Source: an uncultured Afifella sp.
GTDB lineage: Bacteria > Pseudomonadota > Alphaproteobacteria > Rhizobiales > Afifellaceae
Assembly: GCA_947259045.1 (NCBI GenBank)
Contig: CAMYKZ010000001.1
Location: forward strand, 62,001 to 126,000
Length of the DNA stretch: 64,000 nt
Direction: 5' to 3'
This document shows positions 1 through 64,000 of this stretch, one piece after another; positions within the stretch are counted from its first letter, which is position 1, and the number at the start of each line of letters is the position of its first letter. The position numbers and the translations under genes are program-made. Under the pieces are notes generated by a model. That model had not been told where the DNA came from. It worked only from the letters and a program-made list of their open reading frames with translations, and made no database searches.

Positions 1-96
1 GCTCCGGTTCACAAGGTCTTGCATATCGGCTCTTCATCTTGCCGGCGGCTGGGTCTATGAAAGGCGATAACAGAACCCAAAGACCAGGAGTGACGA

Positions 97-867
97 ATGG
101 CAGATTTGCAAATCGTCCTGTTAAACGCCAGATCCGATAATTTCGCCGTTCTGATCCATGACGAACAAAGCGGCAAAACGGCAAGTATCGACGCGCCGGA
201 AGCCGGGCCGATTGCCGCGGAACTGAAAAAACGCAACTGGAAGCTCACCGACATTTTCGTCACCCACAAGCATTTTGATCACATTGACGGCATTCCTGCC
301 CTGAAATCCGCATTTGACGTCAAGGTCACCGGGCCGGAAAAAAGCGCGGCGGAGACCGGATTATACGATGCAACGGTCGCTGACGGCGACAGGTTTGATT
401 TTGCCGGCCACGAGGTTCAGGTACTGGAAACACCGGGCCATACGCTTGATCATGTCAGTTATTATATCGCCGGGCAGAACCTGCTGTTTTCCGCCGACAC
501 CCTGTTCGCACTCGGTTGCGGGCGGGTTTTTGAAGGCACCGCCGCAATGATGTGGGATTCGTTGAAAAAATTGCGGGCGCTTCCCGACGAAACCATTGTC
601 TATTGCGGTCACGAATACACATTGGCCAATGCCCGGTTTGCGGTAACTGCGGATCCGGAGAATATCCGGCTTTCAGAAAGGCTTCAGGAAGTTGAAACAC
701 TTCGCGCTGAGGGAAAACCGACTGTGCCGACCCGGCTGGATCTGGAGAAGCAAACAAACCCGTTTCTGCGCGCCGATGATCCGGCGGTCGCTGCGGCCAT
801 GAACATGTCCGGCCGGCCGGCCGATGAGGTGTTTGCGGAAGTGCGAAGCCGAAAGGATAATTTCTAG
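97..867 (+). CDS. gloB: Hydroxyacylglutathione hydrolase (glyoxalase II)
   Basis: Cytosolic metallo-beta-lactamase-fold enzyme that hydrolyses S-lactoylglutathione to lactate and glutathione, the second step of methylglyoxal detoxification. The 256-residue length is normal for the family. The metal-binding signature THKHFDH lies at residues 56-62, followed by the further ligands in TPGHTLDH, in SADTLF and in YCGHEY, so the dinuclear metal site looks complete. The ATG is preceded by AGGAG at the right distance. The TAG stop is part of the CTAG that flanks the inverted-repeat element immediately downstream, so that element inserted exactly at the gene end without removing coding sequence. Confidence 0.95.
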   Translation: MADLQIVLLNARSDNFAVLIHDEQSGKTASIDAPEAGPIAAELKKRNWKLTDIFVTHKHFDHIDGIPALKSAFDVKVTGPEKSAAETGLYDATVADGDRFDFAGHEVQVLETPGHTLDHVSYYIAGQNLLFSADTLFALGCGRVFEGTAAMMWDSLKKLRALPDETIVYCGHEYTLANARFAVTADPENIRLSERLQEVETLRAEGKPTVPTRLDLEKQTNPFLRADDPAVAAAMNMSGRPADEVFAEVRSRKDNF

Positions 868-1146
868 GGTGTTTTCCGTTGATGTTGAACAATTCTGACG
901 GACGAAATTCTTGACAAGGTCAAGTATCGGCGTGAAGGCCATATCGGGGATATGGTCGAGAGACGATGCGCCGAGATTGGCGGGAATTTGCCCGCTGCCG
1001 TCTGTTTCTGCTGGCTCAGTTGCCACTGGCGGCCGCCCGTCTGCAAACCGCCCTCGACCGATGCCCCGCATCGCCCTTCGTGCGTTTCACAACCGGATCG
1101 TCTCACCATCGGCAATCAGAATTGCTCAACATCAACGGAAAACACC
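868..1146. mobile_element. MITE-like element with 31-bp terminal inverted repeats
   Basis: The ends 868-898 and 1116-1146 are inverted copies of a 31-bp sequence starting GGTGTTTTCCGTTGATG, with a single mismatch. Both ends are bordered outside by CTAG (864-867 and 1147-1150). The 279-bp element has no credible gene inside. Long terminal repeats, small size and a short flanking duplication are the hallmarks of a non-autonomous element (MITE). The CTAG/TA border would suit mobilisation by an IS630/Tc1-type transposase, but that is inference because no transposase is present in the window. Confidence 0.8.
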
Positions 1147-1159
1147 CTAGGACGGATAT

Positions 1160-2494
1160 TCAGCCGGACCCTGTGCCCGGTCGGCCGGGAAACAGGACGA
1201 CATTGTCGAGCCTGGCACTGAGACGGTGATGCAGGATGTGATGCGACAGCAATGATGTATCAAGCTCGACGCCGGCGTCAATCAGTGCCCTGGCCGCCGG
1301 CAACACGGGAATTTCCTCCGACAGGCCCGGCACCTGAACGGCGTCGGCGTGGCAACTCATGACCGCCTCCTCGAACAGGTGGAAATGATCGTGCCCGCTG
1401 CCGTGAACGATCCGGCCGTAACCGCAAAACAGGCGTTTTGCCTGAAGTTCTGGGCCGCGCAGCAATGCGCCGCCGGCAAAAACAATGAGAGAGGGTGCAA
1501 TATACCGGTCAGGCAGCAGCCCGATGCGGTAATCCGCCAGTGCGTGCGGCACATGAACCCGCTTGTAATCGCCGGCCTCTCCGCGCCAGGCGATAATACC
1601 CGCTTCGATTTCCCGCATCAACGGGCTCGCACCAAGACCGGGCAGATCACCGGCATCCTGACAGGTCGACCTGAAGCGCGACTGTCCCAACCGTGAATAA
1701 TGCAGGTCGTCGTAACAATTGGCCATCTCGAATACCGACTTGAGATCGTCTTCGGCAGCCACGAACAGAATATCGGGATCTGTGGGCTCGCTGAATTCCG
1801 CCTGCCTGACCCTGAATGGGCGGATGGTTGCGAGGTTTGCGGAACGCTCCTGCACCGCGACCGGTTTCGTCGCCGATTTCGGCAGCTTCAATCCATTCAG
1901 AAACTCGGCGTCCTGGACCGATTCAGCCGCAGACCAGCACCGGTAGGACCAGATCAGATCGATTTCCCCGTTGCGCGCCATATCCAGCGCCCGCCTGGCG
2001 ATATAGACCCGCTTCGTGCCTTCCGTGCACAGCAAAGCCGATCGCCGCCGAATAGCCTTGCGAACCCGAGTGGCCAATGTTCTGGACGCGTCGGTCGGCC
2101 CGATATCACCGGTAAATTCGGAAACGGCAAAATTGTCGACCTCTCCGGCCCGCAATTCAGGCCGCGGGAATGATTCCACGTAAAGCAGCGAGGGCTGCCT
2201 GATATCGACAGCATCGGGATTATCCGACCTGTAGACGCACATCAGCGTCCGGGTCGGAACCTCGACCTCAGTCAGGACGGGTTCGCAGCCGAACGGAAAC
2301 ACCAGAATATCCGGCCGATGGCGAACGGATGGACGTCCGTCGCGAAACCCGGGAACTTCCGCGATCGATGTGTAACAGGCTTTTTCGGTACTCGTCTTAT
2401 TGTGTTCATAGACAATCCGCACAGGCGCTTCGCCTTCGATATCGGCAAAGATCTCGGCCATGTCATCAACAGTTGCGAAAAAGTAAAAAGCCAT
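1160..2494 (-). CDS. Conserved-looking hypothetical protein, 444 residues
   Basis: I do not recognise the family. The protein is soluble, without signal peptide or membrane segments, and its codon use matches its neighbours (strong GC in third positions), which supports it being expressed. It begins MAFYFFATVDDM and contains a His-rich stretch (GSGHDHFHLFEEAV) around residue 365 and a paired-His stretch (SHHILHHRL) near the C-terminus, which might bind metal, although that is only a guess. The start ATG is the only one near the 5' end. It is flanked downstream by the inverted-repeat element and reads towards it. The minus-strand EamA gene at lower coordinates of the next block is a separate unit. 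Confidence 0.75.
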   Translation of the reverse strand: MAFYFFATVDDMAEIFADIEGEAPVRIVYEHNKTSTEKACYTSIAEVPGFRDGRPSVRHRPDILVFPFGCEPVLTEVEVPTRTLMCVYRSDNPDAVDIRQPSLLYVESFPRPELRAGEVDNFAVSEFTGDIGPTDASRTLATRVRKAIRRRSALLCTEGTKRVYIARRALDMARNGEIDLIWSYRCWSAAESVQDAEFLNGLKLPKSATKPVAVQERSANLATIRPFRVRQAEFSEPTDPDILFVAAEDDLKSVFEMANCYDDLHYSRLGQSRFRSTCQDAGDLPGLGASPLMREIEAGIIAWRGEAGDYKRVHVPHALADYRIGLLPDRYIAPSLIVFAGGALLRGPELQAKRLFCGYGRIVHGSGHDHFHLFEEAVMSCHADAVQVPGLSEEIPVLPAARALIDAGVELDTSLLSHHILHHRLSARLDNVVLFPGRPGTGSG

Positions 2495-2626
2495 TCTGCA
2501 CTCCGCGCGCTGATCTCACAGCACATTTGGGAGCATGGCATCGGCGGGTTTTTATCTCGTTAAATCACAGGCTTAACAGAAAATCTGGTTAACAGTTTCA
2601 AGCACCCGGACACGGCAACCTTCCGG

Positions 2627-3499
2627 TCATCGGCCTGCCCGCTTCAGCATCGGCAATGACGCCAAAAGGGCGCCCGCGGTGATCAGAACCGCGGCAAGTG
2701 AGATCTTCAGCGAAAACACGCCGAAGCCAAACAGGATCAGAATCAATGTTGAAAAAAGCGGTGCGGCATAACTGGCGACACCCAGAAGCTGGATGTCGCC
2801 GCGTTTGACGCCGATGTCCCAGACGTAGAAAGCCGAACCGACAGGCATCAGGCCAAGACCCAGAACAGCCAGCCACTGATCCGGCCCCTGCGGCCATTGC
2901 GTGACTTCGAACAGCGAATGGGCAATCAGGCTCAACAGCGCGGTTGCCAGACAGAAGCCGGCAACGATACCGCTCGGAACGTCGGCAAACCGTCGCGACA
3001 TCAGGGAATAGGCCGACCAGGTCAGCGCACAGGCGATCGCCGCCCCGTATCCCAGAGCGTAAGCCGGATCGAAGGAGATCGTCCCGCCCCGGGAGACAAT
3101 GAGCACAGTGCCGGCAAGTCCCAGGCTGGCGCCGATGACATGGAACCAGCGCAGTGTCTCGCCCGGCAGCAGAGCGGAAAACACGACGATCAGCAGCGGC
3201 CAGAGATAGGCAATCAGGCCGGCTTCGACGGGCGGCGCATTGCGCAATGCAGTGAAATAGAGAGCATGATAGCCGAACAGGCCGGCGACACCCAGCAGCC
3301 AGACCGGCCAGGGCTGTAGCAGATCCGCCCACCGCGATGTCACGACGAGCCAGATCATTCCGATAAGCCCGCCGATCAGAAATGTCATAGCGGCCAGTTG
3401 AAAAGGCGGAACCTGACCGCTGGCAGCGGTAAAGAGCGCAAGCAGCGACCACATGGCGACAGCCAGGAAGCCGGCCAACGTCGCTGCCTGGCGTTTCAT
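2627..3499 (-). CDS. EamA/DMT-superfamily exporter
   Basis: Inner-membrane drug/metabolite transporter of about 290 residues with roughly ten hydrophobic segments arranged as two EamA repeats, the usual architecture. Members export amino acids, nucleosides or other metabolites; the substrate cannot be read from sequence. Its ATG overlaps the TGA of the upstream YihY/BrkB gene (3496-3499, ATGA), so the two are probably translationally coupled. A long open frame in another register (2598-3452) is a shadow: it has an Arg/Cys-rich composition, not a membrane-protein one. Confidence 0.88.
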   Translation of the reverse strand: MKRQAATLAGFLAVAMWSLLALFTAASGQVPPFQLAAMTFLIGGLIGMIWLVVTSRWADLLQPWPVWLLGVAGLFGYHALYFTALRNAPPVEAGLIAYLWPLLIVVFSALLPGETLRWFHVIGASLGLAGTVLIVSRGGTISFDPAYALGYGAAIACALTWSAYSLMSRRFADVPSGIVAGFCLATALLSLIAHSLFEVTQWPQGPDQWLAVLGLGLMPVGSAFYVWDIGVKRGDIQLLGVASYAAPLFSTLILILFGFGVFSLKISLAAVLITAGALLASLPMLKRAGR

Positions 3500-4365
3500 G
3501 CCATGGGTTCCGCGCGCATATCCGGTTCTTCGGAATGGTCGGCGATCGAACGGTTGAGTTCAGCTCCGACGATCAGCGCCAATGCGCTCAGTTCAAAAAA
3601 CAGCATCAGTACGATGACGCCGGCAAGGCTGCCGTAGGTCGCGCCCAGATTGGAAAAATGGTTCAGATAAAATACGAACAGGCCTGAAAAACCCCACAAC
3701 AGGACAAGCGTCAGGATCACCCCCGGGATAATCGACGCCACCCGCACCCGTTCAGACGGAAGAAGGGTGTTCAATGCAATCAGCAGCAACGTCAAAAGCA
3801 AAAACGCGATAACCGTTCTGCCAATCTCGATCAATCCGATATTCGGCGCCAGATCGGGAGCAAAGCGGTCTATGAGACTAACCGCCAGCGGCACGATAAT
3901 TCCCAGGGCGGCAACGGCAACCAGCGTCAGGGTAACACCGAGGGCAAACAACAGGCCGGTTGCGCGGCGGTGGAAGAAGCTGCGCGTTTCCTCATACCGG
4001 TATGCCCGGTTGAGGGCGTAACGGACCGTTTCGATAAAACCCGATACGGAAAACAGGATCGCCAGAACGCCGAATGTCAGAAACCCGCTTGAGATCCGCG
4101 TCGTCAGGACGGTTTCCACTTCCGGCTTGATCGTCTTGGCGACATAGTCCGGCAGCAGCGCCATCAGATCGCTTTCAAGCGCAAGCGCACGCGCCTCGCC
4201 GAGAATGGCGGTGCCGGCAAGAACCAGCATGATCAGAAACGGAAACAGCGCGAAAAGCAGGGAAAAGGCGATGGTTGACGCGGCGGTCACCGCATCATGA
4301 TTGATGGCGCCGCGGATTGTTTCCAAGGCGATCTGAAAGCTCGTCACGGCGGCATGGCGGAACAT
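3496..4365 (-). CDS. YihY/BrkB-family inner membrane protein
   Basis: 289-residue integral membrane protein with about six transmembrane segments, matching the YihY (formerly annotated RNase BN or BrkB) family. Characteristic parts are the early AASTIAFSLLFALFP helix, the NRAYRYEETRSFF cytoplasmic segment and the late LGATYGSLAGVIVLMLF helix. The biochemical role of the family is still poorly defined. A strong AGGAGGT ribosome site precedes a GTG-ATG pair at 4366-4368 and 4363-4365; I chose the ATG. It is followed by the coupled EamA transporter gene. Confidence 0.88.
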   Translation of the reverse strand: MFRHAAVTSFQIALETIRGAINHDAVTAASTIAFSLLFALFPFLIMLVLAGTAILGEARALALESDLMALLPDYVAKTIKPEVETVLTTRISSGFLTFGVLAILFSVSGFIETVRYALNRAYRYEETRSFFHRRATGLLFALGVTLTLVAVAALGIIVPLAVSLIDRFAPDLAPNIGLIEIGRTVIAFLLLTLLLIALNTLLPSERVRVASIIPGVILTLVLLWGFSGLFVFYLNHFSNLGATYGSLAGVIVLMLFFELSALALIVGAELNRSIADHSEEPDMRAEPMA

Positions 4366-4384
4366 CACGACCTCCTGAACGAAA

Positions 4385-4409
4385 GGGCCGGCAGTTTTGC
4401 CGCCGGCCC
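4385..4409 (-). terminator. Hairpin downstream of phaB
   Basis: An 8-bp perfect GC stem (GGGCCGGC pairing with GCCGGCCC) with a 9-base loop lies between the phaB stop and the YihY/BrkB start. Read on the minus strand it is followed by TTTCGTTC, a weak T-rich tail. It probably ends or trims the phaB transcript. Confidence 0.55.
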
Positions 4410-4435
4410 GAATCAGATCAATTCTACAACAATCG

Positions 4436-5161
4436 TCAGATCATATACTGTCCGCCGTTGGCTGAAATCGTCGCGCCGGTAATAAATCCGGAATCGTCAG
4501 AGGCAAGAAATACCACGCAGCGGGCGATTTCTTCCGGTTCGCCAAGCCGGCCAACCGGAATATGCGGCAGAATTTTTTCATTCAGGACCTTTTCAGGGAT
4601 CGCCCGAACCATCTCAGTACCGATATATCCGGGGCAGATGGCATTGACGGTTACGCCCTTGAAAGCGCCTTCCTGAGCCAATGCCTTGGTGAAGCCGATG
4701 TCGCCGGCCTTGGACGCGGAATAGTTCAGCTGTCCGGCCTGGCCCTTCTGACCGTTGATCGATGAAATATTGATGATCCGGCCAAACCCGCGTTCGCGCA
4801 TTCCCGGATAGGCCGGATGCGTCATGTTGAACAGGCCATTGAGATTGGTGTCAATTACCTCATGCCACTGTTCCCGTGTCATGCGGTGAAACATGGAATC
4901 CCGCGTGATACCGGCATTATTCACCAGGACCTCGATGGGCCCGAGGTCAGCTTCAATCTGCGCAATACCGGCGGCACAGGCATCATAGTCGGCTACCGAC
5001 CATTTATAGACCGGAATCCCGGTTTCCGCCTTGAAGCTGCTTGCCGCTTCGTCGTTGCCGGCATAATTTGCCGCAACAGTGTAACCGGCATCCTTCAGCG
5101 CCATGCTGATTGCAGCACCGATGCCGCGCGTGCCGCCTGTAACCAGTGCAACCCTGCTCAT
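4436..5161 (-). CDS. phaB: Acetoacetyl-CoA reductase (polyhydroxybutyrate synthesis)
   Basis: NADPH-dependent short-chain dehydrogenase that reduces acetoacetyl-CoA to (R)-3-hydroxybutyryl-CoA, the second step of PHB synthesis. The 241-residue protein has the nucleotide-binding TGGTRGIG at residues 8-15, the NNAG motif, the catalytic Ser in INISSINGQ and the YSASK pair, and the C-terminal ITGATISANGG typical of PhaB/FabG-like enzymes. The start was set at MSRVALVTGG because GGGAGAGA lies just upstream; an upstream in-frame extension to 5257 would run into phaA. It follows phaA, separated by a hairpin. Confidence 0.95.
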   Translation of the reverse strand: MSRVALVTGGTRGIGAAISMALKDAGYTVAANYAGNDEAASSFKAETGIPVYKWSVADYDACAAGIAQIEADLGPIEVLVNNAGITRDSMFHRMTREQWHEVIDTNLNGLFNMTHPAYPGMRERGFGRIINISSINGQKGQAGQLNYSASKAGDIGFTKALAQEGAFKGVTVNAICPGYIGTEMVRAIPEKVLNEKILPHIPVGRLGEPEEIARCVVFLASDDSGFITGATISANGGQYMI

Positions 5162-5192
5162 TCGTCTCTCTCCCGTTCTGGTTGGTTTTGCA

Positions 5193-5218
5193 AAAATGGG
5201 GGCCGCAGCCCCCATTTT
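5193..5218 (-). terminator. Terminator-like hairpin between phaA and phaB
   Basis: An 11-bp perfect stem (AAAATGGGGGC with GCCCCCATTTT) closes on a 4-base loop in the short gap between phaA and phaB. On the minus strand the stem ends in TTTTTG, so it looks like an intrinsic terminator inside the operon. It may reduce read-through into phaB or protect the phaA message end. Confidence 0.6.
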
Positions 5219-5228
5219 ATCTCGATGC

Positions 5229-6404
5229 TCAGTCGCGCTCGACACACATGGCAACACCCATGCCGCCGCCGATACACAATGTCGCCAGACCCTTCTTGGC
5301 GTCGCGGCGCTGCATTTCGAACAACAGCGTGTTCAGCACCCGCGCGCCGGATGCGCCGACCGGATGTCCGATGGCAATCGCACCGCCGTTGACATTGACG
5401 ATTTCGGAATTCCAGCCGAGGTCCTTGTTGACGGCGCAGGCCTGTGCCGCAAACGCCTCATTCGCCTCCACTAGGTCCAGATCGTCAACCGACCAGCCGG
5501 CTTTCTCCAGCGCCTTGCGCGAGGCCGGGATCGGCCCGGTGCCCATGATCGCCGGATCGACACCGGCTGTTGCCCAGGAGACGATCCGCGCCATCGGCTT
5601 GACGCCGCGCCTCGTTGCCTCTTCTTCGCTCATCAGAACAGTCGCAGCCGCCCCGTCATTGATGCCCGACGCATTGCCCGCGGTCACCGATCCTTCCTTG
5701 TCGAAAGCCGGCCGCAGCTTGGTCATGTTTTCCATCGTCGTGCCATGGCGGATATATTCGTCGTCTTCCACGACCGTTTCGCCCTTGCGGTGGGTCACGG
5801 TCACGGGAACGATTTCGTCCTTGAACCGGCCGGCCTTCTGCGCGGCTTCAGCCTTGTTCTGCGAAGCAACGGCAAATTCGTCCTGCTGCTCGCGGGTGAT
5901 CTGCCACTGCTTGGCGACATTTTCTGCCGTATTGCCCATATGGTAGCCGTTAAAGGCGTCCATCAGGCCGTCCTTGATCATGGTGTCGATCATTTTGTAG
6001 TCGCCCATCTTGACACCATTGCGAAGATGCTGTGCATGAGGCGCCGCGGACATGCTCTCCTGGCCGCCGGCGACGATAATGTCGGCATCGCCCGATGCAA
6101 TCTGCTGCATGCCGATGGCGACAGCGCGCAAACCCGATCCGCAGAGCTGGTTCAGCCCCCAGGCGGTTGCCTCCTTTGGAACACCGGCTGCCATGGCTGC
6201 CTGACGCGCCGGGTTCTGTCCCTGCGCCGCCGTCAGGATCTGGCCCATGATAACTTCATCGACATCATCCGGTGACACGCCGGCACGCTCCAGCGCCGCC
6301 TTGATGGCCACGGCCCCCAATTCATGGGCCGGGATACTGGCCAATGCCCCGTTGAAGCTTCCAACCGGTGTCCGGGCGGCACTGGCGATAACGATGGTTT
6401 TCAT
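5229..6404 (-). CDS. phaA: Acetyl-CoA acetyltransferase (beta-ketothiolase)
   Basis: Condenses two acetyl-CoA to acetoacetyl-CoA, the entry step to PHB. The 391-residue thiolase shows the acylated Cys in [12 protein letters not shown] (Cys88), the His in [11 protein letters not shown] and the second catalytic Cys in [11 protein letters not shown] near the C-terminus, so the active site is intact. The start [13 protein letters not shown] is supported by a GAGGAGAG ribosome site; the upstream in-frame Met at 6419 lacks one. It is first in the phaA-phaB unit and divergent from phaR across a 213-bp gap holding candidate PhaR sites. Confidence 0.96.
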
Positions 6405-6523
6405 AATATCTCTCCTCAAGACAGCTGCGGGCCGGTAAGGGCCCCAGGATGGAAATCAAGCTGCGGGACGATCCGACCCGTACGCCAGTCAAGGCGTAAT
6501 GATCGCCCGCCGGCCAAAAGAAT

Positions 6524-6589
6524 GCAAAGCATGGTTTGCGAATTCACTGGTCAGACGCGAAACTTGTTTCTATCCTGCATTTATTGCAG
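6524..6589. promoter_or_regulatory. Candidate PhaR operators in the phaA-phaR intergenic region
   Basis: Two inverted repeats lie between the divergent genes: GCAAA-N6-TTTGC at 6524-6539 and CTGCA-N5-TGCAG at 6575-6589, the second 28 bases before the phaR start. Alphaproteobacterial PhaR proteins are known to recognise TGC/GCA-rich palindromes, so autoregulation and control of phaA are plausible. The spacer lengths differ from the best-known sites, and binding here is inference. Confidence 0.45.
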
Positions 6590-6617
6590 TGCAACGAAAA
6601 TGACAAGAACAAGACTT

Positions 6618-7196
6618 ATGGCCAAATCCGAACCAACGATTATCAAGAAATACGCCAACCGCCGTCTCTACCATACCGGTACATCGACCTATGTCACACT
6701 CGATGATCTGGCGCGCATGGTAAAAGACGGGGAAGAGTTCGTCGTTGTCGATGCAAAGACCGGTGAAGAGATTACCCGCGTCGTCCTCGGGCAGATCATT
6801 TTCGACCAGGAGAACAAGGGACAACATCTTCTGCCAATTGCTTTTTTGCGCCAGCTTATCGGCTTTTACGGCGACAGCATTCAGAATATCGTACCCAGCT
6901 ATCTGGAAACCTCGCTTGCCGCCTTTACCCGCGATCAGGACAAACTGCGCGAGCAGATGACCAAGGCCATGCAGGGCGGTGTAACCGTTGAGATCGTTGA
7001 GGATGCAGCCCGGCGCAACATGGATATGTTTCAGGAAGCGATGCGCTTGTGGATGCCGTTCCAGGGTGGCGCCGGCGAAGCTTCAACGGAAGCCGGCCCG
7101 GCGAAATCGGGCGACAATGAAAAAGAACTGAATGCCCTGCGCCAGCAGCTCAAGGACATGCAGAAAACCATCGATTCCATCGCCGGCAAGGAATAG
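6618..7196 (+). CDS. phaR: Polyhydroxyalkanoate synthesis regulator PhaR
   Basis: Repressor that binds PHB granules and DNA and so links polymer content to phasin and PHA gene expression. The 192-residue protein has the conserved N-terminal DNA-binding domain (PTIIKKYANRRLYHTGTS, then YVTLDDLARMV), the PHB-accumulation domain around residues 65-120 (AFLRQLIGFYGDSIQ) and a C-terminal coiled-coil stretch (LNALRQQLKDMQ). I start it at MAKSEPT, which matches the family; an ATG six codons earlier (6600) is also possible. It is divergent from phaA-phaB. Confidence 0.95.
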   Translation: MAKSEPTIIKKYANRRLYHTGTSTYVTLDDLARMVKDGEEFVVVDAKTGEEITRVVLGQIIFDQENKGQHLLPIAFLRQLIGFYGDSIQNIVPSYLETSLAAFTRDQDKLREQMTKAMQGGVTVEIVEDAARRNMDMFQEAMRLWMPFQGGAGEASTEAGPAKSGDNEKELNALRQQLKDMQKTIDSIAGKE

Positions 7197-7225
7197 CAGG
7201 ACCAGGAACGGTCTGACAGCGCGGC

Positions 7226-9007
7226 TCAGGCTTCCCGGATCAGCGGCGGCACGGATTCGCCGCCAGGACTCCTCACCGGCATGCCGAGATGGAATCCCTG
7301 CAGGTAGGTGACACCCATTGTGCGCAGTTTCTCAGCCGTGCGCTCGTCTTCGACCATTTCCGCAACACTTTCCAGATTGAAGTTGCGCGCCAGTTCCAGA
7401 AGTGTGCGCACGAAGACTTCATCTTCCGACGAACTGACGAGATTGCGGATAAACGATCCGTCGATCTTGACCATGTCGACCTGCAGCAATTTCAGATTTC
7501 TGAACGAGGTGTAACCGGCGCCGAAATCGTCGATGGCGACCCGGCAGCCAAGTTCCCGGAGGCGGGCCACGAAGGAGCGAATCCTGTCGATGTTGCGGAT
7601 CAGCGCGGTTTCCGTCATTTCGACAATCAGGCGATTGGCAAAACCCGGATTCTGGGCCAGCGCGGCTTCAAAGGCGATAAGCCATTCCTGATCTGTGGCG
7701 GTTTCAACAGAGACATTGAACGACAAAATGATATCGGGGTCATCCTGCAAGGCCTTGATCACAAGTTCCATGACACGGAAATCGATCATCCTGACCAGTC
7801 CGAGCATTTCCGCCACGCGGATGGCATCACCCAGTGCCAGCAGCGATCCGTCTTCGCGTTCCATCCGGACAAGGCACTCGTAGAATGCGATCGTGTTGCC
7901 ATCGGCGACCAGCACCGGCTGCCTAGCGACCACCAGACGCCGTTCGTTGATCGCGAATATCAGATCGTCGGCAATGCGCATGTCGGTCATGCGAGTGGCA
8001 ACGGTGTCATAATCAGGCGAATGGACAGCAAAATGGCCGGGACCGTTGCGGCGGGCATAGTCGAGCGCGGCACCGGCCGTTTCAACCGCCGTCCGTACTG
8101 TCGCGGCATGGGTCGGTACGATAACCGCGCCAACCGATACCATCGGCACCAGCGGCCCCTGCCCGGTTTCAATCGGCTTCAGCGAAACGGCGTCGATAAT
8201 GCGGCCGGCGGCAAACGCGGCCTCGCTGCTGTCGGAAATCTTGAAAATGACGCCGATCTGCCCGTCGGCCAATTGGCCGACCAGATCGGAACTGCGCAGA
8301 ACACCGCGCAGCCGCAGCAGCACGTCGCGGGCCACCTTGTCGATCGCAGTCGGACCATAAACATCTCCGGCAATCTGCAGATTGTCGATCGACACAATGG
8401 CCAGGGCAAAAAGCGATTTGTAATGCTGGGCGACCAGCAGCATGCTTTCCAGCATGTCAAGAAACTGCGCCCTGCTGGCCAGTGCGATCATCTGATCCGG
8501 CAATGTCGACAGGGAAAGCGTCTGGGCGCCAAAAGGATCGATAATGCGCAGAGCACCGCGGGCAACGACGGGCCTGCCGCCTGAATCAGCAAACCAGCGG
8601 CCACGATCCTGAACCCAGACCATCTTGTCGCCATCCGTTCCGGGAAGCCGAAGCCGGTATTCCACCTCAAAGGGAACGCCATTGCCGTAATCGACGCCGA
8701 TGGAATTACAAACCGTCTGGTGTCTGTTGGTCAGCGCGTCGGCATCGATAAGCGCGTCGAAATCCTTGCCGGTGCAGATAGTGTCAACGATTTCAGCGCC
8801 AAAAATCTCGCCGGCATTGCGGCCCCATGTGAGCGCGCCCGTGGGAACATCCCACTGATAGACAGTCTCCTGGATATCATTGAGAACCGTTTCCTCCAGC
8901 GACACGGCATCATCTTCACCCTGTGCGCTGAAAACAGGCGGATTGCCGCTTGCAGCCCGCTTTTGCACAACATCCAGTTCGTTCGACGCTTTCTGCACCT
9001 GAAACAC
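7226..9007 (-). CDS. PAS-degenerate GGDEF-EAL protein, probable c-di-GMP phosphodiesterase
   Basis: Cytoplasmic protein with a PAS-like region (ETVYQWDVPTGALTW onward), a GGDEF-like domain whose signature is replaced by LADGQ, and a C-terminal EAL domain. The EAL domain keeps DDFGAGYTSF, KIDGSFI and the LQGFHLG end; the family EAL triplet reads ECL and the AEGVE motif reads AEMVE. The cyclase half is therefore surely inactive, and the EAL half is likely active or a c-di-GMP sensor. I place the start at a GTG (9007) just before FQVQKASNELD. The open frame extends to an ATG at 9178, but that would overlap the 3' end of the upstream transferase gene by 55 bases with poor-looking sequence. Confidence 0.82.
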   Translation of the reverse strand: MFQVQKASNELDVVQKRAASGNPPVFSAQGEDDAVSLEETVLNDIQETVYQWDVPTGALTWGRNAGEIFGAEIVDTICTGKDFDALIDADALTNRHQTVCNSIGVDYGNGVPFEVEYRLRLPGTDGDKMVWVQDRGRWFADSGGRPVVARGALRIIDPFGAQTLSLSTLPDQMIALASRAQFLDMLESMLLVAQHYKSLFALAIVSIDNLQIAGDVYGPTAIDKVARDVLLRLRGVLRSSDLVGQLADGQIGVIFKISDSSEAAFAAGRIIDAVSLKPIETGQGPLVPMVSVGAVIVPTHAATVRTAVETAGAALDYARRNGPGHFAVHSPDYDTVATRMTDMRIADDLIFAINERRLVVARQPVLVADGNTIAFYECLVRMEREDGSLLALGDAIRVAEMLGLVRMIDFRVMELVIKALQDDPDIILSFNVSVETATDQEWLIAFEAALAQNPGFANRLIVEMTETALIRNIDRIRSFVARLRELGCRVAIDDFGAGYTSFRNLKLLQVDMVKIDGSFIRNLVSSSEDEVFVRTLLELARNFNLESVAEMVEDERTAEKLRTMGVTYLQGFHLGMPVRSPGGESVPPLIREA

Positions 9008-9123
9008 CCGTACGTTCCGGCGTGCATGAACACCGCCGGACCCTGTGACTCGACCACCATTGTCGCTGTTGCGGGTAAACTGAGCGTAAAGAAATCGATG
9101 GATTCGCCTTATTTGCGCCTTAG

Positions 9124-10704
9124 TTAGTATCCGGCGGCAAAACCGTCCTTCCGGGGCTCCGATCCGCCGACATAACACCCGGTATTCCGGTCTTTCCAGA
9201 TAATCTGCCCACCGCCGATCGGATCGTCTGAAATCGCCACGTCGTGCCCCAAAGCCTGCAGCCCTGTGAGGGTTTCAACCGAAATTGTCGGTTCGGCACT
9301 CAACCCGCCCTCGCTGATGAACATTCGCGGCGCATCAAGCGCCTCCTGGGGATCCATTCCGAAATCGACCATATTGCTGACGACATGGGCGTGGCCGGCG
9401 GCCTGATATTGCCCGCCCATGACACCGAAGCCGCAAACGGTCTTGCCGGCCTTTCTGGCCAGAGCCGGTATAATCGTATGCATCGGCCGCTTGCCCGGGC
9501 CATATTCGTTCGGATGGCCGGCTATCAGACTGAAGCCGGCACCCCGGCTATGCAGCACGATTCCGCTCTTTTCGGTCACGATCTTGCTTCCGAAATTGGT
9601 AAACACCGAAGCAATCAGCGAGACGATGCGGCCGTCGCTATCGGCAACGCTCAGATAGACCGTATCCGATCCCGTCGGCATGGCAGTGCCAAGTTCCCGG
9701 TTGCGGGCCTGCGGATTGATCCGGGCGGCAATCCGGCCAACCAGGTCGTCGGAGAACAATGACGCGGCTTCGACTGTCATGAAATCCGGATCGGCAAGAC
9801 AGGCGTCACGCACGGCATAGGCAGCCCGCGCGGCGTCCATATGCAGATGGAACCGCGCCGGCCCAAGCGGATCGAGACCGGCAAGATCGAAACGTTCCAG
9901 GATTCCCAGCATCAAGAGCGCAATCGAACCCTGTCCGTTCGGCGGCAGTTCGACAATCTCCAGCCCCCGGTAGCCGCGCGAAACCGGATCGACCCAGTCG
10001 ACCGCCGAATTTGCCATATCCTCTTCGCTCATTTCGCCGCCTTCGGCGCCGAGCGTGGCAACAATGTCGGCAGCGATTTCGCCCTCGTAAAACCGTGCGC
10101 TGCCGCCCTCGGCGATGGCTTTCATTGTTGCTGCAAGGGCCGGAAAGGCGACAACCTGACCTGCGACCGGAACTTTGCCGTCCGGCAAAAGGTGGCGTGC
10201 CGCGCCGGCATGCCGGCCCAGATCCTCCGCCTGCGCCCAGTCCCGGGCCACCTTCGGCGCAACGGCAAAACCGTTGGCGGCCAGGTTGATTGCCGTTGCC
10301 AGCGCGGCATCGAGGCCCCGGCGCCCGAACCGTTCCACCAGAGCTTCAAATCCGCGCACGGCGCCTGGAACCGTAACCGAATGGGGTGATCTGTCGCTGA
10401 TCTCCGTCACCCCCGCAGCCCGCAACCGGTCCGCATCAGCCGCCGCCGGCGCCCGGCCTGATGCATTCAGCCCGTATATTGTGCCGTCAGGCTCCGATAC
10501 GAGAGCAAAACAGTCACCGCCGATACCCACCATCTGCGGTTCAACCACGCACTGCACCAACGCCGCGGCGACCGCCGCGTCAACTGCATTACCGCCCTGC
10601 TTGAGGGTGGAAATCGCAGTGTCGGTGGCCAGCGGGTGGGATGTCGCGGCCATGCCGTTCCTGGCATAGACGGGCGAGCGGCCAGGTTCAAAAAAACTGC
10701 GCAT
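9124..10704 (-). CDS. ggt: Gamma-glutamyltransferase family protein
   Basis: Ntn-hydrolase that self-cleaves before a catalytic Thr; family members act on glutathione, gamma-glutamyl compounds or cephalosporin-type amides. The 526-residue protein shows the N-terminal HPLATDTAISTLKQGGNAVDAAVA block and the processing site PTGSDTVYLSVAD with Thr348 as the likely nucleophile. It has no signal peptide, unlike classical periplasmic GGT, so it is probably one of the cytosolic Rhizobiales paralogues, and its substrate is uncertain. The start ATG is unambiguous. It lies between a small membrane-protein gene and the EAL gene, all on the minus strand. Confidence 0.88.
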   Translation of the reverse strand: MRSFFEPGRSPVYARNGMAATSHPLATDTAISTLKQGGNAVDAAVAAALVQCVVEPQMVGIGGDCFALVSEPDGTIYGLNASGRAPAAADADRLRAAGVTEISDRSPHSVTVPGAVRGFEALVERFGRRGLDAALATAINLAANGFAVAPKVARDWAQAEDLGRHAGAARHLLPDGKVPVAGQVVAFPALAATMKAIAEGGSARFYEGEIAADIVATLGAEGGEMSEEDMANSAVDWVDPVSRGYRGLEIVELPPNGQGSIALLMLGILERFDLAGLDPLGPARFHLHMDAARAAYAVRDACLADPDFMTVEAASLFSDDLVGRIAARINPQARNRELGTAMPTGSDTVYLSVADSDGRIVSLIASVFTNFGSKIVTEKSGIVLHSRGAGFSLIAGHPNEYGPGKRPMHTIIPALARKAGKTVCGFGVMGGQYQAAGHAHVVSNMVDFGMDPQEALDAPRMFISEGGLSAEPTISVETLTGLQALGHDVAISDDPIGGGQIIWKDRNTGCYVGGSEPRKDGFAAGY

Positions 10705-10720
10705 CGCAAGCTATCCGGAT

Positions 10721-11146
10721 CTAGAAATCGCCGCCGCCGATGGCGACATCGCGGGTTGCCGTGCGCAACGAGACGGCAAACCCGGCCAGCAGATCAACCA
10801 GCGCAATGGCGGTGAGCACGAAAAACAGATCCGTTGCCGCCTCTGCGACAAGCACGAATTCCAGCAGATAGGCGACGAAGACAAAGGTTGACAGCATGTG
10901 ATCCCAGATCGTGATCGTGCCGATCCGCGTCGATTTCAGGACTTCGAAGAAAAGCAGCAACAGCGCCACCAGGGTCAGCGTCGCGCCAAGCGACAATTTA
11001 AACTCCGTGCCCGACACCATGTTGATCGACAGCAATGTCTGAGACCATGGATCTGCGCCATCGCCCAGAAAGGCGAAGGCAAATACATTGTAGAGGATCA
11101 GGGGTATGATCAGAAAAGGAACAAATGTCATGGGATCAGTCCGCAT
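10721..11146 (-). CDS. Small four-helix membrane protein
   Basis: 141-residue hydrophobic protein with about four transmembrane helices (starting FVPFLIIPLILYNVFAF, then LSLGATLTLVALLLLFFEV, FVFVAYLLEFVLVA, and LFFVLTAIALVDLLAGFAV). The family is not recognised from sequence by me, but its good codon use and position 16 bases from the transferase gene support it. Two starts are possible: ATG at 11146, or MTFVPF at 11131. It may share a transcript with the downstream gene. Confidence 0.75.
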   Translation of the reverse strand: MRTDPMTFVPFLIIPLILYNVFAFAFLGDGADPWSQTLLSINMVSGTEFKLSLGATLTLVALLLLFFEVLKSTRIGTITIWDHMLSTFVFVAYLLEFVLVAEAATDLFFVLTAIALVDLLAGFAVSLRTATRDVAIGGGDF

Positions 11147-11204
11147 TGGCGTTGGTTAACGCCAATAAGCCCCGATCCGACCCGCCGCGCAAGCCCACAA
11201 AAGC

Positions 11205-11234
11205 AAAAGGCCGGCCTTCGCAAAAAGGCCGGCC
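11205..11234 (-). terminator. Intrinsic terminator after rpmF
   Basis: On the minus strand a 10-bp perfect stem (GGCCGGCCTT with AAGGCCGGCC) and 6-base loop are followed by TTTTGCTTTT. It sits 37 bases downstream of the rpmF stop and separates rpmF from the small membrane-protein gene. Confidence 0.85.
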
Positions 11235-11270
11235 CGATATAGAGGTTCAATAACCGCCAGCCAAAAACCG

Positions 11271-11456
11271 CTAGACTGTGTCTTTCGGCTCCAGAATCTG
11301 GCGGCCGCGATATTTGCCGGTTTTCAGATCGATGTGATGAGGGCGGCGCAATTCGCCCGATTCCTGATCTTCGACATAGACCGGAGATTTCAGCGCATCC
11401 GCTGAACGGCGGAAGCCGCGCTTCATCGGCGTGGTTTTTCGTTTCGGGACGGCCAT
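11271..11456 (-). CDS. rpmF: 50S ribosomal protein L32
   Basis: 61-residue basic protein beginning [18 protein letters not shown], the universal bL32 start, and ending with the alphaproteobacterial-type [16 protein letters not shown]. Structural component of the large ribosomal subunit. It lacks the zinc-binding Cys pairs, so it is a zinc-independent form. It is followed by a strong intrinsic terminator and preceded by mtgA on the same strand, the usual order in Rhizobiales. Confidence 0.97.
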
Positions 11457-11621
11457 TGATCAAGCTCCGTGGGAAAATCGTGTTTCAAGCAAAATTGTTT
11501 AAGGCAATACCCTGCCTCTGCGGCGCGCAGCCACAGCATTTCACCGCGCATATAGCCGGTTAAGGCGTGTTTGAGAAGGTCTTGGAGAAAAATTTCTTGG
11601 GACGGCCCGGCGTGCGGCGTT

Positions 11622-12350
11622 TCAGTCGAGCACACAGGTGACATAAGCGCCGGATTTGTCGGCCCTTTGCGCCACGATCGCCGCGAGTTTGCGCATTTGC
11701 TGGCCGGGGCCGGCTGCATTGCGTTTGACCGGCGCCGGAAGCGTGACGGCAAGTTGCGCCGCCTGGCCCGGGCTGATCCGGCTGGCCGGGATGTTGAAAT
11801 AGTGCCGGGCGGCAGCCTGCGCGCCATAGACGCCATGATCCCATTCGACAATGTTCAGATAGATCTCCATGATCCGCTCCTTCGACAGCACCAGTTCGGC
11901 GTAGAGCGCAAGCGGCACCTCAAGCCCCTTGCGCAAGAACGACCTGTCGGACCACAGGAAAAGATTTTTCACCATCTGCATGGTGATGGTGCTGGCGCCG
12001 CGCGGACTTTCGCCATCACCGATATCGTCCAGTACCGCCTCAACCTCCTTCAGGTCGACCCCGCTGTGGGCACAAAAGCGCGCATCTTCCGAAACCAGAA
12101 CGGCGCGCACCAGATGGGGCGAAATATCGTCGATGCTGACCCACTGGCGGACAATCGACGCCCCGCCGAGCCGCTTCCAGATCATGACGCTGCTGAGCGG
12201 TGGATTGACATAGCGGTAAAGCGGCAAAAGCACGACCGGTATGAGAATCAGAACACACACTATCTTGATCAACTGCCGGAAAAGCCGCCGTGTCAGGCTG
12301 CTCCCCTTGCGGCTGTTCCGGTTTGATGCGGTCTTCTGCTCACTTGACAT
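11622..12350 (-). CDS. mtgA: Monofunctional biosynthetic peptidoglycan transglycosylase
   Basis: Family GT51 enzyme that polymerises lipid II into glycan strands at the inner membrane. After a basic N-terminus there is one transmembrane anchor (LIKIVCVLILIPVVLLPLY), then the catalytic-Glu motif SEDARFCAHSGVD and the second family motif GASTITMQMVKNLFLW. The 242-residue length is normal. I start at MSSEQKT because GGAAAAG precedes it; ATG codons at 12368 and 12383 in frame lack ribosome sites. It is divergent from ispA. Confidence 0.93.
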   Translation of the reverse strand: MSSEQKTASNRNSRKGSSLTRRLFRQLIKIVCVLILIPVVLLPLYRYVNPPLSSVMIWKRLGGASIVRQWVSIDDISPHLVRAVLVSEDARFCAHSGVDLKEVEAVLDDIGDGESPRGASTITMQMVKNLFLWSDRSFLRKGLEVPLALYAELVLSKERIMEIYLNIVEWDHGVYGAQAAARHYFNIPASRISPGQAAQLAVTLPAPVKRNAAGPGQQMRKLAAIVAQRADKSGAYVTCVLD

Positions 12351-12420
12351 TATGGTCTTTTCCGCCATTCGCTGTTTCGCCATCGTTTAAACCAATTGAC
12401 GCCGGAACCTCATAGCCGCA

Positions 12421-13356
12421 ATGGCCGACGCTTCCCAGACCCCTTCTTCGGGCGCGCACGAACTGCAGCAAAAATTCGCTTCGGCCGCGCAGGCGGTTAA
12501 CCGGATTTTCAGAACCATCCTGAAGGAAGAAACTGAACCGGGCGAAATCGAACGCCCGGCCCGTCTTCTCGCTGCCATGCGCCACGCGGTATTCGCCGGC
12601 GGCAAGCGATTTCGGCCGTTCCTGCTGATCGAAGCGGCGCGTCTTTGCGGGTATCACGGGACCGGCGCCAGCCTGGCTGCAACAGCAGTCGAAGCGCTGC
12701 ACACCTATTCGCTTGTTCATGACGACCTGCCATCGATGGATGACGACGATACCAGGCGGGGCAAGCCGACCGTCCACAAGGCTTTCGACGAAGCAACCGC
12801 CATATTGGCCGGCGATGCGCTGCAGACGCTGGCGTTCGATATCCTGTCGCGCGATGCGGTGCATGAAAATCCGCTGATCCGTTCCGATCTTGTGGCGCTG
12901 CTGGCCCGCGCAGCCGGCATCGGCGGCATGGCGGGCGGACAGATGCTGGATCTTGCCGCGGAGGGAGGCCGGCTGGATGAAAATGCGATCAGGACGATGC
13001 AATCGATGAAGACCGGTGCGCTGATGACTGCCAGTTGCGAGATGGGGGCGGTCATTGCCGGCGCACCGCAATCAAGCCGCGATGCGCTCAGGGCTTACGG
13101 CCAGAAGCTGGGCCTGGCATTCCAGATCGCCGACGACCTGCTGGATCTGGACGGCGACGCCGCCGCTCTTGGCAAAGCGACTGCAAAGGACACCGCACGC
13201 GGCAAGGCGACGCTCGCGGCCCATCTCGGCGCAGATCGGGCCCGGACGATTCTGGCGGAGACTGTCAGCGGCTGCGAAGCTGTCCTGCAGCCGTTCGGCA
13301 AAGCGGCGGAACACCTCGCCGCCGCCGCCCGGTTTGCCGCCGAACGGTCCCATTGA
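12421..13356 (+). CDS. ispA: Farnesyl diphosphate synthase-type polyprenyl synthetase
   Basis: Short-chain trans-prenyltransferase that makes geranyl/farnesyl diphosphate for quinones, hopanoids and undecaprenyl phosphate. The 311-residue protein has the first Asp-rich motif DDLPSMDDDD at 101-110, GGKRFRP upstream of it, and the second motif DDLLDLDGD around residue 240. The long DDx4D spacing is that of bacterial type II FPP synthases. It is divergent from mtgA and convergent with denD, ending at a shared hairpin. Confidence 0.93.
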   Translation: MADASQTPSSGAHELQQKFASAAQAVNRIFRTILKEETEPGEIERPARLLAAMRHAVFAGGKRFRPFLLIEAARLCGYHGTGASLAATAVEALHTYSLVHDDLPSMDDDDTRRGKPTVHKAFDEATAILAGDALQTLAFDILSRDAVHENPLIRSDLVALLARAAGIGGMAGGQMLDLAAEGGRLDENAIRTMQSMKTGALMTASCEMGAVIAGAPQSSRDALRAYGQKLGLAFQIADDLLDLDGDAAALGKATAKDTARGKATLAAHLGADRARTILAETVSGCEAVLQPFGKAAEHLAAAARFAAERSH

Positions 13357-13362
13357 GTCATC

Positions 13363-13383
13363 GTGACCCGGCTACCGGGTCAC
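13363..13383. terminator. Shared hairpin between convergent ispA and denD
   Basis: A perfect 9-bp stem (GTGACCCGG with CCGGGTCAC) with the 3-base loop CTA lies just after the ispA stop; the loop is the complement of the denD TAG stop codon. There is no T-tract on either side, so factor-independent termination would be weak, but it can block convergent transcripts. Confidence 0.5.
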
Positions 13384-14355
13384 CGGCGCCGTGCCGCCAA
13401 GTTCCTCATCGATATGGGTCTGAATGATCGCATGGAAACTTTCGTCCGCCTGGAAGCCCAGATCGCGCGACCGTTTCGCCTCAAACGATTGCGGCCAGCC
13501 TGCAACGATTGACCGGATCGTGTCATCCGGCTTGCGCTTGATCAGGTCCACCGCTCTGTCTCCGGCAATATCGCGAAGCGCTTCGATCTGCTGGGCGACC
13601 GTTGCCGGCACACCGGGCATCGTCAGGCCGCGCCGCGGGCCAACCTTGTCCAGGTCCATGGTTGCGGCATGCAGGAAGAAGCCGACAGCCGACCGCGGGC
13701 TGGCGTGCCAGTGTTTGACCGTGTCGTCGACCGGAAGCACTGCCTCTTCGCCGACAAGCGGCTCGCGGATGATGTTGGAAAAAAATCCGGATGCCGCCTT
13801 GTTCGGTTTGCCGGGCCGGACACAGATCGTCGGCAGGCGGATGGCAAGGCCATCGAAAAAACCGCGCCGGGAATAATCGGAGACGATCATCTCGCCGATC
13901 GCCTTCTGGGTGCCGTAACTGGTCAGCGGCGTCAGGTGGAATTCGTCGGGTATCGGATCGGGAAACGGCGCGCCGAAGACTGCGATCGAGGATGCAAAAA
14001 CAACGCGCGGGCCATAATTTGCCTCCCGCAGGGCATCGAACAGCAGCCGTGACCCGTTCAGGTTGACAGCGTATCCCTTGGCGAAATCGGCTTCCGCCTC
14101 GCCCGATACGATGGCGGCCAGATGCAGCACAAGGTCGGGTTTCTCCGCCACAAGCCGTTCGATCAGTACCGGATCTGAAATATCGCCGGCAATCGGCATG
14201 ATCGAGGTGGCCGATGTCGGCTGGGCGTCGGGCGTGACGATGTCATGCAGCGTCAGCTTGGTGATCGCCCTGCGGTTCAATTCGCCATCCGCCAGCAAAC
14301 GTTCGCTGATCTTGCGGCCAATCATTCCTGCCGCACCCGTAATCAGAACATGCAT
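13372..14355 (-). CDS. denD: D-erythronate dehydrogenase
   Basis: Extended short-chain dehydrogenase that oxidises D-erythronate to 2-keto-D-erythronate, first step of a four-carbon acid sugar route. Rossmann signature GAAGMIG sits at residues 7-13 and the catalytic Ser with Tyr-x3-Lys appears as FASSIAVFG and YGTQK. Distinctive DenD sequence features are ATICVRPGKPNKAASGFFSNI-like (here starting PTICVRPG) and VKHWHASPRSAVGF. A strong AAGGAGGCGAGG precedes the ATG. No partner kinase or isomerase lies in the window, so it stands alone here. Confidence 0.88.
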   Translation of the reverse strand: MHVLITGAAGMIGRKISERLLADGELNRRAITKLTLHDIVTPDAQPTSATSIMPIAGDISDPVLIERLVAEKPDLVLHLAAIVSGEAEADFAKGYAVNLNGSRLLFDALREANYGPRVVFASSIAVFGAPFPDPIPDEFHLTPLTSYGTQKAIGEMIVSDYSRRGFFDGLAIRLPTICVRPGKPNKAASGFFSNIIREPLVGEEAVLPVDDTVKHWHASPRSAVGFFLHAATMDLDKVGPRRGLTMPGVPATVAQQIEALRDIAGDRAVDLIKRKPDDTIRSIVAGWPQSFEAKRSRDLGFQADESFHAIIQTHIDEELGGTAPVTR

Positions 14356-14523
14356 CCTCGCCTCCTTGTCGGTTTCTCTTTTGTCAATCCCGTCAATGCG
14401 CTGCCGCGAAAGCGGAATCTCACAGTCTTGTCATCCCAATTGAGCAGCCGGACCCTTGTCTGCAACTGACCGGCCAGCCATCTCCACCTTGTTCCAAGAC
14501 CATCCAGCACAAGGAGATATCCA

Positions 14524-14895
14524 ATGAAACCCATCCTCGCCGCAATAGTCTTTGTCTTTTCCACAATCGGTCTTGCCCAGGCTGAGACGATTGCCAGCGG
14601 CACCTTCACCGGCGCGAAGGGCCATCAGTCAGCAGGCGCCGTCGAGATCCTGAAGAAGGATGGCCAGACGATTGTCCGTTTCGCAAGCGACTTCTCGCTT
14701 GATGGCGCACCCGATCCGAAGATCGGTTTCGGCAAGAACGGTTATGTCGACGGCACCATCATCTCCAAACTGGAAAAACTGAGCGGCGCGCAGGATTATG
14801 TCGTGCCCGCATCCGTCGATGTCTCCAGGTTTACCGAAGTCTGGCTGTGGTGCGAGAAATTCGGCGTCCCGCTCGGCGTTGCAAAACTCAACTGA
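14524..14895 (+). CDS. Exported DM13-domain protein
   Basis: 123 residues with a cleavable signal peptide (MKPILAAIVFVFSTIGLAQA) and then a single DM13 domain, seen in SGTFTGAKGHQSAG at its start and WLWCEKFGVPLGVAKL at its end with one conserved Cys. DM13 domains have been proposed to take part in electron transfer or redox chemistry outside the cytoplasm; a role here is unknown. AAGGAGATAT is an excellent ribosome site. The gene is convergent with a small membrane-protein gene and stands as its own unit. Confidence 0.88.
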   Translation: MKPILAAIVFVFSTIGLAQAETIASGTFTGAKGHQSAGAVEILKKDGQTIVRFASDFSLDGAPDPKIGFGKNGYVDGTIISKLEKLSGAQDYVVPASVDVSRFTEVWLWCEKFGVPLGVAKLN

Positions 14896-14898
14896 TCT

Positions 14899-15117
14899 CT
14901 AATCCTCCGAACCGTTGCGGCGGCGGTTCTGATACCGGCCCCGCAACCACAATATTGCGAAGAACGCCCCCATGAAGGCCAGCGCAAGCGCCAGGCCCCC
15001 TGCCGGTCCGAACCCGGTGACATAGGTCATGATCGTCGGCATGGCGAGCATGCCGCCGGCGATCACGGCCATGATAAGGGCCGCGGCAATACAGGCGTTT
15101 CGGGTTTCGCTGCTCAT
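14899..15117 (-). CDS. Small two-helix membrane protein
   Basis: 72-residue protein with two hydrophobic helices (ACIAAALIMAVIAGGMLAM and LALALAFMGAFFAILWL) followed by a basic, Arg/Asn-rich tail that should be cytoplasmic. Function unknown. It starts 8 bases after the SDR stop codon, so it is the last gene of the minus-strand SDR/GNAT/PEP mutase-like run. Confidence 0.75.
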   Translation of the reverse strand: MSSETRNACIAAALIMAVIAGGMLAMPTIMTYVTGFGPAGGLALALAFMGAFFAILWLRGRYQNRRRNGSED

Positions 15118-15125
15118 AATCGGCC

Positions 15126-15890
15126 CTACAGGGACCAGCCGCCGTCGATGGGAATGGCCGCACCGGTCATGTAGCCGCTTTCATCGGACGCCAGATAGAC
15201 CGCCAGGGCGGCGATTTCCTCCGGCTGGGCGATGCGCCCCATCGGCTGGCGCGAGACGAACCAGTCCTTGGCTTTTTCATAACCGCCCATTTCCTCGCCG
15301 AGCGCTTCCACCCGCGCTTCCCAGGACGGCGAATGGACGACGCCGGGACAGATCGCATTGCATCGCACCTTGTCGCCAATGAAATCCGCCGCCACCGCCT
15401 TGGTCATTCCGATCACCGCTGCCTTCGACGCACCATAGACATAACGCTTCGGCGTGCCCTTGATCGACGACGCGCCCGACGACATGTTGACGATCGCGCC
15501 ACCGGACCCGGTCTGCGCCCGCCGCAATATGCCCGGCAGAAACGCCGATATCGTCCGGTGCATGCTCTTCACGTTCAGGTCGAAGGAAAAGTCCCAATCC
15601 TCTTCGGAACATTCCAGAACCGATCCGTGATGCACGAAGCCGGCAACATTGGCGAGAAGATCGACGTCGCCCACCTTGGCGGCCATCGCATTGACGGCGG
15701 CGGTATCGCGCACATCCAGCCCGTCGGTCGCGGCGATACCGTGATCGGTCAGGTCTGCAACTTTGGAGCCGTCCAGATCCGTTGCAAACACTTCAGCACC
15801 TTCATTGGCAAACGCAATGGCGATTGCCCTGCCGATCCCCTGTGCGGCGGCGGTGCAAAACGCCCGTTTGCCTTCAAGCCTTCCACTCAA
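15126..15890 (-). CDS. Short-chain dehydrogenase/reductase
   Basis: 254-residue classical SDR with the AAAQGIGRAI cofactor loop (TG replaced by AA), NVAGF in place of NNAG, catalytic Ser in NMSSGASS and YGASK. The early Asp in ATDLD suggests NAD preference. The sequence resembles 3-hydroxybutyrate dehydrogenase type 2 and keto-deoxy-sugar dehydrogenases; I cannot choose between substrates. The start is probably TTG at 15890, only 5 bases after the GNAT stop with GGGGAGTAAGGG as ribosome site. An in-frame ATG at 15965 would sit inside the GNAT gene. Confidence 0.87.
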   Translation of the reverse strand: MSGRLEGKRAFCTAAAQGIGRAIAIAFANEGAEVFATDLDGSKVADLTDHGIAATDGLDVRDTAAVNAMAAKVGDVDLLANVAGFVHHGSVLECSEEDWDFSFDLNVKSMHRTISAFLPGILRRAQTGSGGAIVNMSSGASSIKGTPKRYVYGASKAAVIGMTKAVAADFIGDKVRCNAICPGVVHSPSWEARVEALGEEMGGYEKAKDWFVSRQPMGRIAQPEEIAALAVYLASDESGYMTGAAIPIDGGWSL

Positions 15891-15895
15891 TTCCC

Positions 15896-16570
15896 TTACT
15901 CCCCAATGTCGCTCAATCGTCTTTTCTGCCTGCCGCCGGCATCGAAGTTGGCCGGATCGAGCCACGCCTCAAATCGCGCCTTGATCGAAGGCCATTCGTT
16001 ATCCAGCATGGCAAACCAGGCCGTATCGCGGTTTGCTCCCTTGACCACCATATGCTGGCGGAACGTGCCTTCATAGGTAAATCCGAAGCGCTCCGCCGCC
16101 CGTTTTGACGCCTGGTTCAGATCATTGCATTTCCATTCGTAGCGCCGGTATCCCAGCGCGTCGAAGACCCGTCCGGCGCAAAGATACTGGACTTCCGTTG
16201 CCCCGCGCGTGCGCTGAAATTGTTCGCCATAGACGATAGAGCCGATTTCGGTCGCGCCGTTGGCGGCATCGGTGCGCATGTAACTCGCCGTGCCGCAGGC
16301 ATCGCCTGTTTCAGTGTCAAATATCGTAAACCCGTCCCAGCCCGGCCGGGTGGCGATCCATTCAAGCCCGGCTTCCAGTTCTGTGCGGCTGGCAAACGGG
16401 CCGACCGGCATGTAGGTCCACAGATCCGCATTCGTGCCGAATGCCTGCCAAAGCCCGTCTGCATGAGCCTGCGGATCAAGCGGCTCAAGGCGAACAAATC
16501 GTCCGGCCATCGGAGCATTGGTGACCGGTGTTCGTGCGGTCCAGTCGGAAAGCTCGTTCATCAGTCTCAT
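15896..16570 (-). CDS. GNAT acetyltransferase (RimJ/RimL type)
   Basis: 224-residue N-acetyltransferase. It has the N-terminal RFVRLEPLDPQAHADGLWQA entry strand typical of the RimJ/RimL subfamily, and the acetyl-CoA region with the GSIVYGEQFQRTRGATE stretch and NQASKRAAERFGFTYEGTFRQH. The closest described members modify ribosomal proteins or small amines; the target is unknown. Its ATG overlaps the stop of the PEP mutase-like gene (ATGA), showing translational coupling, with MNELSDW at 16561 as an alternative start. Confidence 0.88.
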   Translation of the reverse strand: MRLMNELSDWTARTPVTNAPMAGRFVRLEPLDPQAHADGLWQAFGTNADLWTYMPVGPFASRTELEAGLEWIATRPGWDGFTIFDTETGDACGTASYMRTDAANGATEIGSIVYGEQFQRTRGATEVQYLCAGRVFDALGYRRYEWKCNDLNQASKRAAERFGFTYEGTFRQHMVVKGANRDTAWFAMLDNEWPSIKARFEAWLDPANFDAGGRQKRRLSDIGE

Positions 16571-17403
16571 CCTTCCCGTCCAAACATATCCGTCACTGCT
16601 TTCAGGTTCGCAGCATCAGCCATAAAGTCAAACGTGCCCTTGCCGCTGACCTCTTCGGCCGCCCGCACGAATGCGCCCATGGCGGCCTGGCAGAGCCGCG
16701 GACCAAGGCTCACCCGCCTGACACCCAGATCCTCCAGTTGGCCGATGGAGAGCGGCGCAGGGCCGGTCCCGCCGATCACATTGACCGGCACCGGCATAGC
16801 TTTGACAAGCGTCGCGATATCGTCCGGTTTGCTCATACCGCAGGCATAGACCACATCAGCCCCGGCATCGGCCATCCTGCCCAACCGGTCGAGGCATTCC
16901 GTCAGCGGATTGCCATGACCCACCAGATAGGCCTCGCAACGCGCCGTCAGCACGAAACCTGATCCGGCCTCGTCGATCGCCTGTCGCGCGGCGCGAATGC
17001 GCTCCACCGCATGGGCACTGTCGTAGAGCGGACTATCGGCATTGACGGTACGGTCTTCGATGGAACAGCCTGCCATGCCGATAGCGATCGACTGCCGGAT
17101 GGTTTCCGCGACATCTTCCGGTTCGTCGCCAAAGCCGGACTCCAGATCGCCGTTAACCGGCAGATCGACGGCCTGGATCAGAAAGGCTGCATGATCGAGC
17201 GCGCGGTTACGGCTCACTTCGCCGCTCGCATCCGCCCGGCCAAGCGATGCCGCCAGCGCCGCACTGGCCGTGGCAATCGCCTTGAAACCGAGATGCTGCA
17301 GGATCTTTGCCGTTCCGGCATCCCACGGATTGGGCATCACGAAGATTCCACGCTGGTGCAAGGCGCGGAAACGGGCGGCGGCATTGTCTGTGGTTTCCGT
17401 CAT
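16567..17403 (-). CDS. Isocitrate lyase/PEP mutase superfamily protein
   Basis: 278-residue TIM-barrel protein of the PEP mutase/isocitrate lyase superfamily. It shows the metal-binding DLESGFGDEPEDVAET region and the GCSIEDRT strand, but lacks the KKCGH catalytic loop of true isocitrate lyase. Such proteins include oxaloacetate hydrolases, methylisocitrate lyase-like enzymes and PEP phosphonomutases, so the reaction stays open. The start is set at MTETTDN; ATG at 17439 gives an atypical N-terminus. It heads the coupled run with GNAT, SDR and the small membrane protein. Confidence 0.87.
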   Translation of the reverse strand: MTETTDNAAARFRALHQRGIFVMPNPWDAGTAKILQHLGFKAIATASAALAASLGRADASGEVSRNRALDHAAFLIQAVDLPVNGDLESGFGDEPEDVAETIRQSIAIGMAGCSIEDRTVNADSPLYDSAHAVERIRAARQAIDEAGSGFVLTARCEAYLVGHGNPLTECLDRLGRMADAGADVVYACGMSKPDDIATLVKAMPVPVNVIGGTGPAPLSIGQLEDLGVRRVSLGPRLCQAAMGAFVRAAEEVSGKGTFDFMADAANLKAVTDMFGREG

Positions 17404-17472
17404 GGTCTCCGATCCTGGTCTGCATACGACTGACGACAATCAACGCAACGGCTTCAAGAACATACTCTTCTT

Positions 17473-17595
17473 TGCCCTCCACCTTATGGGGAGGGTGGCC
17501 GCAGCGAAGCGAAGGTCGGGTGGGGTCTTGCTACAAATGGCGAAGAGAACCCCACCTCGTCGCTGCGCGCCGACCCTCCCCGCAAGGGGAGGGTG
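17473..17595. repeat. Long GC-rich palindromic repeat
   Basis: About 120 bases between the dehydratase and PEP mutase-like genes fold into nested inverted repeats: GGGGAGGGT near 17490 with ACCCTCCCC near 17573-17581, GGGTGGGGT (17518-17526) with ACCCCACC (17549-17556), and a terminal hairpin CCCTCCCC-GCAA-GGGGAGGG (17574-17593). Dispersed intergenic palindromes of this style are common in Hyphomicrobiales genomes. Lying downstream of the dehydratase gene, it may also act on transcript ends. Confidence 0.8.
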
Positions 17596-17622
17596 ATAAG
17601 CGTTCCGCTCTGTTACAAGCTC

Positions 17623-19443
17623 TCAGTGGTTATCCCGCGGCCGGCTCTTGTGCGCCACATCGCGATATTTCACCGCCGGCTTCAAGACCATGCCTTCCGA
17701 CAGTTCGTCGACAATCCCGCGCTGGATTTCCTGCCATGGTGTCTGGCTTTCGGGCACATAAGAAAGCCCGCCATTGGCGATCTTTCCGTCGATATCTGCC
17801 TTGCGGGCCGCCAGTTCCTCATCGGAAATCAGGATATTGGCTTCGCGCTTTTTCAGATCGATACGCACCCGGTCGCCCGACTGGACCAATGCCAGCCCGC
17901 CGCCGGTCGCCGCTTCCGGCGAGGCATTGAGGATCGACGGCGAGCCCGACGTGCCGGACTGGCGGCCGTCGCCGATGCAGGGCAGTTCGTTGATGCCCTT
18001 CTTCAAAAGCGCGTCAGGCGGCTGCATGTTGACCACTTCGGCGGCCCCCGGATATCCGACCGGCCCGGCGCCGCGGATGATCAGCAGCGTATTCTCGTCG
18101 ATCCCCGTCGCCGGATCGTTGATGCGGGCGTGATAATCCTCGCGGCCGTCGAACACGGCCGCCGTGCCCTCAAAGGCGTCCGGATCGTCCGGGTTGGACA
18201 GGTAGCGCTCGCGGAATTCCTTGGAGATCACACTGGTCTTCATGATCGCGGAGGCAAACAGATTGCCCTTCAGATTGAGGAACCCGGCCGATTCAAGGAT
18301 CGGCTTGTCGAATTCGCGGATCACCTCCCGGTCCCAGGAAAACGCGCCTTCGCAGTTTTCGCCTATTGTCTTGCCGTTCACCGTCACCGCGCCCGGATGC
18401 GGCAAACGGCCGGCGCCGATCAGCTCTGCGGTGACTGCCGGCACGCCGCCGGCGCGATGGAAATCCTCGCCGAGAAAACGCCCGGCCGGCTGCATGTCGA
18501 GCACAAGCGGAATGTCGTAACCGATTGTTTCCCAATCGTCATTGTTGAGCTCCACGCCGATATGCTTGGCAATCGCGTTCAGATGTATCGGCGCATTGGT
18601 CGAACCGCCGATCGCCGAATTGACCGCAATGGCGTTTTCGAACGCCTGACGCGTCATGATGTCGGACGGTTTCACGTCGTCCAGCACCATTTCCACGATA
18701 CGCTTGCCGGAATAATAGGAAATCTCGCCGCGCTCGCGGTGCGGTGCGGGAATGGCGGCGGCCCCAGGCAGGGTCATGCCGAGCGCCTCGGCCATGGAAT
18801 TCATCGTCGTCGCGGTGCCCATCGTATTGCAGAAGCCGGGAGACGGCGCCGACGAGGCGACGATATCGACATATTCGCCCCAGTCGATCTTGCCGGCGGA
18901 TTTCAGTTTCTTGGCTTCCCATTTGATCGTCCCGGAGCCGGTGCGGCGGCCCTTGTACCAGCCGTTCAGCATCGGCCCGACCGGCAGGGCGATGGCCGGA
19001 ATGTTGACGGTGGCGGCGGCCATTAACAGCGCCGGGGTCGTCTTGTCGCAGCCGGTGGTGAGCACCACGCCGTCGATCGGATAACCGAACAGGGTTTCCA
19101 CCAGACCGAGATAGGCCAGGTTGCGGTCCAGCGCCGCCGTCGGCCGCTTGCCGGTTTCCTGGATCGGATGAACGGGAAATTCAAACGCGATGCCGCCGGC
19201 CTCGCGGATGCCCTCGCGCACCCGGTCCGCCAGCACGAGATGATGCCGGTTGCAGGGCGCAAGATCGGACCCGGTCTGGGCGATACCGATCAGCGGTTTG
19301 CCCGATTGCAGTTCCTTGCGGCTCAGCCCCCAGTTCATGTAGCGCTCGATATACAGCGCCGTCATGTCCGGATCGTCCGGATTGTCGAACCAGATCTGCG
19401 ATCTCAGCTTGACCATGGTTCCGTGTTTGGCGTCAAAAGCCAT
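17623..19443 (-). CDS. IlvD/Edd-family sugar-acid dehydratase
   Basis: 606-residue iron-sulfur dehydratase. Cluster cysteines are visible in [17 protein letters not shown] and [16 protein letters not shown], and the catalytic Ser region in [12 protein letters not shown]. The [14 protein letters not shown] and GTIKWEAKK segments are typical of the L-arabinonate/D-xylonate dehydratase branch, not of IlvD or Edd themselves, so it most likely dehydrates an aldonic acid to a 2-keto-3-deoxy acid. GAGAGGAAAT precedes the ATG. It is divergent from an aminotransferase and followed by a palindromic repeat. Confidence 0.9.
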
Positions 19444-19584
19444 GACGATTTCCTCTCAATTGATTGTGCTGCTACATGGGCTTAAACGGAATAGAAAATC
19501 AATGCGGCAACTTCGATTGCGGTCAGATTCCGTTACGGCGCACGGCTTCAGCGCGATTTGCGGCGCGAATTTTGGGGAGAGAAG

Positions 19585-20757
19585 ATGCTTCATACCATCA
19601 GCGGGTTTGACCGGATCGGCGAGGAAAATGCCTTTGCGGTGCTGGCGCGGGCCGGCGAACTGGCGGCAACGGGCCGCGACATCATCAATCTCGGAATCGG
19701 CCAGCCGGATTTCAAAACCCCGGCGCATATTGTCGAGGCGGCCATCAAGGCGCTGCGCGACGGCCATCACGGTTATACCCCGGCAACCGGCATCCCGGAA
19801 CTGCGCGAGGCCGTCGCCCGCCGCACCCTGACGACAACCGGCATCGAAGTCTCCCCCGACAACATTATCGTCGTGCCGGGCGGCAAGGTGACCATGTTCG
19901 CCGCCATCCTGATGTTCGGCGAACCGGGCGCCAATATCCTCTATCCCGATCCCGGATTCCCGATCTACCGTTCGATGATCGAATTCACCGGCGCGGAACC
20001 GGTTGCCGTGCCGATCCGCGAGGAAAACGGCTTTGCATTCTCCGCCGACGAAACGCTGGCGCTGATCACGCCACAAACCCGGCTGCTGATCCTCAATTCG
20101 CCGGCCAACCCGACCGGCGGCGTGACGCCGCGCGCCGAGATCGAAAAACTGGTCGCCGGGCTGGAGCGTTTTCCCGATGTGGCGATCATGTCCGACGAGA
20201 TCTACGACGTCATGACCTATGACGGCGAGGAGCATGTCTCACTGCTGACATTTCCTGAGATCCGCGACCGGCTGATCGTGCTCAACGGCTGGTCAAAGAC
20301 CTGGGCGATGACCGGCTGGCGCATGGGCTGGTCGATCTGGCCCGACGGGCTCTACGACAAGGTCCGCAAGCTTGCCGTCAACGCCTGGTCCTGCGTCAAC
20401 GCGCCGTCGCAATATGCCGGCATTGCGGCCATCGATGGCCCGCAGGATGCCGTGCACGAGATGATCGCCGCCTTCGACAAAAGGCGGAAAGTGGTGACGG
20501 AAATCCTCAACGCTTTGCCCGGCGTCTCCTGCATCACGCCCAAGGGCGCGTTTTATGCCTTTCCGAATATTTCGCAGACCGGACGCAAGGCCAAACCATT
20601 GGCGTCGGCGTTACTGGAAGAAGCCGGCGTCGCGCTGATCGGCGGGCCGGATTTCGGCATTTACGGCGAGGGCTATATCCGTGTGTCCTATGCCAATTCG
20701 GAAGAAAATATCCGCAAGGCGGTGGAACGGGTGGGGGAATTTTTGGGTAACGGGTAA
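19585..20757 (+). CDS. PLP-dependent aminotransferase, class I
   Basis: 390-residue fold-type I aminotransferase of the aspartate/aromatic group. It has NLGIGQPDFKTP and GYTPATGIPELREA near the N-terminus, NSPANPTGG, SDEIYD and the PLP-binding Lys in NGWSKTWAMTGWRMGW. The substrate is not decided by sequence. GGGGAGAGAAG directly before MLHTISGF fixes the start. It is divergent from the sugar-acid dehydratase and convergent with an AT-richer orphan. Confidence 0.92.
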   Translation: MLHTISGFDRIGEENAFAVLARAGELAATGRDIINLGIGQPDFKTPAHIVEAAIKALRDGHHGYTPATGIPELREAVARRTLTTTGIEVSPDNIIVVPGGKVTMFAAILMFGEPGANILYPDPGFPIYRSMIEFTGAEPVAVPIREENGFAFSADETLALITPQTRLLILNSPANPTGGVTPRAEIEKLVAGLERFPDVAIMSDEIYDVMTYDGEEHVSLLTFPEIRDRLIVLNGWSKTWAMTGWRMGWSIWPDGLYDKVRKLAVNAWSCVNAPSQYAGIAAIDGPQDAVHEMIAAFDKRRKVVTEILNALPGVSCITPKGAFYAFPNISQTGRKAKPLASALLEEAGVALIGGPDFGIYGEGYIRVSYANSEENIRKAVERVGEFLGNG

Positions 20758-20806
20758 TATCGACTTGTCGCTGACACCGGTTTTTATCGGCTCAATATCC
20801 GGTGTA

Positions 20807-21418
20807 TCAGGGACGCCAGACTTGCACTTGGCCTGAATTGTCGACGCCGGTAAGAACAAACTGTGATCGCCAATCAACGAGCATCACGTCAAACTCCTTA
20901 TTGAGTATCCGGAAAGCAGTTGTCAGTGATTGTTGATCGGGATTTTCGCCCAAAGATGCTCCGAGCGCTTTCAGCTCCGTGTCTACCGTGTAACCATACA
21001 ATGCAACATCCTGGCCCAGCGGGATCGTGAAACCGTTTTTGACCCATCCGTTTATTGCGCTGGAGCTATGGACGATTGGTTTGTCGCCTTCTTTGCCGGA
21101 AAGCAGGCCGAGCAGTTTTTGTTTTGGCTGTATGGAACTGAAAATCGGGGGGTGATCGAATCTCCTGACAAATATATTTGACCAGCCAACCTCTTTCCGA
21201 TTTTCAATCTCGAAATCCTGAAATTCCGACATCAGCGATTTTATTTCTTCAAGTTGAGAAAGCTTCAAAAACTCAGTCTGGCTCCAGTCATCTTCATGGA
21301 TCGGAAACAGGGAGGTTTCAGCATCGCCATCGAAGATCACCATTGGCGGAAGTTCATTCGGGATCGTCGGAACTGAAAAGAGCAACTCTGATGGATCGAT
21401 CGTTGTTTCTTCTGCCAT
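20807..21418 (-). CDS. Unknown acidic protein in AT-richer DNA
   Basis: 203-residue soluble protein of unknown family, acidic in its N-terminal half and ending with a Gln/Val-rich strand (DNSGQVQVWRP). There is no signal peptide or membrane segment. The coding region is visibly poorer in G+C and uses more A/T third positions than its neighbours, which hints at recent acquisition. It is a single gene without a partner. Size and composition resemble immunity-type or adaptor proteins, but I see no motif that supports naming one. Confidence 0.65.
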   Translation of the reverse strand: MAEETTIDPSELLFSVPTIPNELPPMVIFDGDAETSLFPIHEDDWSQTEFLKLSQLEEIKSLMSEFQDFEIENRKEVGWSNIFVRRFDHPPIFSSIQPKQKLLGLLSGKEGDKPIVHSSSAINGWVKNGFTIPLGQDVALYGYTVDTELKALGASLGENPDQQSLTTAFRILNKEFDVMLVDWRSQFVLTGVDNSGQVQVWRP

Positions 21419-21572
21419 CGTCGAAAAACCCGCAATCGCAACAAAGTTGCCAGGAAAATCCGTATATTCATGACCGGCATCTTATCGATCCACCCGATCA
21501 TTGCCAATATTGTAGGCGTAGATTCGCTTCTGATTTTTCGTCCATATTGATTCCCAGCCGAAGGAAATAACC

Positions 21573-23378
21573 ATGCCCACCGTCAAACCCTGGAACGAAG
21601 TCGCCCCGCGGCTGATCGATGTCGCCATGGGGCGCAGCCCGGCGGATATGGTGATCCGTGGCGGCAAGTGGGTGAACGTCTATTCCGGCGAGATCATTGC
21701 CGGCACCGACATCGCCATCGCCGCCGGGCGTTTTGCTTATGTCGGCCCTGACGCAAGCCATGCGATTGGCGACAAGACGGAAATCATCGAGGCCGAAGGC
21801 CGTTATCTGGTGCCGGGCCTGTGCGATGCGCACATGCATGTGGAAAGCGGCATGGTGACGGTGACGGAGTTTGCCCGCGCCGTCATTCCGCACGGTACCA
21901 CCTCCATGTTCATCGACCCGCACGAGATCGGCAATGTGCTGGGCCTGGCCGGCGTCAGACTGATGCATGACGAGGCCGCCGGGCTGCCCGTCAATGTCTT
22001 CGTGCAGATGCCGAGCTGCGTGCCGTCGGCACCGGGGCTGGAGACCGGCGGCGCGGAACTGGGTGTCGACGATGTCGCCGAGGCAATGACATGGCCGAAC
22101 ATGATCGGCCTCGGCGAGATGATGAATTTTCCAGGCGTCACGGCGGGCGATGAAAAGATGCTCGGCGAGATCGCCGCCACACAGATGGCCGGCAAGACCG
22201 TCGGCGGCCATTATGCCTCGCCCGATCTCGGCCTGCCGTTTCACGCCTATGCCGCAGGCGGACCGGCCGACGATCATGAAGGCACCCGCATGGAGGACGC
22301 CATCGCCCGGGTGCGCCAGGGCATGCGCGCCATGTTGCGGCTGGGCTCTGCCTGGTACGATGTCGCGCCGCAGATCAAGGCCGTCACCGAACAGGGGCTC
22401 GATCCGCGCAATTTTATCCTGTGCACCGACGACAGCCATTCCGGCACGCTTGTGCACGAGGGGCATATGAACCGGGTCGTCCGTCACGCCATCGCCCAGG
22501 GACTGGCGCCGGTCACCGCCATTCAGATGGCGACCCTGAACACCGCCCAGCATTTCGGCATGGAGCGCGAGCTTGGCGCCATTGCACCCGGCCGCCGCGC
22601 CGATCTGGTGATAACCTCAGACCTGCCGTCGCTGCCGGTGGAGACCGTTATCGCCCGTGGCAAAGTTCTGGCCGCGGACGGCAGGCTAAAGGCGGACATC
22701 CCCGCCTATCCTTACCCGGACTTCGCCAGAGGCACGGTCAATATGGCGCGCGATCTGCACGCTGAGGATTTCGATATCGCAGCACCCGAAGGCGCGGCGC
22801 GGGTACGGGCGCGGGTCATCGGCGTGATTGAAAACCAGGCGCCTACAAAAGCGCTGGAGGCGGAGCTTGCGGTCGATGGCGGCCTGGTCCGGATGGACCG
22901 TGCAAACGATGTCTGCCAGATCGCCCTGGTGGAGCGCCATCGCGCCACAGGATCGGTGACAAACGGCTTCGTGTCCGGCTTCGGCTACAAGGTGGATTGC
23001 GCCGTCGCCTCGACCGTCGCCCATGATTGCCACCACATGATCGTCGTTGGCACGAACAAGGCCGACATGGCGGCCGCCGCCAACCGGCTGCGCGCCGCCG
23101 GCGGCGGCATAAGTGTCTTTGCCGGCGGCAAGGAACTGGCGCTGGTCGAACTGCCGATCGCCGGGCTGATGTCGGACGAACGGGCGGAAATTGTCGCAGC
23201 CAAGGCGGACCGCATGGTGGCCGCCATGGCGACATGCGGCTGCACTCTCAACAATGCCTATATGCAGCACTCGCTGCTGGCTCTTGCGGTCATCCCGGAA
23301 TTACGCATCTCCGATCTCGGCCTGATCGATGTGACCCGGTTCGAAATGACGGAGCTATTTGTTGAAACCGCAGACTGA
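21573..23378 (+). CDS. ade: Adenine deaminase
   Basis: Amidohydrolase-superfamily enzyme converting adenine to hypoxanthine and ammonia in purine salvage. At 601 residues it has the usual size. It carries the first metal motif in DAHMHVESGMVT, HGTTSMFIDPHE, the later DDSHSGTLVHEGHM, and the dedicated C-terminal domain ending in QHSLLALAVIPELRISDLGL. AGGAAATAACC is the ribosome site. It is monocistronic, convergent with a small exported protein gene. Confidence 0.93.
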   Translation: MPTVKPWNEVAPRLIDVAMGRSPADMVIRGGKWVNVYSGEIIAGTDIAIAAGRFAYVGPDASHAIGDKTEIIEAEGRYLVPGLCDAHMHVESGMVTVTEFARAVIPHGTTSMFIDPHEIGNVLGLAGVRLMHDEAAGLPVNVFVQMPSCVPSAPGLETGGAELGVDDVAEAMTWPNMIGLGEMMNFPGVTAGDEKMLGEIAATQMAGKTVGGHYASPDLGLPFHAYAAGGPADDHEGTRMEDAIARVRQGMRAMLRLGSAWYDVAPQIKAVTEQGLDPRNFILCTDDSHSGTLVHEGHMNRVVRHAIAQGLAPVTAIQMATLNTAQHFGMERELGAIAPGRRADLVITSDLPSLPVETVIARGKVLAADGRLKADIPAYPYPDFARGTVNMARDLHAEDFDIAAPEGAARVRARVIGVIENQAPTKALEAELAVDGGLVRMDRANDVCQIALVERHRATGSVTNGFVSGFGYKVDCAVASTVAHDCHHMIVVGTNKADMAAAANRLRAAGGGISVFAGGKELALVELPIAGLMSDERAEIVAAKADRMVAAMATCGCTLNNAYMQHSLLALAVIPELRISDLGLIDVTRFEMTELFVETAD

Positions 23379-23417
23379 CAGGCTGGCCGTCGCCCCCGGC
23401 TAGTCCGGTCAAGCAGG

Positions 23418-23837
23418 CTATTCGATGCGGCAGCAGATCGGCGCAACCTGGTCGCTGTAATCGGGAAGCGCCGTTGTTGTCAGGGTGAAATCGAAAAACC
23501 GGTCGCTCTCGTCCTGGCAGGCGCCCGGCGTATAGGCGATCAGGCCCTTGATGCCGTGGCTGGTGCTGATCGCCCAGGGTTTTTCGCTCAAGAATGATAC
23601 GCTGCCCGGTGTCGTGACAATGTCGTCTCCGGAAAATGCATCGACAAAATCGGCACTCATCTGTTCGCCGTCGCAGATCAGTTCGACGGCCCAGTTCGGC
23701 TCAAAACCCGGGCAGATCATTTTGGCTCCCGATGGAACCAGATTGTTGCAGGTCGGATCGGCCGGCCAGGCGGGTGATGAAGAGAAGATGGAAAGGCTGA
23801 GGGCAAGTGCGGTGAAAGAAAGACGTCCGGACGACAT
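23418..23837 (-). CDS. Small exported Cys-rich protein
   Basis: 139 residues with a signal peptide (LSFTALALSLSIFSSSPAWPA) and six cysteines in the mature part, including a terminal CC pair (APICCRIE), so disulfides in the periplasm are likely. I do not recognise the family. The start MSSGRLSF gives a proper signal peptide; the open frame reaches back to 23873 without improving it. Confidence 0.72.
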   Translation of the reverse strand: MSSGRLSFTALALSLSIFSSSPAWPADPTCNNLVPSGAKMICPGFEPNWAVELICDGEQMSADFVDAFSGDDIVTTPGSVSFLSEKPWAISTSHGIKGLIAYTPGACQDESDRFFDFTLTTTALPDYSDQVAPICCRIE

Positions 23838-23976
23838 GATACGCTCCAATCCGAAATCAGATGCGCCCCCCACCGGTACTCAACCTAGACGACGGGTCCA
23901 AAACGGTAAAGCAATTCGAGCAAAATTGCCCGGATTCGCGCAGCGAACGGAAATCCATCACACCGGAAAGAGCATC

Positions 23977-24246
23977 TTAAATGGAATCGGAATCCAACGC
24001 CGCATCGTTGCGGATTTTTCTCAGCATTCCGACTGCCAGCAGCAGTGCCGCCGAAAGACAGACGAAACCAACGATCCGCAGAACGCCAAAATGATCCACC
24101 TGGATGTCGCGCATGACGGCACCCCAGAAGAACAGATTGAACCAGACCAGCCAGAACATCTGGGTCGGCCCGGAACCGTTCAGGTCGCCTTCGCCGCCGC
24201 AGAGGCCGATCCGGAATTGGTTAAAAGAGGAGAAAAATTTGTTCAT
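23977..24246 (-). CDS. Small membrane protein, unknown
   Basis: 89-residue protein with two hydrophobic helices (MFWLVWFNLFFWGAVM and RIVGFVCLSAALLLAVGML), a basic RKIRND stretch and an acidic C-terminal tail. No family recognised. It lies alone between the exported Cys-rich gene and the succinate-semialdehyde dehydrogenase gene, which is divergent from it across 168 bases. Confidence 0.6.
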   Translation of the reverse strand: MNKFFSSFNQFRIGLCGGEGDLNGSGPTQMFWLVWFNLFFWGAVMRDIQVDHFGVLRIVGFVCLSAALLLAVGMLRKIRNDAALDSDSI

Positions 24247-24414
24247 GCACGTCCCATAAACGGCATGTATGAACGGATACCAAACATCATTGTTAAAGTT
24301 TTATTGACGCTCGTGTGGGCAGAGCGGATAAAGAGCCTCCCAAATTCCCAAAATAAACAGAAATATTCCGGCGCTGGCTGGAACTTCAACCCCAAACACG
24401 GATGAGCATACCCC

Positions 24415-25851
24415 ATGGCCTACGAAAAACTCGAACTTCTGATTGGCGGCAAATGGACCGCCGGCACTTCCGGCAAAACCGAGCCGGTGCTCAACCCGGC
24501 AACGGAAGAGGTGCTCGGCCACGTGCCCCATGCAAGCGCCGCCGATCTCGATGCCGCACTGGAGGCCAGCAGGGAAGGTTTCAAGGTCTGGCGTTCGATG
24601 ACCGCGCTGGCGCGTCAGGATATCATGGAAAAAGCCGCGCGCCTGATTGAAGAGCGCAAGGAAACCTATGGCGAAAACCTGACGCTGGAAATGGGCAAGC
24701 CGTTTGCAGAATCCAAGATGGAGCTGGATTTCACCGTCGGCGTGCTGCGCTGGTACGCGGAGGAAGGCAAACGCGCCTATGGCCGGCTGGTGCCGGCGCG
24801 GATGCCGGGCATGCGCCAGATGGTGATGAAGGAGCCTGTCGGTCCGGTCACCGCCTTTGTCGCCTGGAATTTCCCCGGCGTGAACGTGATCCGCAAGATT
24901 GCCGGCGCGCTCGGCGCCGGCTGTTCCATCATCATCAAGGCCAGCGAGGAAACGCCGTCGACCTGCATCTCCATCGCCCGCTGCCTGCAGGAAGCCGGCC
25001 TGCCCGATGGTGTCCTGAATGTGGTGTTTGGCGTGCCTGACGAGGTTTCCCGCCATCTGCTGGCCAGCCCGATCCCCAAGAAACTGTCCTTCACCGGTTC
25101 TATCCCGATCGGAAAACATTTGCAGGCGCTTGCGGCTGAAACCCTGAAACGCTGCACCATGGAGCTTGGCGGCCATGCTCCGGTGATGGTGTTTGAGGAC
25201 GCCGACATTGCAAAGGTCGCAAAAATGGCAGCCGGCGCAAAGTTCCGCAATGCCGGCCAGGTTTGCATCTCGCCGACGCGGTTTTACGTTCAGGAAAGCG
25301 TCGTCGATCATTTCGCCGATGCTTTTGCAGCCGCGGCCGGCGAGATCAGGGTCGGCAACGGCATGGATGAGGGCGTCGGCATGGGGCCGCTGATCGGCGA
25401 ACGCCGGCTTGGCGTCATGCAGAGCTTTGTCGATGACGCCACATCGCACGGGGGCGAACTGATGCTTGGCGGCGAACGGGTCGGCAATCAGGGCTATTTC
25501 TATGCCCCGACGGTGCTGAAAAACGTACCCGAAGACGCCATGATCATGAACGAAGAGCCGTTTGGCCCGGTCGCGCCGATCGCCTCGTTCAAGGATTTTG
25601 ATGATGTCGTCGCCCGCGCCAACAAGCTGGCATTCGGCCTTGCATCCTACGCATTCACCCAGGATGGCGCCCGTGCCGCAGCCTTGGCCGATCAGATTGA
25701 CGCCGGGCTTCTGGCCGTCAACAGCTTCGTTGTATCGACGCCGGAAACCCCGTTTGGCGGCGTCAACGAGAGCGGCTACGGCTCCGAAGGCGGCACTGAA
25801 GGTCTGGACGCCTTTTTGCGCACCAAATTCGTCACGGAAGTTGGCGTTTAA
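24415..25851 (+). CDS. NAD-dependent succinate-semialdehyde dehydrogenase-type enzyme
   Basis: 478-residue aldehyde dehydrogenase with the catalytic Cys in GQVCISPTRF, the general-base Glu in MELGGHAP, and NAD-binding FTGSIPIGK. Overall resemblance is to the NAD-linked succinate-semialdehyde dehydrogenase subgroup, which oxidises succinate semialdehyde to succinate in GABA and related catabolism. Other C4-C5 semialdehydes are possible. No GABA transaminase is nearby. A hairpin follows the stop codon. Confidence 0.87.
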   Translation: MAYEKLELLIGGKWTAGTSGKTEPVLNPATEEVLGHVPHASAADLDAALEASREGFKVWRSMTALARQDIMEKAARLIEERKETYGENLTLEMGKPFAESKMELDFTVGVLRWYAEEGKRAYGRLVPARMPGMRQMVMKEPVGPVTAFVAWNFPGVNVIRKIAGALGAGCSIIIKASEETPSTCISIARCLQEAGLPDGVLNVVFGVPDEVSRHLLASPIPKKLSFTGSIPIGKHLQALAAETLKRCTMELGGHAPVMVFEDADIAKVAKMAAGAKFRNAGQVCISPTRFYVQESVVDHFADAFAAAAGEIRVGNGMDEGVGMGPLIGERRLGVMQSFVDDATSHGGELMLGGERVGNQGYFYAPTVLKNVPEDAMIMNEEPFGPVAPIASFKDFDDVVARANKLAFGLASYAFTQDGARAAALADQIDAGLLAVNSFVVSTPETPFGGVNESGYGSEGGTEGLDAFLRTKFVTEVGV

Positions 25852-25866
25852 CCGCCGTTAACCAAA

Positions 25867-25893
25867 AGGACCGGCATCGAAAATGCCGGTCCT
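25867..25893 (+). terminator. Hairpin after the semialdehyde dehydrogenase gene
   Basis: An 11-bp perfect stem (AGGACCGGCAT with ATGCCGGTCCT) around a 5-base loop starts 16 bases after the stop codon. There is no T-tract downstream on the plus strand, so it is a probable message-stabilising hairpin or weak terminator. The remaining 150 bases up to the next gene hold nothing else I can name. Confidence 0.55.
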
Positions 25894-26047
25894 GGCGGCG
25901 CTTTGGCGGCTGATGCTGATCCTGTGCTCCGCCCAGCCGGGCGCCGCTGGCGGGTCATGCCGGCAAACCGCGGATCTGTGTTCGATCAGATCAATGGAAT
26001 CTTCATGTTACGGCTTTAATCTCGGTCTGGTGTAACGGAGTATTCCA

Positions 26048-26818
26048 ATGGGCCTCGATGTCTATTCCGGGCCCCTTTGCCGCTATTATTCCGGCGACTG
26101 GGAAACGGAGAATGCCAGGAGCAACCGCGAAAGCGGATTGCAGTTCACAACGGTCAGGATGCAACCCTGGGCGTTCGAACGGCCCGCCGAAGCGCTTGAG
26201 GACATCGAAGACTGGCGGACCTCGCTGCACCACGAATGGCGGCCTGAACTGATCCGCGGCGAACTGGTCTGGGACGAAAGCGAACGCCTGCCCTATCTCA
26301 GCCACAAGATCGACTGGGAGGGCCTGCATTCGCTGATCTTCTTTCTCTGCTGCCTTCAGTCGCCGCAATTCGAGCGGCCGCGAACTCTGCCTGAAAATTT
26401 TGAAGATTCCGAGATCTACGAGGCTGCCTCCAGGGATTATGGCGAGAGCCTTCTGGCAGCCCTTGAGGCGCACGCCTATCTGCCGAGCGACGAATCGTTC
26501 CTGATGCCGGCGGAAGATCCGGTCGGCACGGAACTGTTCTTTTCCAGCACAGGCCGGCTGCGATCGACGCTGGACTGGATCAACGCGCAGGCCTGGAATG
26601 CCGACCGCGAGACGCTGAACGCCTGGCTCAGGGCCCAGTTGCCGGCAGCAACGGCAGCTATGATCGCCGAAGACGGTCATGTGAAAATCGTGCCGCCGGA
26701 AAGCGGCGTGCGCAATGACGACCGGCTTGAGCATGCGGCCCAATATGCCTATGCCGTGCTGAATCGTGTCCTGAGCTTCTCAGAAAAACACAAGGTTCCG
26801 ATCCGCTACGATTGGTGA
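26048..26818 (+). CDS. Unknown soluble protein, 256 residues
   Basis: Begins MGLDVYSGPLCRYYSGDW and is rich in Glu, Trp and Arg, with no signal peptide or transmembrane segment. Third-position GC is high, so it is well adapted to the genome. I do not recognise the family. The sequence pattern, a globular protein with many Trp residues and no catalytic motif I know, gives no function. It lies upstream of a SHOCT-domain protein gene, 80 bases apart, on the same strand. Confidence 0.72.
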   Translation: MGLDVYSGPLCRYYSGDWETENARSNRESGLQFTTVRMQPWAFERPAEALEDIEDWRTSLHHEWRPELIRGELVWDESERLPYLSHKIDWEGLHSLIFFLCCLQSPQFERPRTLPENFEDSEIYEAASRDYGESLLAALEAHAYLPSDESFLMPAEDPVGTELFFSSTGRLRSTLDWINAQAWNADRETLNAWLRAQLPAATAAMIAEDGHVKIVPPESGVRNDDRLEHAAQYAYAVLNRVLSFSEKHKVPIRYDW

Positions 26819-26898
26819 TTGACGCACGTCAACGTCAGGCGAAAGTCCCCTTTGTAAAGTGACAGGCAAGTACCTTCGATGAAAGGAAGGAGATTGTC

Positions 26899-27252
26899 AT
26901 GTTCGCAAGATTCAGCACCGCAATTGCCGGATGCGCGCTTTTGCTGTCGCCGGCAAGCGCCGTTGCCCAACAGATACAACAGACACCGGACTGGGCCTAC
27001 AATCATCATATGTGGGGCGGACCGATGTGGGGTGCAGGCATGATATTCGGCCCGCTTTTCATGCTGCTTCTGCTGGCACTGCTGATTGCCGCCGTCGTGA
27101 TGGCGGTGCGCTGGTTCAGCGGAACGGGCTATCCGAACTCTGTGCGTCATCGGGAAGACCCCGGTCCGGTCGACATCCTCAAGCAGCGCTTTGCGCGCGG
27201 CGACATCGACAAGGCTGATTATGAGGAACGCCTGAAAATGCTTCAGGGTTGA
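26899..27252 (+). CDS. SHOCT-domain membrane protein
   Basis: 117 residues: signal-like N-terminus (FARFSTAIAGCALLLSPASAVA), a Trp/His/Met-rich segment (WAYNHHMWGGPMWGAGM), one strong transmembrane helix (LFMLLLLALLIAAVVMAV) and a C-terminal SHOCT motif (ILKQRFARGDIDKADYEERL). SHOCT motifs are short oligomerisation helices at protein ends. The His/Met-rich stretch outside the membrane could bind copper or another metal, which is inference. GGAAGGAG precedes the ATG. Convergent with modC. Confidence 0.85.
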   Translation: MFARFSTAIAGCALLLSPASAVAQQIQQTPDWAYNHHMWGGPMWGAGMIFGPLFMLLLLALLIAAVVMAVRWFSGTGYPNSVRHREDPGPVDILKQRFARGDIDKADYEERLKMLQG

Positions 27253-27259
27253 TAGATAC

Positions 27260-28354
27260 CTATCGACCGATTTGCCGATCGACCGCCACCGCCTTGATCA
27301 GCGCATAGACCCGCCCGCCCGCCGCCAGGCCGAGTTCGTTGACGGATTTTCGCGTCAGACGCGCCCGGAGAAACGGCTCTGAGCCGGGCGTCTCTTCCAG
27401 GTTCATCAGGATTTCCGCAAACGGCCCGTCTTCTTCGGCGATCTGGCTGATCGTTGCGGCAAGGCAATTGCGAACCGATATCCGCGCCGGTGGCTCAAGC
27501 GCCAGCGCGACGTCCCTGGCGCGCACCCGCAGCCGGATAGAATCGCCTATGGCGGCGTCGATCAGCGGCACTTCGATTGTAACGCCGCCGACGGCAACCC
27601 GGCTCAGCCGGAAATCGTGATCATGGCTGTCAATTGTCCCGTGCAGCAACGTGCCTGCCTCATGACGGCCGGTTGCCGGCCCCAGATCGATACGCCCCAT
27701 AACGTCTTCCACCGGGCCGGAGGCAACAACATGCCCGTCCGACAGGACGACAAGGGCATCGGCCAGCCGCGCCACCTCGTCAAGCGCATGGCTGACATAA
27801 AGAACTGGTACGCCCGCTTCGTGCGCCAGCCGGTCGAGCCAGGGCAGGATTTCCGCCCGGCGGGCGCCGTCAAGCTGCGACAGGGGTTCGTCCATCAGCA
27901 GAATTTCGGGGTCGGCCAGCAACGCCCGGCCGATCGACACCCGCTGCGCCTCACCACCCGACAGGCTGTCCGGCGCGCGGTCCAGCAATTGCTCAAGACC
28001 CAGCAGGGCAATGATCGCATCCAGATCCTGACCTGCGGAGCGGCGCCCGGCCCAGCGGCCATAGGTCAGATTATGGCGCACGCTCAGATGCGGGAACAGC
28101 CGCGCCTCCTGGAAGACAACCGCCACCCGGCGCTGCCGCGCAGGCAGATCGGTGCCGCCGGCGGAATCAAACAATGTTCGCCCATCCAGCCTGATGTGCC
28201 CCTTATCCGGCCGCACCAGCCCGGCCACCATGGCAACCAATGTCGATTTCCCGGCGCCGGAGCGTCCAAACAAAGCCGTCACGCCGGAATCGGCCTGAAA
28301 CCCCGCCTGCAGCTGAAATCCGCCGAGGCTATGCTCGATGTCAACGTCAAGCAC
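27260..28354 (-). CDS. modC: Molybdate ABC transporter ATP-binding protein
   Basis: Drives molybdate import through ModB. Walker A is GRSGAGKST, signature LSGGEAQRVSIGRAL, Walker B ILLMDEPLSQLD, followed after residue 280 by a molybdate-binding TOBE/Mop domain. The 364-residue length is typical. The start is GTG at 28354, overlapping the modB stop by 8 bases (GTGCTTGA), so translation is coupled. It is last in the modABC operon. Confidence 0.95.
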   Translation of the reverse strand: MLDVDIEHSLGGFQLQAGFQADSGVTALFGRSGAGKSTLVAMVAGLVRPDKGHIRLDGRTLFDSAGGTDLPARQRRVAVVFQEARLFPHLSVRHNLTYGRWAGRRSAGQDLDAIIALLGLEQLLDRAPDSLSGGEAQRVSIGRALLADPEILLMDEPLSQLDGARRAEILPWLDRLAHEAGVPVLYVSHALDEVARLADALVVLSDGHVVASGPVEDVMGRIDLGPATGRHEAGTLLHGTIDSHDHDFRLSRVAVGGVTIEVPLIDAAIGDSIRLRVRARDVALALEPPARISVRNCLAATISQIAEEDGPFAEILMNLEETPGSEPFLRARLTRKSVNELGLAAGGRVYALIKAVAVDRQIGR

Positions 28355-29042
28355 GATTGCGGCCTCGCATCCTGATCATCCGGCCCAGCGGCAACTCCGC
28401 CATGCCGATCGCAACAACGCCGACAGCCAGGGAAAGCAGCGTCAGGCCGAGCGCCAGTTGATCGCCGTCCGGGCGCTGCAAGGCGGTATGGACGGCCAGC
28501 GCCAGCGTTCGCGTTTCACCGGGAATATTGGCCGCGAATGTAATCGTCGCGCCGAACTCGCCAAGCGCCTTGGCAAATCCGAGCACGGCGCCGGCAAGTA
28601 TACCCGGCAACGCCAGCGGCAGTGTCACTGTCGCGAAGATGACCGGACCGGATGCGCCAAGCGTTTCAGCGGCGCGCTCCAGCCGCTGGTCGATATTCTG
28701 AAACGACAGCATGATCGGCCTGAGCAGCAGCGGAAACGCCATCACGCCGGCAGCAAGCGCCGCACCGGTCCAGCGAAACGCCAGTTGAAGCCCGAAGGTC
28801 TTTTCCAGAAACCCGCCAACAACGCTGTTCGGACCAAATGTCTGCAGCAGCAGAAAGCCGGTGACGACCGGCGGCAGAACCAACGGGAGATAGACCAGAA
28901 CCTGAAGCAGGCTGCGGCCCGGGAATGACCAGCGTGCCAGTGCGTAACCCGCAAACACCGCCAGCGGCAAGGCGACCACGATCGCTGCGAGGGCGACCTT
29001 CAGCGACAGCAGCAGCGCATCTGTGGCCTCAGGGCCTAACAT
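28347..29042 (-). CDS. modB: Molybdate ABC transporter permease
   Basis: 231-residue inner-membrane permease with about five to six helices and the cytoplasmic EAA loop ERAAETLGASGPVIF that docks on ModC. The ATG of MLGPEATDALLLSLK lies inside the last codons of modA; a longer open frame to 29078 would overlap modA further without family support. Order modA-modB-modC is canonical. Confidence 0.95.
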   Translation of the reverse strand: MLGPEATDALLLSLKVALAAIVVALPLAVFAGYALARWSFPGRSLLQVLVYLPLVLPPVVTGFLLLQTFGPNSVVGGFLEKTFGLQLAFRWTGAALAAGVMAFPLLLRPIMLSFQNIDQRLERAAETLGASGPVIFATVTLPLALPGILAGAVLGFAKALGEFGATITFAANIPGETRTLALAVHTALQRPDGDQLALGLTLLSLAVGVVAIGMAELPLGRMIRMRGRNRA

Positions 29043-29809
29043 GCCCGGCCCTGCGGCAAGCGAAAAGCGTGCGAGCAAAAAATGCGCGTGCCGGCCGGAC
29101 CGTTGAGAAAACGGATAAATTGCTGCGCTTCAGGCCGGTTGCCCAGCGGCAAGGCGACATAACGCACAGGCGGGTCCGGATCAGCGAGCTGTCCGACAAT
29201 ACGCACTGTTCCGGCTGCGGCATCGGTTGCATAGACAATGCCGAAGTCCGTCTGTCCGGTCTCGACATATCTGAGAGCGCTTCGAACATTGGCCGCCGGC
29301 ACGATCCGCCCGGCGATTTGCCGCCAGCGTCCATCTGCTTCCAGCACCTGCCTCGCATAGCGGCCCGCCGGCACGTGGTCCGGGTCGGCAATCGCAATCC
29401 GCGAAGAATTGGCCCGATCGAAAACGTCTGGCAGACTGTCTGCCGCCGTGGAATTCAAAACGGCGACGACCACCAGCCCATTTCCGGCAAAGACCTGAAT
29501 ATCGCCGGGTTTTCCGAAATTCCGGCCAACCAGCCAATCGACCCATTCCATATCGGCAGAGAGAAAGACATCAGCCGGAGCCCCGGCCGCGATCTGCCTG
29601 GCCAGGGTCGATGTCGCAGCCGGGACAATCGTCAGCGAAATTCCGGTTTCGACTTCGAAAACGCCGGCAATTTCCGTCACCACATCCGCCAGGCTTGCTG
29701 CGACAAACAGGTTGAGACTGGGCTTTGCAAATGACGCCGCCGAGACCAGCAAACCGGCTGTAAGAAACAGCGCGGCAAGGCACAAGCGGATCCGATAAAG
29801 TCTCTCCAT
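29036..29809 (-). CDS. modA: Molybdate-binding periplasmic protein
   Basis: 257-residue substrate-binding protein with signal peptide (LCLAALFLTAGLLVSAASFA). Ligand-binding landmarks are LNLFVAASLADVV near the mature start, IVPAATSTLARQI and DVFLSADMEWVD. First gene of modABC. I looked for a ModE-type palindrome in the 85 bases upstream and found no convincing one. Confidence 0.94.
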   Translation of the reverse strand: MERLYRIRLCLAALFLTAGLLVSAASFAKPSLNLFVAASLADVVTEIAGVFEVETGISLTIVPAATSTLARQIAAGAPADVFLSADMEWVDWLVGRNFGKPGDIQVFAGNGLVVVAVLNSTAADSLPDVFDRANSSRIAIADPDHVPAGRYARQVLEADGRWRQIAGRIVPAANVRSALRYVETGQTDFGIVYATDAAAGTVRIVGQLADPDPPVRYVALPLGNRPEAQQFIRFLNGPAGTRIFCSHAFRLPQGRAC

Positions 29810-29894
29810 GACGCATCGATAGCGTGAAGGACAGCAAACGCAAGACGATTCAACCTTGTCGTTCGCCAGGCGCGGCGGGATGGATCAGTTCAGG

Positions 29895-32288
29895 TCAGGA
29901 GGCTTTCAAGACGGACTTGTCTGCGTCACCCAGATGGGTGGTGATGGTTTCCTGCAACTTGCTCACGGAAATCGGCTTGGGCACATAATCATCCATGCCG
30001 GCATTGATGCACATTTCCCGGTCACCCTTGAGAGCATGGGCCGTCAGGCCGACGATCGGAACGCGCTTTCCGGTTTTTTCTTCAAGCCCCCGGATCGTCT
30101 GCGTTGCAACAAGACCATTCATCTCCGGCATCGAAACGTCCATCAGGACCAGATCCGGATCAAGTTCACGGTACCGTTCGACTGCCAGCTTGCCGTTTTC
30201 CACAATGGTATAGGAGTGTCCGACTTCGGTGAGGATCTGCTCCAGCACGATCTGGTTGACCTCATTGTCTTCCGCCACCAGGATCATCACCCCCGTTTTG
30301 CCGCGTTTGACGCCGCCGCCAACGCGGGCCATGGCCCTCAGTTCGCTGTTGCCCATCGTTCCGCTGGACGCCGGCGCGGGCCCGTCGATGAACAGGTCAT
30401 CATCGTCAAGCCCGGCTCCAACACTTTGGTTACCTTTGTGAATTGCCGACTGCATCACCGAAACGACCATCTCCAGGAGCCGCGAAGCGCGGGCCGGTTT
30501 CACCAGATGACCCTGTATGTCCAGCCGGTTGAAAGTCTTGCCGTCTGCCGCGTTTTCAACGGACGTCAGCATGATAATCGGTGTGCCGTCGATGGTCGCA
30601 TCGTCACGGATCGCATTGACAACTTCGATCCCGTCCATGCGCGGCATATGATAATCGAGCACCAGAAGGTCGACATTTCGGCCCATTTCGGCAGCCGCCC
30701 GCAAAACGGCAAGGCCTTCAGGGCCGGATGCCGCGGCAGCCGCATCAAACCCCCAGGATCCGGCCTGCTCAAGCAGGATCGAGCGGTTGACTTCGTTGTC
30801 ATCGATAATGAGCACACGGCTTCCGGAAACATCGACCGGGACCGGTTTCCTCATCATGGCGTCGCCGTGCACCGGCAGAGGCAGGGTGAACCAGAATGAA
30901 GATCCTTCGCCCAGGGTGCTCTCGACGCCGATCTCACCGCCCATCTTGTCGACCAGCATCTTGGAAATCGTCAGGCCAAGGCCTGTGCCCTCATGTTTGC
31001 GGGTCGAAGATCCGTCGACCTGACTGAACTTTTCGAAAATCTGATTGACCTGTTCCGTCCGGATGCCGATGCCGGTATCCTCGATCCTGATCTGCAGCGC
31101 CGCCTTGCCGTCCGAAATCGCACCGGAGACATCGACGAGGACGTGACCATGTTCAGTGAATTTCACTGCGTTGCCGACAAGATTGGTAACAATCTGACGG
31201 ATACGGCCAATATCGCCGACATACATTTCCGGCAGGTCCGGCTGAATTCGAACCGCCATTTCAAGATCCTTTTCGTCGACCTTTGCCGACATCAGGGTCA
31301 CCACGTCTTCAACCGCTTCCGCCAGTTTGAACGGCATCGGATCCAGTTCCAGCTGACCTGAATCGATCTTGGAGAAATCCAGAATGTCGTTGATGATCGT
31401 CACCAATGCATGACCGGACTTGACGATGATGTCGGTAAACATCCTCTGTTTGGAATCAAGATCCGTCTTGGCGAGAAGTTCCGCCATACCCATCACACCG
31501 TTCATCGGGGTACGGATTTCATGGCTCATATTGGCCAGGAATTCCGATTTGGCGCGTTCGGCAATTTCGGCCTGGTTGCGTGCTGCTTCGGCTTGTTCGG
31601 TTGCTTCCAGAAGACCGGCAGCTGCCGCCTTGCGGCGGTTGATATCGCGTTGCAGGTAACTGCCGGCCATAGCCGTCAGTATCAGGATAAACAAACCAGC
31701 CAAAGCCGCATGCCGCTGCATTTTTCCAATAGCGGCGCCGACAGGCGCATCAACCGAAAAGGCACCCATGACATCGTTCAAAGCCCACTGCGGACTGTCG
31801 CTCTGGATTGCATTGTGGCAGTCGACGCAACTCTGTTTGCTCGCAAGCGAGGGATAGACGGTTCGCAGAACCGGTTCGGCGCCGTTGATGAACCGGGAAA
31901 CAGGCTCCGGTTTGCCGGCTGCCGCCGCAAAGCCGCGGATGATGGCGGCCATCCCGTCGTCAATCGGTTCGGTCTTGATCGAACGGCCCGGAAACCCGAC
32001 CATCGCGACACGAATGGCCTCCTGATCAGGTGCAGTCTGGTTGAATGCGGCGATCCCATGGGCACGGAACGTCGCCGGAACCGGCGCATCATTGTCCAGC
32101 GACGAAGACCGTATGCCGGAATAGGTGCCGACGAAGGCCGATGTCAGGCGCAATATATTTGCTTTTTCCCGCGCCTTGCCTTCAACCAGGGTCGACCAGC
32201 TGAGATAATAATAAGTGCCGGTAACTGCACCACCAAGCAACAGCCCGATCAACAATGACATGGCGAAATGGGTAACGCCGTTTTTCAT
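29895..32288 (-). CDS. Hybrid histidine kinase with periplasmic c-type haem domain
   Basis: 797 residues. Order: transmembrane helix (about 8-30), periplasmic Tll0287/DUF3365-like domain (about 35-190) with a c-type haem-attachment motif CVDCH at 154-158, second helix (195-212), HisKA with His256 in [13 protein letters not shown], HATPase with N and G boxes ([23 protein letters not shown]), receiver 1 (DDNEVNR, Asp545) and receiver 2 (EDNEVNQ, Asp717). It probably senses redox state or a haem ligand outside the cytoplasm and passes phosphate through the receivers. No Hpt domain is present, so the final partner is elsewhere. A free receiver gene resembling receiver 2 lies upstream. Confidence 0.92.
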
Positions 32289-32385
32289 GAACCTGGTCCC
32301 GCAACAGATAACTCAATGGGAAATATCGCAGATTTCGCTTAAAATTGGTTTAAACGGCACCAATCGAAATCGTACAATAGACAAC

Positions 32386-32409
32386 AAAAAGGCCGCAAAA
32401 GATGCGGCC
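32386..32409 (-). terminator. Intrinsic terminator after the free receiver gene
   Basis: On the minus strand a 7-bp stem (GGCCGCA with TGCGGCC) and 5-base loop are followed by TTTTTGTTG. It lies about 30 bases after the receiver gene stop and separates its transcript from the hybrid kinase gene. Confidence 0.85.
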
Positions 32410-32439
32410 ATTCTGAACGATAATCCGGTTGCTCCTGCC

Positions 32440-32832
32440 CTACCCTGCAGCTATGACCGCATTCCCGGAGTTTTTCAGCCATTCGCCGACTTTCGCAATC
32501 AGCGCGTCCGGGCTGATGGGTTTGGACATGTAATCGTCCATCCCTGCCTTCATGCAGACTTCGCGATCGCCTTTGAGGGCGTGGGCCGTCAATCCGATAA
32601 TCGGCACCCGGTCGCCGGATGCGACTTCCAGCGCCCGGATCGCTTCGGTCGCTTCGAGACCGTTCATCACCGGCATCGACACGTCCATCAATATCAGGTC
32701 CGGCCGTTGCTCCTTGTAGGCGTCCACGGCCACCTGGCCATTGTCGACGATCTTGTAGTCCTGACCCGCCTCGAGGAGGATCTGTTCAACCACGATCTGG
32801 TTTACTTCATTGTCTTCCGCCACCAGAATCAT
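32440..32832 (-). CDS. Stand-alone CheY-like response regulator
   Basis: 130 residues comprising one receiver domain only: acidic pair in VAEDNEVNQ, phospho-acceptor Asp50 in LILMDVSMP, the Thr in GLTAHAL and the Lys in SKPIS. It is very similar along its length to receiver 2 of the adjacent hybrid kinase, so they arose by duplication. Without an output domain it may be a phosphate shuttle, a sink, or a binder of other proteins. It has its own terminator and is not in one transcript with the kinase. The ATG overlaps an upstream TGA, with AAAGGA ahead. Confidence 0.9.
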   Translation of the reverse strand: MILVAEDNEVNQIVVEQILLEAGQDYKIVDNGQVAVDAYKEQRPDLILMDVSMPVMNGLEATEAIRALEVASGDRVPIIGLTAHALKGDREVCMKAGMDDYMSKPISPDALIAKVGEWLKNSGNAVIAAG

Positions 32833-32997
32833 CAGGCCTGTCCTTTCACGCTCAAAAACAAAAATCCCGGCCCGCCATGATATCGGCGGTTATCGCTCCA
32901 GAATTCGTATCCAATTCTCTTCAAATCTTACTAGCAGTTTCGGCTTAAGGATTGCTTGCCAACTTCGTTAAACACTGCAGCATCCCTCGATTATTCA

Positions 32998-34602
32998 TTA
33001 GTTGACCGCAAATTCCTGCTCTTCGGAACGGGCCGACGCCCAGACCAGCTTGTTGGCGTGCGCGGCCGGCATCGGGCGACCGAACAGGTAGCCCTGCCCG
33101 GCTCCGCAGCCGTGGCTGATCAGCCGCGATGCCTGCTGGCGCTCCTCGATACCTTCAGCAACGACCTTCAGCTCAAGACCGGCGCAAAGCTCCAGAACCG
33201 CCTTGATGATGTGATAAGATTGCTTCTCGGTTTCAATGCCCGATACGAACGACCGGTCAATCTTGATCTTGTCCAGCGGCAATTCGCGCAGATACCCCAG
33301 GCTGGAATGGCCGGTACCGAAATCGTCGAGTGCTATACCGACACCCGATGAGCGGAATGTGCGTATCACATCTTTCGCGGTTTCGACGTCGCCAAGCAGG
33401 GCCGTCTCGGTAATTTCGATTTCAAGCCGCCGCGGGTCGAGTCCCGCCTTCGACATGGCGCTCATCATCTTAAGGCCCGTGCCAACATCGGCCAGCTGAA
33501 CTGTCGACAGATTGAACGACAGGAAACTGTCTTTCGGCCATTTGGCTGCCTCAGCCGCGGCCGCTTCGAAAAGCAGATCGGTCAGGTCTCCGATCAGGCC
33601 CCGTTCCTCGGCAATGGCGATGAACTTTGTCGGCGGAACGGATCCCAGTTCAGGATCGGTCCAGCGGGCAAGGGCCTCAAAGCCAAGGATTTTTCCGGTC
33701 ATCAGATCGACAATCGGCTGGTAATGCGGCTCGATGGATTTCTCCGCGATCGCCTTGCGCAATGCCTGTTCGACAACGGCCTGTTCGCGCATCTTGTCTT
33801 CCAGCTTGCGCGAGTAAATCGAAACCTTGCCCCGCCCGGCGCGCTTGGATTCATAAAGCGCGGTATCGGCCCGATGCAGCAGATCCTCGGCGTTTTCGCC
33901 GGCATTGGGAAACACCGCAAAGCCGAACGATGCGCTGAGCCGGGCCTTGCGCACATCGAGGTCGTAAGGCGCACAAAGCACTTCCGACAGCACATCACCC
34001 AGCGTGTTTGCTTCTTCCTCAGTGGCAATACCCGGACAGATCAGGCCGAATTCGTCACCACCGAAGCGGGAAACGAAACCCTTGTCGCTGATTGCGCCTT
34101 CAAGACGCAATGCAACCTGGCGCAGAATATCGTCGCCGGCAGCATGGCCATAAAAATCATTGATCGGCTTGAAACCATCAAGATCAAGAAAAGCGATGGC
34201 AAAAGGACGCCGTGACACCAGACGCTCTTCAAGCAGGGCATCGAGCTTGTGCTCAAACTTCCGGCGGTTCGGAAGACCGGTCATTTCATCGGTAAAAGCC
34301 AGACGCTCGTTCTGATCGTCGATCTCGCGCGTCAACTTCATCTTGGCCAGAACGCCGCTGAGATATGCGTTTTGAAAAAAGATCACGCATGCCAGCGCCA
34401 GCACCGCCACAAGTACCAGTAAACCGGAATTGAAAACCGAACCCAGTGTGCCGAAATAAGATCCGTCCGATGAAAATCGGATGAAATCAAACTCCGTGCC
34501 GGCAAAAATCAATATATGGAGCGCAAGCGCCGCCACGGCGACGCCTGTCATTATCTTTGCGCGATAGTCGGAAATCGCGAGAAATCGACTCTTTGCAGCC
34601 AT
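32998..34602 (-). CDS. Membrane GGDEF-EAL protein (c-di-GMP turnover)
   Basis: 534 residues with two N-terminal transmembrane helices, a GGDEF domain (RFGGDEFG, GGDEF at about 181-185) and an EAL domain (FEALARW, ALDDFGTGHSSL, VVAEGIE). Both catalytic signatures are intact, so it could make and degrade c-di-GMP. The RxxD product-inhibition site before GGDEF is not present. The start MAAKSRFL (ATG) is preferred over a TTG four codons earlier. It lies directly upstream of the receiver and haem-kinase genes on the same strand, which suggests, but does not prove, a common pathway. Confidence 0.92.
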   Translation of the reverse strand: MAAKSRFLAISDYRAKIMTGVAVAALALHILIFAGTEFDFIRFSSDGSYFGTLGSVFNSGLLVLVAVLALACVIFFQNAYLSGVLAKMKLTREIDDQNERLAFTDEMTGLPNRRKFEHKLDALLEERLVSRRPFAIAFLDLDGFKPINDFYGHAAGDDILRQVALRLEGAISDKGFVSRFGGDEFGLICPGIATEEEANTLGDVLSEVLCAPYDLDVRKARLSASFGFAVFPNAGENAEDLLHRADTALYESKRAGRGKVSIYSRKLEDKMREQAVVEQALRKAIAEKSIEPHYQPIVDLMTGKILGFEALARWTDPELGSVPPTKFIAIAEERGLIGDLTDLLFEAAAAEAAKWPKDSFLSFNLSTVQLADVGTGLKMMSAMSKAGLDPRRLEIEITETALLGDVETAKDVIRTFRSSGVGIALDDFGTGHSSLGYLRELPLDKIKIDRSFVSGIETEKQSYHIIKAVLELCAGLELKVVAEGIEERQQASRLISHGCGAGQGYLFGRPMPAAHANKLVWASARSEEQEFAVN

Positions 34603-34614
34603 TATTAAAGCCAA

Positions 34615-34956
34615 ACCCCAAAACGTTCCGCAGACCTTGGCAGACGCTGGTTTCCGTTCCCTTAAAACACTTGTCCGAAATGGCGCTCGATATATCCAAT
34701 GAAATTAAAAATCGTGGAAAACAAAAGATTACAGCGTTTTGATTAGCGTATATACTTCAGTGAGTTACGCTCCATGACCCAGAGCCTTCGGAGCACGGAT
34801 CCGGTGAATTCCAGCAACTGGCATCCTCGCGCTTTTGCCTTAGAGAGTGCGGTCATGGCTAACAGATTGTTACCAAACTGACATTTATGCCGCCACGCGG
34901 TTGATCACGAATATTTCGCTTCTCACCGCAAACGCCGAAACGGTATAGGCTGGACA
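34615..34956. other. Intergenic region, 342 bases
   Basis: AT-rich divergent promoter region between the GGDEF-EAL gene and the MFS transporter gene. I see no gene, riboswitch-like structure or clear repeat. The A/T-rich stretch around 34680-34760 is the likely place for promoters of one or both genes. Confidence 0.5.
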
Positions 34957-36144
34957 ATGTCGCCATCCAAATTCCGCTCCATTTCCGCCCTTGTCGTCGC
35001 AGAAATCGCTGCGATGAGTCTTTGGTTCGTATCGGCGGCGATTCTGCCGGACATGCTTGCGGAAGCGCCGATAACGCCAATGCGCCAGGCGTTCCTGTCC
35101 AGTGCCGTGCAGGCGGGGTTCGTTGCCGGAGCGTTGATATTCGCGGTATTCGGCCTGGCCGATCGCTACGATCCACGGCGGGTCCTTGCACTCAGCGCTG
35201 CCCTGGCAGCAACGGTGAACGCCGGCCTTCTGTTTGCCGCAATCGGCGGCAATCTGGCGATACTCCTGCGTTTCATGACCGGCGCGCTGCTGGCCGGAGT
35301 CTACCCTGTCGGCATGAAAATTGCTGTCGGCTGGGGTACCCGTGACCGGGGTTTCCTTGTCGGCCTGCTGGTTGGCGCACTGACGCTGGGCTCCGCCTCA
35401 CCGCATCTGGTGACCATGCTCGGCGGCGCCGACTGGCGGGTTGCGGTCATTGCGACATCGATTGCTGCCGCGGCCGGCGGCCTGCTGGTTCTTGCAGCCG
35501 CGCTTGGACCCCATCACGCCCGCGCACCGGCGTTTGATCCGCGCGCCATTCTGATTGCCTGGACCGACCGTCGCATCCGCCTCGCTTATGCCGGTTATCT
35601 CGGCCACATGTGGGAACTCTATGCCATGTGGGCATGGATTGGCGTCGCAGCCTCCGTTTCCTATTCCGCGACCCTGCCGGCCGCCGGCGCGGCACAGATG
35701 GCCAAACTGACTGCGTTCCTGGCCATCGGGCTGGGCGGGTTGACTTCAATTGCCGCCGGCCTGATGGCCGACAGGATCGGCAAGGCCGAAATCACCATTA
35801 TCGCCATGGCATTGAGCGGAGCGGCGGCGCTGGCAACGGCAATGACCTTCGGCGGACCGGTCTGGCTGACATTCGGCCTGATCATGATCTGGGGCGCGAC
35901 GATCGTTCCCGATTCTGCGCAGTTTTCCGCGCTTGTCGCCGATGCTGCGCCGGCTGAACAGGCCGGCAGTCTCATGGCCCTGCAGACAGCGCTCGGCTTT
36001 ACGCTGACCGTCGTTACGGTGCAGGTCACCCCGGTTCTGGCAGCAGCCTTCGGCTGGCCGTTGATCCTGGCGGCATTGGCAATCGGGCCGGCCTACGGGA
36101 TCGTCGCCATGATGCGGCTGCGGCGGATGCAGCGCGGCGTTTAA
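34957..36144 (+). CDS. Major facilitator superfamily transporter
   Basis: 395-residue transporter with about twelve hydrophobic helices. The loop 2-3 motif is recognisable as FGLADRYDPRRVL (GxLaDRxGrR variant), and helix 4 has LRFMTGALLAGVYPVGMKIA. The mid-protein break between helices 6 and 7 falls around residue 190. This resembles the CynX/NimT-like or nitrate/cyanate-type MFS group, but substrate is unknown. It is convergent with a membrane-protein gene. Confidence 0.88.
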   Translation: MSPSKFRSISALVVAEIAAMSLWFVSAAILPDMLAEAPITPMRQAFLSSAVQAGFVAGALIFAVFGLADRYDPRRVLALSAALAATVNAGLLFAAIGGNLAILLRFMTGALLAGVYPVGMKIAVGWGTRDRGFLVGLLVGALTLGSASPHLVTMLGGADWRVAVIATSIAAAAGGLLVLAAALGPHHARAPAFDPRAILIAWTDRRIRLAYAGYLGHMWELYAMWAWIGVAASVSYSATLPAAGAAQMAKLTAFLAIGLGGLTSIAAGLMADRIGKAEITIIAMALSGAAALATAMTFGGPVWLTFGLIMIWGATIVPDSAQFSALVADAAPAEQAGSLMALQTALGFTLTVVTVQVTPVLAAAFGWPLILAALAIGPAYGIVAMMRLRRMQRGV

Positions 36145-36168
36145 CGCCCATCGGCGATCGGCAGACAA

Positions 36169-36846
36169 TCAATATTGCGCAAAATAGATGATCAGCGGCA
36201 CAGGCGCCACAGCGATCGCAATCGTCAAAAGAAAGGCCGGCAAGGAAAACAGCCGGGTCATGCCGGCAACCATCGCGATCCCGCCGCCGCCGCCGATCAG
36301 CATGTTGCCCGGCAGGTTGATCAATATGGCCAGCGCCAGATACCGGTGGCGGAGCATGATCGGCGCCAGACCCTCCGGCGCACTCTGCATCAGGACGGCA
36401 ACCCGTTCGCGCACCGGCTTGCCGGCCACCTGGATGAGCAGTTCCTGAGCCCGGGCCAGGCCGAAAAACCCGAACGCGCGGGCGCTGATGCGGGCGGGAA
36501 TGAACCGGCCGGTGAGGAACGACAATGTCAGCGCGGTAATCGTGCCGAGATAGACCAGGAGGGCGATCTTTGACCCCATCAGCATCAACATGCTGATGCC
36601 GACCTCGACACCGGGCATGAAGGGAATGGCGGTCAGAATGACATAAAGCCCAAGCCCGGTCAGCATGACCCGGCGCATCATTGTCTGCGCAGCAATCTGC
36701 TGGTCGATGTCGGCGGATGCGATAATCCACTTGCCGGTGAAATTGCCGACCAGATACAGGCCGATGAGCCCCACTACGATGAGTGTAGCACGGCCCCAGC
36801 GGATGCCGGATGCCAACTTCAGAAGCCCCTCAACAGCACGGTCCAT
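36169..36846 (-). CDS. Multi-spanning membrane protein, possibly VTT/DedA-like
   Basis: About 225 residues with five or six hydrophobic helices. The segment IPFMPGVEVGISMLMLMG and the Gly-rich INLPGNMLIGGGGGIAMVAG recall the re-entrant loops of VTT/DedA (SNARE-associated) proteins, which act in lipid or small-molecule movement, but the match is by eye and weak. The start MDRAVEGLLKL is chosen because upstream residues to the ATG at 36930 look non-coding. Confidence 0.7.
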   Translation of the reverse strand: MDRAVEGLLKLASGIRWGRATLIVVGLIGLYLVGNFTGKWIIASADIDQQIAAQTMMRRVMLTGLGLYVILTAIPFMPGVEVGISMLMLMGSKIALLVYLGTITALTLSFLTGRFIPARISARAFGFFGLARAQELLIQVAGKPVRERVAVLMQSAPEGLAPIMLRHRYLALAILINLPGNMLIGGGGGIAMVAGMTRLFSLPAFLLTIAIAVAPVPLIIYFAQY

Positions 36847-37116
36847 CGACGACGTTTCGCTCGCACTTCCACGATTCGGAAACCGGCCGCTGAATGAAAG
36901 CAACCCGCGCAACGGTTTTCGAACCAACACACCCCATGATGATTATACCACGGGCCTCGGCCCGCAGCCAGATCATTGAAAACAGGGCCTGATATGCCGG
37001 ATCTTGTCCGATTTTCAGGGATGACGATCCCACCCGAACTTGCCAGTATGCGGCAAAGGATAATCCAGTCGATAAAAGCGGCCAGCCAAATGGTCGTTTC
37101 AGCAGGAGGATGAACG

Positions 37117-37923
37117 ATGACCGATATGAGCGGAAAAATCGCCCTTGTGACAGGCGGCACCCAGGGGCTTGGCCAGGCTGTTGCCGAACATTTCGCCGCC
37201 GGCGGTGCGCAAGGCATCGCCATTGTCGGCCGCAACCGCGACCGTGGCGAGGCGGTCGCCGGCACACTGACGCAACAGGGCTGCCCGACCCATTTCATCG
37301 CCTGCGACGTGTCCGACATCACCGCGCTCAAACAGGTGGTGCCTCAGACGGTTGCAAAATTCGGCCGCGTCGATGCACTGGTCAACGTTGCGGCGATCAC
37401 CGACCGCGGCACCATTTTCGATACCAGCCCGGACCTGTTCGACACCATGTTCAACGTCAACACCCGGGCGCCGTTCTTTCTGATGCAGGACGCACTGACG
37501 GTGATGCGCGACCGACAGATCGAAGGCACGGTGGTCAACATCCAGTCGATGGCGGCGCATGGCGGCCAGCCATTCATCACCGCCTATTGCGCTTCCAAGG
37601 GCGCTTTGTCGACCTTGACGAAAAACGTCGCCTATTCCGTGCTGCGCCACAGGATCCGCGTCAACGGTCTGAATATCGGCTGGATGAATACGCCCGGCGA
37701 GGACCGGATCCAGAAAGACTATCACGCAGCCGATGAAGGCTGGCTTGACGAGGCGGTCAGGGCGCAGCCGTTCGGCCGACTGCTGGAACCCTCGGAAGTG
37801 GCGCGCAGCGTCGGCTTTCTGTCGTCGGCGGAAAGCGGCATGATGACCGGCGCGATTATCGACATGGACCAGTCGGTGATCGGCTGCTTCAACGAAGCGC
37901 CGCATCCGCCGATGCCGGACTAA
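37117..37923 (+). CDS. Short-chain dehydrogenase/reductase
   Basis: 268-residue classical SDR with TGGTQGLGQ, NVAAI in place of NNAG, catalytic Ser in NIQSMAAHGG and the pair in YCASKGAL. The C-terminal segment contains GWMNTPGEDRIQKDYH, seen in sugar- and polyol-type SDRs of Rhizobiales, so a carbohydrate substrate is likely but unproved. AGGAGG precedes the ATG by nine bases. No enzyme partner is adjacent. Confidence 0.88.
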   Translation: MTDMSGKIALVTGGTQGLGQAVAEHFAAGGAQGIAIVGRNRDRGEAVAGTLTQQGCPTHFIACDVSDITALKQVVPQTVAKFGRVDALVNVAAITDRGTIFDTSPDLFDTMFNVNTRAPFFLMQDALTVMRDRQIEGTVVNIQSMAAHGGQPFITAYCASKGALSTLTKNVAYSVLRHRIRVNGLNIGWMNTPGEDRIQKDYHAADEGWLDEAVRAQPFGRLLEPSEVARSVGFLSSAESGMMTGAIIDMDQSVIGCFNEAPHPPMPD

Positions 37924-37956
37924 CAGCAGGCCGGGTCATTGTTACCGGTCTGCGGG

Positions 37957-38334
37957 CTAAACTTTTTTGGCCTTTTTGGACTTCCCGGCGGTTTTGCCGC
38001 TGGTTTTGTCCCCGTCTTCGGCATCGCGTTCGACTTCGATGCGGACCTTGGTGACCAGAGCGGCGATCGCGCCGAGAATTGCCAGCCACGGTGCAGCCAG
38101 CACGACCACGCCGCCGACAACCAGACCGATATTCAACGGCGTTTCAAGAAACACATCGCCATCGTCGGCAACAATTCTCAACTGCCGGACATTTCCCTCT
38201 TTCGCCAGGTCCTTGACCCGGTCGACAAGCTGGCTGCCGGCGACCTCGATTTCCTCGACAATCGTCCGCCTTGGTTTTTCTCTGGGTTTTTCTCTGGGCT
38301 TTTCCCCGGCCTTTTCCCTGGTCTTTCCCATCAT
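37957..38334 (-). CDS. DUF4342-domain membrane protein with charged N-terminal repeats
   Basis: 125 residues: an N-terminal tandem repeat of Lys-Pro-Arg-Glu units (codons at 38274-38330), then a DUF4342 domain (VEEIEVAGSQLVDRVKDLAKEG, RQLRIVADDGDVFLE) with one hydrophobic helix (IGLVVGGVVVLAAPWLAIL), and a Lys-rich tail. DUF4342 proteins have no established function. The charged repeats at both ends suggest binding to nucleic acid or acidic membrane lipids, which is inference. It is convergent with the SDR gene. Confidence 0.87.
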   Translation of the reverse strand: MMGKTREKAGEKPREKPREKPRRTIVEEIEVAGSQLVDRVKDLAKEGNVRQLRIVADDGDVFLETPLNIGLVVGGVVVLAAPWLAILGAIAALVTKVRIEVERDAEDGDKTSGKTAGKSKKAKKV

Positions 38335-38477
38335 CGCACTCCAACCTGTTTCAGTGACAATCCGGATAGACTTGCCGCAATTCCGTTGCCGCGTATTTGA
38401 CCGATATCAACGAAGCCGCATCCGCAGGCTTCAAACTGCAAAAATGACGGCGTATCCGGCGAAGCGCCACAGCCGGG

Positions 38478-38906
38478 TTATTTGCCGATCATTTTCGCCT
38501 CTGAGGAACAGGTTTTGCTCAGGCGGTTCGACCGGGAATAAAGGCACGCCAGAATCCGGCCGTTGCCGGTCTTTACGCCGGAGCATAATTTGTCGGTATC
38601 GGACGCACAGGCATTGCGCAGGCCCGCTTCGAATTCCAGGCGTTGCACGGACAGAACGCCGGTGGGAATGTTTCGCCGGAACAGCCGGCTTTCGCTGACC
38701 TTGGTCACCTCGGTTTTGCAGGCGCCGGACAGCCGGTCGCCATGGGCGTAGAGGCACGCGGAGATCCGGCCGCGCCCCTTGGAGACACCGGAGCAATTGG
38801 CCGCTATTTCGGCCGCGCAGGCGGCCATCAGGTTTTTGGCCTGGGCCGTGCCCGGCAGGCCGATGAATGTTGCAGCCAGAAAGCCGGCAGCGAACACATG
38901 CCTCAT
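38478..38906 (-). CDS. Exported Cys-rich (GLG1-type) repeat protein
   Basis: 142 residues with a signal peptide (HVFAAGFLAATFIGLPGTAQA) and two Cys-rich repeats of the GLG1/FGFR-binding type: one from CAAEIAANCSGV to CKTEV, one from CASDTDKLCSGV to CSSEA, each with four Cys. The repeat pair shows clear internal similarity (ISACLYAHGDRLSGAC with ILACLYSRSNRLSKTC). Such periplasmic proteins are widespread in Alphaproteobacteria with unknown role. Start MRHVFAAG gives a proper signal peptide; the open frame runs back to 39056 as non-coding sequence. Confidence 0.85.
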   Translation of the reverse strand: MRHVFAAGFLAATFIGLPGTAQAKNLMAACAAEIAANCSGVSKGRGRISACLYAHGDRLSGACKTEVTKVSESRLFRRNIPTGVLSVQRLEFEAGLRNACASDTDKLCSGVKTGNGRILACLYSRSNRLSKTCSSEAKMIGK

Positions 38907-39251
38907 GTCAGAACTGCGCACAATCTCTTCCTCCCAATCGGTATTCTTAAGTTCGCCATAATGATGCCGGTGTCCCGGTGGCTTTCGGCAAGACCGGCTT
39001 TTTTGCTCCGTCACGGCGAACAGTGCGGATCGTCGCATAACAACCGGATGCGCCAAAGCAGCGGAGAAAAGCCGTTCAAAAAGGTCCAGTCAGCCGGCGC
39101 CGGGTCCTTGAAATGGCAGGTTTTCGAGGGTGCTTAAAAAATCGATTGAGCACACGCTTTGCCGCAAATCCGTTTTGCAGCACTGCACTTTCAGGCCAAC
39201 GGTCCGAACTGGGTATGTGGGGCCAACAACGGTCCGGCGCAAGGTCATGCC
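38907..39251. other. Intergenic region, about 345 bases
   Basis: Between the Cys-rich repeat protein and the end of the DUF4375 gene. No gene with normal codon pattern is visible on either strand; the open frames here are Arg/Ser-rich shadows. The true end of the DUF4375 gene is probably at 39310, which would extend this region. Confidence 0.5.
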
Positions 39252-40637
39252 TCATTGCCTTGTCGCCATCAGGACCTGGGTGGCAACAATCCGGCAGATG
39301 CGGCCAGCGCTACCAACCCTCGTCGGCATATTGTTCGGCGTGGCCGGCGATCTCCTCAGCGCCGACCGTGACCAGCGGTTCGCGATCGTCGGGCGGAACA
39401 GCGAGGCGCTATCCGCCCGCGTCAATGCCAGCAGCACATTGTTGTCCACGGCGACTGCCCATCTGACCTGAGGCGGCCCGGCTTCGGTTCCTGATGCCTG
39501 ATTGGCTGGATCACCGTCGGTGCCTTCAACCGCGGAAAGAACGACATCGTCGCTGAGCTTGCCGGTCTTGCGCAACACAAGATCGATCGCCGCCGCCGAT
39601 CGGCAGCGGTTGGCCAGCCCGACAACTTCACGGATCCGTTCACAATCGACATGGGCGAGACGCCGGCCACAGGTCGGGCGTGCAGCGTTCCGGCCGAGCC
39701 CGGGCGACGCTGCCAAAGCGTCAGCATCCCAGACATCCGGTGCCGGCCGGATCGGCGGCCCAACTCGTTCGTAAAGCCGAACATGTTCATCGGTGAGCAC
39801 ACCAAATCGATGGCCGGCATTGGTGTGAACGAGCCACGCAAGCCGCCTTTCCCCTTCGACGACGTCAATCGAGCCGCCGCCGATCCCCAGGCAGATTTCG
39901 TTTTCAGAGCTGGCCGCCGCCGCCATGCCGAGCGCGACGTGCAGCCAGTCATTGATCTGATGATCGAGCATGCCTATCCGGCGGGCCACTTGCCGTGCCC
40001 CGCGCTGCGGGTTGGCCATCGCGACACGGTCGATCGTGGCGGGATAACCAGGATCGTCAACGACATAAAGGTCGGGCCAGGTTAGGATCCACCGGGCCAT
40101 GCTTTCCAATATCGGCGATTTCTTCTCAGCGGCAAAAAAACCGTAATCCAACCGGTCCAGCGTATCATCGCGGCCGCCGTTGAACCCGGTCTGCTCGTCC
40201 GCGTCGTCCGGATTTGCCTCAGCCCAGGCGATCATCTTCTGCAACAGGCGCGCCTGACGGCGTGCGCCGGAAGCACGCAGCCCGGCCAGCGCACCCGGCC
40301 AGGTGGTGGATGCGTTGGCCCGGCTGTTGTGGATGAACTGGCTGTGCCCGCCATTTTCAACCTGGGCGAGATAATAGTCGGCATTATAGGCCTGCACCGC
40401 GTTGCCGGCGATTTCGGAATTGGCATAAAGACCCTGGTGCGACATGGCGTTGACAAAATCGACGATGGCCTGAACCAATGCGTAATGGTCGCCGCCCGAC
40501 TGAGCGGCCTCGACCGCCGACCAGGATACTATCGGCTGCCCCGGGTGATCGGGCGGTGGCCCGCTGCTTGGCGCCTCGATCCTGGGGAAGAGCTTTTTTC
40601 CGCCGAACAGGGCCAGAACCCGTGTTAGCCAACCCAT
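39252..40637 (-). CDS. DUF4375 (DMP19-like) protein, frameshifted near its 3' end
   Basis: As read, 461 residues. The N-terminal third holds a DUF4375/DMP19-type domain (FVNAMSHQGLYANSEI, NGGHSQFIHNS). DMP19 proteins are DNA-mimic or protein-binding modules; the rest is unrecognised. The last 58 residues change to Arg/Ser-rich sequence. In another frame the same DNA reads RLAVPPDDREPLVTVGAEEI and on to a Trp and stop at 39310-39312, with the normal GC-rich third positions. Adding one base around 39408-39414 would join the frames, so the true end is probably 39310. This is either a real frameshift or a sequence error. Confidence 0.75.
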   Translation of the reverse strand: MGWLTRVLALFGGKKLFPRIEAPSSGPPPDHPGQPIVSWSAVEAAQSGGDHYALVQAIVDFVNAMSHQGLYANSEIAGNAVQAYNADYYLAQVENGGHSQFIHNSRANASTTWPGALAGLRASGARRQARLLQKMIAWAEANPDDADEQTGFNGGRDDTLDRLDYGFFAAEKKSPILESMARWILTWPDLYVVDDPGYPATIDRVAMANPQRGARQVARRIGMLDHQINDWLHVALGMAAAASSENEICLGIGGGSIDVVEGERRLAWLVHTNAGHRFGVLTDEHVRLYERVGPPIRPAPDVWDADALAASPGLGRNAARPTCGRRLAHVDCERIREVVGLANRCRSAAAIDLVLRKTGKLSDDVVLSAVEGTDGDPANQASGTEAGPPQVRWAVAVDNNVLLALTRADSASLFRPTIANRWSRSALRRSPATPNNMPTRVGSAGRICRIVATQVLMATRQ

Positions 40638-40922
40638 TGGACAGTCCTTCCTGCATACCTGTGCGCGGGCGGAAAGCGACCGCCATCATAAGGAAGCGGT
40701 GCCGGGTGACGGCGCCAGAGCGCTGACCTGTTACCGGCGCCGGCACCGGCCCACGTCAGCGTTGCGCCAACAACGTTATTATGGGGTAAAACATGAACAT
40801 AACAAGCAGATTTCGCTGGAGATCACTGATTTTCATGCGCGGGTTCGCGTTTCTCGCGGACCCTGCTGCTCGATACCAGGTCTTCGACTTCGATTCACAG
40901 GGCAGCGGATTTTTGAATTGCC

Positions 40923-41135
40923 TCAGCCCTGCTCGTTGCGGAGTACGCCGAACTCACTCGATTTTGAATCGTCATTGGCAATATCGAAGCCTTCCGCAAT
41001 CAGACCCCGCCTGAGCAGTTCCCGTACAGCCGATGCCCGGCTCGGCATGCGAGCCTGGAACCGCCAATCGTCAATGGCTTTCCGCTCGGTTGGACTAAGC
41101 ATGATTTGCAGCCGCTCATCGCGCGCTCGGTTCAT
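40923..41135 (-). CDS. Ribbon-helix-helix-type small regulator
   Basis: 70-residue protein with the pattern RLQIMLSPTERKAIDDWRFQARMPSRASAVRELLRRGL, a short strand followed by two helices as in ribbon-helix-helix DNA-binding proteins. GGGAGGTGAC precedes the MNRARDERL start; the frame reaches to 41159. It has no toxin partner beside it and is divergent from the HWE kinase gene. Two 11-bp direct repeats in the shared intergenic region are candidate operators. Confidence 0.78.
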   Translation of the reverse strand: MNRARDERLQIMLSPTERKAIDDWRFQARMPSRASAVRELLRRGLIAEGFDIANDDSKSSEFGVLRNEQG

Positions 41136-41165
41136 TGTCACCTCCCACACAAATTCCAATGCAAA

Positions 41166-41203
41166 AAAGTTAGTAAATCCATTGAAGTGTGTAAAGTTAG
41201 TAA
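41166..41203. promoter_or_regulatory. Direct repeats AAAGTTAGTAA upstream of the RHH gene
   Basis: AAAGTTAGTAA occurs twice, at 41166-41176 and 41193-41203, 27 bases apart, in the AT-rich stretch between the divergent RHH regulator and HWE kinase genes. RHH proteins often bind tandem short sites and repress their own promoter. Binding and the regulated gene are inference. Confidence 0.45.
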
Positions 41204-41416
41204 GTTACAGTTTTTAAGCAAATTGCTCAAAGTGTGATCATGGGTGGATTGGCTGACAAAGCATGGTGTCAGTCATCGGCGACTCTACGGCTGTTCATTA
41301 TTACGGTAAGTTGCAACTTCGCTGTGTGCGACGGGGCTCCGGACGCAGCAGGGAAAACGCAACCCGATTGGCCGACCGACGAAGCGACCAGCGATTTGAC
41401 AAGGGACACAAGCTTG

Positions 41417-42952
41417 ATGATGCTGCAGATGGAACCCGAAAATGCCGTTGAGACTCTGCTTGGCCTGGTGGACGGGGATATCGATCTGGCGACGCTGATA
41501 GATGCGATTCCGGCAGCGATCTACACAACGGACGCCAGCGGACGGATCAACCTGTACAACAAGGCGGCCGTCGAATTGTGGGGCCGGACACCGGATTGCG
41601 GCGACGAGCGATGGTGCGGCTCGTGGCGCCTGTTCGAGATCGACGGCAGGCGGATGCGGCACGACCGGTGCCCGATGGCGCGGGCGCTGAAATCCGGCAA
41701 GCCAAGCCGTGGCGAAAAGGCTGTCGCCGAACGGCCGGACGGAAGCCGGGTCACGTTTCTGGCTCATCCGACGCCGATCCGCAACGCCAAGGGCGCGATC
41801 ATCGGCGCAGTGAACATGCTGCTCGACATCACGGCGCAGGAAGCTGTCGAGAGCGAGCTGAAGTCGCGCATCGAACAGGTCAAGACGGTTTCTGAGCTTG
41901 GCATGCTGGCGCTTGCAAGCGACCGCCATGAGACTTTGTTCGAACAGGCCGTCGAGCGGCTGGCCACGGCGCTGAATGTCGAATTCACCAAGATCCTGGA
42001 ATATCGCCCGGCCAGCAACGATCTGATCATGCGGGCCGGCGTCGGCTGGCCGGCCGGATCGGTCGGCGAGGTGACAGTCGATGCCGGGTCGGATTCACAG
42101 GCAGGCTATACGCTTAGCGTCAACGAGCCCGTCATCGTTGATGATCTGGAAATCGAAACCCGGTTTCACGGTCCGAACCTTCTGCTCGACAATCATGTTG
42201 TCAGCGGCATCAGCACCGTTATCGGCGGCAGGGGCAAGGAACCCTTCGGCGTCCTGGGCGTCCACACGACTGCCCGGCGGAGTTTCACCGCAGACGATAT
42301 TCACCTGCTTCAATCGGTTGCCAATATTCTGACGACGGCCATCGAACGGCGAACCTTCGAAAGCCGGCAGGCCGTGCTGCAACGGGAACTGTCCCACCGG
42401 GTCAAGAACATCCTGTCCGTCATCCAGGCGATCGCCCGGCAGACCGGCCAGAATGCCGGCGACCTTGACGCCTTCCGGTGCGGATTCGAAAAACGCCTGA
42501 TGTCGCTGTCGCGAACCCATGACCTGCTGATTGAAGGCGGCTGGTCCGGCGCCAGCCTCGGCGCAGTCGCCGACACGATTCTAGCCAACCAGATCGGGGC
42601 CGAGCAGATCGAACTCGATATTGAGGATATTCGGATCAGCCCCGCCGGAACCCAGGCCGTCAGCATGGTCTTCCACGAGTTGATGACGAATGCCGCGAAA
42701 TATGGTTCGTTGAGTACAACTGGCGGCGTGCAATGCGTCGGCCGTCACGAAGGCGGAAAAGACGGCATCTATGCCCTGATCTGGCGCGAAACCGGCGGAC
42801 CGCCAGTGGTCCCGCCGACACGCCTGGGATATGGCAGCAAACTCGTCGAAACCATAATCCAGATCCAGTTCAACGGCCACTTGACTGTCGACTGGCGTCC
42901 CGACGGCCTCATCGTCACCTGCCGGTTGCCGCTGTCGTCCATAGTCGAGTAG
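41417..42952 (+). CDS. PAS-GAF HWE-family sensor histidine kinase
   Basis: Soluble kinase of about 511 residues. A PAS domain comes first (LIDAIPAAIYTTDASGRINLYNKAAVELWG), then a GAF domain (ETLFEQAVERLATAL to AIERRTFE), then an HWE catalytic region with phospho-His in ELSHRVKNILSVIQAIARQT, the N box FHELMTNAAKYG and the WRE signature in LIWRETGGP. HWE kinases typically act with the PhyR/general stress pathway or free receivers. PAS/GAF composition allows light or small-molecule sensing, but no chromophore Cys is certain. The start MMLQMEPEN is best; the frame upstream to 41234 looks non-coding. Confidence 0.88.
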   Translation: MMLQMEPENAVETLLGLVDGDIDLATLIDAIPAAIYTTDASGRINLYNKAAVELWGRTPDCGDERWCGSWRLFEIDGRRMRHDRCPMARALKSGKPSRGEKAVAERPDGSRVTFLAHPTPIRNAKGAIIGAVNMLLDITAQEAVESELKSRIEQVKTVSELGMLALASDRHETLFEQAVERLATALNVEFTKILEYRPASNDLIMRAGVGWPAGSVGEVTVDAGSDSQAGYTLSVNEPVIVDDLEIETRFHGPNLLLDNHVVSGISTVIGGRGKEPFGVLGVHTTARRSFTADDIHLLQSVANILTTAIERRTFESRQAVLQRELSHRVKNILSVIQAIARQTGQNAGDLDAFRCGFEKRLMSLSRTHDLLIEGGWSGASLGAVADTILANQIGAEQIELDIEDIRISPAGTQAVSMVFHELMTNAAKYGSLSTTGGVQCVGRHEGGKDGIYALIWRETGGPPVVPPTRLGYGSKLVETIIQIQFNGHLTVDWRPDGLIVTCRLPLSSIVE

Positions 42953-42986
42953 TTACGCCGGCGCAGCGGCGGCAAATGGCAAAACG

Positions 42987-43484
42987 TCACCTTGTTTGCG
43001 CGGGCGAACCGGCGCTCCGTTTGGTTCGACTGATTTCCACTGCAGCGGATTCATTGGGAATCTGCGAGAACCTTTCCGTATAGATCGAAACCGTACCCGC
43101 CATCCCCTGATAGACAACCTCGATGCGCAGATAGACGCTGCCGCCGGCGGGAACATCGACCACAGCGTTCCTGCCGGCATCGTACAGGGCACACAGCGGT
43201 ATACAGCCCTTGCGCGCCCGGACGGTGTGTCTTCCCGCCGATACCGGGATTGCGACAAAGCCCCTGTGCTCCATCGTTGCGACTTCGTTTCCATCCACCG
43301 CTATCTTTGCCAGTCCGTAGGGATAATCCAGGGAATAGACATAGATGATGCCCTTGCCCGGAGCGGCGGCAACCGGCTCGTAACCCGGCCCGCTGGCCGG
43401 CGTGGCGCACGATGCCAGTATCAGGGCCAGTATCAGGCAGAGCGCGGTCAACCCGAAAAGCCGCAACGTCAGGATTTGCTTCAT
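42987..43484 (-). CDS. Lipoprotein with DUF2846-like domain
   Basis: 165 residues with a type II signal peptide whose lipobox is LASC (LILALILASCATP). The mature part starts after Cys24-25 and shows the DUF2846-type pattern: GIIYVYSLDYPYGLAKIAVDG, then GRHTVRARK and a strand-rich C-terminal half. Function of these lipoproteins is unknown. It is convergent with the HWE kinase gene. Confidence 0.83.
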   Translation of the reverse strand: MKQILTLRLFGLTALCLILALILASCATPASGPGYEPVAAAPGKGIIYVYSLDYPYGLAKIAVDGNEVATMEHRGFVAIPVSAGRHTVRARKGCIPLCALYDAGRNAVVDVPAGGSVYLRIEVVYQGMAGTVSIYTERFSQIPNESAAVEISRTKRSAGSPAQTR

Positions 43485-43562
43485 GTCCGGCTCCCCGCAA
43501 AGGCCGGGGGCGCTTCACGCCTGCCCGGCCCTGCATCATTCATGCCTCAGCGGCTCGCCGCG

Positions 43563-44555
43563 CTACTTTGCCAGGCAGCTGTCGACGTTGTTCTTGTCGC
43601 AGACATCCAGCCCGGTATAGATCGGATCATTGACCGATTTGCCGGCAGCCAGATCCTTCAGGATGAACATGGCCTGATAGCCCATTTCAAACGGCCGCTG
43701 GCCAACCTGGCCGTTCGACAGGCCATCCTTCAGCTGTTCCATCTGCATCGGCAGCGTATCGGCGACGATGATTGACAGTTCGCCGGAATCCATCTTGGCC
43801 TTGTAGGGCTCGACCGCCTGGCGGTAGGCATTGTCGAACCATTGCGTAAAGGCTCCGGTTGAGATGAACGCCGCCAGATCGGCTTCCTTGGCCAGGATAT
43901 CGGTCATGCCCTGAACCGCCTTGTTGCCGTCATCGTCGGTGATCAGCGGGCAGCCGGCCACTTCCGTCCAGCCGTTATCGCCGGCCAGCGGATCGCCCGG
44001 AGGCGTCGTGCCGGACCGTCCGCCAAGCGTGTCGCGGATGCCCTGCAGGCGCTCATTATGGTTGGCTGCCGCGGCGCCGCCGGTCTGCAGGCAGACCTTG
44101 CCGCCATCGGGCTGCAGTTTCTGGGCGATGGTCGCCAGGTTGACGCCGATATCGTAATTCTTGGTGCCGAGATAGGTCGCGCGAATATCCTTGTCTTTCT
44201 CAAGAACATCGGAATCCCAGGTCATGACCGGAATACCGGCGGCAACCGCCGCCTTAAGGGCCTTGCCCATGGCCGGAGCGTTTGACGGGGCGACCGCAAT
44301 GCCGTCGACGCCCTGACTGATCAGATCCTGGACGATCTGGATCTGCTCAAGCTCGGTATGCTCGCCCGGGCCGATATAGACGCATTCCACATCGCCAAGC
44401 TCTTCCTGCGCCTTGTAACAGCCGTCGCGGGCCAGATCGAAGAACGGATTGTTCATCGCCTTCGGCACCAGCGCCAGTTTCAGTTTGCTCTGCGCGACAG
44501 CGATGCCGGGCAGTGCAATGGCAACAATTGTTGCTGCCAGTATCAGTCTTTTCAT
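43563..44555 (-). CDS. Sugar ABC transporter substrate-binding protein
   Basis: 330-residue periplasmic-binding protein of the ribose/xylose class (PBP1) with signal peptide (LILAATIVAIALPGIAVA). The mature start LALVPKAMNNPFFDLARDG, the QDLISQGVDGIAVAPSN segment and GIPVMTWDSDV are the sugar-binding landmarks. Third gene of the ABC operon, 45 bases after the permease gene. Arrangement ATPase-permease-binding protein resembles fructose/ribose-type systems; the actual sugar or polyol is undetermined. Confidence 0.92.
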   Translation of the reverse strand: MKRLILAATIVAIALPGIAVAQSKLKLALVPKAMNNPFFDLARDGCYKAQEELGDVECVYIGPGEHTELEQIQIVQDLISQGVDGIAVAPSNAPAMGKALKAAVAAGIPVMTWDSDVLEKDKDIRATYLGTKNYDIGVNLATIAQKLQPDGGKVCLQTGGAAAANHNERLQGIRDTLGGRSGTTPPGDPLAGDNGWTEVAGCPLITDDDGNKAVQGMTDILAKEADLAAFISTGAFTQWFDNAYRQAVEPYKAKMDSGELSIIVADTLPMQMEQLKDGLSNGQVGQRPFEMGYQAMFILKDLAAGKSVNDPIYTGLDVCDKNNVDSCLAK

Positions 44556-44600
44556 GATCGTCCTCCCAATTGGGTTTACACAAATTAGCGGTCGATCCGG

Positions 44601-45620
44601 TCAGGATTTTCCGCGGTTGCGGATCTGTTCCAGAAGCACCGCAAGGATCAGAAACAGACCAACAAAGAACTGCTGCCAGAGGGCGTCGATGCCCGCCAGC
44701 AACAGGGAATTCCGGATAAGTTCCATCAGCGCCGCGCCGATCGGTGCGCCGAATGCGAACGCCACGCCGCCCATCAGATTGGCGCCGCCGATGACAGTTG
44801 CGGCAATAACGTTGAGTTCGTAGGTCTGGCCGATGGCGTTTGTCACCGATCCGAACCAGCCGACCAGCAGGAAGGCGGCAAGCCCGGCGCACAGGGAGCT
44901 GATGACATAGACGGAGACAATGACCCGTTCCACCGGAATTCCGGACAGTTTGGCGGCCTGGGCGTTGCCGCCGACGGCATAGACCCAGCGCCCCCATGTG
45001 GAATAACGGTAAGCCCACCAGAAGACACAGGTCAGTATGATCAGAACCCAGACCGGGTTGGGCACGCCGATAATGCTCTCGCCGCCGACCCATTCAAACA
45101 GATCCTGGTCAGGGCCGAACGCGTAGATCATTTTGTTGTTCGACATGACCTGGGCGATGGAGCGCGCCATCGCCAGCATGCCGAGCGTCACGATGAACGG
45201 CGCCATGCGCAGATAGGCAATCAGTACCCCGTTGATCAGCCCGACCAGAGCGGCGGCGCCCATGCAGGCGGCAAATCCGAATCCGATGCCGTAGCCGGCC
45301 TCCATGACAAGGCCGGTGACGATTCCGGTCAGCCCCATCAGCGAACCAACCGAAAGGTCGATGCCGGCCGTGGTGATCACCGCCGACATGCCCAGCGCCA
45401 TAATGCCGAAAAACGCGAAATTGCGGGTAATGTTGAACATGTTGCGTTCCGTCAGAAACACGTCGGAGACGAACGTCATGACAAGGCCAATGGCGAGGAT
45501 GGCGATGAACACCCAGAACGGCTGGGTGCGGGTCATCGCCTGCAGCCATCCCATCTCGCGGCGCTCGGTAATATCCTCGCCGATTGCCGCGTGGGAGGAT
45601 GAATGGGTTTCTGTCGTCAT
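44601..45620 (-). CDS. Sugar ABC transporter permease
   Basis: 339-residue inner-membrane permease of the RbsC/XylH type with about nine to ten helices. It has AVITTAGIDLSVGSLMGLTGIVTG, AYLRMAPFIVTLGML and VIGGANLMGGVAFAFGAPIGAAL, which are diagnostic of the family. Its ATG overlaps the stop of the ATPase gene (45617-45620), so translation is coupled. Confidence 0.94.
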   Translation of the reverse strand: MTTETHSSSHAAIGEDITERREMGWLQAMTRTQPFWVFIAILAIGLVMTFVSDVFLTERNMFNITRNFAFFGIMALGMSAVITTAGIDLSVGSLMGLTGIVTGLVMEAGYGIGFGFAACMGAAALVGLINGVLIAYLRMAPFIVTLGMLAMARSIAQVMSNNKMIYAFGPDQDLFEWVGGESIIGVPNPVWVLIILTCVFWWAYRYSTWGRWVYAVGGNAQAAKLSGIPVERVIVSVYVISSLCAGLAAFLLVGWFGSVTNAIGQTYELNVIAATVIGGANLMGGVAFAFGAPIGAALMELIRNSLLLAGIDALWQQFFVGLFLILAVLLEQIRNRGKS

Positions 45621-46378
45621 GCCGTTTCAATCGCCCCCGTAATCAGACCGGTCACCTCTTCCGGGCTGGTCTCGCTGATCGGCTTGTCGGCAACCTTACT
45701 GCCACGCCTGAGCACCGCCACCCGGTCACAGACCTCGAAGACGTCGGGCATCCGGTGGGAGACCAGCACGACGGCATGGTCGGTTGCTTTCAGCCGGTGG
45801 ATCAGATCGAGCACCTCGGCCACCTGGCGCACCGAAATTGCCGCCGTCGGTTCATCCATCAGAACAAGCTTGGGATCCGACAATCGCGTACGGGCAATGG
45901 CGACGGCCTGGCGCTGGCCGCCCGACATCTGGCGCACTAGATCGCGCGGCCTGGTTTCCGATTTCAGTTCGACAAAAAGCTCGCCGGCGCGGCGGAACAT
46001 CGCCGCATGATCGAGCCAGCGGAACGGGCCGACTCCCTTCTTCAGTTCGCGGCCGAGAAAGACATTCGCCGCCGCCGTCAGATTGTCGCAAAGCGCCAGA
46101 TCCTGATAGACGATCTCGATCCCCACACGCCTGGCATCGAGTGGTTTGTGGAAGGCGACAGGCCGGTCTTCCAGCACGATCTGGCCGGAAGACGGTGGGA
46201 AATTGCCGGCGATGATTTTCATCAATGTCGACTTGCCGGCGCCATTATCGCCCATCAGACCGACAACCTCGCCGTGCCCGATCGTCAGATCGACATCGGC
46301 GAGCGCGTTGATGGCGCCGAAATTCTTGGAGATCTGCTTCAGCTGGAGAACCGACAAACCATCACTCCCGTCACCCAT
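45617..46378 (-). CDS. Sugar ABC transporter ATP-binding protein, single-cassette form
   Basis: 253 residues with Walker A GDNGAGKST, signature MSGGQRQAVAIART and Walker B LVLMDEPTAA. Ribose-type importers usually have a fused double cassette of about 500 residues; this is the short, single-cassette type, as in the FrcA-like fructose transporters, which works as a homodimer. First gene of the operon ATPase-permease-binding protein. Confidence 0.92.
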   Translation of the reverse strand: MGDGSDGLSVLQLKQISKNFGAINALADVDLTIGHGEVVGLMGDNGAGKSTLMKIIAGNFPPSSGQIVLEDRPVAFHKPLDARRVGIEIVYQDLALCDNLTAAANVFLGRELKKGVGPFRWLDHAAMFRRAGELFVELKSETRPRDLVRQMSGGQRQAVAIARTRLSDPKLVLMDEPTAAISVRQVAEVLDLIHRLKATDHAVVLVSHRMPDVFEVCDRVAVLRRGSKVADKPISETSPEEVTGLITGAIETA

Positions 46379-46709
46379 TTCCGACGCCGCAGGACCGGAA
46401 ATGGCGGATTAACTCCGCATTGTTCCCGCAATCGGCGTCATGTTTCCCCTGAGGTCAGTACACAGGAGTGTGAACAAAAGCGCAAGTGGCGACACAGATG
46501 TATTTGCAACAAAGACCCGAGCGTGGGCGGCGGCCCGGGACGGGCAAAAACCAAAACCCACCGGATCGAGCCCATGCAATGGCGAGACTGCCAACAGCGG
46601 CAACCGGCTAATGCAGCATGACCGGAATTACAGTGTATGTGTCTGGCGAATTGACCTGTATCATCGCCGGATTTCGTGATGTGCGTTGAACGGAGATGAT
46701 GGAAAGGCC
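46379..46709. other. Intergenic region, about 330 bases
   Basis: Divergent control region between the sugar ABC operon and the TSUP transporter. No gene or strong operator palindrome is visible. Short open frames here are shadows. A small leader ORF for the TSUP gene follows at 46710. Confidence 0.45.
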
Positions 46710-46739
46710 ATGACGATCGATCTGACGGCAAACTGCTGA
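46710..46739 (+). other. Possible 9-codon leader ORF before the TSUP gene
   Basis: ATG at 46710, preceded by GGAAAGG, opens a frame reading MTIDLTANC and ending in TGA at 46737-46739. That TGA overlaps the ATG of the TSUP gene (TGATG), a translational-coupling arrangement. The last sense codon is Cys, immediately before the stop. Coupling is seen in sequence; any regulatory role is inference. Confidence 0.35.
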
Positions 46740-47485
46740 TGAGCGACTTCCTGCTCTTCGTTGCGGTCGGATTTTCCGCGCAGCTTATCGATGGCGCGAT
46801 CGGTATGGCCTATGGCCTGTTCAGCACCTCAGTTCTGCTCAGCATCGGGGTGACGCCCGCAGTCGCCAGCGCCAGCGTTCATGCGGCCGAAGTTTTCACC
46901 ACTGGGGCCTCTGGCCTTTCCCATTGGCGCTTCGGCAACGTCAACTGGAGTATCGTCCGGCGGCTGGCTGTCCCGGGCATGATCGGAGGCGGCATTGGCG
47001 CCTATATTCTCTCCAATGTCGACGGCAGCACGATCCGTCCGTTCGTCGGGGCCTATCTGGCGGTTATGGGCGTCTGGGTGCTGTCGAAAGCGGTCCGCAA
47101 CCGGAATATGGAGGAAAAGCAGCCCCGCTTCCTAGGGGCCTTGGGTTTTACCGGCGGCTTTCTTGATGCCATCGGCGGCGGTGGTTGGGGGCCAATCGTC
47201 ACATCGTCGATGGTTGGCCAGGGCGCCAGGCCGAAGACGACGATCGGATCGACAAGATCGGCCGAATTCTTTGTCACAACGACGATCTCGATTACGTTTT
47301 TATCCACCATCGGGCTCGAGCTCTGGCCAATTATCCTTGGCCTGATTGTCGGCGGTGTATTCGCAGCGCCAATCGCCGCCTATATTGTCGGACGGGTGCC
47401 GGACCGCCCGATGATGATCATCGTCGGGATCGTGATCTGCATCCTGGCGTTTCGAGAGGTCCTGCGCGGCCTTCCCATCGCCTGA
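46739..47485 (+). CDS. TSUP/TauE-SafE-family transporter
   Basis: 248-residue membrane protein with about seven to eight helices and the paired TauE/SafE motifs IDGAIGMAYG near the N-terminus and LDAIGGGGWGPIVTS in the second half. Family members move sulfite, sulfoacetate, thiosulfate and other organic or inorganic anions. No sulfur gene is next to it, so the substrate is open. It starts MSDFLLFVAVGF with coupling to a short upstream ORF. Confidence 0.92.
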   Translation: MSDFLLFVAVGFSAQLIDGAIGMAYGLFSTSVLLSIGVTPAVASASVHAAEVFTTGASGLSHWRFGNVNWSIVRRLAVPGMIGGGIGAYILSNVDGSTIRPFVGAYLAVMGVWVLSKAVRNRNMEEKQPRFLGALGFTGGFLDAIGGGGWGPIVTSSMVGQGARPKTTIGSTRSAEFFVTTTISITFLSTIGLELWPIILGLIVGGVFAAPIAAYIVGRVPDRPMMIIVGIVICILAFREVLRGLPIA

Positions 47486-47623
47486 GCATCAAACAGGAAC
47501 AGGAGACGCGGTTCGTCCGTGACCGGCAGAATTTCCGGGGAAGCCGCGGAATCCTGGCAATTGGCCATCGCCCGCCGCGCCGATTTGCAATATGCTGAGG
47601 CCCGCATGACGGGAGGCACAGAT

Positions 47624-47908
47624 ATGCTGTTCATGATCATCGAGCGTTTCGAAAACGACGATATGCTGCCGGTCTACCGGCGCCTTCGTGACGAGGGGCG
47701 GCAATTGCCGGATGGACTGACCTATGTCGATAGCTGGATCGAGCCGAATTTTGCCCGCTGCTTTCAACTGATGGAATGCGACGATGCATCTTTGCTGCAG
47801 CAATGGGTTCTGGCCTGGCGCGGAACCGGTGCGAGATTTGAAATCGTCCCGGTCGTGCCGAGCGCCGAGACCCGCAACGTGGTCGCACCGTGGCTTGAGG
47901 CGGACTGA
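47624..47908 (+). CDS. DUF3303-domain protein
   Basis: 94 residues, small ferredoxin-like alpha/beta protein of the DUF3303 family, recognised from MLFMIIERFENDD, GLTYVDSWIEPNFARCFQLMECDD and RFEIVPVV. Function is not established; the fold resembles antibiotic-monooxygenase/YciI-type small enzymes. GGGAGGC precedes the ATG at 47624; the open frame runs back to 47519 without family support. It follows the TSUP gene on the same strand. Confidence 0.87.
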   Translation: MLFMIIERFENDDMLPVYRRLRDEGRQLPDGLTYVDSWIEPNFARCFQLMECDDASLLQQWVLAWRGTGARFEIVPVVPSAETRNVVAPWLEAD

Positions 47909-47930
47909 CCGCCGGGGGAAGTCTCCATTT

Positions 47931-49127
47931 TCACGACCTCAGAAACGGCAAATTCTTTGGTTGCATCTGATATTGCCACCTGCAAACCTCGTCCGGATCA
48001 GCCCCTCGCCGGTTTGGGAGATAGGCCTCGATCGCCTGCCCCCGGCCCGCCGCGTATTCGCGGGCGACGGCGCTCCAATCGATTTGATGTGCCAAAGACC
48101 AGTCCGGCCGGGTAACTGGCGTGTCGGTTGTTTTGCGGACGATTTGGATGGCCTGACCATCTGAATAATCAATCACCCGCCGGCCTTCGCGAAAGGCGTT
48201 CAGGGACTGGTCCCATCGCTGTGCGGGCCAGATCAGACTCATGCTCTTTTCGACGGGATCATATTCGGCGGCGAACAAGGTTCCGAAACCTTCCGCGTAG
48301 CGATCCTGATGCAAGGGTGTCTTCAGAAAATGCGTGCTCAGACATTGAGGAGCCGTCGCCAATTGTTGCAGATGGGCGTGCCTTTCAAAGGTGCGGGTAA
48401 ACCCTGCCCGCTCGGGCCGTTCCGCACCGCTTTGGTGGTTTGTGGCGATGGCCAGAGGCATCAATTTCACCCCGCCGCCCGGCGACAATTCGATACTCGC
48501 AGTCCGTCCCGACCTGTCTGCCAGCACCACATTGTAAGCCATATGCGAGGGTACCCGGCGGAAGACTTTCATCGCGTCGTCAACAGTGAAACAGGTTTCC
48601 AGAACGTAGCGCAGGATCGTCGTGATGCCAAAACCCGTTGCCGTTATGGACCGTCCGCCATAGGCCAGCGCCACGCTGAGGCCGGCATCGTTGATGCCAT
48701 CCGACAGACCCCATAGAAACTCCACCATCCCCATGACCGGCCGCCCTGTCCATTCCGTGCGCATCAGCAGACCTTCGTTCAGGTCGGGCGACAGATCGTA
48801 ATTGCGCACCAGCCGGACATCGTCGCCATCGGCCATCGCCGCCAGGGAACATCCGCCAAGGTATTGCGGCGGGCACCATGTCGACAGAAACCGTGCCGCA
48901 CGGTCTGAGCCTCCGGCGAGATGGACCAGCCGGTCATAGACCGGGAGCAGTTCAGGCATGTACCGGCGCAGCGCCGATCTGCACTTCGGCCTGGATGGCC
49001 CCAGGTCACCGCCGCGGGCCACGAACCATGCCTCATAGGCGGGCCAGGACCGGCGCCACCGCGCCGACCATTTCGGTCCCGGCGCCGCTTCGCTTACGGC
49101 GTCGAATGTCAGGGTTGTGGCGGTCAT
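47931..49127 (-). CDS. C45-family autoproteolytic acyltransferase/hydrolase
   Basis: 398-residue Ntn-hydrolase of the acyl-CoA:6-aminopenicillanate acyltransferase (peptidase C45) family. The nucleophile is predicted as Cys93 in LGGCSLAAM, with the downstream VRNYDLSPDL and EFLWGLSDGINDAGLSV typical of the family. Related enzymes hydrolyse or transfer acyl groups on amides. Autocleavage before the Cys is expected. The ATG overlaps the stop of the upstream esterase gene by one base (TGATG), which means coupled translation. There is no signal peptide, so the enzyme is cytosolic. Confidence 0.87.
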   Translation of the reverse strand: MTATTLTFDAVSEAAPGPKWSARWRRSWPAYEAWFVARGGDLGPSRPKCRSALRRYMPELLPVYDRLVHLAGGSDRAARFLSTWCPPQYLGGCSLAAMADGDDVRLVRNYDLSPDLNEGLLMRTEWTGRPVMGMVEFLWGLSDGINDAGLSVALAYGGRSITATGFGITTILRYVLETCFTVDDAMKVFRRVPSHMAYNVVLADRSGRTASIELSPGGGVKLMPLAIATNHQSGAERPERAGFTRTFERHAHLQQLATAPQCLSTHFLKTPLHQDRYAEGFGTLFAAEYDPVEKSMSLIWPAQRWDQSLNAFREGRRVIDYSDGQAIQIVRKTTDTPVTRPDWSLAHQIDWSAVAREYAAGRGQAIEAYLPNRRGADPDEVCRWQYQMQPKNLPFLRS

Positions 49128-50242
49128 CAGAGTTCCCCGTCCGAAGTGTCGAAAAAGAAACGGATCATTTCGGCACTGGCGTCAGGGCCTTTTGCATCCG
49201 TGAAAGAGCCCGATGGATGGCCCCCGGACCAGGCATGTCCCATCCCGTCGATCATCCAATATTCCAGATCCGCACGGCAGCCGGGGGTCGCTGTGATCGT
49301 CCGGGTGAACGAACAGCCCGAGCTGTTGCCATTTTCGACTGTCTGGATGGTCTGCTGCGGCAGCCGGTCCAGCACATGACGTGCAATTGTCTCGCTGTTG
49401 GAGGGATGCACCGTCGCATCCTCAGTTCCGTGAAAGATTATGGTGCGTACGTTTGCCGGGTTCCCTGCCGCACCGGGTTGCTCGTGAGCGGTTCCGGCCA
49501 TGGCGGCATAGGCGGACGGCACGTCCCTGGCTGCGCCGAAGGGCAAGCCGGAATGGGCCCCGACGCCGGCAAAAACGTCGGGATAGGTCTCACCCAGGAT
49601 CACCGCCATCGCCGCCCCTGCCGACAACCCGGCGACAAAGGTTCGCTCAGGCGCAACGCCATGCTCGCTCATTGCCAGCCTTGCCAGTCCCGCAAGGATC
49701 GCAGGCTCTCCCCGATCACGCTGCTGGTCGCCGCGGCTGAACCAGTTCCAGCATGATTGTGCATTGTCGCCGCGAGACTGCTGCGGGTAAATCACGACGA
49801 AGCGGTGTTTCTCGGCCAACGCGTTGATGCCGGTTCCGGCTGCAAAATCTTCCGGCGTCTGGGTGCATCCGTGCAGCATGACCAGGATTCCGGTCACATC
49901 GCCTGCCCCAGTGGCCGGAACATAGGTCCGGTAGGCACGGCTTCCTGCACTGCAGGAAAACCGGTCGTGCCGAAAGTCCGCACCGTCCGCGATAGCCAGG
50001 CCACCATTGACGTTTGCGCCTGGCCGCAACGAGAGGCCTGACAGAGACAGGCCCGGATTTGGCGGGATATTCGGTAACACCGGCCCCGGCGGTATGCCGG
50101 CGTCTGTCTTTCCGGTGTGGTCGTCATTGATGAGCCCATGCTGTGCAAGCGTGCGCCGCACGAGATCATTTGCAGCCGAAAAACGCTTTGAGCGCGCGTC
50201 ATCGGTCGTCCGGCGCAATGCGCCGCCGTTCAGTTTGAACAT
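49127..50242 (-). CDS. PHB-depolymerase-family esterase
   Basis: 371-residue alpha/beta-hydrolase of the Esterase_phb type. The oxyanion segment is LHGCTQTPEDFA, the nucleophile Ser207 in GLSAGAAM, and the His is in GMGHAWSGG. Family members include medium-chain PHA depolymerases, feruloyl and acetylxylan esterases. There is no signal peptide and a Pro/Gly-rich N-terminal linker, so it may act inside the cell; its substrate is undecided. It lies 30 bases downstream of the RHH regulator gene and is coupled to the C45 gene. Confidence 0.88.
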   Translation of the reverse strand: MFKLNGGALRRTTDDARSKRFSAANDLVRRTLAQHGLINDDHTGKTDAGIPPGPVLPNIPPNPGLSLSGLSLRPGANVNGGLAIADGADFRHDRFSCSAGSRAYRTYVPATGAGDVTGILVMLHGCTQTPEDFAAGTGINALAEKHRFVVIYPQQSRGDNAQSCWNWFSRGDQQRDRGEPAILAGLARLAMSEHGVAPERTFVAGLSAGAAMAVILGETYPDVFAGVGAHSGLPFGAARDVPSAYAAMAGTAHEQPGAAGNPANVRTIIFHGTEDATVHPSNSETIARHVLDRLPQQTIQTVENGNSSGCSFTRTITATPGCRADLEYWMIDGMGHAWSGGHPSGSFTDAKGPDASAEMIRFFFDTSDGEL

Positions 50243-50272
50243 TTCTATAGTCCTTATTGTGGATTTCCGGTG

Positions 50273-50698
50273 TTATCGAATGCGGTCGGCAAGTGCCTTT
50301 TTGACATCCGCGCTGGCCTGCAGGGCTCCCAGCACGGTGATGGAGCCGATGGTTTCCAACGCAAGTTCCGGCGTGACATCCGGGTCGATCCGGGCGAGCC
50401 CGACAACCTTGACATGCAGCACTTCACCTGCATCCCGCAATGCCTCCAGATCCTTGCTTGTATAGTCGCGAAGACCCAGTTCCATCGTATGCCGCTCAAT
50501 GGAGCTGCTGACGATATCGACGTGGCTGTCCAACTGGTTCCGGATCGCCGTGCGAATGAGATCCGTGCGGTTGGAATAGAAGCCCTCCTGAACAAGAAGA
50601 TCGACCCGGCCCAAATCGACATAACCGAGATTGATGGTTATTTTTTCGCTATCCGGCGGTTTGTCGCGCAGTTGCCTGATGTTGCTCATTAAGGTCAT
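50273..50698 (-). CDS. CopG/RHH-family transcriptional regulator
   Basis: 141 residues. The N-terminal RHH domain reads KITINLGYVDLGRVDLLVQ and FYSNRTDLIRTAIRNQL; a C-terminal part of about 70 residues, of unknown family, may bind a ligand or oligomerise. GGATGGAGA precedes the ATG. It is the first gene of a three-gene operon with the esterase and C45 genes, and a palindrome lies over its promoter. Confidence 0.87.
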   Translation of the reverse strand: MTLMSNIRQLRDKPPDSEKITINLGYVDLGRVDLLVQEGFYSNRTDLIRTAIRNQLDSHVDIVSSSIERHTMELGLRDYTSKDLEALRDAGEVLHVKVVGLARIDPDVTPELALETIGSITVLGALQASADVKKALADRIR

Positions 50699-50701
50699 TC
50701 T

Positions 50702-50746
50702 CCATCCATGTGGATGGTATATGGATGTTTATTGACTTTTGGCAAG
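50702..50746 (-). promoter_or_regulatory. Promoter and candidate operator of the RHH/esterase/C45 operon
   Basis: On the minus strand TTGCCA (50741-50746) and ATATAC are 17 bases apart, a fair sigma-70-type promoter. Directly downstream lies the palindrome CCATCCA-N2-TGGATGG (50702-50717), with a further ATGGATG half-site at 50721-50727 that overlaps the -10. The arrangement suits autorepression by the RHH protein encoded next. Binding is inference. Confidence 0.5.
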
Positions 50747-50848
50747 ATATTTTTTCTGCCACGCGACCACGCGCCGTGTCGCCCGATGCCGTCGCCCGGC
50801 GGTTTCATTGCATCACGCTGATCCTGCAAACCGGATCCCGAGCGTTGC

Positions 50849-51269
50849 TCACCGGCCCAGCCGCTTGGAAAAATACGACCTGAGCACGTTGCCGCCGATG
50901 GTCTTGACGCTGGCTTCGCAGATGCGCTCCTGCCGGTCGAGCCGGTAGCCGGCCGCGCGGTAGAACGCCAGCGCCGCAGGCTGCAGTTCCGACGTGCTGA
51001 GCAACAAGGTGGCCACGCCGAGACCGCGGCAGAAGTCTTCCGCAAACGACAGCATCCGTGTCGCCACCCCCGACGGTGCATGTCCGGGTCGACATACATT
51101 CGGCGCAGCTCCATGGCGTCATCGCCGGCGGCTTCCAGGCCGAACATGCCGGCAAGTTTCGAGCCGCCGGCTTCTGCGTCCAGCCGCGCGACATGGAACG
51201 ACCCGTTGCGGACGCAAGAGCGTCCAGGCCCCTGGCCAGCGCGCCTGCCGGCAGGTTCGCTGCCGGCAT
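50849..51269 (-). pseudogene. Frameshifted GNAT acetyltransferase
   Basis: A GNAT sequence can be read only by changing frame twice. Segment 1 (from the ATG at 51269) runs MPAANLPAGALARGLDALAS, segment 2 runs SFHVARLDAEAGG and later ELRRMYVDPDMHRRG, and segment 3 runs VATRMLSFAEDFCRGLG and on to FYRAAGYRLDRQ and a stop at 50849. Each junction needs one extra base: near 51212 (CCGCAACGGG) and at the G5 run near 51068. The acetyl-CoA-binding pattern (R-R-G-V-A-T) is restored at the second junction. It is either a decayed gene or an assembly with two indels. Confidence 0.75.
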
Positions 51270-51474
51270 AACGGGACACTCACGCAAGGTTCACAGCCTG
51301 ACCTGCGATCGGCACATCATCATCAGACGATCAGACAAATGGATCGCCTGGTGGGGTGTCCGGGAGCGGATCTGCCGGCGATCCTCTATGAGGAAGAAGT
51401 GGACTGGTTCGGACGTTAGCGATATTCCATCCGGGCACCGGTCAGATTGACCTGAAACCTGCGCCAAGGATCGG

Positions 51475-52419
51475 ATGATTGCCATGAACGCCAAGACCGC
51501 GCCTGCTGCGGAGACCACCACCACGCACGATGCCGAGGACGATATACGCAACCGCGATATCAGGATCTACGTCAACGGCGAGATCGTGCCCCGCGACGAG
51601 GCAAAGGTTTCGGTCTACGATTCCGGTTTCATGCTGGGCGACGGCATGTGGGAGGGAATGCGGCTCTACAACGGCAAATGGGCGTTTTTCGACGACCATA
51701 TGGACCGGCTGTTCGACAGCTGCAAGGCGGTTTCGCTGGATATCGGCATTGACCGCGCCGGCATCGCCGCCGCGCTTGCGAAGACGGCCGCTGCCAACAA
51801 GATGACCCATGACGTGCATTGCCGGCTTATGGTGACGCGCGGCGTCAAGGTAAAACCGTTCCAGCACCCGTCTTTGTCGCGCTCCGGCCCGACGATCGTC
51901 ATCATCATGGAACATTCGCGCGCCGTCCAACGCGAGCACGGCATCCGGCTGGCCAGCGTCCCGCAGGTGCGTGGCCTGCCTCATTCCCAGGACGCCAAGT
52001 TCAATTCCCATTCCAAGCTGAACTGCGTGATTGCCTGCCTGCAGGCTGAACAGGCAGGCGCCGACGAGGCGCTGATGCTCGATCCGCACGGCTTCGTCAA
52101 CACCACCAACGCCTGCAATTTTTTCATCGTCCGCAAAGGCGAGGTCTGGACCTCTACCGGCGATTATTGCATGAACGGAGTGACCCGGCAGAAGGTGATC
52201 GACCTGTGCCGCGCCGGCGATATTCCGGTGTTTGAAAAGAATTTTTCCCTCTATGATGCCTATGGCGCCGAGGAAGCGTTTCTGACCGGAACCTTCGGCG
52301 CCCAGACCCCGGTGGCGGAGATCGACGGCAAGCCGGTCGGCGCCGGCCATGCAGGCCCGATGATCCAAAGGCTGAGGTCGCTTTATGAAGAGCTTGTCAG
52401 GGCGGATACAGCACAATAG
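51475..52419 (+). CDS. Class IV (BCAT/DAAT-type) aminotransferase
   Basis: 314-residue fold-type IV PLP enzyme with VYDSGFMLGDGMWEGMRLYNGK near the start, the PLP Lys in FNSHSKLNCVIA and the GFVNTTNACNFFIV loop. It is like branched-chain aminotransferases, D-amino acid aminotransferases and 4-amino-4-deoxychorismate lyase; the loop sequence does not decide. Starts at 51475 and 51484 are possible. It is convergent with the TRAP transporter operon. Confidence 0.88.
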   Translation: MIAMNAKTAPAAETTTTHDAEDDIRNRDIRIYVNGEIVPRDEAKVSVYDSGFMLGDGMWEGMRLYNGKWAFFDDHMDRLFDSCKAVSLDIGIDRAGIAAALAKTAAANKMTHDVHCRLMVTRGVKVKPFQHPSLSRSGPTIVIIMEHSRAVQREHGIRLASVPQVRGLPHSQDAKFNSHSKLNCVIACLQAEQAGADEALMLDPHGFVNTTNACNFFIVRKGEVWTSTGDYCMNGVTRQKVIDLCRAGDIPVFEKNFSLYDAYGAEEAFLTGTFGAQTPVAEIDGKPVGAGHAGPMIQRLRSLYEELVRADTAQ

Positions 52420-52437
52420 TGCTCAACTGAAAACAGG

Positions 52438-53742
52438 CTAATTCATGAATTTCGGCATCAGCCAGCGCGGCAAAGCGAGAATGACATCGGGCGCAAGGAT
52501 GACGAACATCAAGACGCCGAGCATCGGCAGCAGGATGATGACGACATCACGCAAGGCATCGACGAGGCGGACCTTGCCGATGGCGGCGGTGATCAGCAGG
52601 CACAGGCCGTAGGGCGGCGTGACCAGTCCGAAACCCAGGCTGATGACACCGATAATGGCGAAGTGAACCGGATGCATGCCGACATGCTGGGTGACAGGAA
52701 ACAGCACCGTGCCCATGATGATGATGGCGGGGATCGCGTCGATAAACATGCCGATGATCAAAAACGCCACCGCGCACATGATGCCGGTTCCGACGAGACC
52801 CAGCCCCATCGCCTCGATCTGATCGACAAGGGCGAGCGGGATCTTGAAATAGGCCAGCACCCAGCCGAACGCCGAGGCGGTGCCGATGCAGAACAGCGAG
52901 ATCGCTGCAAACCGCGCGCTGTCGTACAGGACGCCGGGCAATTGGCTCAGCGTCACCGAGCGGTAGACCATCGTGCCCAGAAACATTGAATAGACCACGG
53001 CGACGACCGAGGCTTCGGTGGGCGTGAACAGGCCGCCGACAATGCCGCCGACAATGATCAGCGGCGTCATCAGGGCAAGAGAGGCGCTGGCCGCGGCTTT
53101 CAGAAGTTCGATCAGCGTCGAGCGGTCATAGACCGGATAGCCGCGCCGCTTGGCATAGATATAGACCGTCAGCATCTGCGAGCCGGCAATCAGGATACCC
53201 GGCACGACACCGGCCAGAAACAGGCCGCCGATGGACACCGACATCAGTCCGCCCCACACCACCATCAGTATCGAGGGCGGAATAATGACGCCCATGACGC
53301 TTGAGCAGGCAGTGATCGCCACCGCAAACGAGGTGTCGTAACCCTGCTTCTTCATCTGCGGGATCAGCAGCGAACCGATGCCGGCAGCGTCAGCCGTCGA
53401 CGAACCGGAAATGCCGGCAAACAGCATCGAGACGACAACGTTGACATGGCCGAGACCGCCCGGCAGATGACCGACCATGGCGCGGGCCAGCCGCACCAGC
53501 CGGTCGGTTATGCCTGCAGAATTCATTAGGTTGGCCGCCAGAAGGAAAAACGGCACCGCCAGAAGCACAAACGCATTGTAGCTCTTGAACATTTCCCGCA
53601 ACAGCAGAACCGGTGTCAACCGGTCATCGATGAAAAACACCGGCACGACTGCAAGTCCGAGCGCAAACGCCACCGGAACGCGGAGGATAATCAGGACAGC
53701 AAAGAGGCCGAAAAGGATCGCTGCGACTTCACCGGGCCCCAT
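52438..53742 (-). CDS. dctM: TRAP transporter large permease subunit
   Basis: 434-residue DctM-type subunit with about twelve helices, including FAGISGSSTADAAGIGSLLIP and the GVIIPPSILMVVWG signature, both diagnostic. It forms the ion-coupled translocation path for a carboxylate or related anion. It starts ATG at 53742 inside the last codons of the small subunit gene (overlap of 14 bases). Confidence 0.94.
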   Translation of the reverse strand: MGPGEVAAILFGLFAVLIILRVPVAFALGLAVVPVFFIDDRLTPVLLLREMFKSYNAFVLLAVPFFLLAANLMNSAGITDRLVRLARAMVGHLPGGLGHVNVVVSMLFAGISGSSTADAAGIGSLLIPQMKKQGYDTSFAVAITACSSVMGVIIPPSILMVVWGGLMSVSIGGLFLAGVVPGILIAGSQMLTVYIYAKRRGYPVYDRSTLIELLKAAASASLALMTPLIIVGGIVGGLFTPTEASVVAVVYSMFLGTMVYRSVTLSQLPGVLYDSARFAAISLFCIGTASAFGWVLAYFKIPLALVDQIEAMGLGLVGTGIMCAVAFLIIGMFIDAIPAIIIMGTVLFPVTQHVGMHPVHFAIIGVISLGFGLVTPPYGLCLLITAAIGKVRLVDALRDVVIILLPMLGVLMFVILAPDVILALPRWLMPKFMN

Positions 53743-54223
53743 GCTGACGCTCCGTGCGGTACCGGTTGAATTCATCCCAGATCTTTTCCGCGATGAATAT
53801 CACCCAGGTGAAGCCGGCAATCGGCCAGGCAATATAGATCGACAGCATCGGAAGGCCGGAAATTTCCGACTGTTGGCGCGAACCAAGCACGGCGAAATCA
53901 TACCCCCAGACAATAAAGGTCAATGCAACGATCCCCATGACGGTATATTTGATCATCACCATGGCCAGCTCGACCCGGGGATTGGCGCTGTGCGGCAGCA
54001 CATCGACGTCAAAATGCGTACCGTCACGTACCGCAATCATCGCGCCGATCAGGATAATCCAGACGAAACAGAAACGGGCAATCTCCTCCGTCCAGATGAA
54101 ACGCGGAATGATGCCGGTATAGCGGCTGAGAATCTGCATGCTGACCGGGACGATCAAGATCGCCATCAAAACAGTCAGCACCAGCTTCAAAAGACGGTAA
54201 TAGCCGTCCAGCAGCGCGCGCAT
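53729..54223 (-). CDS. dctQ: TRAP transporter small permease subunit
   Basis: 164-residue DctQ-type protein with four transmembrane helices and the WTEEIARFCFVWIILIGA signature. It is required with DctM for uptake. The start MRALLDGYYRLLK has GGGGGA ahead. It is separated from the binding-protein gene by a hairpin, so the three genes form one operon with reduced downstream expression. Confidence 0.92.
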   Translation of the reverse strand: MRALLDGYYRLLKLVLTVLMAILIVPVSMQILSRYTGIIPRFIWTEEIARFCFVWIILIGAMIAVRDGTHFDVDVLPHSANPRVELAMVMIKYTVMGIVALTFIVWGYDFAVLGSRQQSEISGLPMLSIYIAWPIAGFTWVIFIAEKIWDEFNRYRTERQHGAR

Positions 54224-54297
54224 ATATCCCCCAATGCACAATACAGTGCCGATTGCCGGTTGATGGATTGCCGGTTATTGAAGATTGTCGGTGAACG

Positions 54298-54326
54298 CCG
54301 GCGGGATCTGGACGCTATCCCGCCGG
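54298..54326 (-). terminator. Intra-operon hairpin between dctP and dctQ
   Basis: A 10-bp perfect stem (CCGGCGGGAT with ATCCCGCCGG) around a 9-base loop lies between the binding protein and small permease genes. There is no T-tract. Such hairpins commonly protect the abundant binding-protein message and lower permease expression. Confidence 0.6.
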
Positions 54327-54338
54327 AATGTCGGATGT

Positions 54339-55316
54339 CTATTTGACCGCTTCGATCGCCATCAGCACATCGGTGGCGCCCAGTTCCTCAGCGTAGGCCT
54401 TTTTCACCGGAGCTGCCAGTTCAAGAAGCTTGTCGCGCTCGATGAACGGATGGGTGGTCAAAAGGCCCGCCGCTTCCATCGCTTTCAGCTTTTCGCTGTC
54501 CTGGCCGCTTTCAATATCGCGCCCGAGCTTGCCGGCGATCTTGCCGGCGTCGAGAACGCATTTCTGTTCCGCCTCCGACAGCCGTTCGAAAGTGGCATTG
54601 GCGAAGCCGATCGGACGCACGGTGATGGCATGGGACGTCAGCGCGATATGCGGCCCGACTTCATAGAACTTCATCTGCTCAATGCCCGCCGCTTCGTTTT
54701 CGGCTGCGTCGATGACGCCGGTCTGGATGGCGTTATAGACTTCCGAATAGGCGATCACCGACGGTGCGGCATTGATCGCCTCGAAGATCCGCGTCTGGAT
54801 CGGCGCGCCCATGACCCGCATCGGCAGGCCCTCCAGTTCCTTCATATTGGTGATCGGCCGGTTGACGATCAGCTGGCGCGTTCCGCCGCCGGCATAGCCG
54901 ATCAGCCGGACATTGGCCTTTTCAAGAACGTCGGCTGCCAGCGGCGCCAGCGCATCCTGCTCCATCACGGCGTTCCAGTGCGCAAGATCACGGAACAGGA
55001 ACGGCATGTCCATCAGCGGCGCCTGCTGGGAGAATGTCGACATGTGCGACGGGCTGACGATGGCGTAATCCACCGCGATGCCCTGGCTCATATTCTCAAA
55101 ATAATCTTTCTCAAGACCCAGTTCGGAATTGAGATGCAGATCGAATTCAAGCGACCCGCCGGAACAGGCCGAAGCTTCTTCGGCGAATTTGCGCAGCGCT
55201 TTGGTAAAAGCATGATTGTCATCGAACTGAACCGCGCCGGTCAGTTTGACAGCATGGGCAGGCACCACCGCGAAAGCGGCCAGGGCGCATCCGAGTACCA
55301 GTTTTCTCAGGCTCAT
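54339..55316 (-). CDS. dctP: TRAP transporter substrate-binding protein
   Basis: 325-residue DctP-family periplasmic protein with signal peptide (LVLGCALAAFAVVPAHA). Conserved pieces are the ligand Arg region in LPMRVMGAPIQTRIFEAI and the AYSEVYNAIQTGVIDAAENE segment. The ligand is unknown (C4-dicarboxylate, keto acid or similar). AAAGGAGG precedes the ATG. First gene of the dctPQM operon. Confidence 0.93.
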   Translation of the reverse strand: MSLRKLVLGCALAAFAVVPAHAVKLTGAVQFDDNHAFTKALRKFAEEASACSGGSLEFDLHLNSELGLEKDYFENMSQGIAVDYAIVSPSHMSTFSQQAPLMDMPFLFRDLAHWNAVMEQDALAPLAADVLEKANVRLIGYAGGGTRQLIVNRPITNMKELEGLPMRVMGAPIQTRIFEAINAAPSVIAYSEVYNAIQTGVIDAAENEAAGIEQMKFYEVGPHIALTSHAITVRPIGFANATFERLSEAEQKCVLDAGKIAGKLGRDIESGQDSEKLKAMEAAGLLTTHPFIERDKLLELAAPVKKAYAEELGATDVLMAIEAVK

Positions 55317-55705
55317 TGGGTTTCCTCCTTTATGTGCGGATCAGTGCGGCTCCATCTTTTTGCAGTGAATTATCGCAGCCCGCTCCGGCCAGAATAATTT
55401 TTGTGCGGCTCGTGTCCACCGAATTCTTTTCGTCACGGAATGCAGCGGCCGGCAGCCGGCAGCCCGGTCCGTCCTCAAATGTGCAATTCACGCCCGCGCC
55501 GGCACGATTGCCAGAGTACGATTGCCAGACTGGGATCCGTTGGCCTGCGCCTGTAAAAATGCCAGCACGGAAAGCCATTCGTTTACGCGCCGAGCATTGC
55601 AGATCCCAGGTCAACGTCTATGTTTGAACATCAAGAATAGTGCCCGGCGGAAGTGGACCGGCCTCCGAAGCGCCTTGATGCCTTCCGCCGAAACAGGAGC
55701 AGACG
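55317..55705. other. Divergent control region with a 14-bp tandem repeat
   Basis: 389 bases between the dctP gene and the cupin gene, reading in opposite directions. At 55504-55531 ACGATTGCCAGAGT is followed directly by ACGATTGCCAGACT, a tandem repeat with two mismatches at the end. No gene or clear terminator is visible. The repeat may be an operator, which is inference. Confidence 0.45.
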
Positions 55706-56386
55706 ATGAACATCAATGCAGACTTTTCCAAACGCGCAGTGGTGCATGCCGACCGGCTGAATTGGGTGCCCTCGCCGATGGCCGGCGTCGAGCGGCGGAT
55801 GCTGGACAGGATCGGCGACGAGGTGGCGCGGGCGACGAGCATCGTGCGCTACGCGCCGGGCAGCGCCTTTTCCGCCCACGTGCATACCGGCGGCGAGGAA
55901 TATCTGGTGCTTGAGGGCGTCTTCCAGGACGAGCACGGCGATTTCCCGGCCGGTTCCTATGTCCGCAACCCGCCGCAATCCTCGCACACGCCGCGTTCCG
56001 ACGAGGGCGCGACGATCCTGGTCAAGCTCTGGCAGTTCGACATGGACGACCGGACCCAGATCCACGTTGACACCAATGTGCAGACGCCGGTCGCCGATCC
56101 GGCCCGTCCCGGCGTTTCGGTAATTCCGCTGTTCCAGGACACACTGGAAGAGGTTCTCATTGAAATCTGGAGCCCCGGCGCGGCAATCGGCATACCGGAC
56201 CATCGGGGTCTTGAAATCTTTGTACTCAATGGCGGGTTTTCCGAGGCCGGTGAAGATTTTGCGAAAAATTCGTGGCTGCGACTGCCGGCGGGCTACGAAT
56301 TTTCGGCAATAGCCGCTCGGGACGGCGCACGGATCTGGCTGAAGCGGGATCATCTGGCGACGACCCCAGCCGCACCGGCGCAATAA
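55706..56386 (+). CDS. Double-cupin protein of the ChrR type
   Basis: 226 residues with two cupin domains. The first keeps metal-ligand residues (HVHTGGEEYLVLEG and the SSHTP His), the second is degenerate (HRGLEIFVLNGG). The pattern is that of ChrR-like cupins, which in anti-sigma factors bind zinc, but the N-terminal anti-sigma domain is absent here. GGAGCAGACG precedes the ATG. The next gene starts 4 bases after its stop. Confidence 0.82.
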   Translation: MNINADFSKRAVVHADRLNWVPSPMAGVERRMLDRIGDEVARATSIVRYAPGSAFSAHVHTGGEEYLVLEGVFQDEHGDFPAGSYVRNPPQSSHTPRSDEGATILVKLWQFDMDDRTQIHVDTNVQTPVADPARPGVSVIPLFQDTLEEVLIEIWSPGAAIGIPDHRGLEIFVLNGGFSEAGEDFAKNSWLRLPAGYEFSAIAARDGARIWLKRDHLATTPAAPAQ

Positions 56387-56389
56387 TCG

Positions 56390-57490
56390 ATGCAGACGGA
56401 TGTTCTGATTGCCGGCGGCGGCCTTGCCGGACTGGCGCTTGCCGACCGGCTTGAACAGGCCGGCATCGATTACCGGCTTGTCGAGGCCCGGCGGAGGTTC
56501 GGCGGCCGGGTGCTGAGCGCTCAGGCAGGTTCGACGGGGTTCGATCTCGGCCCGGCCTGGTTCTGGCCCGAGCAGCCGCGCATGGCCAAACTCGCCCGGC
56601 GGCTGAACCTGACGGTCTTTGAGCAATATGCCGAGGGCGATATCGTCAGCGAAGACCCGCACGGACACACCACGCGCGGCATGGGCTGGGCCCCGATGCA
56701 GGAATCTTACCGGATTGACGGCGGCATATCGCGGATGACCGACGGGCTGGCCGCCGGCCTGCCGAACGGACGCGCGCAGACCAGTGCGCGACTGGCAAGC
56801 CTCGCCTGGAACGGAGCGTCGATCGAGGCCGGTCTCGACGGAGAGGACGGAACGGCACCGATCACCGCCGGACATGTCGTGCTGGCGCTGCCGCCGAGGG
56901 TGGCGGCTGAGACGATTGCATTTTCGCCTGCCCTGCCCGACGACGCGCTTGATGCGATGCGGCAGATCCCGACCTGGATGGCCGGTCATGCGAAGATCAT
57001 CGCGCTTTATGACCGGCCGTTCTGGCGCCAGGCCGGGCTGTCGGGCGATGCGATGAGCCGCAAGGGGCCGATGGTCGAGATTCACGACGCATCGCCTGCC
57101 GAGGGCGGTCCCTATGCGCTGTTCGGATTTGTCGGTTTTCCCGCCGGCGTGCGCGCGGCGCACCAGGACGAGATGCTGATTATGGCCCGCGATCAGCTGA
57201 CGCGGCTTTTCGGAGCGGACGCGGCCAGCCCGAAGGAGATTGTCCTTCAGGACTGGGCGCAGGATCCGCTGACGGCAACCCTGGCCGATCATACGCCCGG
57301 CGGGTTGCATCCCGTCTATGGGCGTCCGCGCGCCCTTGCCGATCTGTGGGACGGGCATCTGATCATGGGATCAACGGAGGTCGCCGCTCAGTTCGGCGGT
57401 TTCCTGGAAGGCGCGCTGGCGGCCGCCGACGATGTGTTCGCACTGCTTCAGAAGAGCGGCGTGGCAGAAATGGCAGGTCCTTCTGTCTAA
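56390..57490 (+). CDS. FAD-dependent amine-oxidase-type oxidoreductase
   Basis: 366-residue flavoprotein with the FAD-binding DVLIAGGGLAGLALADRLE, the GGRVLSA motif and the C-terminal VYGRPRALADLWDGHLIMGSTE region of the monoamine-oxidase superfamily. The substrate is unknown. The gene directly follows the ChrR-type cupin gene and is surely cotranscribed with it, which suggests that the cupin is a partner, processing enzyme or sensor for the same pathway. Confidence 0.88.
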   Translation: MQTDVLIAGGGLAGLALADRLEQAGIDYRLVEARRRFGGRVLSAQAGSTGFDLGPAWFWPEQPRMAKLARRLNLTVFEQYAEGDIVSEDPHGHTTRGMGWAPMQESYRIDGGISRMTDGLAAGLPNGRAQTSARLASLAWNGASIEAGLDGEDGTAPITAGHVVLALPPRVAAETIAFSPALPDDALDAMRQIPTWMAGHAKIIALYDRPFWRQAGLSGDAMSRKGPMVEIHDASPAEGGPYALFGFVGFPAGVRAAHQDEMLIMARDQLTRLFGADAASPKEIVLQDWAQDPLTATLADHTPGGLHPVYGRPRALADLWDGHLIMGSTEVAAQFGGFLEGALAAADDVFALLQKSGVAEMAGPSV

Positions 57491-57607
57491 CCGTCCGGCC
57501 TGCGTTGTATTGTGAAACCTGGCCATATGATTTGAACCTTTGCGGCCGCTCCTGCATCCAATGATGAATAACAGGCACTGTCGAGCCTGTATCTGCCGGA
57601 GCAGGAC

Positions 57608-57958
57608 ATGATGAAAAAAGCACTTCGCCTTTCGCTTGCAGGCGTTGGCCTGCTGGTGACGATTGCCCCGCTGCAGGCCGCGCTGCCATACATCTGCAAA
57701 CCGGCGGTGAAAGCCACTGGCGAGGACAATACTCATGCTCTTGCGGAGAAAAGAGCCCGGATCAACTGGCGCACCCAGGTTATCGACCAGTACGGCACGG
57801 CCTTCCTGAAACACCGCGCCGGCATCTCGGATGGTTGCACTCAGGGGTTTGAGCCCCGCTGGCGTTGCACTTATCGGGCGAAACCCTGCAAGGACCCGGC
57901 GCCGGGCAACAGCAATGTTCCGGTCATCAAAAGCCCGGGGATCGGGACGATCCGCTGA
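57608..57958 (+). CDS. Small exported protein, unknown
   Basis: 116 residues with a signal peptide (LRLSLAGVGLLVTIAPLQAA) and four Cys in the mature part, probably disulfide-bonded. The basic mature part ends in a Pro/Gly-rich tail. No family recognised. An ATG-ATG pair with GGAGCAGGAC ahead sets the start. Confidence 0.75.
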   Translation: MMKKALRLSLAGVGLLVTIAPLQAALPYICKPAVKATGEDNTHALAEKRARINWRTQVIDQYGTAFLKHRAGISDGCTQGFEPRWRCTYRAKPCKDPAPGNSNVPVIKSPGIGTIR

Positions 57959-58019
57959 CACCGCAACCCGAACGGAAATCCTGAACACTCAATGCATGAC
58001 CTACCCGACGAGATGCTGC

Positions 58020-61000
58020 TCACGCCGCCTTGCTGCTCCGGCCCTTGCCGGCCGTCCTACCACTTTGCCCGAACAGTTCCTCAGCCAGCGCCTTTGCGCC
58101 GCCGAGATCCATCTTGCCGGTGCCGAGCATCGGGATGGCGTCGACACACAAAACCGTCTTGGGCACCATGATCTCAGCCACGCCCTTCGATCTGGCATGT
58201 TTCGCCAAATCGCGCGCATCGGCGCGTTCGGCTTCCGTCAGCAGGATTACCTGTTCGCCCTTCTTGTCGTGCGGCAGGGCGACGGCGATGCATTGTGCAT
58301 CCGGCCAGACTTCACCGGCCAGAATTTCGGTGGCCGCCAGCGAGACCATTTCGCCGCCGATCTTGGCGAACCGCTTGGCCCGGCCATTGATGGAGATGAA
58401 ACCGGCATCGTCGATGGTGACGATATCGCCGGTATCGTGCCAACCCTCGTGCGGCGGTTCGATCACGCCGGGATTATCGGCTTTCAAATAACCCAGCATG
58501 ACGTTCGGGCCGCGAACATGCAGACGCCCGCCCTCGTCAACGCCCTCGACCGGATCAAGCCGGGTTTCCATCGCCGGCAACAACCGCCCGGCACTGCCCG
58601 GCTGGTTGTTCATCGGCGTGTTGATCGACAGAACCGGCGCCGTCTCCGTGGTGCCGTAGCCCTCCAGAATGCGTACGCCGAATTTTTCCGCCCAGGCGGC
58701 CCGGGTTTCCGGCCGCACCCGCTCAGCGCCGGCAAAGACATAACGCAGCGAATAGAAATCATAGGCGTGGGCCATGCGGGCGTAACCGGACAGGAATGTG
58801 TCGGTGCCGAACATGATGGTCGCATTGGTGTCGTAGGCGATCTCCGGCACGATGCGGTAATGCAGCGGCGAGGGATAGAAGAAGATCTTCACGCCGGACA
58901 GGAGCGGCAGCAGCGTGCCCGCCGTCAGACCGAAGGAATGGAATATCGGCAAGGCGTTCAGAACCGTGTCCTGGGCGGAGAAATCGATCAGGGTCGAAAC
59001 CTGGTAGCGGTTCGCCTGGATGTTTTTGTGCGACAGAACCACGCCCTTGGGCAGGCCTTCCGAACCCGACGTGAAGAGCACCACCGCCTCGCCCTCCGGC
59101 TTTGCCCGGTGGCCGCCGGTCAGCCTGAGGCCGAACCTCGGGAACCGCGCCTTGAAAGCGGCCCACAGTTTGGCCGGCAGACTGATTTCATCGCGCAGAT
59201 CCTCCAGATAGATCACTTTCGCCTTGCCGGCGATGACATCGACCAGCGGACCAAGTTTGCCGATTTCGACAAAGCGGCGCGAGGTGATAACCGTCCTGAC
59301 TTCCGCAGCCGTCAGCGCTGCGTCAATGCCCGCAGCACCTGCTGTGAAATTGAGCATGGCCGGGGTGCGGTTATAAGCGTGGCAGGCAAAAAACGAGACC
59401 AGAGCGGCCGATGAGTTGGGGAGCAGAAGGCCGAGGCGGCTTTCCGGCTCACTGATGTCGGCGAATTTTTTGCCCAGCGCAAATGCGCCAGTGATGATGC
59501 GCCGGTAGCCGATCGGGTTTCGCTCGATATCTTCCACCACCTTGCGCTTGCCGTGCACCGAACCGGCATCGATCAGCGCGTTGAACAGGGTCTGGTCCAG
59601 ATTGCTGGTCTCAAACACCATGTCGGTCATGACATCGTGCAGCCGGCGGCTCGCCCAGGCGCGGCGCGCCCGGCCGAACAGGTCTTCCGGCACGACGATG
59701 GTGCGTTTCGCCAACACCGTCAGCCTGACCTTCGGCAGCCATTTCAGCGGCAGTTTGCCGGACAGTCTTGAAAACTTGGAGAATTGCGCGCCGTCGATAC
59801 GCACCGGGATGATCGGCGCTTCGGCCTTGGCGGCAATCATCGCCGGGCCGTCATAGACCTTCATCAGCGAGCCGGTCACCGTCAGCCGCCCTTCCGGGAA
59901 GATCACCAGCCGGCGGCCCTCGTCGCGCACGATCTTGACCATCTTGCGCACCGAAAACGGGCTGGCCGGATCGACCGGAACCAGATCGAAGAACAGGAAC
60001 GCCGGTTTGACCCACCAGGCTTTGGCAATGTGGGTGTTGATGGCGAACGCCGGTTTGCCGGGCAGCAGGCAGCCGAGCAGGATCGCGTCGAGGAACGAGG
60101 TGTGATTGGCGATGACGACGGCCGGTTCGGAACCGTCGCCATAGGCTTCGATATTGTCCACCCGGGCCCGGAACAGGAATTTGACCAGGGTCGCGCCCAG
60201 CGCCTTGACGACCTCGTCCGGCAGGAGCTTGATGACATAAAGCGCAACGCCGATATTGACGACGCCGAGCACCACGAGCACGGAGACGACATTGAGGCCG
60301 GCGCTGACGGCTAGCGTGCTGGCGGCAGAGACGGCCACCATCATCGTGGCAGAGATGATGTTGCTGCCGGCAATCGCCGTGGAGCGGGTTTCATCGTCGG
60401 CCTGGGATTGCAGGATGGCATAGAGCGGCACGGTAAAAAACCCGCCGAAGGCGGCAATTGCGATCATGTCGAGGACGACGCGCAGGCCGGCCCATGACGA
60501 CAGGAAGGTGACGATGCCGATATCGCTGAGGCCGGCGCTCACAGCAGAATATGCATGGGTTGCGGCGGCAAGGTCGATCAGGAAGATCGCCATGCCGAAC
60601 GCGCCGAGCGGCACATGGCGGGCGGAAATTTCGCCCTTCAGCATGCGCGCTACCACAGCGGTGCCGATGGCGATGCCGACGACAAAGGCGGCGATCAGGA
60701 TGTTGGCGACATTGGCGGAAACATTGAGGTTCGACTTTGCGACATCGGGAAAGATCGTGATCACCACCAGGCCGACGGAGAAAAACCAGGCCAGACCGAT
60801 GGAGGACCGGAACAGCTTGACCTTGGCAAACACAGTTTTGATCGCGCTGAGCGATGTGGTGACGGGGTTCAGATCAACGGTTCCATCAGCCTGCAGCGGC
60901 AGCGCCGCCGGGATCGAACGGCTGACGGCATAAGAGATGACGGAGAGTACGAACAGGGTGCCGACGACCACTGCGATCTGATCGTTGCCGGCCAGAAATC

Positions 61001-61490
61001 CGCCGAACAGCAGACCGAGCAGGGTTGCCATGAAGGTCGACGATTCCAGCCAGGCATTGGCGTCGATCAACTGATCCTCGCGCAGAACCTGGGGCAGGAT
61101 GGAATATTTCGCCGGGCCGAAAAACGCCGACTGGGTGGAATAGGCAAACAGGCACGCCAGGATCATCGGCACCAGTTCGAAATAGAGTGCGATGCCGGCA
61201 AGGCTCGCCAGGACGATTTCCGTCACTCGCGTCCAGCGGATGATCTTCGCCTTGTCGAACCGGTCCGACAAAGCGCCGGCAAGGCCTGAGGCGACCATGA
61301 ACGGCGCAACATAGACGATTGCGCCGATCAGCAGCGCAGTCTCCTTGTCGAGCCCGGCCAGTGTCAGGCCGCCATAGGCAACGAGAAACGTAAAGGCGCT
61401 TTTCAGCACATTGTCGTTGAAGGCGCCGATCCACTGGGTAATGAACAGCGGCAGAAATGTTTTGTCTCTGAAAAGAGCTGGCATGGACAT
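58020..61490 (-). CDS. aas: LplT-PlsC-Aas fusion (lysophospholipid flippase, acyltransferase, acyl-ACP synthetase)
   Basis: 1,156 residues in one protein. Residues 1-420 are an MFS-type lysophospholipid transporter (FNDNVLKSAFTFL, FFGPAKYSILPQ). Residues 430-640 are a PlsC acyltransferase with the HTSFLD motif at 463-468 and FPEGR at 531-535. Residues 660-1150 are an AMP-binding acyl-ACP/CoA synthetase with the P-loop VVLFTSGSEGLPKGVVLSHKN at about 803. It recycles lysophospholipids by import and reacylation. E. coli has LplT and Aas separate; here all three are fused, as known in other proteobacteria. Its promoter carries two palindromic operators. Confidence 0.93.
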   Translation of the reverse strand: MSMPALFRDKTFLPLFITQWIGAFNDNVLKSAFTFLVAYGGLTLAGLDKETALLIGAIVYVAPFMVASGLAGALSDRFDKAKIIRWTRVTEIVLASLAGIALYFELVPMILACLFAYSTQSAFFGPAKYSILPQVLREDQLIDANAWLESSTFMATLLGLLFGGFLAGNDQIAVVVGTLFVLSVISYAVSRSIPAALPLQADGTVDLNPVTTSLSAIKTVFAKVKLFRSSIGLAWFFSVGLVVITIFPDVAKSNLNVSANVANILIAAFVVGIAIGTAVVARMLKGEISARHVPLGAFGMAIFLIDLAAATHAYSAVSAGLSDIGIVTFLSSWAGLRVVLDMIAIAAFGGFFTVPLYAILQSQADDETRSTAIAGSNIISATMMVAVSAASTLAVSAGLNVVSVLVVLGVVNIGVALYVIKLLPDEVVKALGATLVKFLFRARVDNIEAYGDGSEPAVVIANHTSFLDAILLGCLLPGKPAFAINTHIAKAWWVKPAFLFFDLVPVDPASPFSVRKMVKIVRDEGRRLVIFPEGRLTVTGSLMKVYDGPAMIAAKAEAPIIPVRIDGAQFSKFSRLSGKLPLKWLPKVRLTVLAKRTIVVPEDLFGRARRAWASRRLHDVMTDMVFETSNLDQTLFNALIDAGSVHGKRKVVEDIERNPIGYRRIITGAFALGKKFADISEPESRLGLLLPNSSAALVSFFACHAYNRTPAMLNFTAGAAGIDAALTAAEVRTVITSRRFVEIGKLGPLVDVIAGKAKVIYLEDLRDEISLPAKLWAAFKARFPRFGLRLTGGHRAKPEGEAVVLFTSGSEGLPKGVVLSHKNIQANRYQVSTLIDFSAQDTVLNALPIFHSFGLTAGTLLPLLSGVKIFFYPSPLHYRIVPEIAYDTNATIMFGTDTFLSGYARMAHAYDFYSLRYVFAGAERVRPETRAAWAEKFGVRILEGYGTTETAPVLSINTPMNNQPGSAGRLLPAMETRLDPVEGVDEGGRLHVRGPNVMLGYLKADNPGVIEPPHEGWHDTGDIVTIDDAGFISINGRAKRFAKIGGEMVSLAATEILAGEVWPDAQCIAVALPHDKKGEQVILLTEAERADARDLAKHARSKGVAEIMVPKTVLCVDAIPMLGTGKMDLGGAKALAEELFGQSGRTAGKGRSSKAA

Positions 61491-61823
61491 GATCGACCCC
61501 CTTGGTCTCTGTCTTGCGTTACACGCATAAAGTTAAAAGTTCGATGTTCAATCAAGTGGTAAATCCACAATTTGAACATTGTTCATTTTTGCTATAGCGC
61601 ATTTTTGAACAATGTTCAATTCCTTTTTCCAGAGTCGGGATGACTGGTTAACAATGCGTTTTCCGGCCGTTTCCGGCAAATCCCGGCGAAATGCATGAAA
61701 TCTGCATGCAATCAGCAGGCAACCTGCAAGCAAACCGGGCCTCATTCGGCCAGAACGGCATTGTTCGCCGGTTCAGGGCGCACCGTGCGACAACCGAAAT
61801 GACGAAATGCACCTGAGAAAAGG
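61491..61823. other. Divergent control region of aas
   Basis: 333 bases between the aas gene and the divergent membrane-protein gene. It holds the aas promoter and two near-identical palindromes (annotated separately) in an AT-rich stretch, and a further TGTTCAA half-site at 61545-61551. No gene is seen in it. Confidence 0.5.
61573..61619 (-). promoter_or_regulatory. Double palindromic operator over the aas promoter
   Basis: TGAACATTGTTCA (61573-61585) and TTGAACAATGTTCAA (61605-61619) are palindromes with centres 33 bases apart, about three helical turns. On the minus strand TTGAAC-N17-TATAGC forms a good promoter: the second palindrome overlaps its -35 box and the first lies just downstream of the -10. 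This placement is classical for repression, probably by a TetR-type acyl-CoA- or fatty-acid-responsive regulator, whose gene is not in the window. Confidence 0.65.
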
Positions 61824-62231
61824 ATGACCGACATGACCGCAGAAACCCGAGAAACTTACCTGAAGATGGCACTTGTCGCATTTGGCGCCATATTCTTCCT
61901 GATCTATCCGATGGGGATGGTCTGGCCGTCAGGCTGGGTCTGGCACGGCGGTGAAGGCCAGTATTACCTGCAGATGATCTGCGGCGTTTATGCCGTGCTC
62001 GGCGCCTTCCTGATTGCAGCGGCGCGAAACCCTGCCGCCCACCGCAGCCTGATTTCATTTACGATCTGGTCAAGCATCGTCCATGCCGCGATCATGGCCG
62101 CGCAGGCCGTCGGCGACGGCCATGAAACCGGCCACCTGATCGGTGACGTTCCGGCACTGCTGCTGGTGGCCGCCATTCTCTGGTTCCTCTCGCCGCAACG
62201 CAGCACGGCCAGCGAGGCGATTGGAGCCTGA
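61824..62231 (+). CDS. Small membrane protein, DUF6632-like
   Basis: 135 residues with four hydrophobic helices (ALVAFGAIFFLIYPMGMVW onward) and a short Ser/Glu tail. It has the look of the DUF6632-like family of small membrane proteins; I hold this loosely. Function unknown. GAAAAGGATG precedes the ATG. It starts a plus-strand group with OsmC and hydrolase genes, divergent from aas. Confidence 0.72.
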   Translation: MTDMTAETRETYLKMALVAFGAIFFLIYPMGMVWPSGWVWHGGEGQYYLQMICGVYAVLGAFLIAAARNPAAHRSLISFTIWSSIVHAAIMAAQAVGDGHETGHLIGDVPALLLVAAILWFLSPQRSTASEAIGA

Positions 62232-62318
62232 TCCAATTCCGACAACCGCGCGCCGGGAAATACGGTCATTTGCACCTGCACAGCCCGGCGCAAACATATC
62301 ACAATCAAGGAGACAGAC

Positions 62319-62906
62319 ATGCCGGCAGAAAGGCAGAATGAGATTGAAAAAACCACACAGCCCGATCCCATCAGCATCAGATGGCGCCAGCAACCTTTGC
62401 GCGAGCTTTATGACAGGAAGCCGACACAAGCGTTGATCACCGACAGCGCCAGGACAACATCGGATGTCGTGCCGGTCGGGCAGCCTCTTTACAGCAATGT
62501 GACGTGCGGAACCGGACTGCCGGCCGATCTGCGGATCGGCGTCCACAAGGCGCTCGGCGGCAAGAGCGACCTTCCCGTCCCCGGTGAACTTTTTGCGGCA
62601 GCGATTGCAAGCTGCCTCGACAGTGCAACCCGCATGATCGCCAATCTGCTGGAGATCCGGCTGGAACATCTGGAGGTGACGGTCGACGCCGGGGTTGATG
62701 TGCGTGGCACCTTGCAAATGGATCGCCATGTGCCCGTTGGCTTTCAGACCATTGACGTCGATGTGCGCATCTCCGGAGGTCCGGGGGTCACCGAAGCGCA
62801 ACTTGAGAGGCTTATGGATGCTGCCGAGCGAAGCTGCGTCGTGCTTCAGACCCTGCAAAATCCGCCCGAAATTCGTGTCAGACGCGAGAGCGGCAACGTC
62901 TTATGA
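62319..62906 (+). CDS. OsmC-family peroxide-reductase-type protein
   Basis: 195 residues. The OsmC core has two Cys, in AIASCLDSATRMI and in AERSCVVLQTL, in the usual positions for thiol-dependent reduction of organic hydroperoxides. The N-terminal 60 residues are an extension with a strand-rich start. AAGGAGACAGAC is a fine ribosome site. It follows the small membrane-protein gene by 87 bases and precedes a hydrolase gene. Confidence 0.88.
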   Translation: MPAERQNEIEKTTQPDPISIRWRQQPLRELYDRKPTQALITDSARTTSDVVPVGQPLYSNVTCGTGLPADLRIGVHKALGGKSDLPVPGELFAAAIASCLDSATRMIANLLEIRLEHLEVTVDAGVDVRGTLQMDRHVPVGFQTIDVDVRISGGPGVTEAQLERLMDAAERSCVVLQTLQNPPEIRVRRESGNVL

Positions 62907-63019
62907 CCATGCCCGCGCCAGAGCCGGGCTGCTCCTGGAATTCCGGCGCGAACGATGCCAGTCTGATGCCAGTCTCGAGACCATCCGTCGGCAGGCACTT
63001 GTTTATGACAGGAAGTCCA

Positions 63020-63826
63020 ATGACCAGAAACGACGAAACAGCAATCGGCCGTTCCATCATCGATGAAGGGCAAGGCGATCCGGTTGTGCTGGTCCACAGC
63101 AGCGCCAGTTCCAACCGCCAGTGGCGCACTCTGGTACAGCGCCTGGCGCCGCATTACCGCGTCATCGCGCCAAACCTTTGCGGTTATGACGGCGCACCCT
63201 CGAACACACAGCAATTGTCGTTCGACGACGATTGCCGGCGTGTGCGCAACGTCCTCGGCATGGCCTCGGGTCCGGTGCATCTGGCCGGTCATTCCTATGG
63301 CGGCCTCCTTGCCATCAAGACCGCGATTGACGATCCGGCGCGCATCCGCTCGCTGACGTTGATCGAACCGGTGTGTTTTCACCTGCTGCAGGAAGCCGGG
63401 GACGATGCCGCCTTAACCGAAATCGCTGCGGTTCGCGATGACCAGAAAACCAATGCAAATCGCGGCGATATTGTGGCCTCAGCAAAAGGCTTTATCGATT
63501 ACTGGATGGGGCCTGAAGCCTGGCCGGCAATGCCTGACGACCGCAAGACTGCAGTCGCCGCGACCATGCAGAAAGTCGCCGCCGAATGGCCCGGCGCTTT
63601 CACTGCGACCACCTGCCTGGCGCAATATCGGGCGTTGCCGTGGCCGACATTACTGGTGCGCGCCGCCGACACGACGCTTGCGGCAAGCCGCACTGTTGTT
63701 CTGATCCATGGACAAATGGAGACGGCCGAACTGATCGAGATCGAACGCGGCGGACACATGTCGCCGGTCACCAACCCGGAGCCGGTCAACGCGGCGATTG
63801 CCGCGTTCCTGGAAAGAACGGGCTAG
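63020..63826 (+). CDS. Alpha/beta hydrolase
   Basis: 268-residue hydrolase with the nucleophile in GHSYGG, an oxyanion segment VLVHSSASSNRQW and the His in RGGHMSP. The catalytic Asp is expected near VRAADTTLAA. Substrate unknown. I start at MTRNDETAIG with AGGAAG ahead. The frame is open from 62903, whose ATG would overlap the OsmC stop (ATGA), but those 39 residues look non-coding. Confidence 0.85.
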   Translation: MTRNDETAIGRSIIDEGQGDPVVLVHSSASSNRQWRTLVQRLAPHYRVIAPNLCGYDGAPSNTQQLSFDDDCRRVRNVLGMASGPVHLAGHSYGGLLAIKTAIDDPARIRSLTLIEPVCFHLLQEAGDDAALTEIAAVRDDQKTNANRGDIVASAKGFIDYWMGPEAWPAMPDDRKTAVAATMQKVAAEWPGAFTATTCLAQYRALPWPTLLVRAADTTLAASRTVVLIHGQMETAELIEIERGGHMSPVTNPEPVNAAIAAFLERTG

Positions 63827-63850
63827 CCGATACCACCGGTTCTGTTTCTC

Positions 63851-64000
63851 TCATTCCAGAAAGCGCTCGATCCAGCTGTCGTAATCGCCCTTGCGGGAGA
63901 CCTTCGCCATCAGGTCGGCGGAGGCGATGCCTGCAAGCTCCTTTGGCGGCACACCGTCGCGCAGCGCCTTCATGGTATCGTGGATTGCCTGCACGGCGGC
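63851..64000 (-). CDS. C-terminal end of an unidentified gene (partial)
   Basis: The last 49 codons of a minus-strand gene that continues past the window edge. The tail is amphipathic and charged: IHDTMKALRDGVPPKELAG, then SRKGDYDSWIERFLE and a TGA stop at 63851-63853. High third-position GC supports coding. I cannot name the family from this fragment. Confidence 0.7.
   Translation of the reverse strand, partial: AAVQAIHDTMKALRDGVPPKELAGIASADLMAKVSRKGDYDSWIERFLE

Follow-up and report, generated by a model that had tools for sequence, protein, structure and literature searches.

Isopenicillin N acyltransferase, the best-matching described C45 enzyme (PF03417, NF040521, 2x1c), cleaves itself between Gly102 and Cys103 (PMC2692852), and its catalytic residues are Cys103, Asn119, Asp121, Asn246 and Arg268 (PMC13044924). 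LtPHBase (PDB 8daj), the nearest solved relative of the esterase described below, hydrolyses PHB, PLA and PCL (PMC11544428). Regulatory ribbon-helix-helix (RHH) proteins of the NikR type carry an RHH end and a C-terminal alpha/beta domain on one chain and have a palindromic operator at their own or a target promoter. Members of the RHH_8 family (PF17723) are annotated as 'CopG family transcriptional regulator'. In the window, the whole 64,000-nucleotide stretch of DNA that was analysed, an RHH_8 regulator, an esterase and a C45 enzyme are encoded side by side behind a palindromic sequence. These parts belong to known families, and the operon and its operator seem to be undescribed. Literature searches, covering mostly non-subscription papers, found none describing the three-gene operon, nothing relevant on RHH or CopG proteins with a PHB depolymerase or on C45 in Roseobacter, and no mention of PF17723, the string RHH_8 occurring only in unrelated uses. 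A search for the operator half-sites returned unrelated papers only.

Layout of the locus and its two enzymes

The three genes lie on the minus strand in the order RHH_8 regulator (50273-50698, 141 aa), PHB-depolymerase-family serine esterase (49127-50242, 371 aa) and C45 autoproteolytic acyltransferase/hydrolase (47931-49127, 398 aa). The tight packing and the families given in the preliminary description agree with the open reading frames and profile matches found here. The regulator and esterase genes are separated by 30 bp. The esterase and C45 genes overlap by one base in the TGATG junction already pointed out in that description, through which the C45 gene is predicted to be translationally coupled to the esterase gene. 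The trio and its operator are not a chance arrangement, because both the linkage and the operator recur across many genomes.

The C45 protein matches the families AAT (PF03417, E = 9.4e-29) and C45_proenzyme (NF040521, E = 7e-42, 143.9 bits against a cut-off of 85). Its model (pLDDT 87.5) has a clear best match in isopenicillin N acyltransferase (2x1c; Z 28.1, 299 aligned residues, r.m.s.d. 3.2), the next families following at Z 23 and below, and the modelled Ntn fold resembles that of penicillin V acylase too. Structural comparison aligns Cys93 with the N-terminal nucleophile of mature chains. Cys93 (codon at 48849..48851, minus strand) is the predicted nucleophile, freed by self-cleavage after Gly92, and the Gly92-Cys93 bond probably corresponds to the Gly102-Cys103 self-cleavage site. 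Together with Cys93, the residues Asn109, Asp111, Asn230 and Arg249 complete the predicted C45 catalytic set, and comparison with 52 relatives showed all five to be invariant. They correspond to Cys103, Asn119, Asp121, Asn246 and Arg268 of isopenicillin N acyltransferase, the last two being paired by sequence order and motif. The predicted activity, that of an amide hydrolase or acyltransferase, is supported by the modelled fold and the catalytic residues. Although the fold, the Gly-Cys site and the five catalytic residues are shared, the protein differs from isopenicillin N acyltransferase in its sequence (13% identity over the structural alignment), its C-terminal tail and its gene context. 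The tail, residues 342-375 (48003..48104, minus strand), is conserved as DW..A..IDW..vA.dYA.GrG..I..YLP; it is common to most regulator-linked C45 proteins, and other relatives stop near residue 320-340. Outside the window, the same genome encodes a second C45 protein (G000:C36:40258-41205) that is 46% identical and belongs to another C45 clade, with no RHH_8 or esterase gene nearby. The substrates of bacterial C45 enzymes are, to our knowledge, mostly unknown.

The esterase matches Esterase_PHB (PF10503, E = 6e-35) and NF050058 (E = 5.3e-92, 308.2 bits against a cut-off of 150), and its predicted triad Ser207-Asp275-His336 is invariant in 18 aligned relatives. The nearest solved kin of the protein, LtPHBase foremost, are polyester, feruloyl and acetylxylan esterases. 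It resembles the short-chain PHA depolymerases of type 1 (NF050058) and LtPHBase in its catalytic domain, which scores above the cut-off and keeps Ser-Asp-His. However, unlike them it shows no clear sign of a signal peptide, carries an additional conserved segment at its N-terminus and is encoded next to the gene of an RHH regulator, which would control it. The NF050058 match begins only at residue 95, and the conserved segment of 37 residues (50132..50242, minus strand; consensus FNxGAxRxAxxxAR...AANDLVQRTLAQHGL) precedes the catalytic domain. Segments resembling these 37 residues also occur in some relatives that have only the regulator-esterase pair. Inspection of the sequence, the only means used for this point, revealed no signal-peptide-like start in the esterase or its relatives, in agreement with the preliminary description.

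Gene linkage across genomes

Comparisons across genomes showed that the esterase is the widespread partner of the regulator. Of 297 genomes sampled from the order, 25 carry RHH_8, and an esterase gene lies directly downstream of the full-length RHH_8 gene in 25/25 copies (the window copy and the partial L045 left out). The same arrangement was found in 7/7 further loci of a class-level sample and 11/11 further loci of a phylum-level sample, several of them outside the class, so that the pair is present at 43/43 other full-length RHH_8 loci across the three samples. In the order sample, the genomes with C45 and those with RHH_8 overlap only in the window's own genome. From this sample the trio was at one stage read as not conserved, a reading overturned when a scan of species genomes with the C45 profile found the trio in Rhodobacterales.

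The counts from that scan refer to the matches listed and are not a census. At least 31 loci have a C45 gene at 58-79% identity to that of the window, and 29 of them have enough upstream sequence to be evaluated. The preliminary description had staked its proposal on the three genes being linked in other genomes; this check was run and did not go against the proposal: among the matches listed RHH_8 lies upstream in 29/29 evaluable loci of this C45 clade. An esterase gene stands between RHH_8 and C45 in 26 of these 29, again among the matches listed, and at L083, L097 and L099 RHH_8 is followed by C45 without an esterase. For C45 genes at 38-47% identity, 0/49 listed loci have RHH_8 or the esterase nearby, a few of them offering only ~1 kb of upstream sequence. 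The contrast of 29/29 with 0/49 gives a Fisher p of 4.7e-22 among the matches listed, a value inflated by kinship. The trio-bearing genomes among the matches listed are nearly all Rhodobacterales, many of them marine Rhodobacter-type bacteria; two more trios, L159 and L186, come from the class and phylum samples and may overlap the named genomes. The trio is also found on Sulfitobacter pontiacus plasmids, annotated as CopG regulator, PHB depolymerase family esterase and C45 family peptidase, and the pair alone on plasmid pB of Cereibacter sphaeroides 2.4.1. In a Granulosicoccus MAG (L099:4415-6990) the regulator gene is flanked on either side by a C45 gene (40% and 61% identity to that of the window), without an esterase.

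When the open reading frames around 29 RHH-C45 loci and 20 pair-only loci were clustered, no gene beyond these two or three recurred broadly. A wider neighbourhood search linked no transporter, CoA ligase or other pathway gene, and no luxI/luxR or resistance neighbour is conserved at the loci. The earlier view of the three genes as one unit holds in that the trio is conserved, but it has to be revised in its centre. The core unit is the RHH-esterase pair, spread across Proteobacteria, and C45 is a lineage-specific third gene, mostly of Rhodobacterales.

A quick tree placed the regulator-linked C45 proteins in one clade (31 rows among the matches listed, SH-aLRT 100), in which the single member without a label, L074, is truncated at the end of its contig. 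The RHH partners of these C45 proteins do not form one clade: the constraint was rejected with a p-AU of 5.9e-5, and of 4.8e-12 once the long rows L099 and L159 were left out. These p-AU values are indicative, the RHH proteins being short and the group having been inspected on the tree before the test. On the RHH tree, the Palleronia regulator adjoins a pair-only lineage. As the C45 clade is monophyletic while its RHH partners are not, the association has either persisted or arisen anew in more than one regulator lineage. Kinship limits the independence of the genomes, and several copies sit on Sulfitobacter plasmids, so mere shared descent or plasmid carriage might account for the pairing, with the palindrome belonging to another factor. 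However, the unit persists although its flanks are different in each genome, the linked RHH proteins are not one clade, and operator matches track the RHH_8 gene across the 297 genomes, which makes this explanation highly improbable. Horizontal transfer of the trio into this genome, or misassignment of the contig, was considered as well. Ten genomes of the same family are without both RHH_8 and this C45, and the nearest kin are from Rhodobacterales, but the GC content is flat across the region and the assembly has 5.3% contamination, a combination that would fit either transfer or a misassigned contig.

The predicted operator and the regulator

Upstream of the RHH gene, the palindrome CCATCCACATGGATGG (CCATCCA-N2-TGGATGG) is exact at 50702-50717 and occurs in this form nowhere else in the window, where five further matches carry three mismatches each, about the number expected by chance. 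A third half-site, CATCC at 50723-50727, begins 11 bp upstream of the palindrome's first arm. The resulting operator, CATCCATATACCATCCACATGGATGG (50702..50727, minus strand), comprises the half-sites CATCC, CATCC and GGATG, the first two forming a direct repeat 11 bp apart and the last two an inverted repeat. It is unique in the window, and the extended pattern has 1 exact match in the whole 4.77-Mb assembly. The palindrome and third half-site are thus present exactly as the preliminary description gave them, and its suggestion of a regulatory site over the promoter gains credit from their conservation before RHH_8 genes and from their position across the predicted -10 region.

The operator extends across the predicted -10, and on the 3' side its arm continues into a Shine-Dalgarno-like GGAG. 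A -35-like hexamer, TTGCCA (50740..50745, minus strand), stands 16-17 bp ahead of CATATA/ATATAC and is the predicted -35. The relatives' consensus here is cTTGcaa, with the first-position T kept in 56/62 aligned loci and TTG in most; a generic sigma-70 scan did not list this hexamer. An operator that lies over the predicted -10 and, in this lineage, extends its last arm into the GGAG of the ribosome-binding site fits repression, and the RHH_8 protein would repress its own promoter there.

Comparison of 62 RHH_8 loci gave the footprint consensus cTTGcaa ... CATCCATATACCATCCANNNGGATGG, in which three bases of the middle half-site (C, A and C) and three of the last (G, A and G) are invariant. The best operator matches at these loci score 15-20 of 20 fixed positions, compared with 9-15, mostly 10-11, for shuffled sequences. 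The direct half-site 11 bp upstream is present at 36 of the 62 loci and a downstream half-site at 17, and 15 have neither in exact form. With one mismatch allowed, the operator pattern has 18 matches in 16/297 genomes, every one just before an RHH_8 gene, and it is absent from the 272 genomes without RHH_8; a reversed-pattern control gave zero matches in the 297 genomes. Footprint and co-occurrence give good support to regulation by an RHH repressor at this site, to which RHH_8 would bind. Judging from these matches, the RHH_8 regulon apparently comprises one site per genome copy. The operator is kept at several phylum-level loci. At L195, a distant regulator-esterase pair, an altered palindrome, TACTCCAATTGGAGTA, lies upstream of the RHH gene in an unchanged layout and is possibly a co-evolved operator.

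The regulator matches the PF17723 profile over its whole length (E = 1.8e-49, 167.2 bits against a cut-off of 25.4, profile positions 1-119 of 119), and the operator given here is a new prediction for the family. Translation more likely begins with the ATG at 50689 (MSN...) than at 50698, because the relatives begin at the position of the former. The model (62-row alignment, pLDDT 79, pTM 0.51) predicts an N-terminal ribbon-helix-helix and a C-terminal beta-alpha-beta-alpha-beta domain of ~68 aa, and the five models disagree (pLDDT 61-79). Modelled residues 26-71 superimpose modestly, and in the N-terminal part only, on the ParD1 RHH antitoxin (Z 6.0, 46 residues, r.m.s.d. 2.1). Because ParD antitoxins head the fold matches of the RHH part, a type II toxin-antitoxin module was considered and rejected for want of a toxin partner: the conserved partners are the 371-aa esterase and the 398-aa hydrolase, with no small toxin ORF conserved alongside. 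The regulator resembles the NikR-type proteins in its two-part chain and in its palindromic, here predicted, operator; with NikR itself, only the RHH part could be aligned (residues 23-60, Z about 3), leaving the C-terminal domain unmatched. A fold search with this domain returned no confident structural relative, only weak, unrelated rows, and these weak matches of a model do not establish a new fold. As there is no confident relative and the models disagree, ligand sensing is assigned to this domain tentatively.

Proposed function and alternatives

The explanation preferred here, to which we give about an even chance, is an autorepressed three-gene operon for the intracellular hydrolysis of ester and amide bonds of related acyl compounds. 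We infer that RHH_8 would bind the three CATCC/GGATG half-sites over the -10 and the ribosome-binding site and block its own promoter until a ligand, sensed by the C-terminal domain, released it. The esterase would then cut ester bonds, presumably in the cytosol, its most likely substrates being short oligomers of 3-hydroxyalkanoates or related hydroxyacyl esters. The C45 enzyme, self-cleaved at Gly92-Cys93, would cut or exchange amide-linked acyl groups on compounds that may be of the same class. The spread of the pair and the family of the esterase point to hydroxyacyl esters as substrates. PHA synthase is present in 25/25 RHH_8 genomes of the order sample versus 240/297 overall (hypergeometric p 0.004, with genome size and kinship as confounders).

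The enzymes need not act sequentially on one molecule, because the regulator also pairs with the esterase alone in most lineages, or with C45 alone (L083, L097, L099). Of the earlier proposal of an ester hydrolase and an amide hydrolase under one regulator, the amide hydrolase or acyltransferase is upheld by the predicted fold and catalytic residues, but the idea of a single shared molecule is not required. The N-acyl amino acids, acyl-homoserine lactones and beta-lactam-like molecules that the preliminary description offered as examples of the substrate are conjectures. A common substrate class for both enzymes is the simplest account, and separate substrates under one inducer form the main rival. 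According to that rival, two independent enzymes share one promoter, the esterase serving the turnover of polyhydroxybutyrate or its oligomers and C45 having joined for a different substrate needed under the same inducing condition. The far wider spread of the pair than of the trio, the three loci that keep RHH and C45 without the esterase, and the presence of PHA synthase in every one of the 25 order-sample genomes with RHH_8 speak for such independence. However, the tight TGATG-type coupling, the fixed gene order and the association of one C45 clade with RHH lineages that are not one clade suggest a functional match, and we consider independent enzymes possible but rather doubtful.

The operon might instead inactivate signals or antibiotics, with C45 deacylating acyl-homoserine lactones or beta-lactams, the esterase cutting the lactone or ester, and the regulator sensing the compound. 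Rhodobacterales commonly use acyl-homoserine lactones, and the modelled C45 fold is that of a penicillin acyltransferase with a resemblance to penicillin V acylase. MacQ, another Ntn hydrolase, is reported to act on both acyl-homoserine lactones and beta-lactams (PMC5566955). However, the loci give no hint of quorum sensing or resistance, and the nearest solved kin of the esterase act on polyesters and on feruloyl and acetylxylan esters. MacQ, moreover, is presumably not a C45 enzyme. Inactivation thus appears unlikely.

Returning to the hydrolysis of related acyl compounds, a broader and quite tentative extension is a module widespread in Proteobacteria, in which RHH_8 would be dedicated to repressing hydroxyacyl-ester metabolism until a ligand released it, acting through a CATCC operator on a regulon of one site. 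The C45 gene of Rhodobacterales would extend this module to mixed ester- and amide-linked hydroxyacyl compounds. In many Proteobacteria, an uncharacterised regulator family gains a precise predicted operator together with a fixed partner enzyme, and the ligand and regulon of RHH_8 are therefore directly testable. If the ligand is a hydroxyacyl compound, the regulator would represent a new point of control over storage-polyester or hydroxyacyl metabolism in bacteria, and a physiological context for bacterial C45 enzymes would follow.

In the window, plus-strand genes for a TauE/SafE-like permease and a DUF3303 protein (46739-47908) are convergent to the 3' end of the operon. Further along, a minus-strand trio of open reading frames (43563-46378) resembles, by eye, a sugar-type ABC transporter with binding protein, permease and ATPase.
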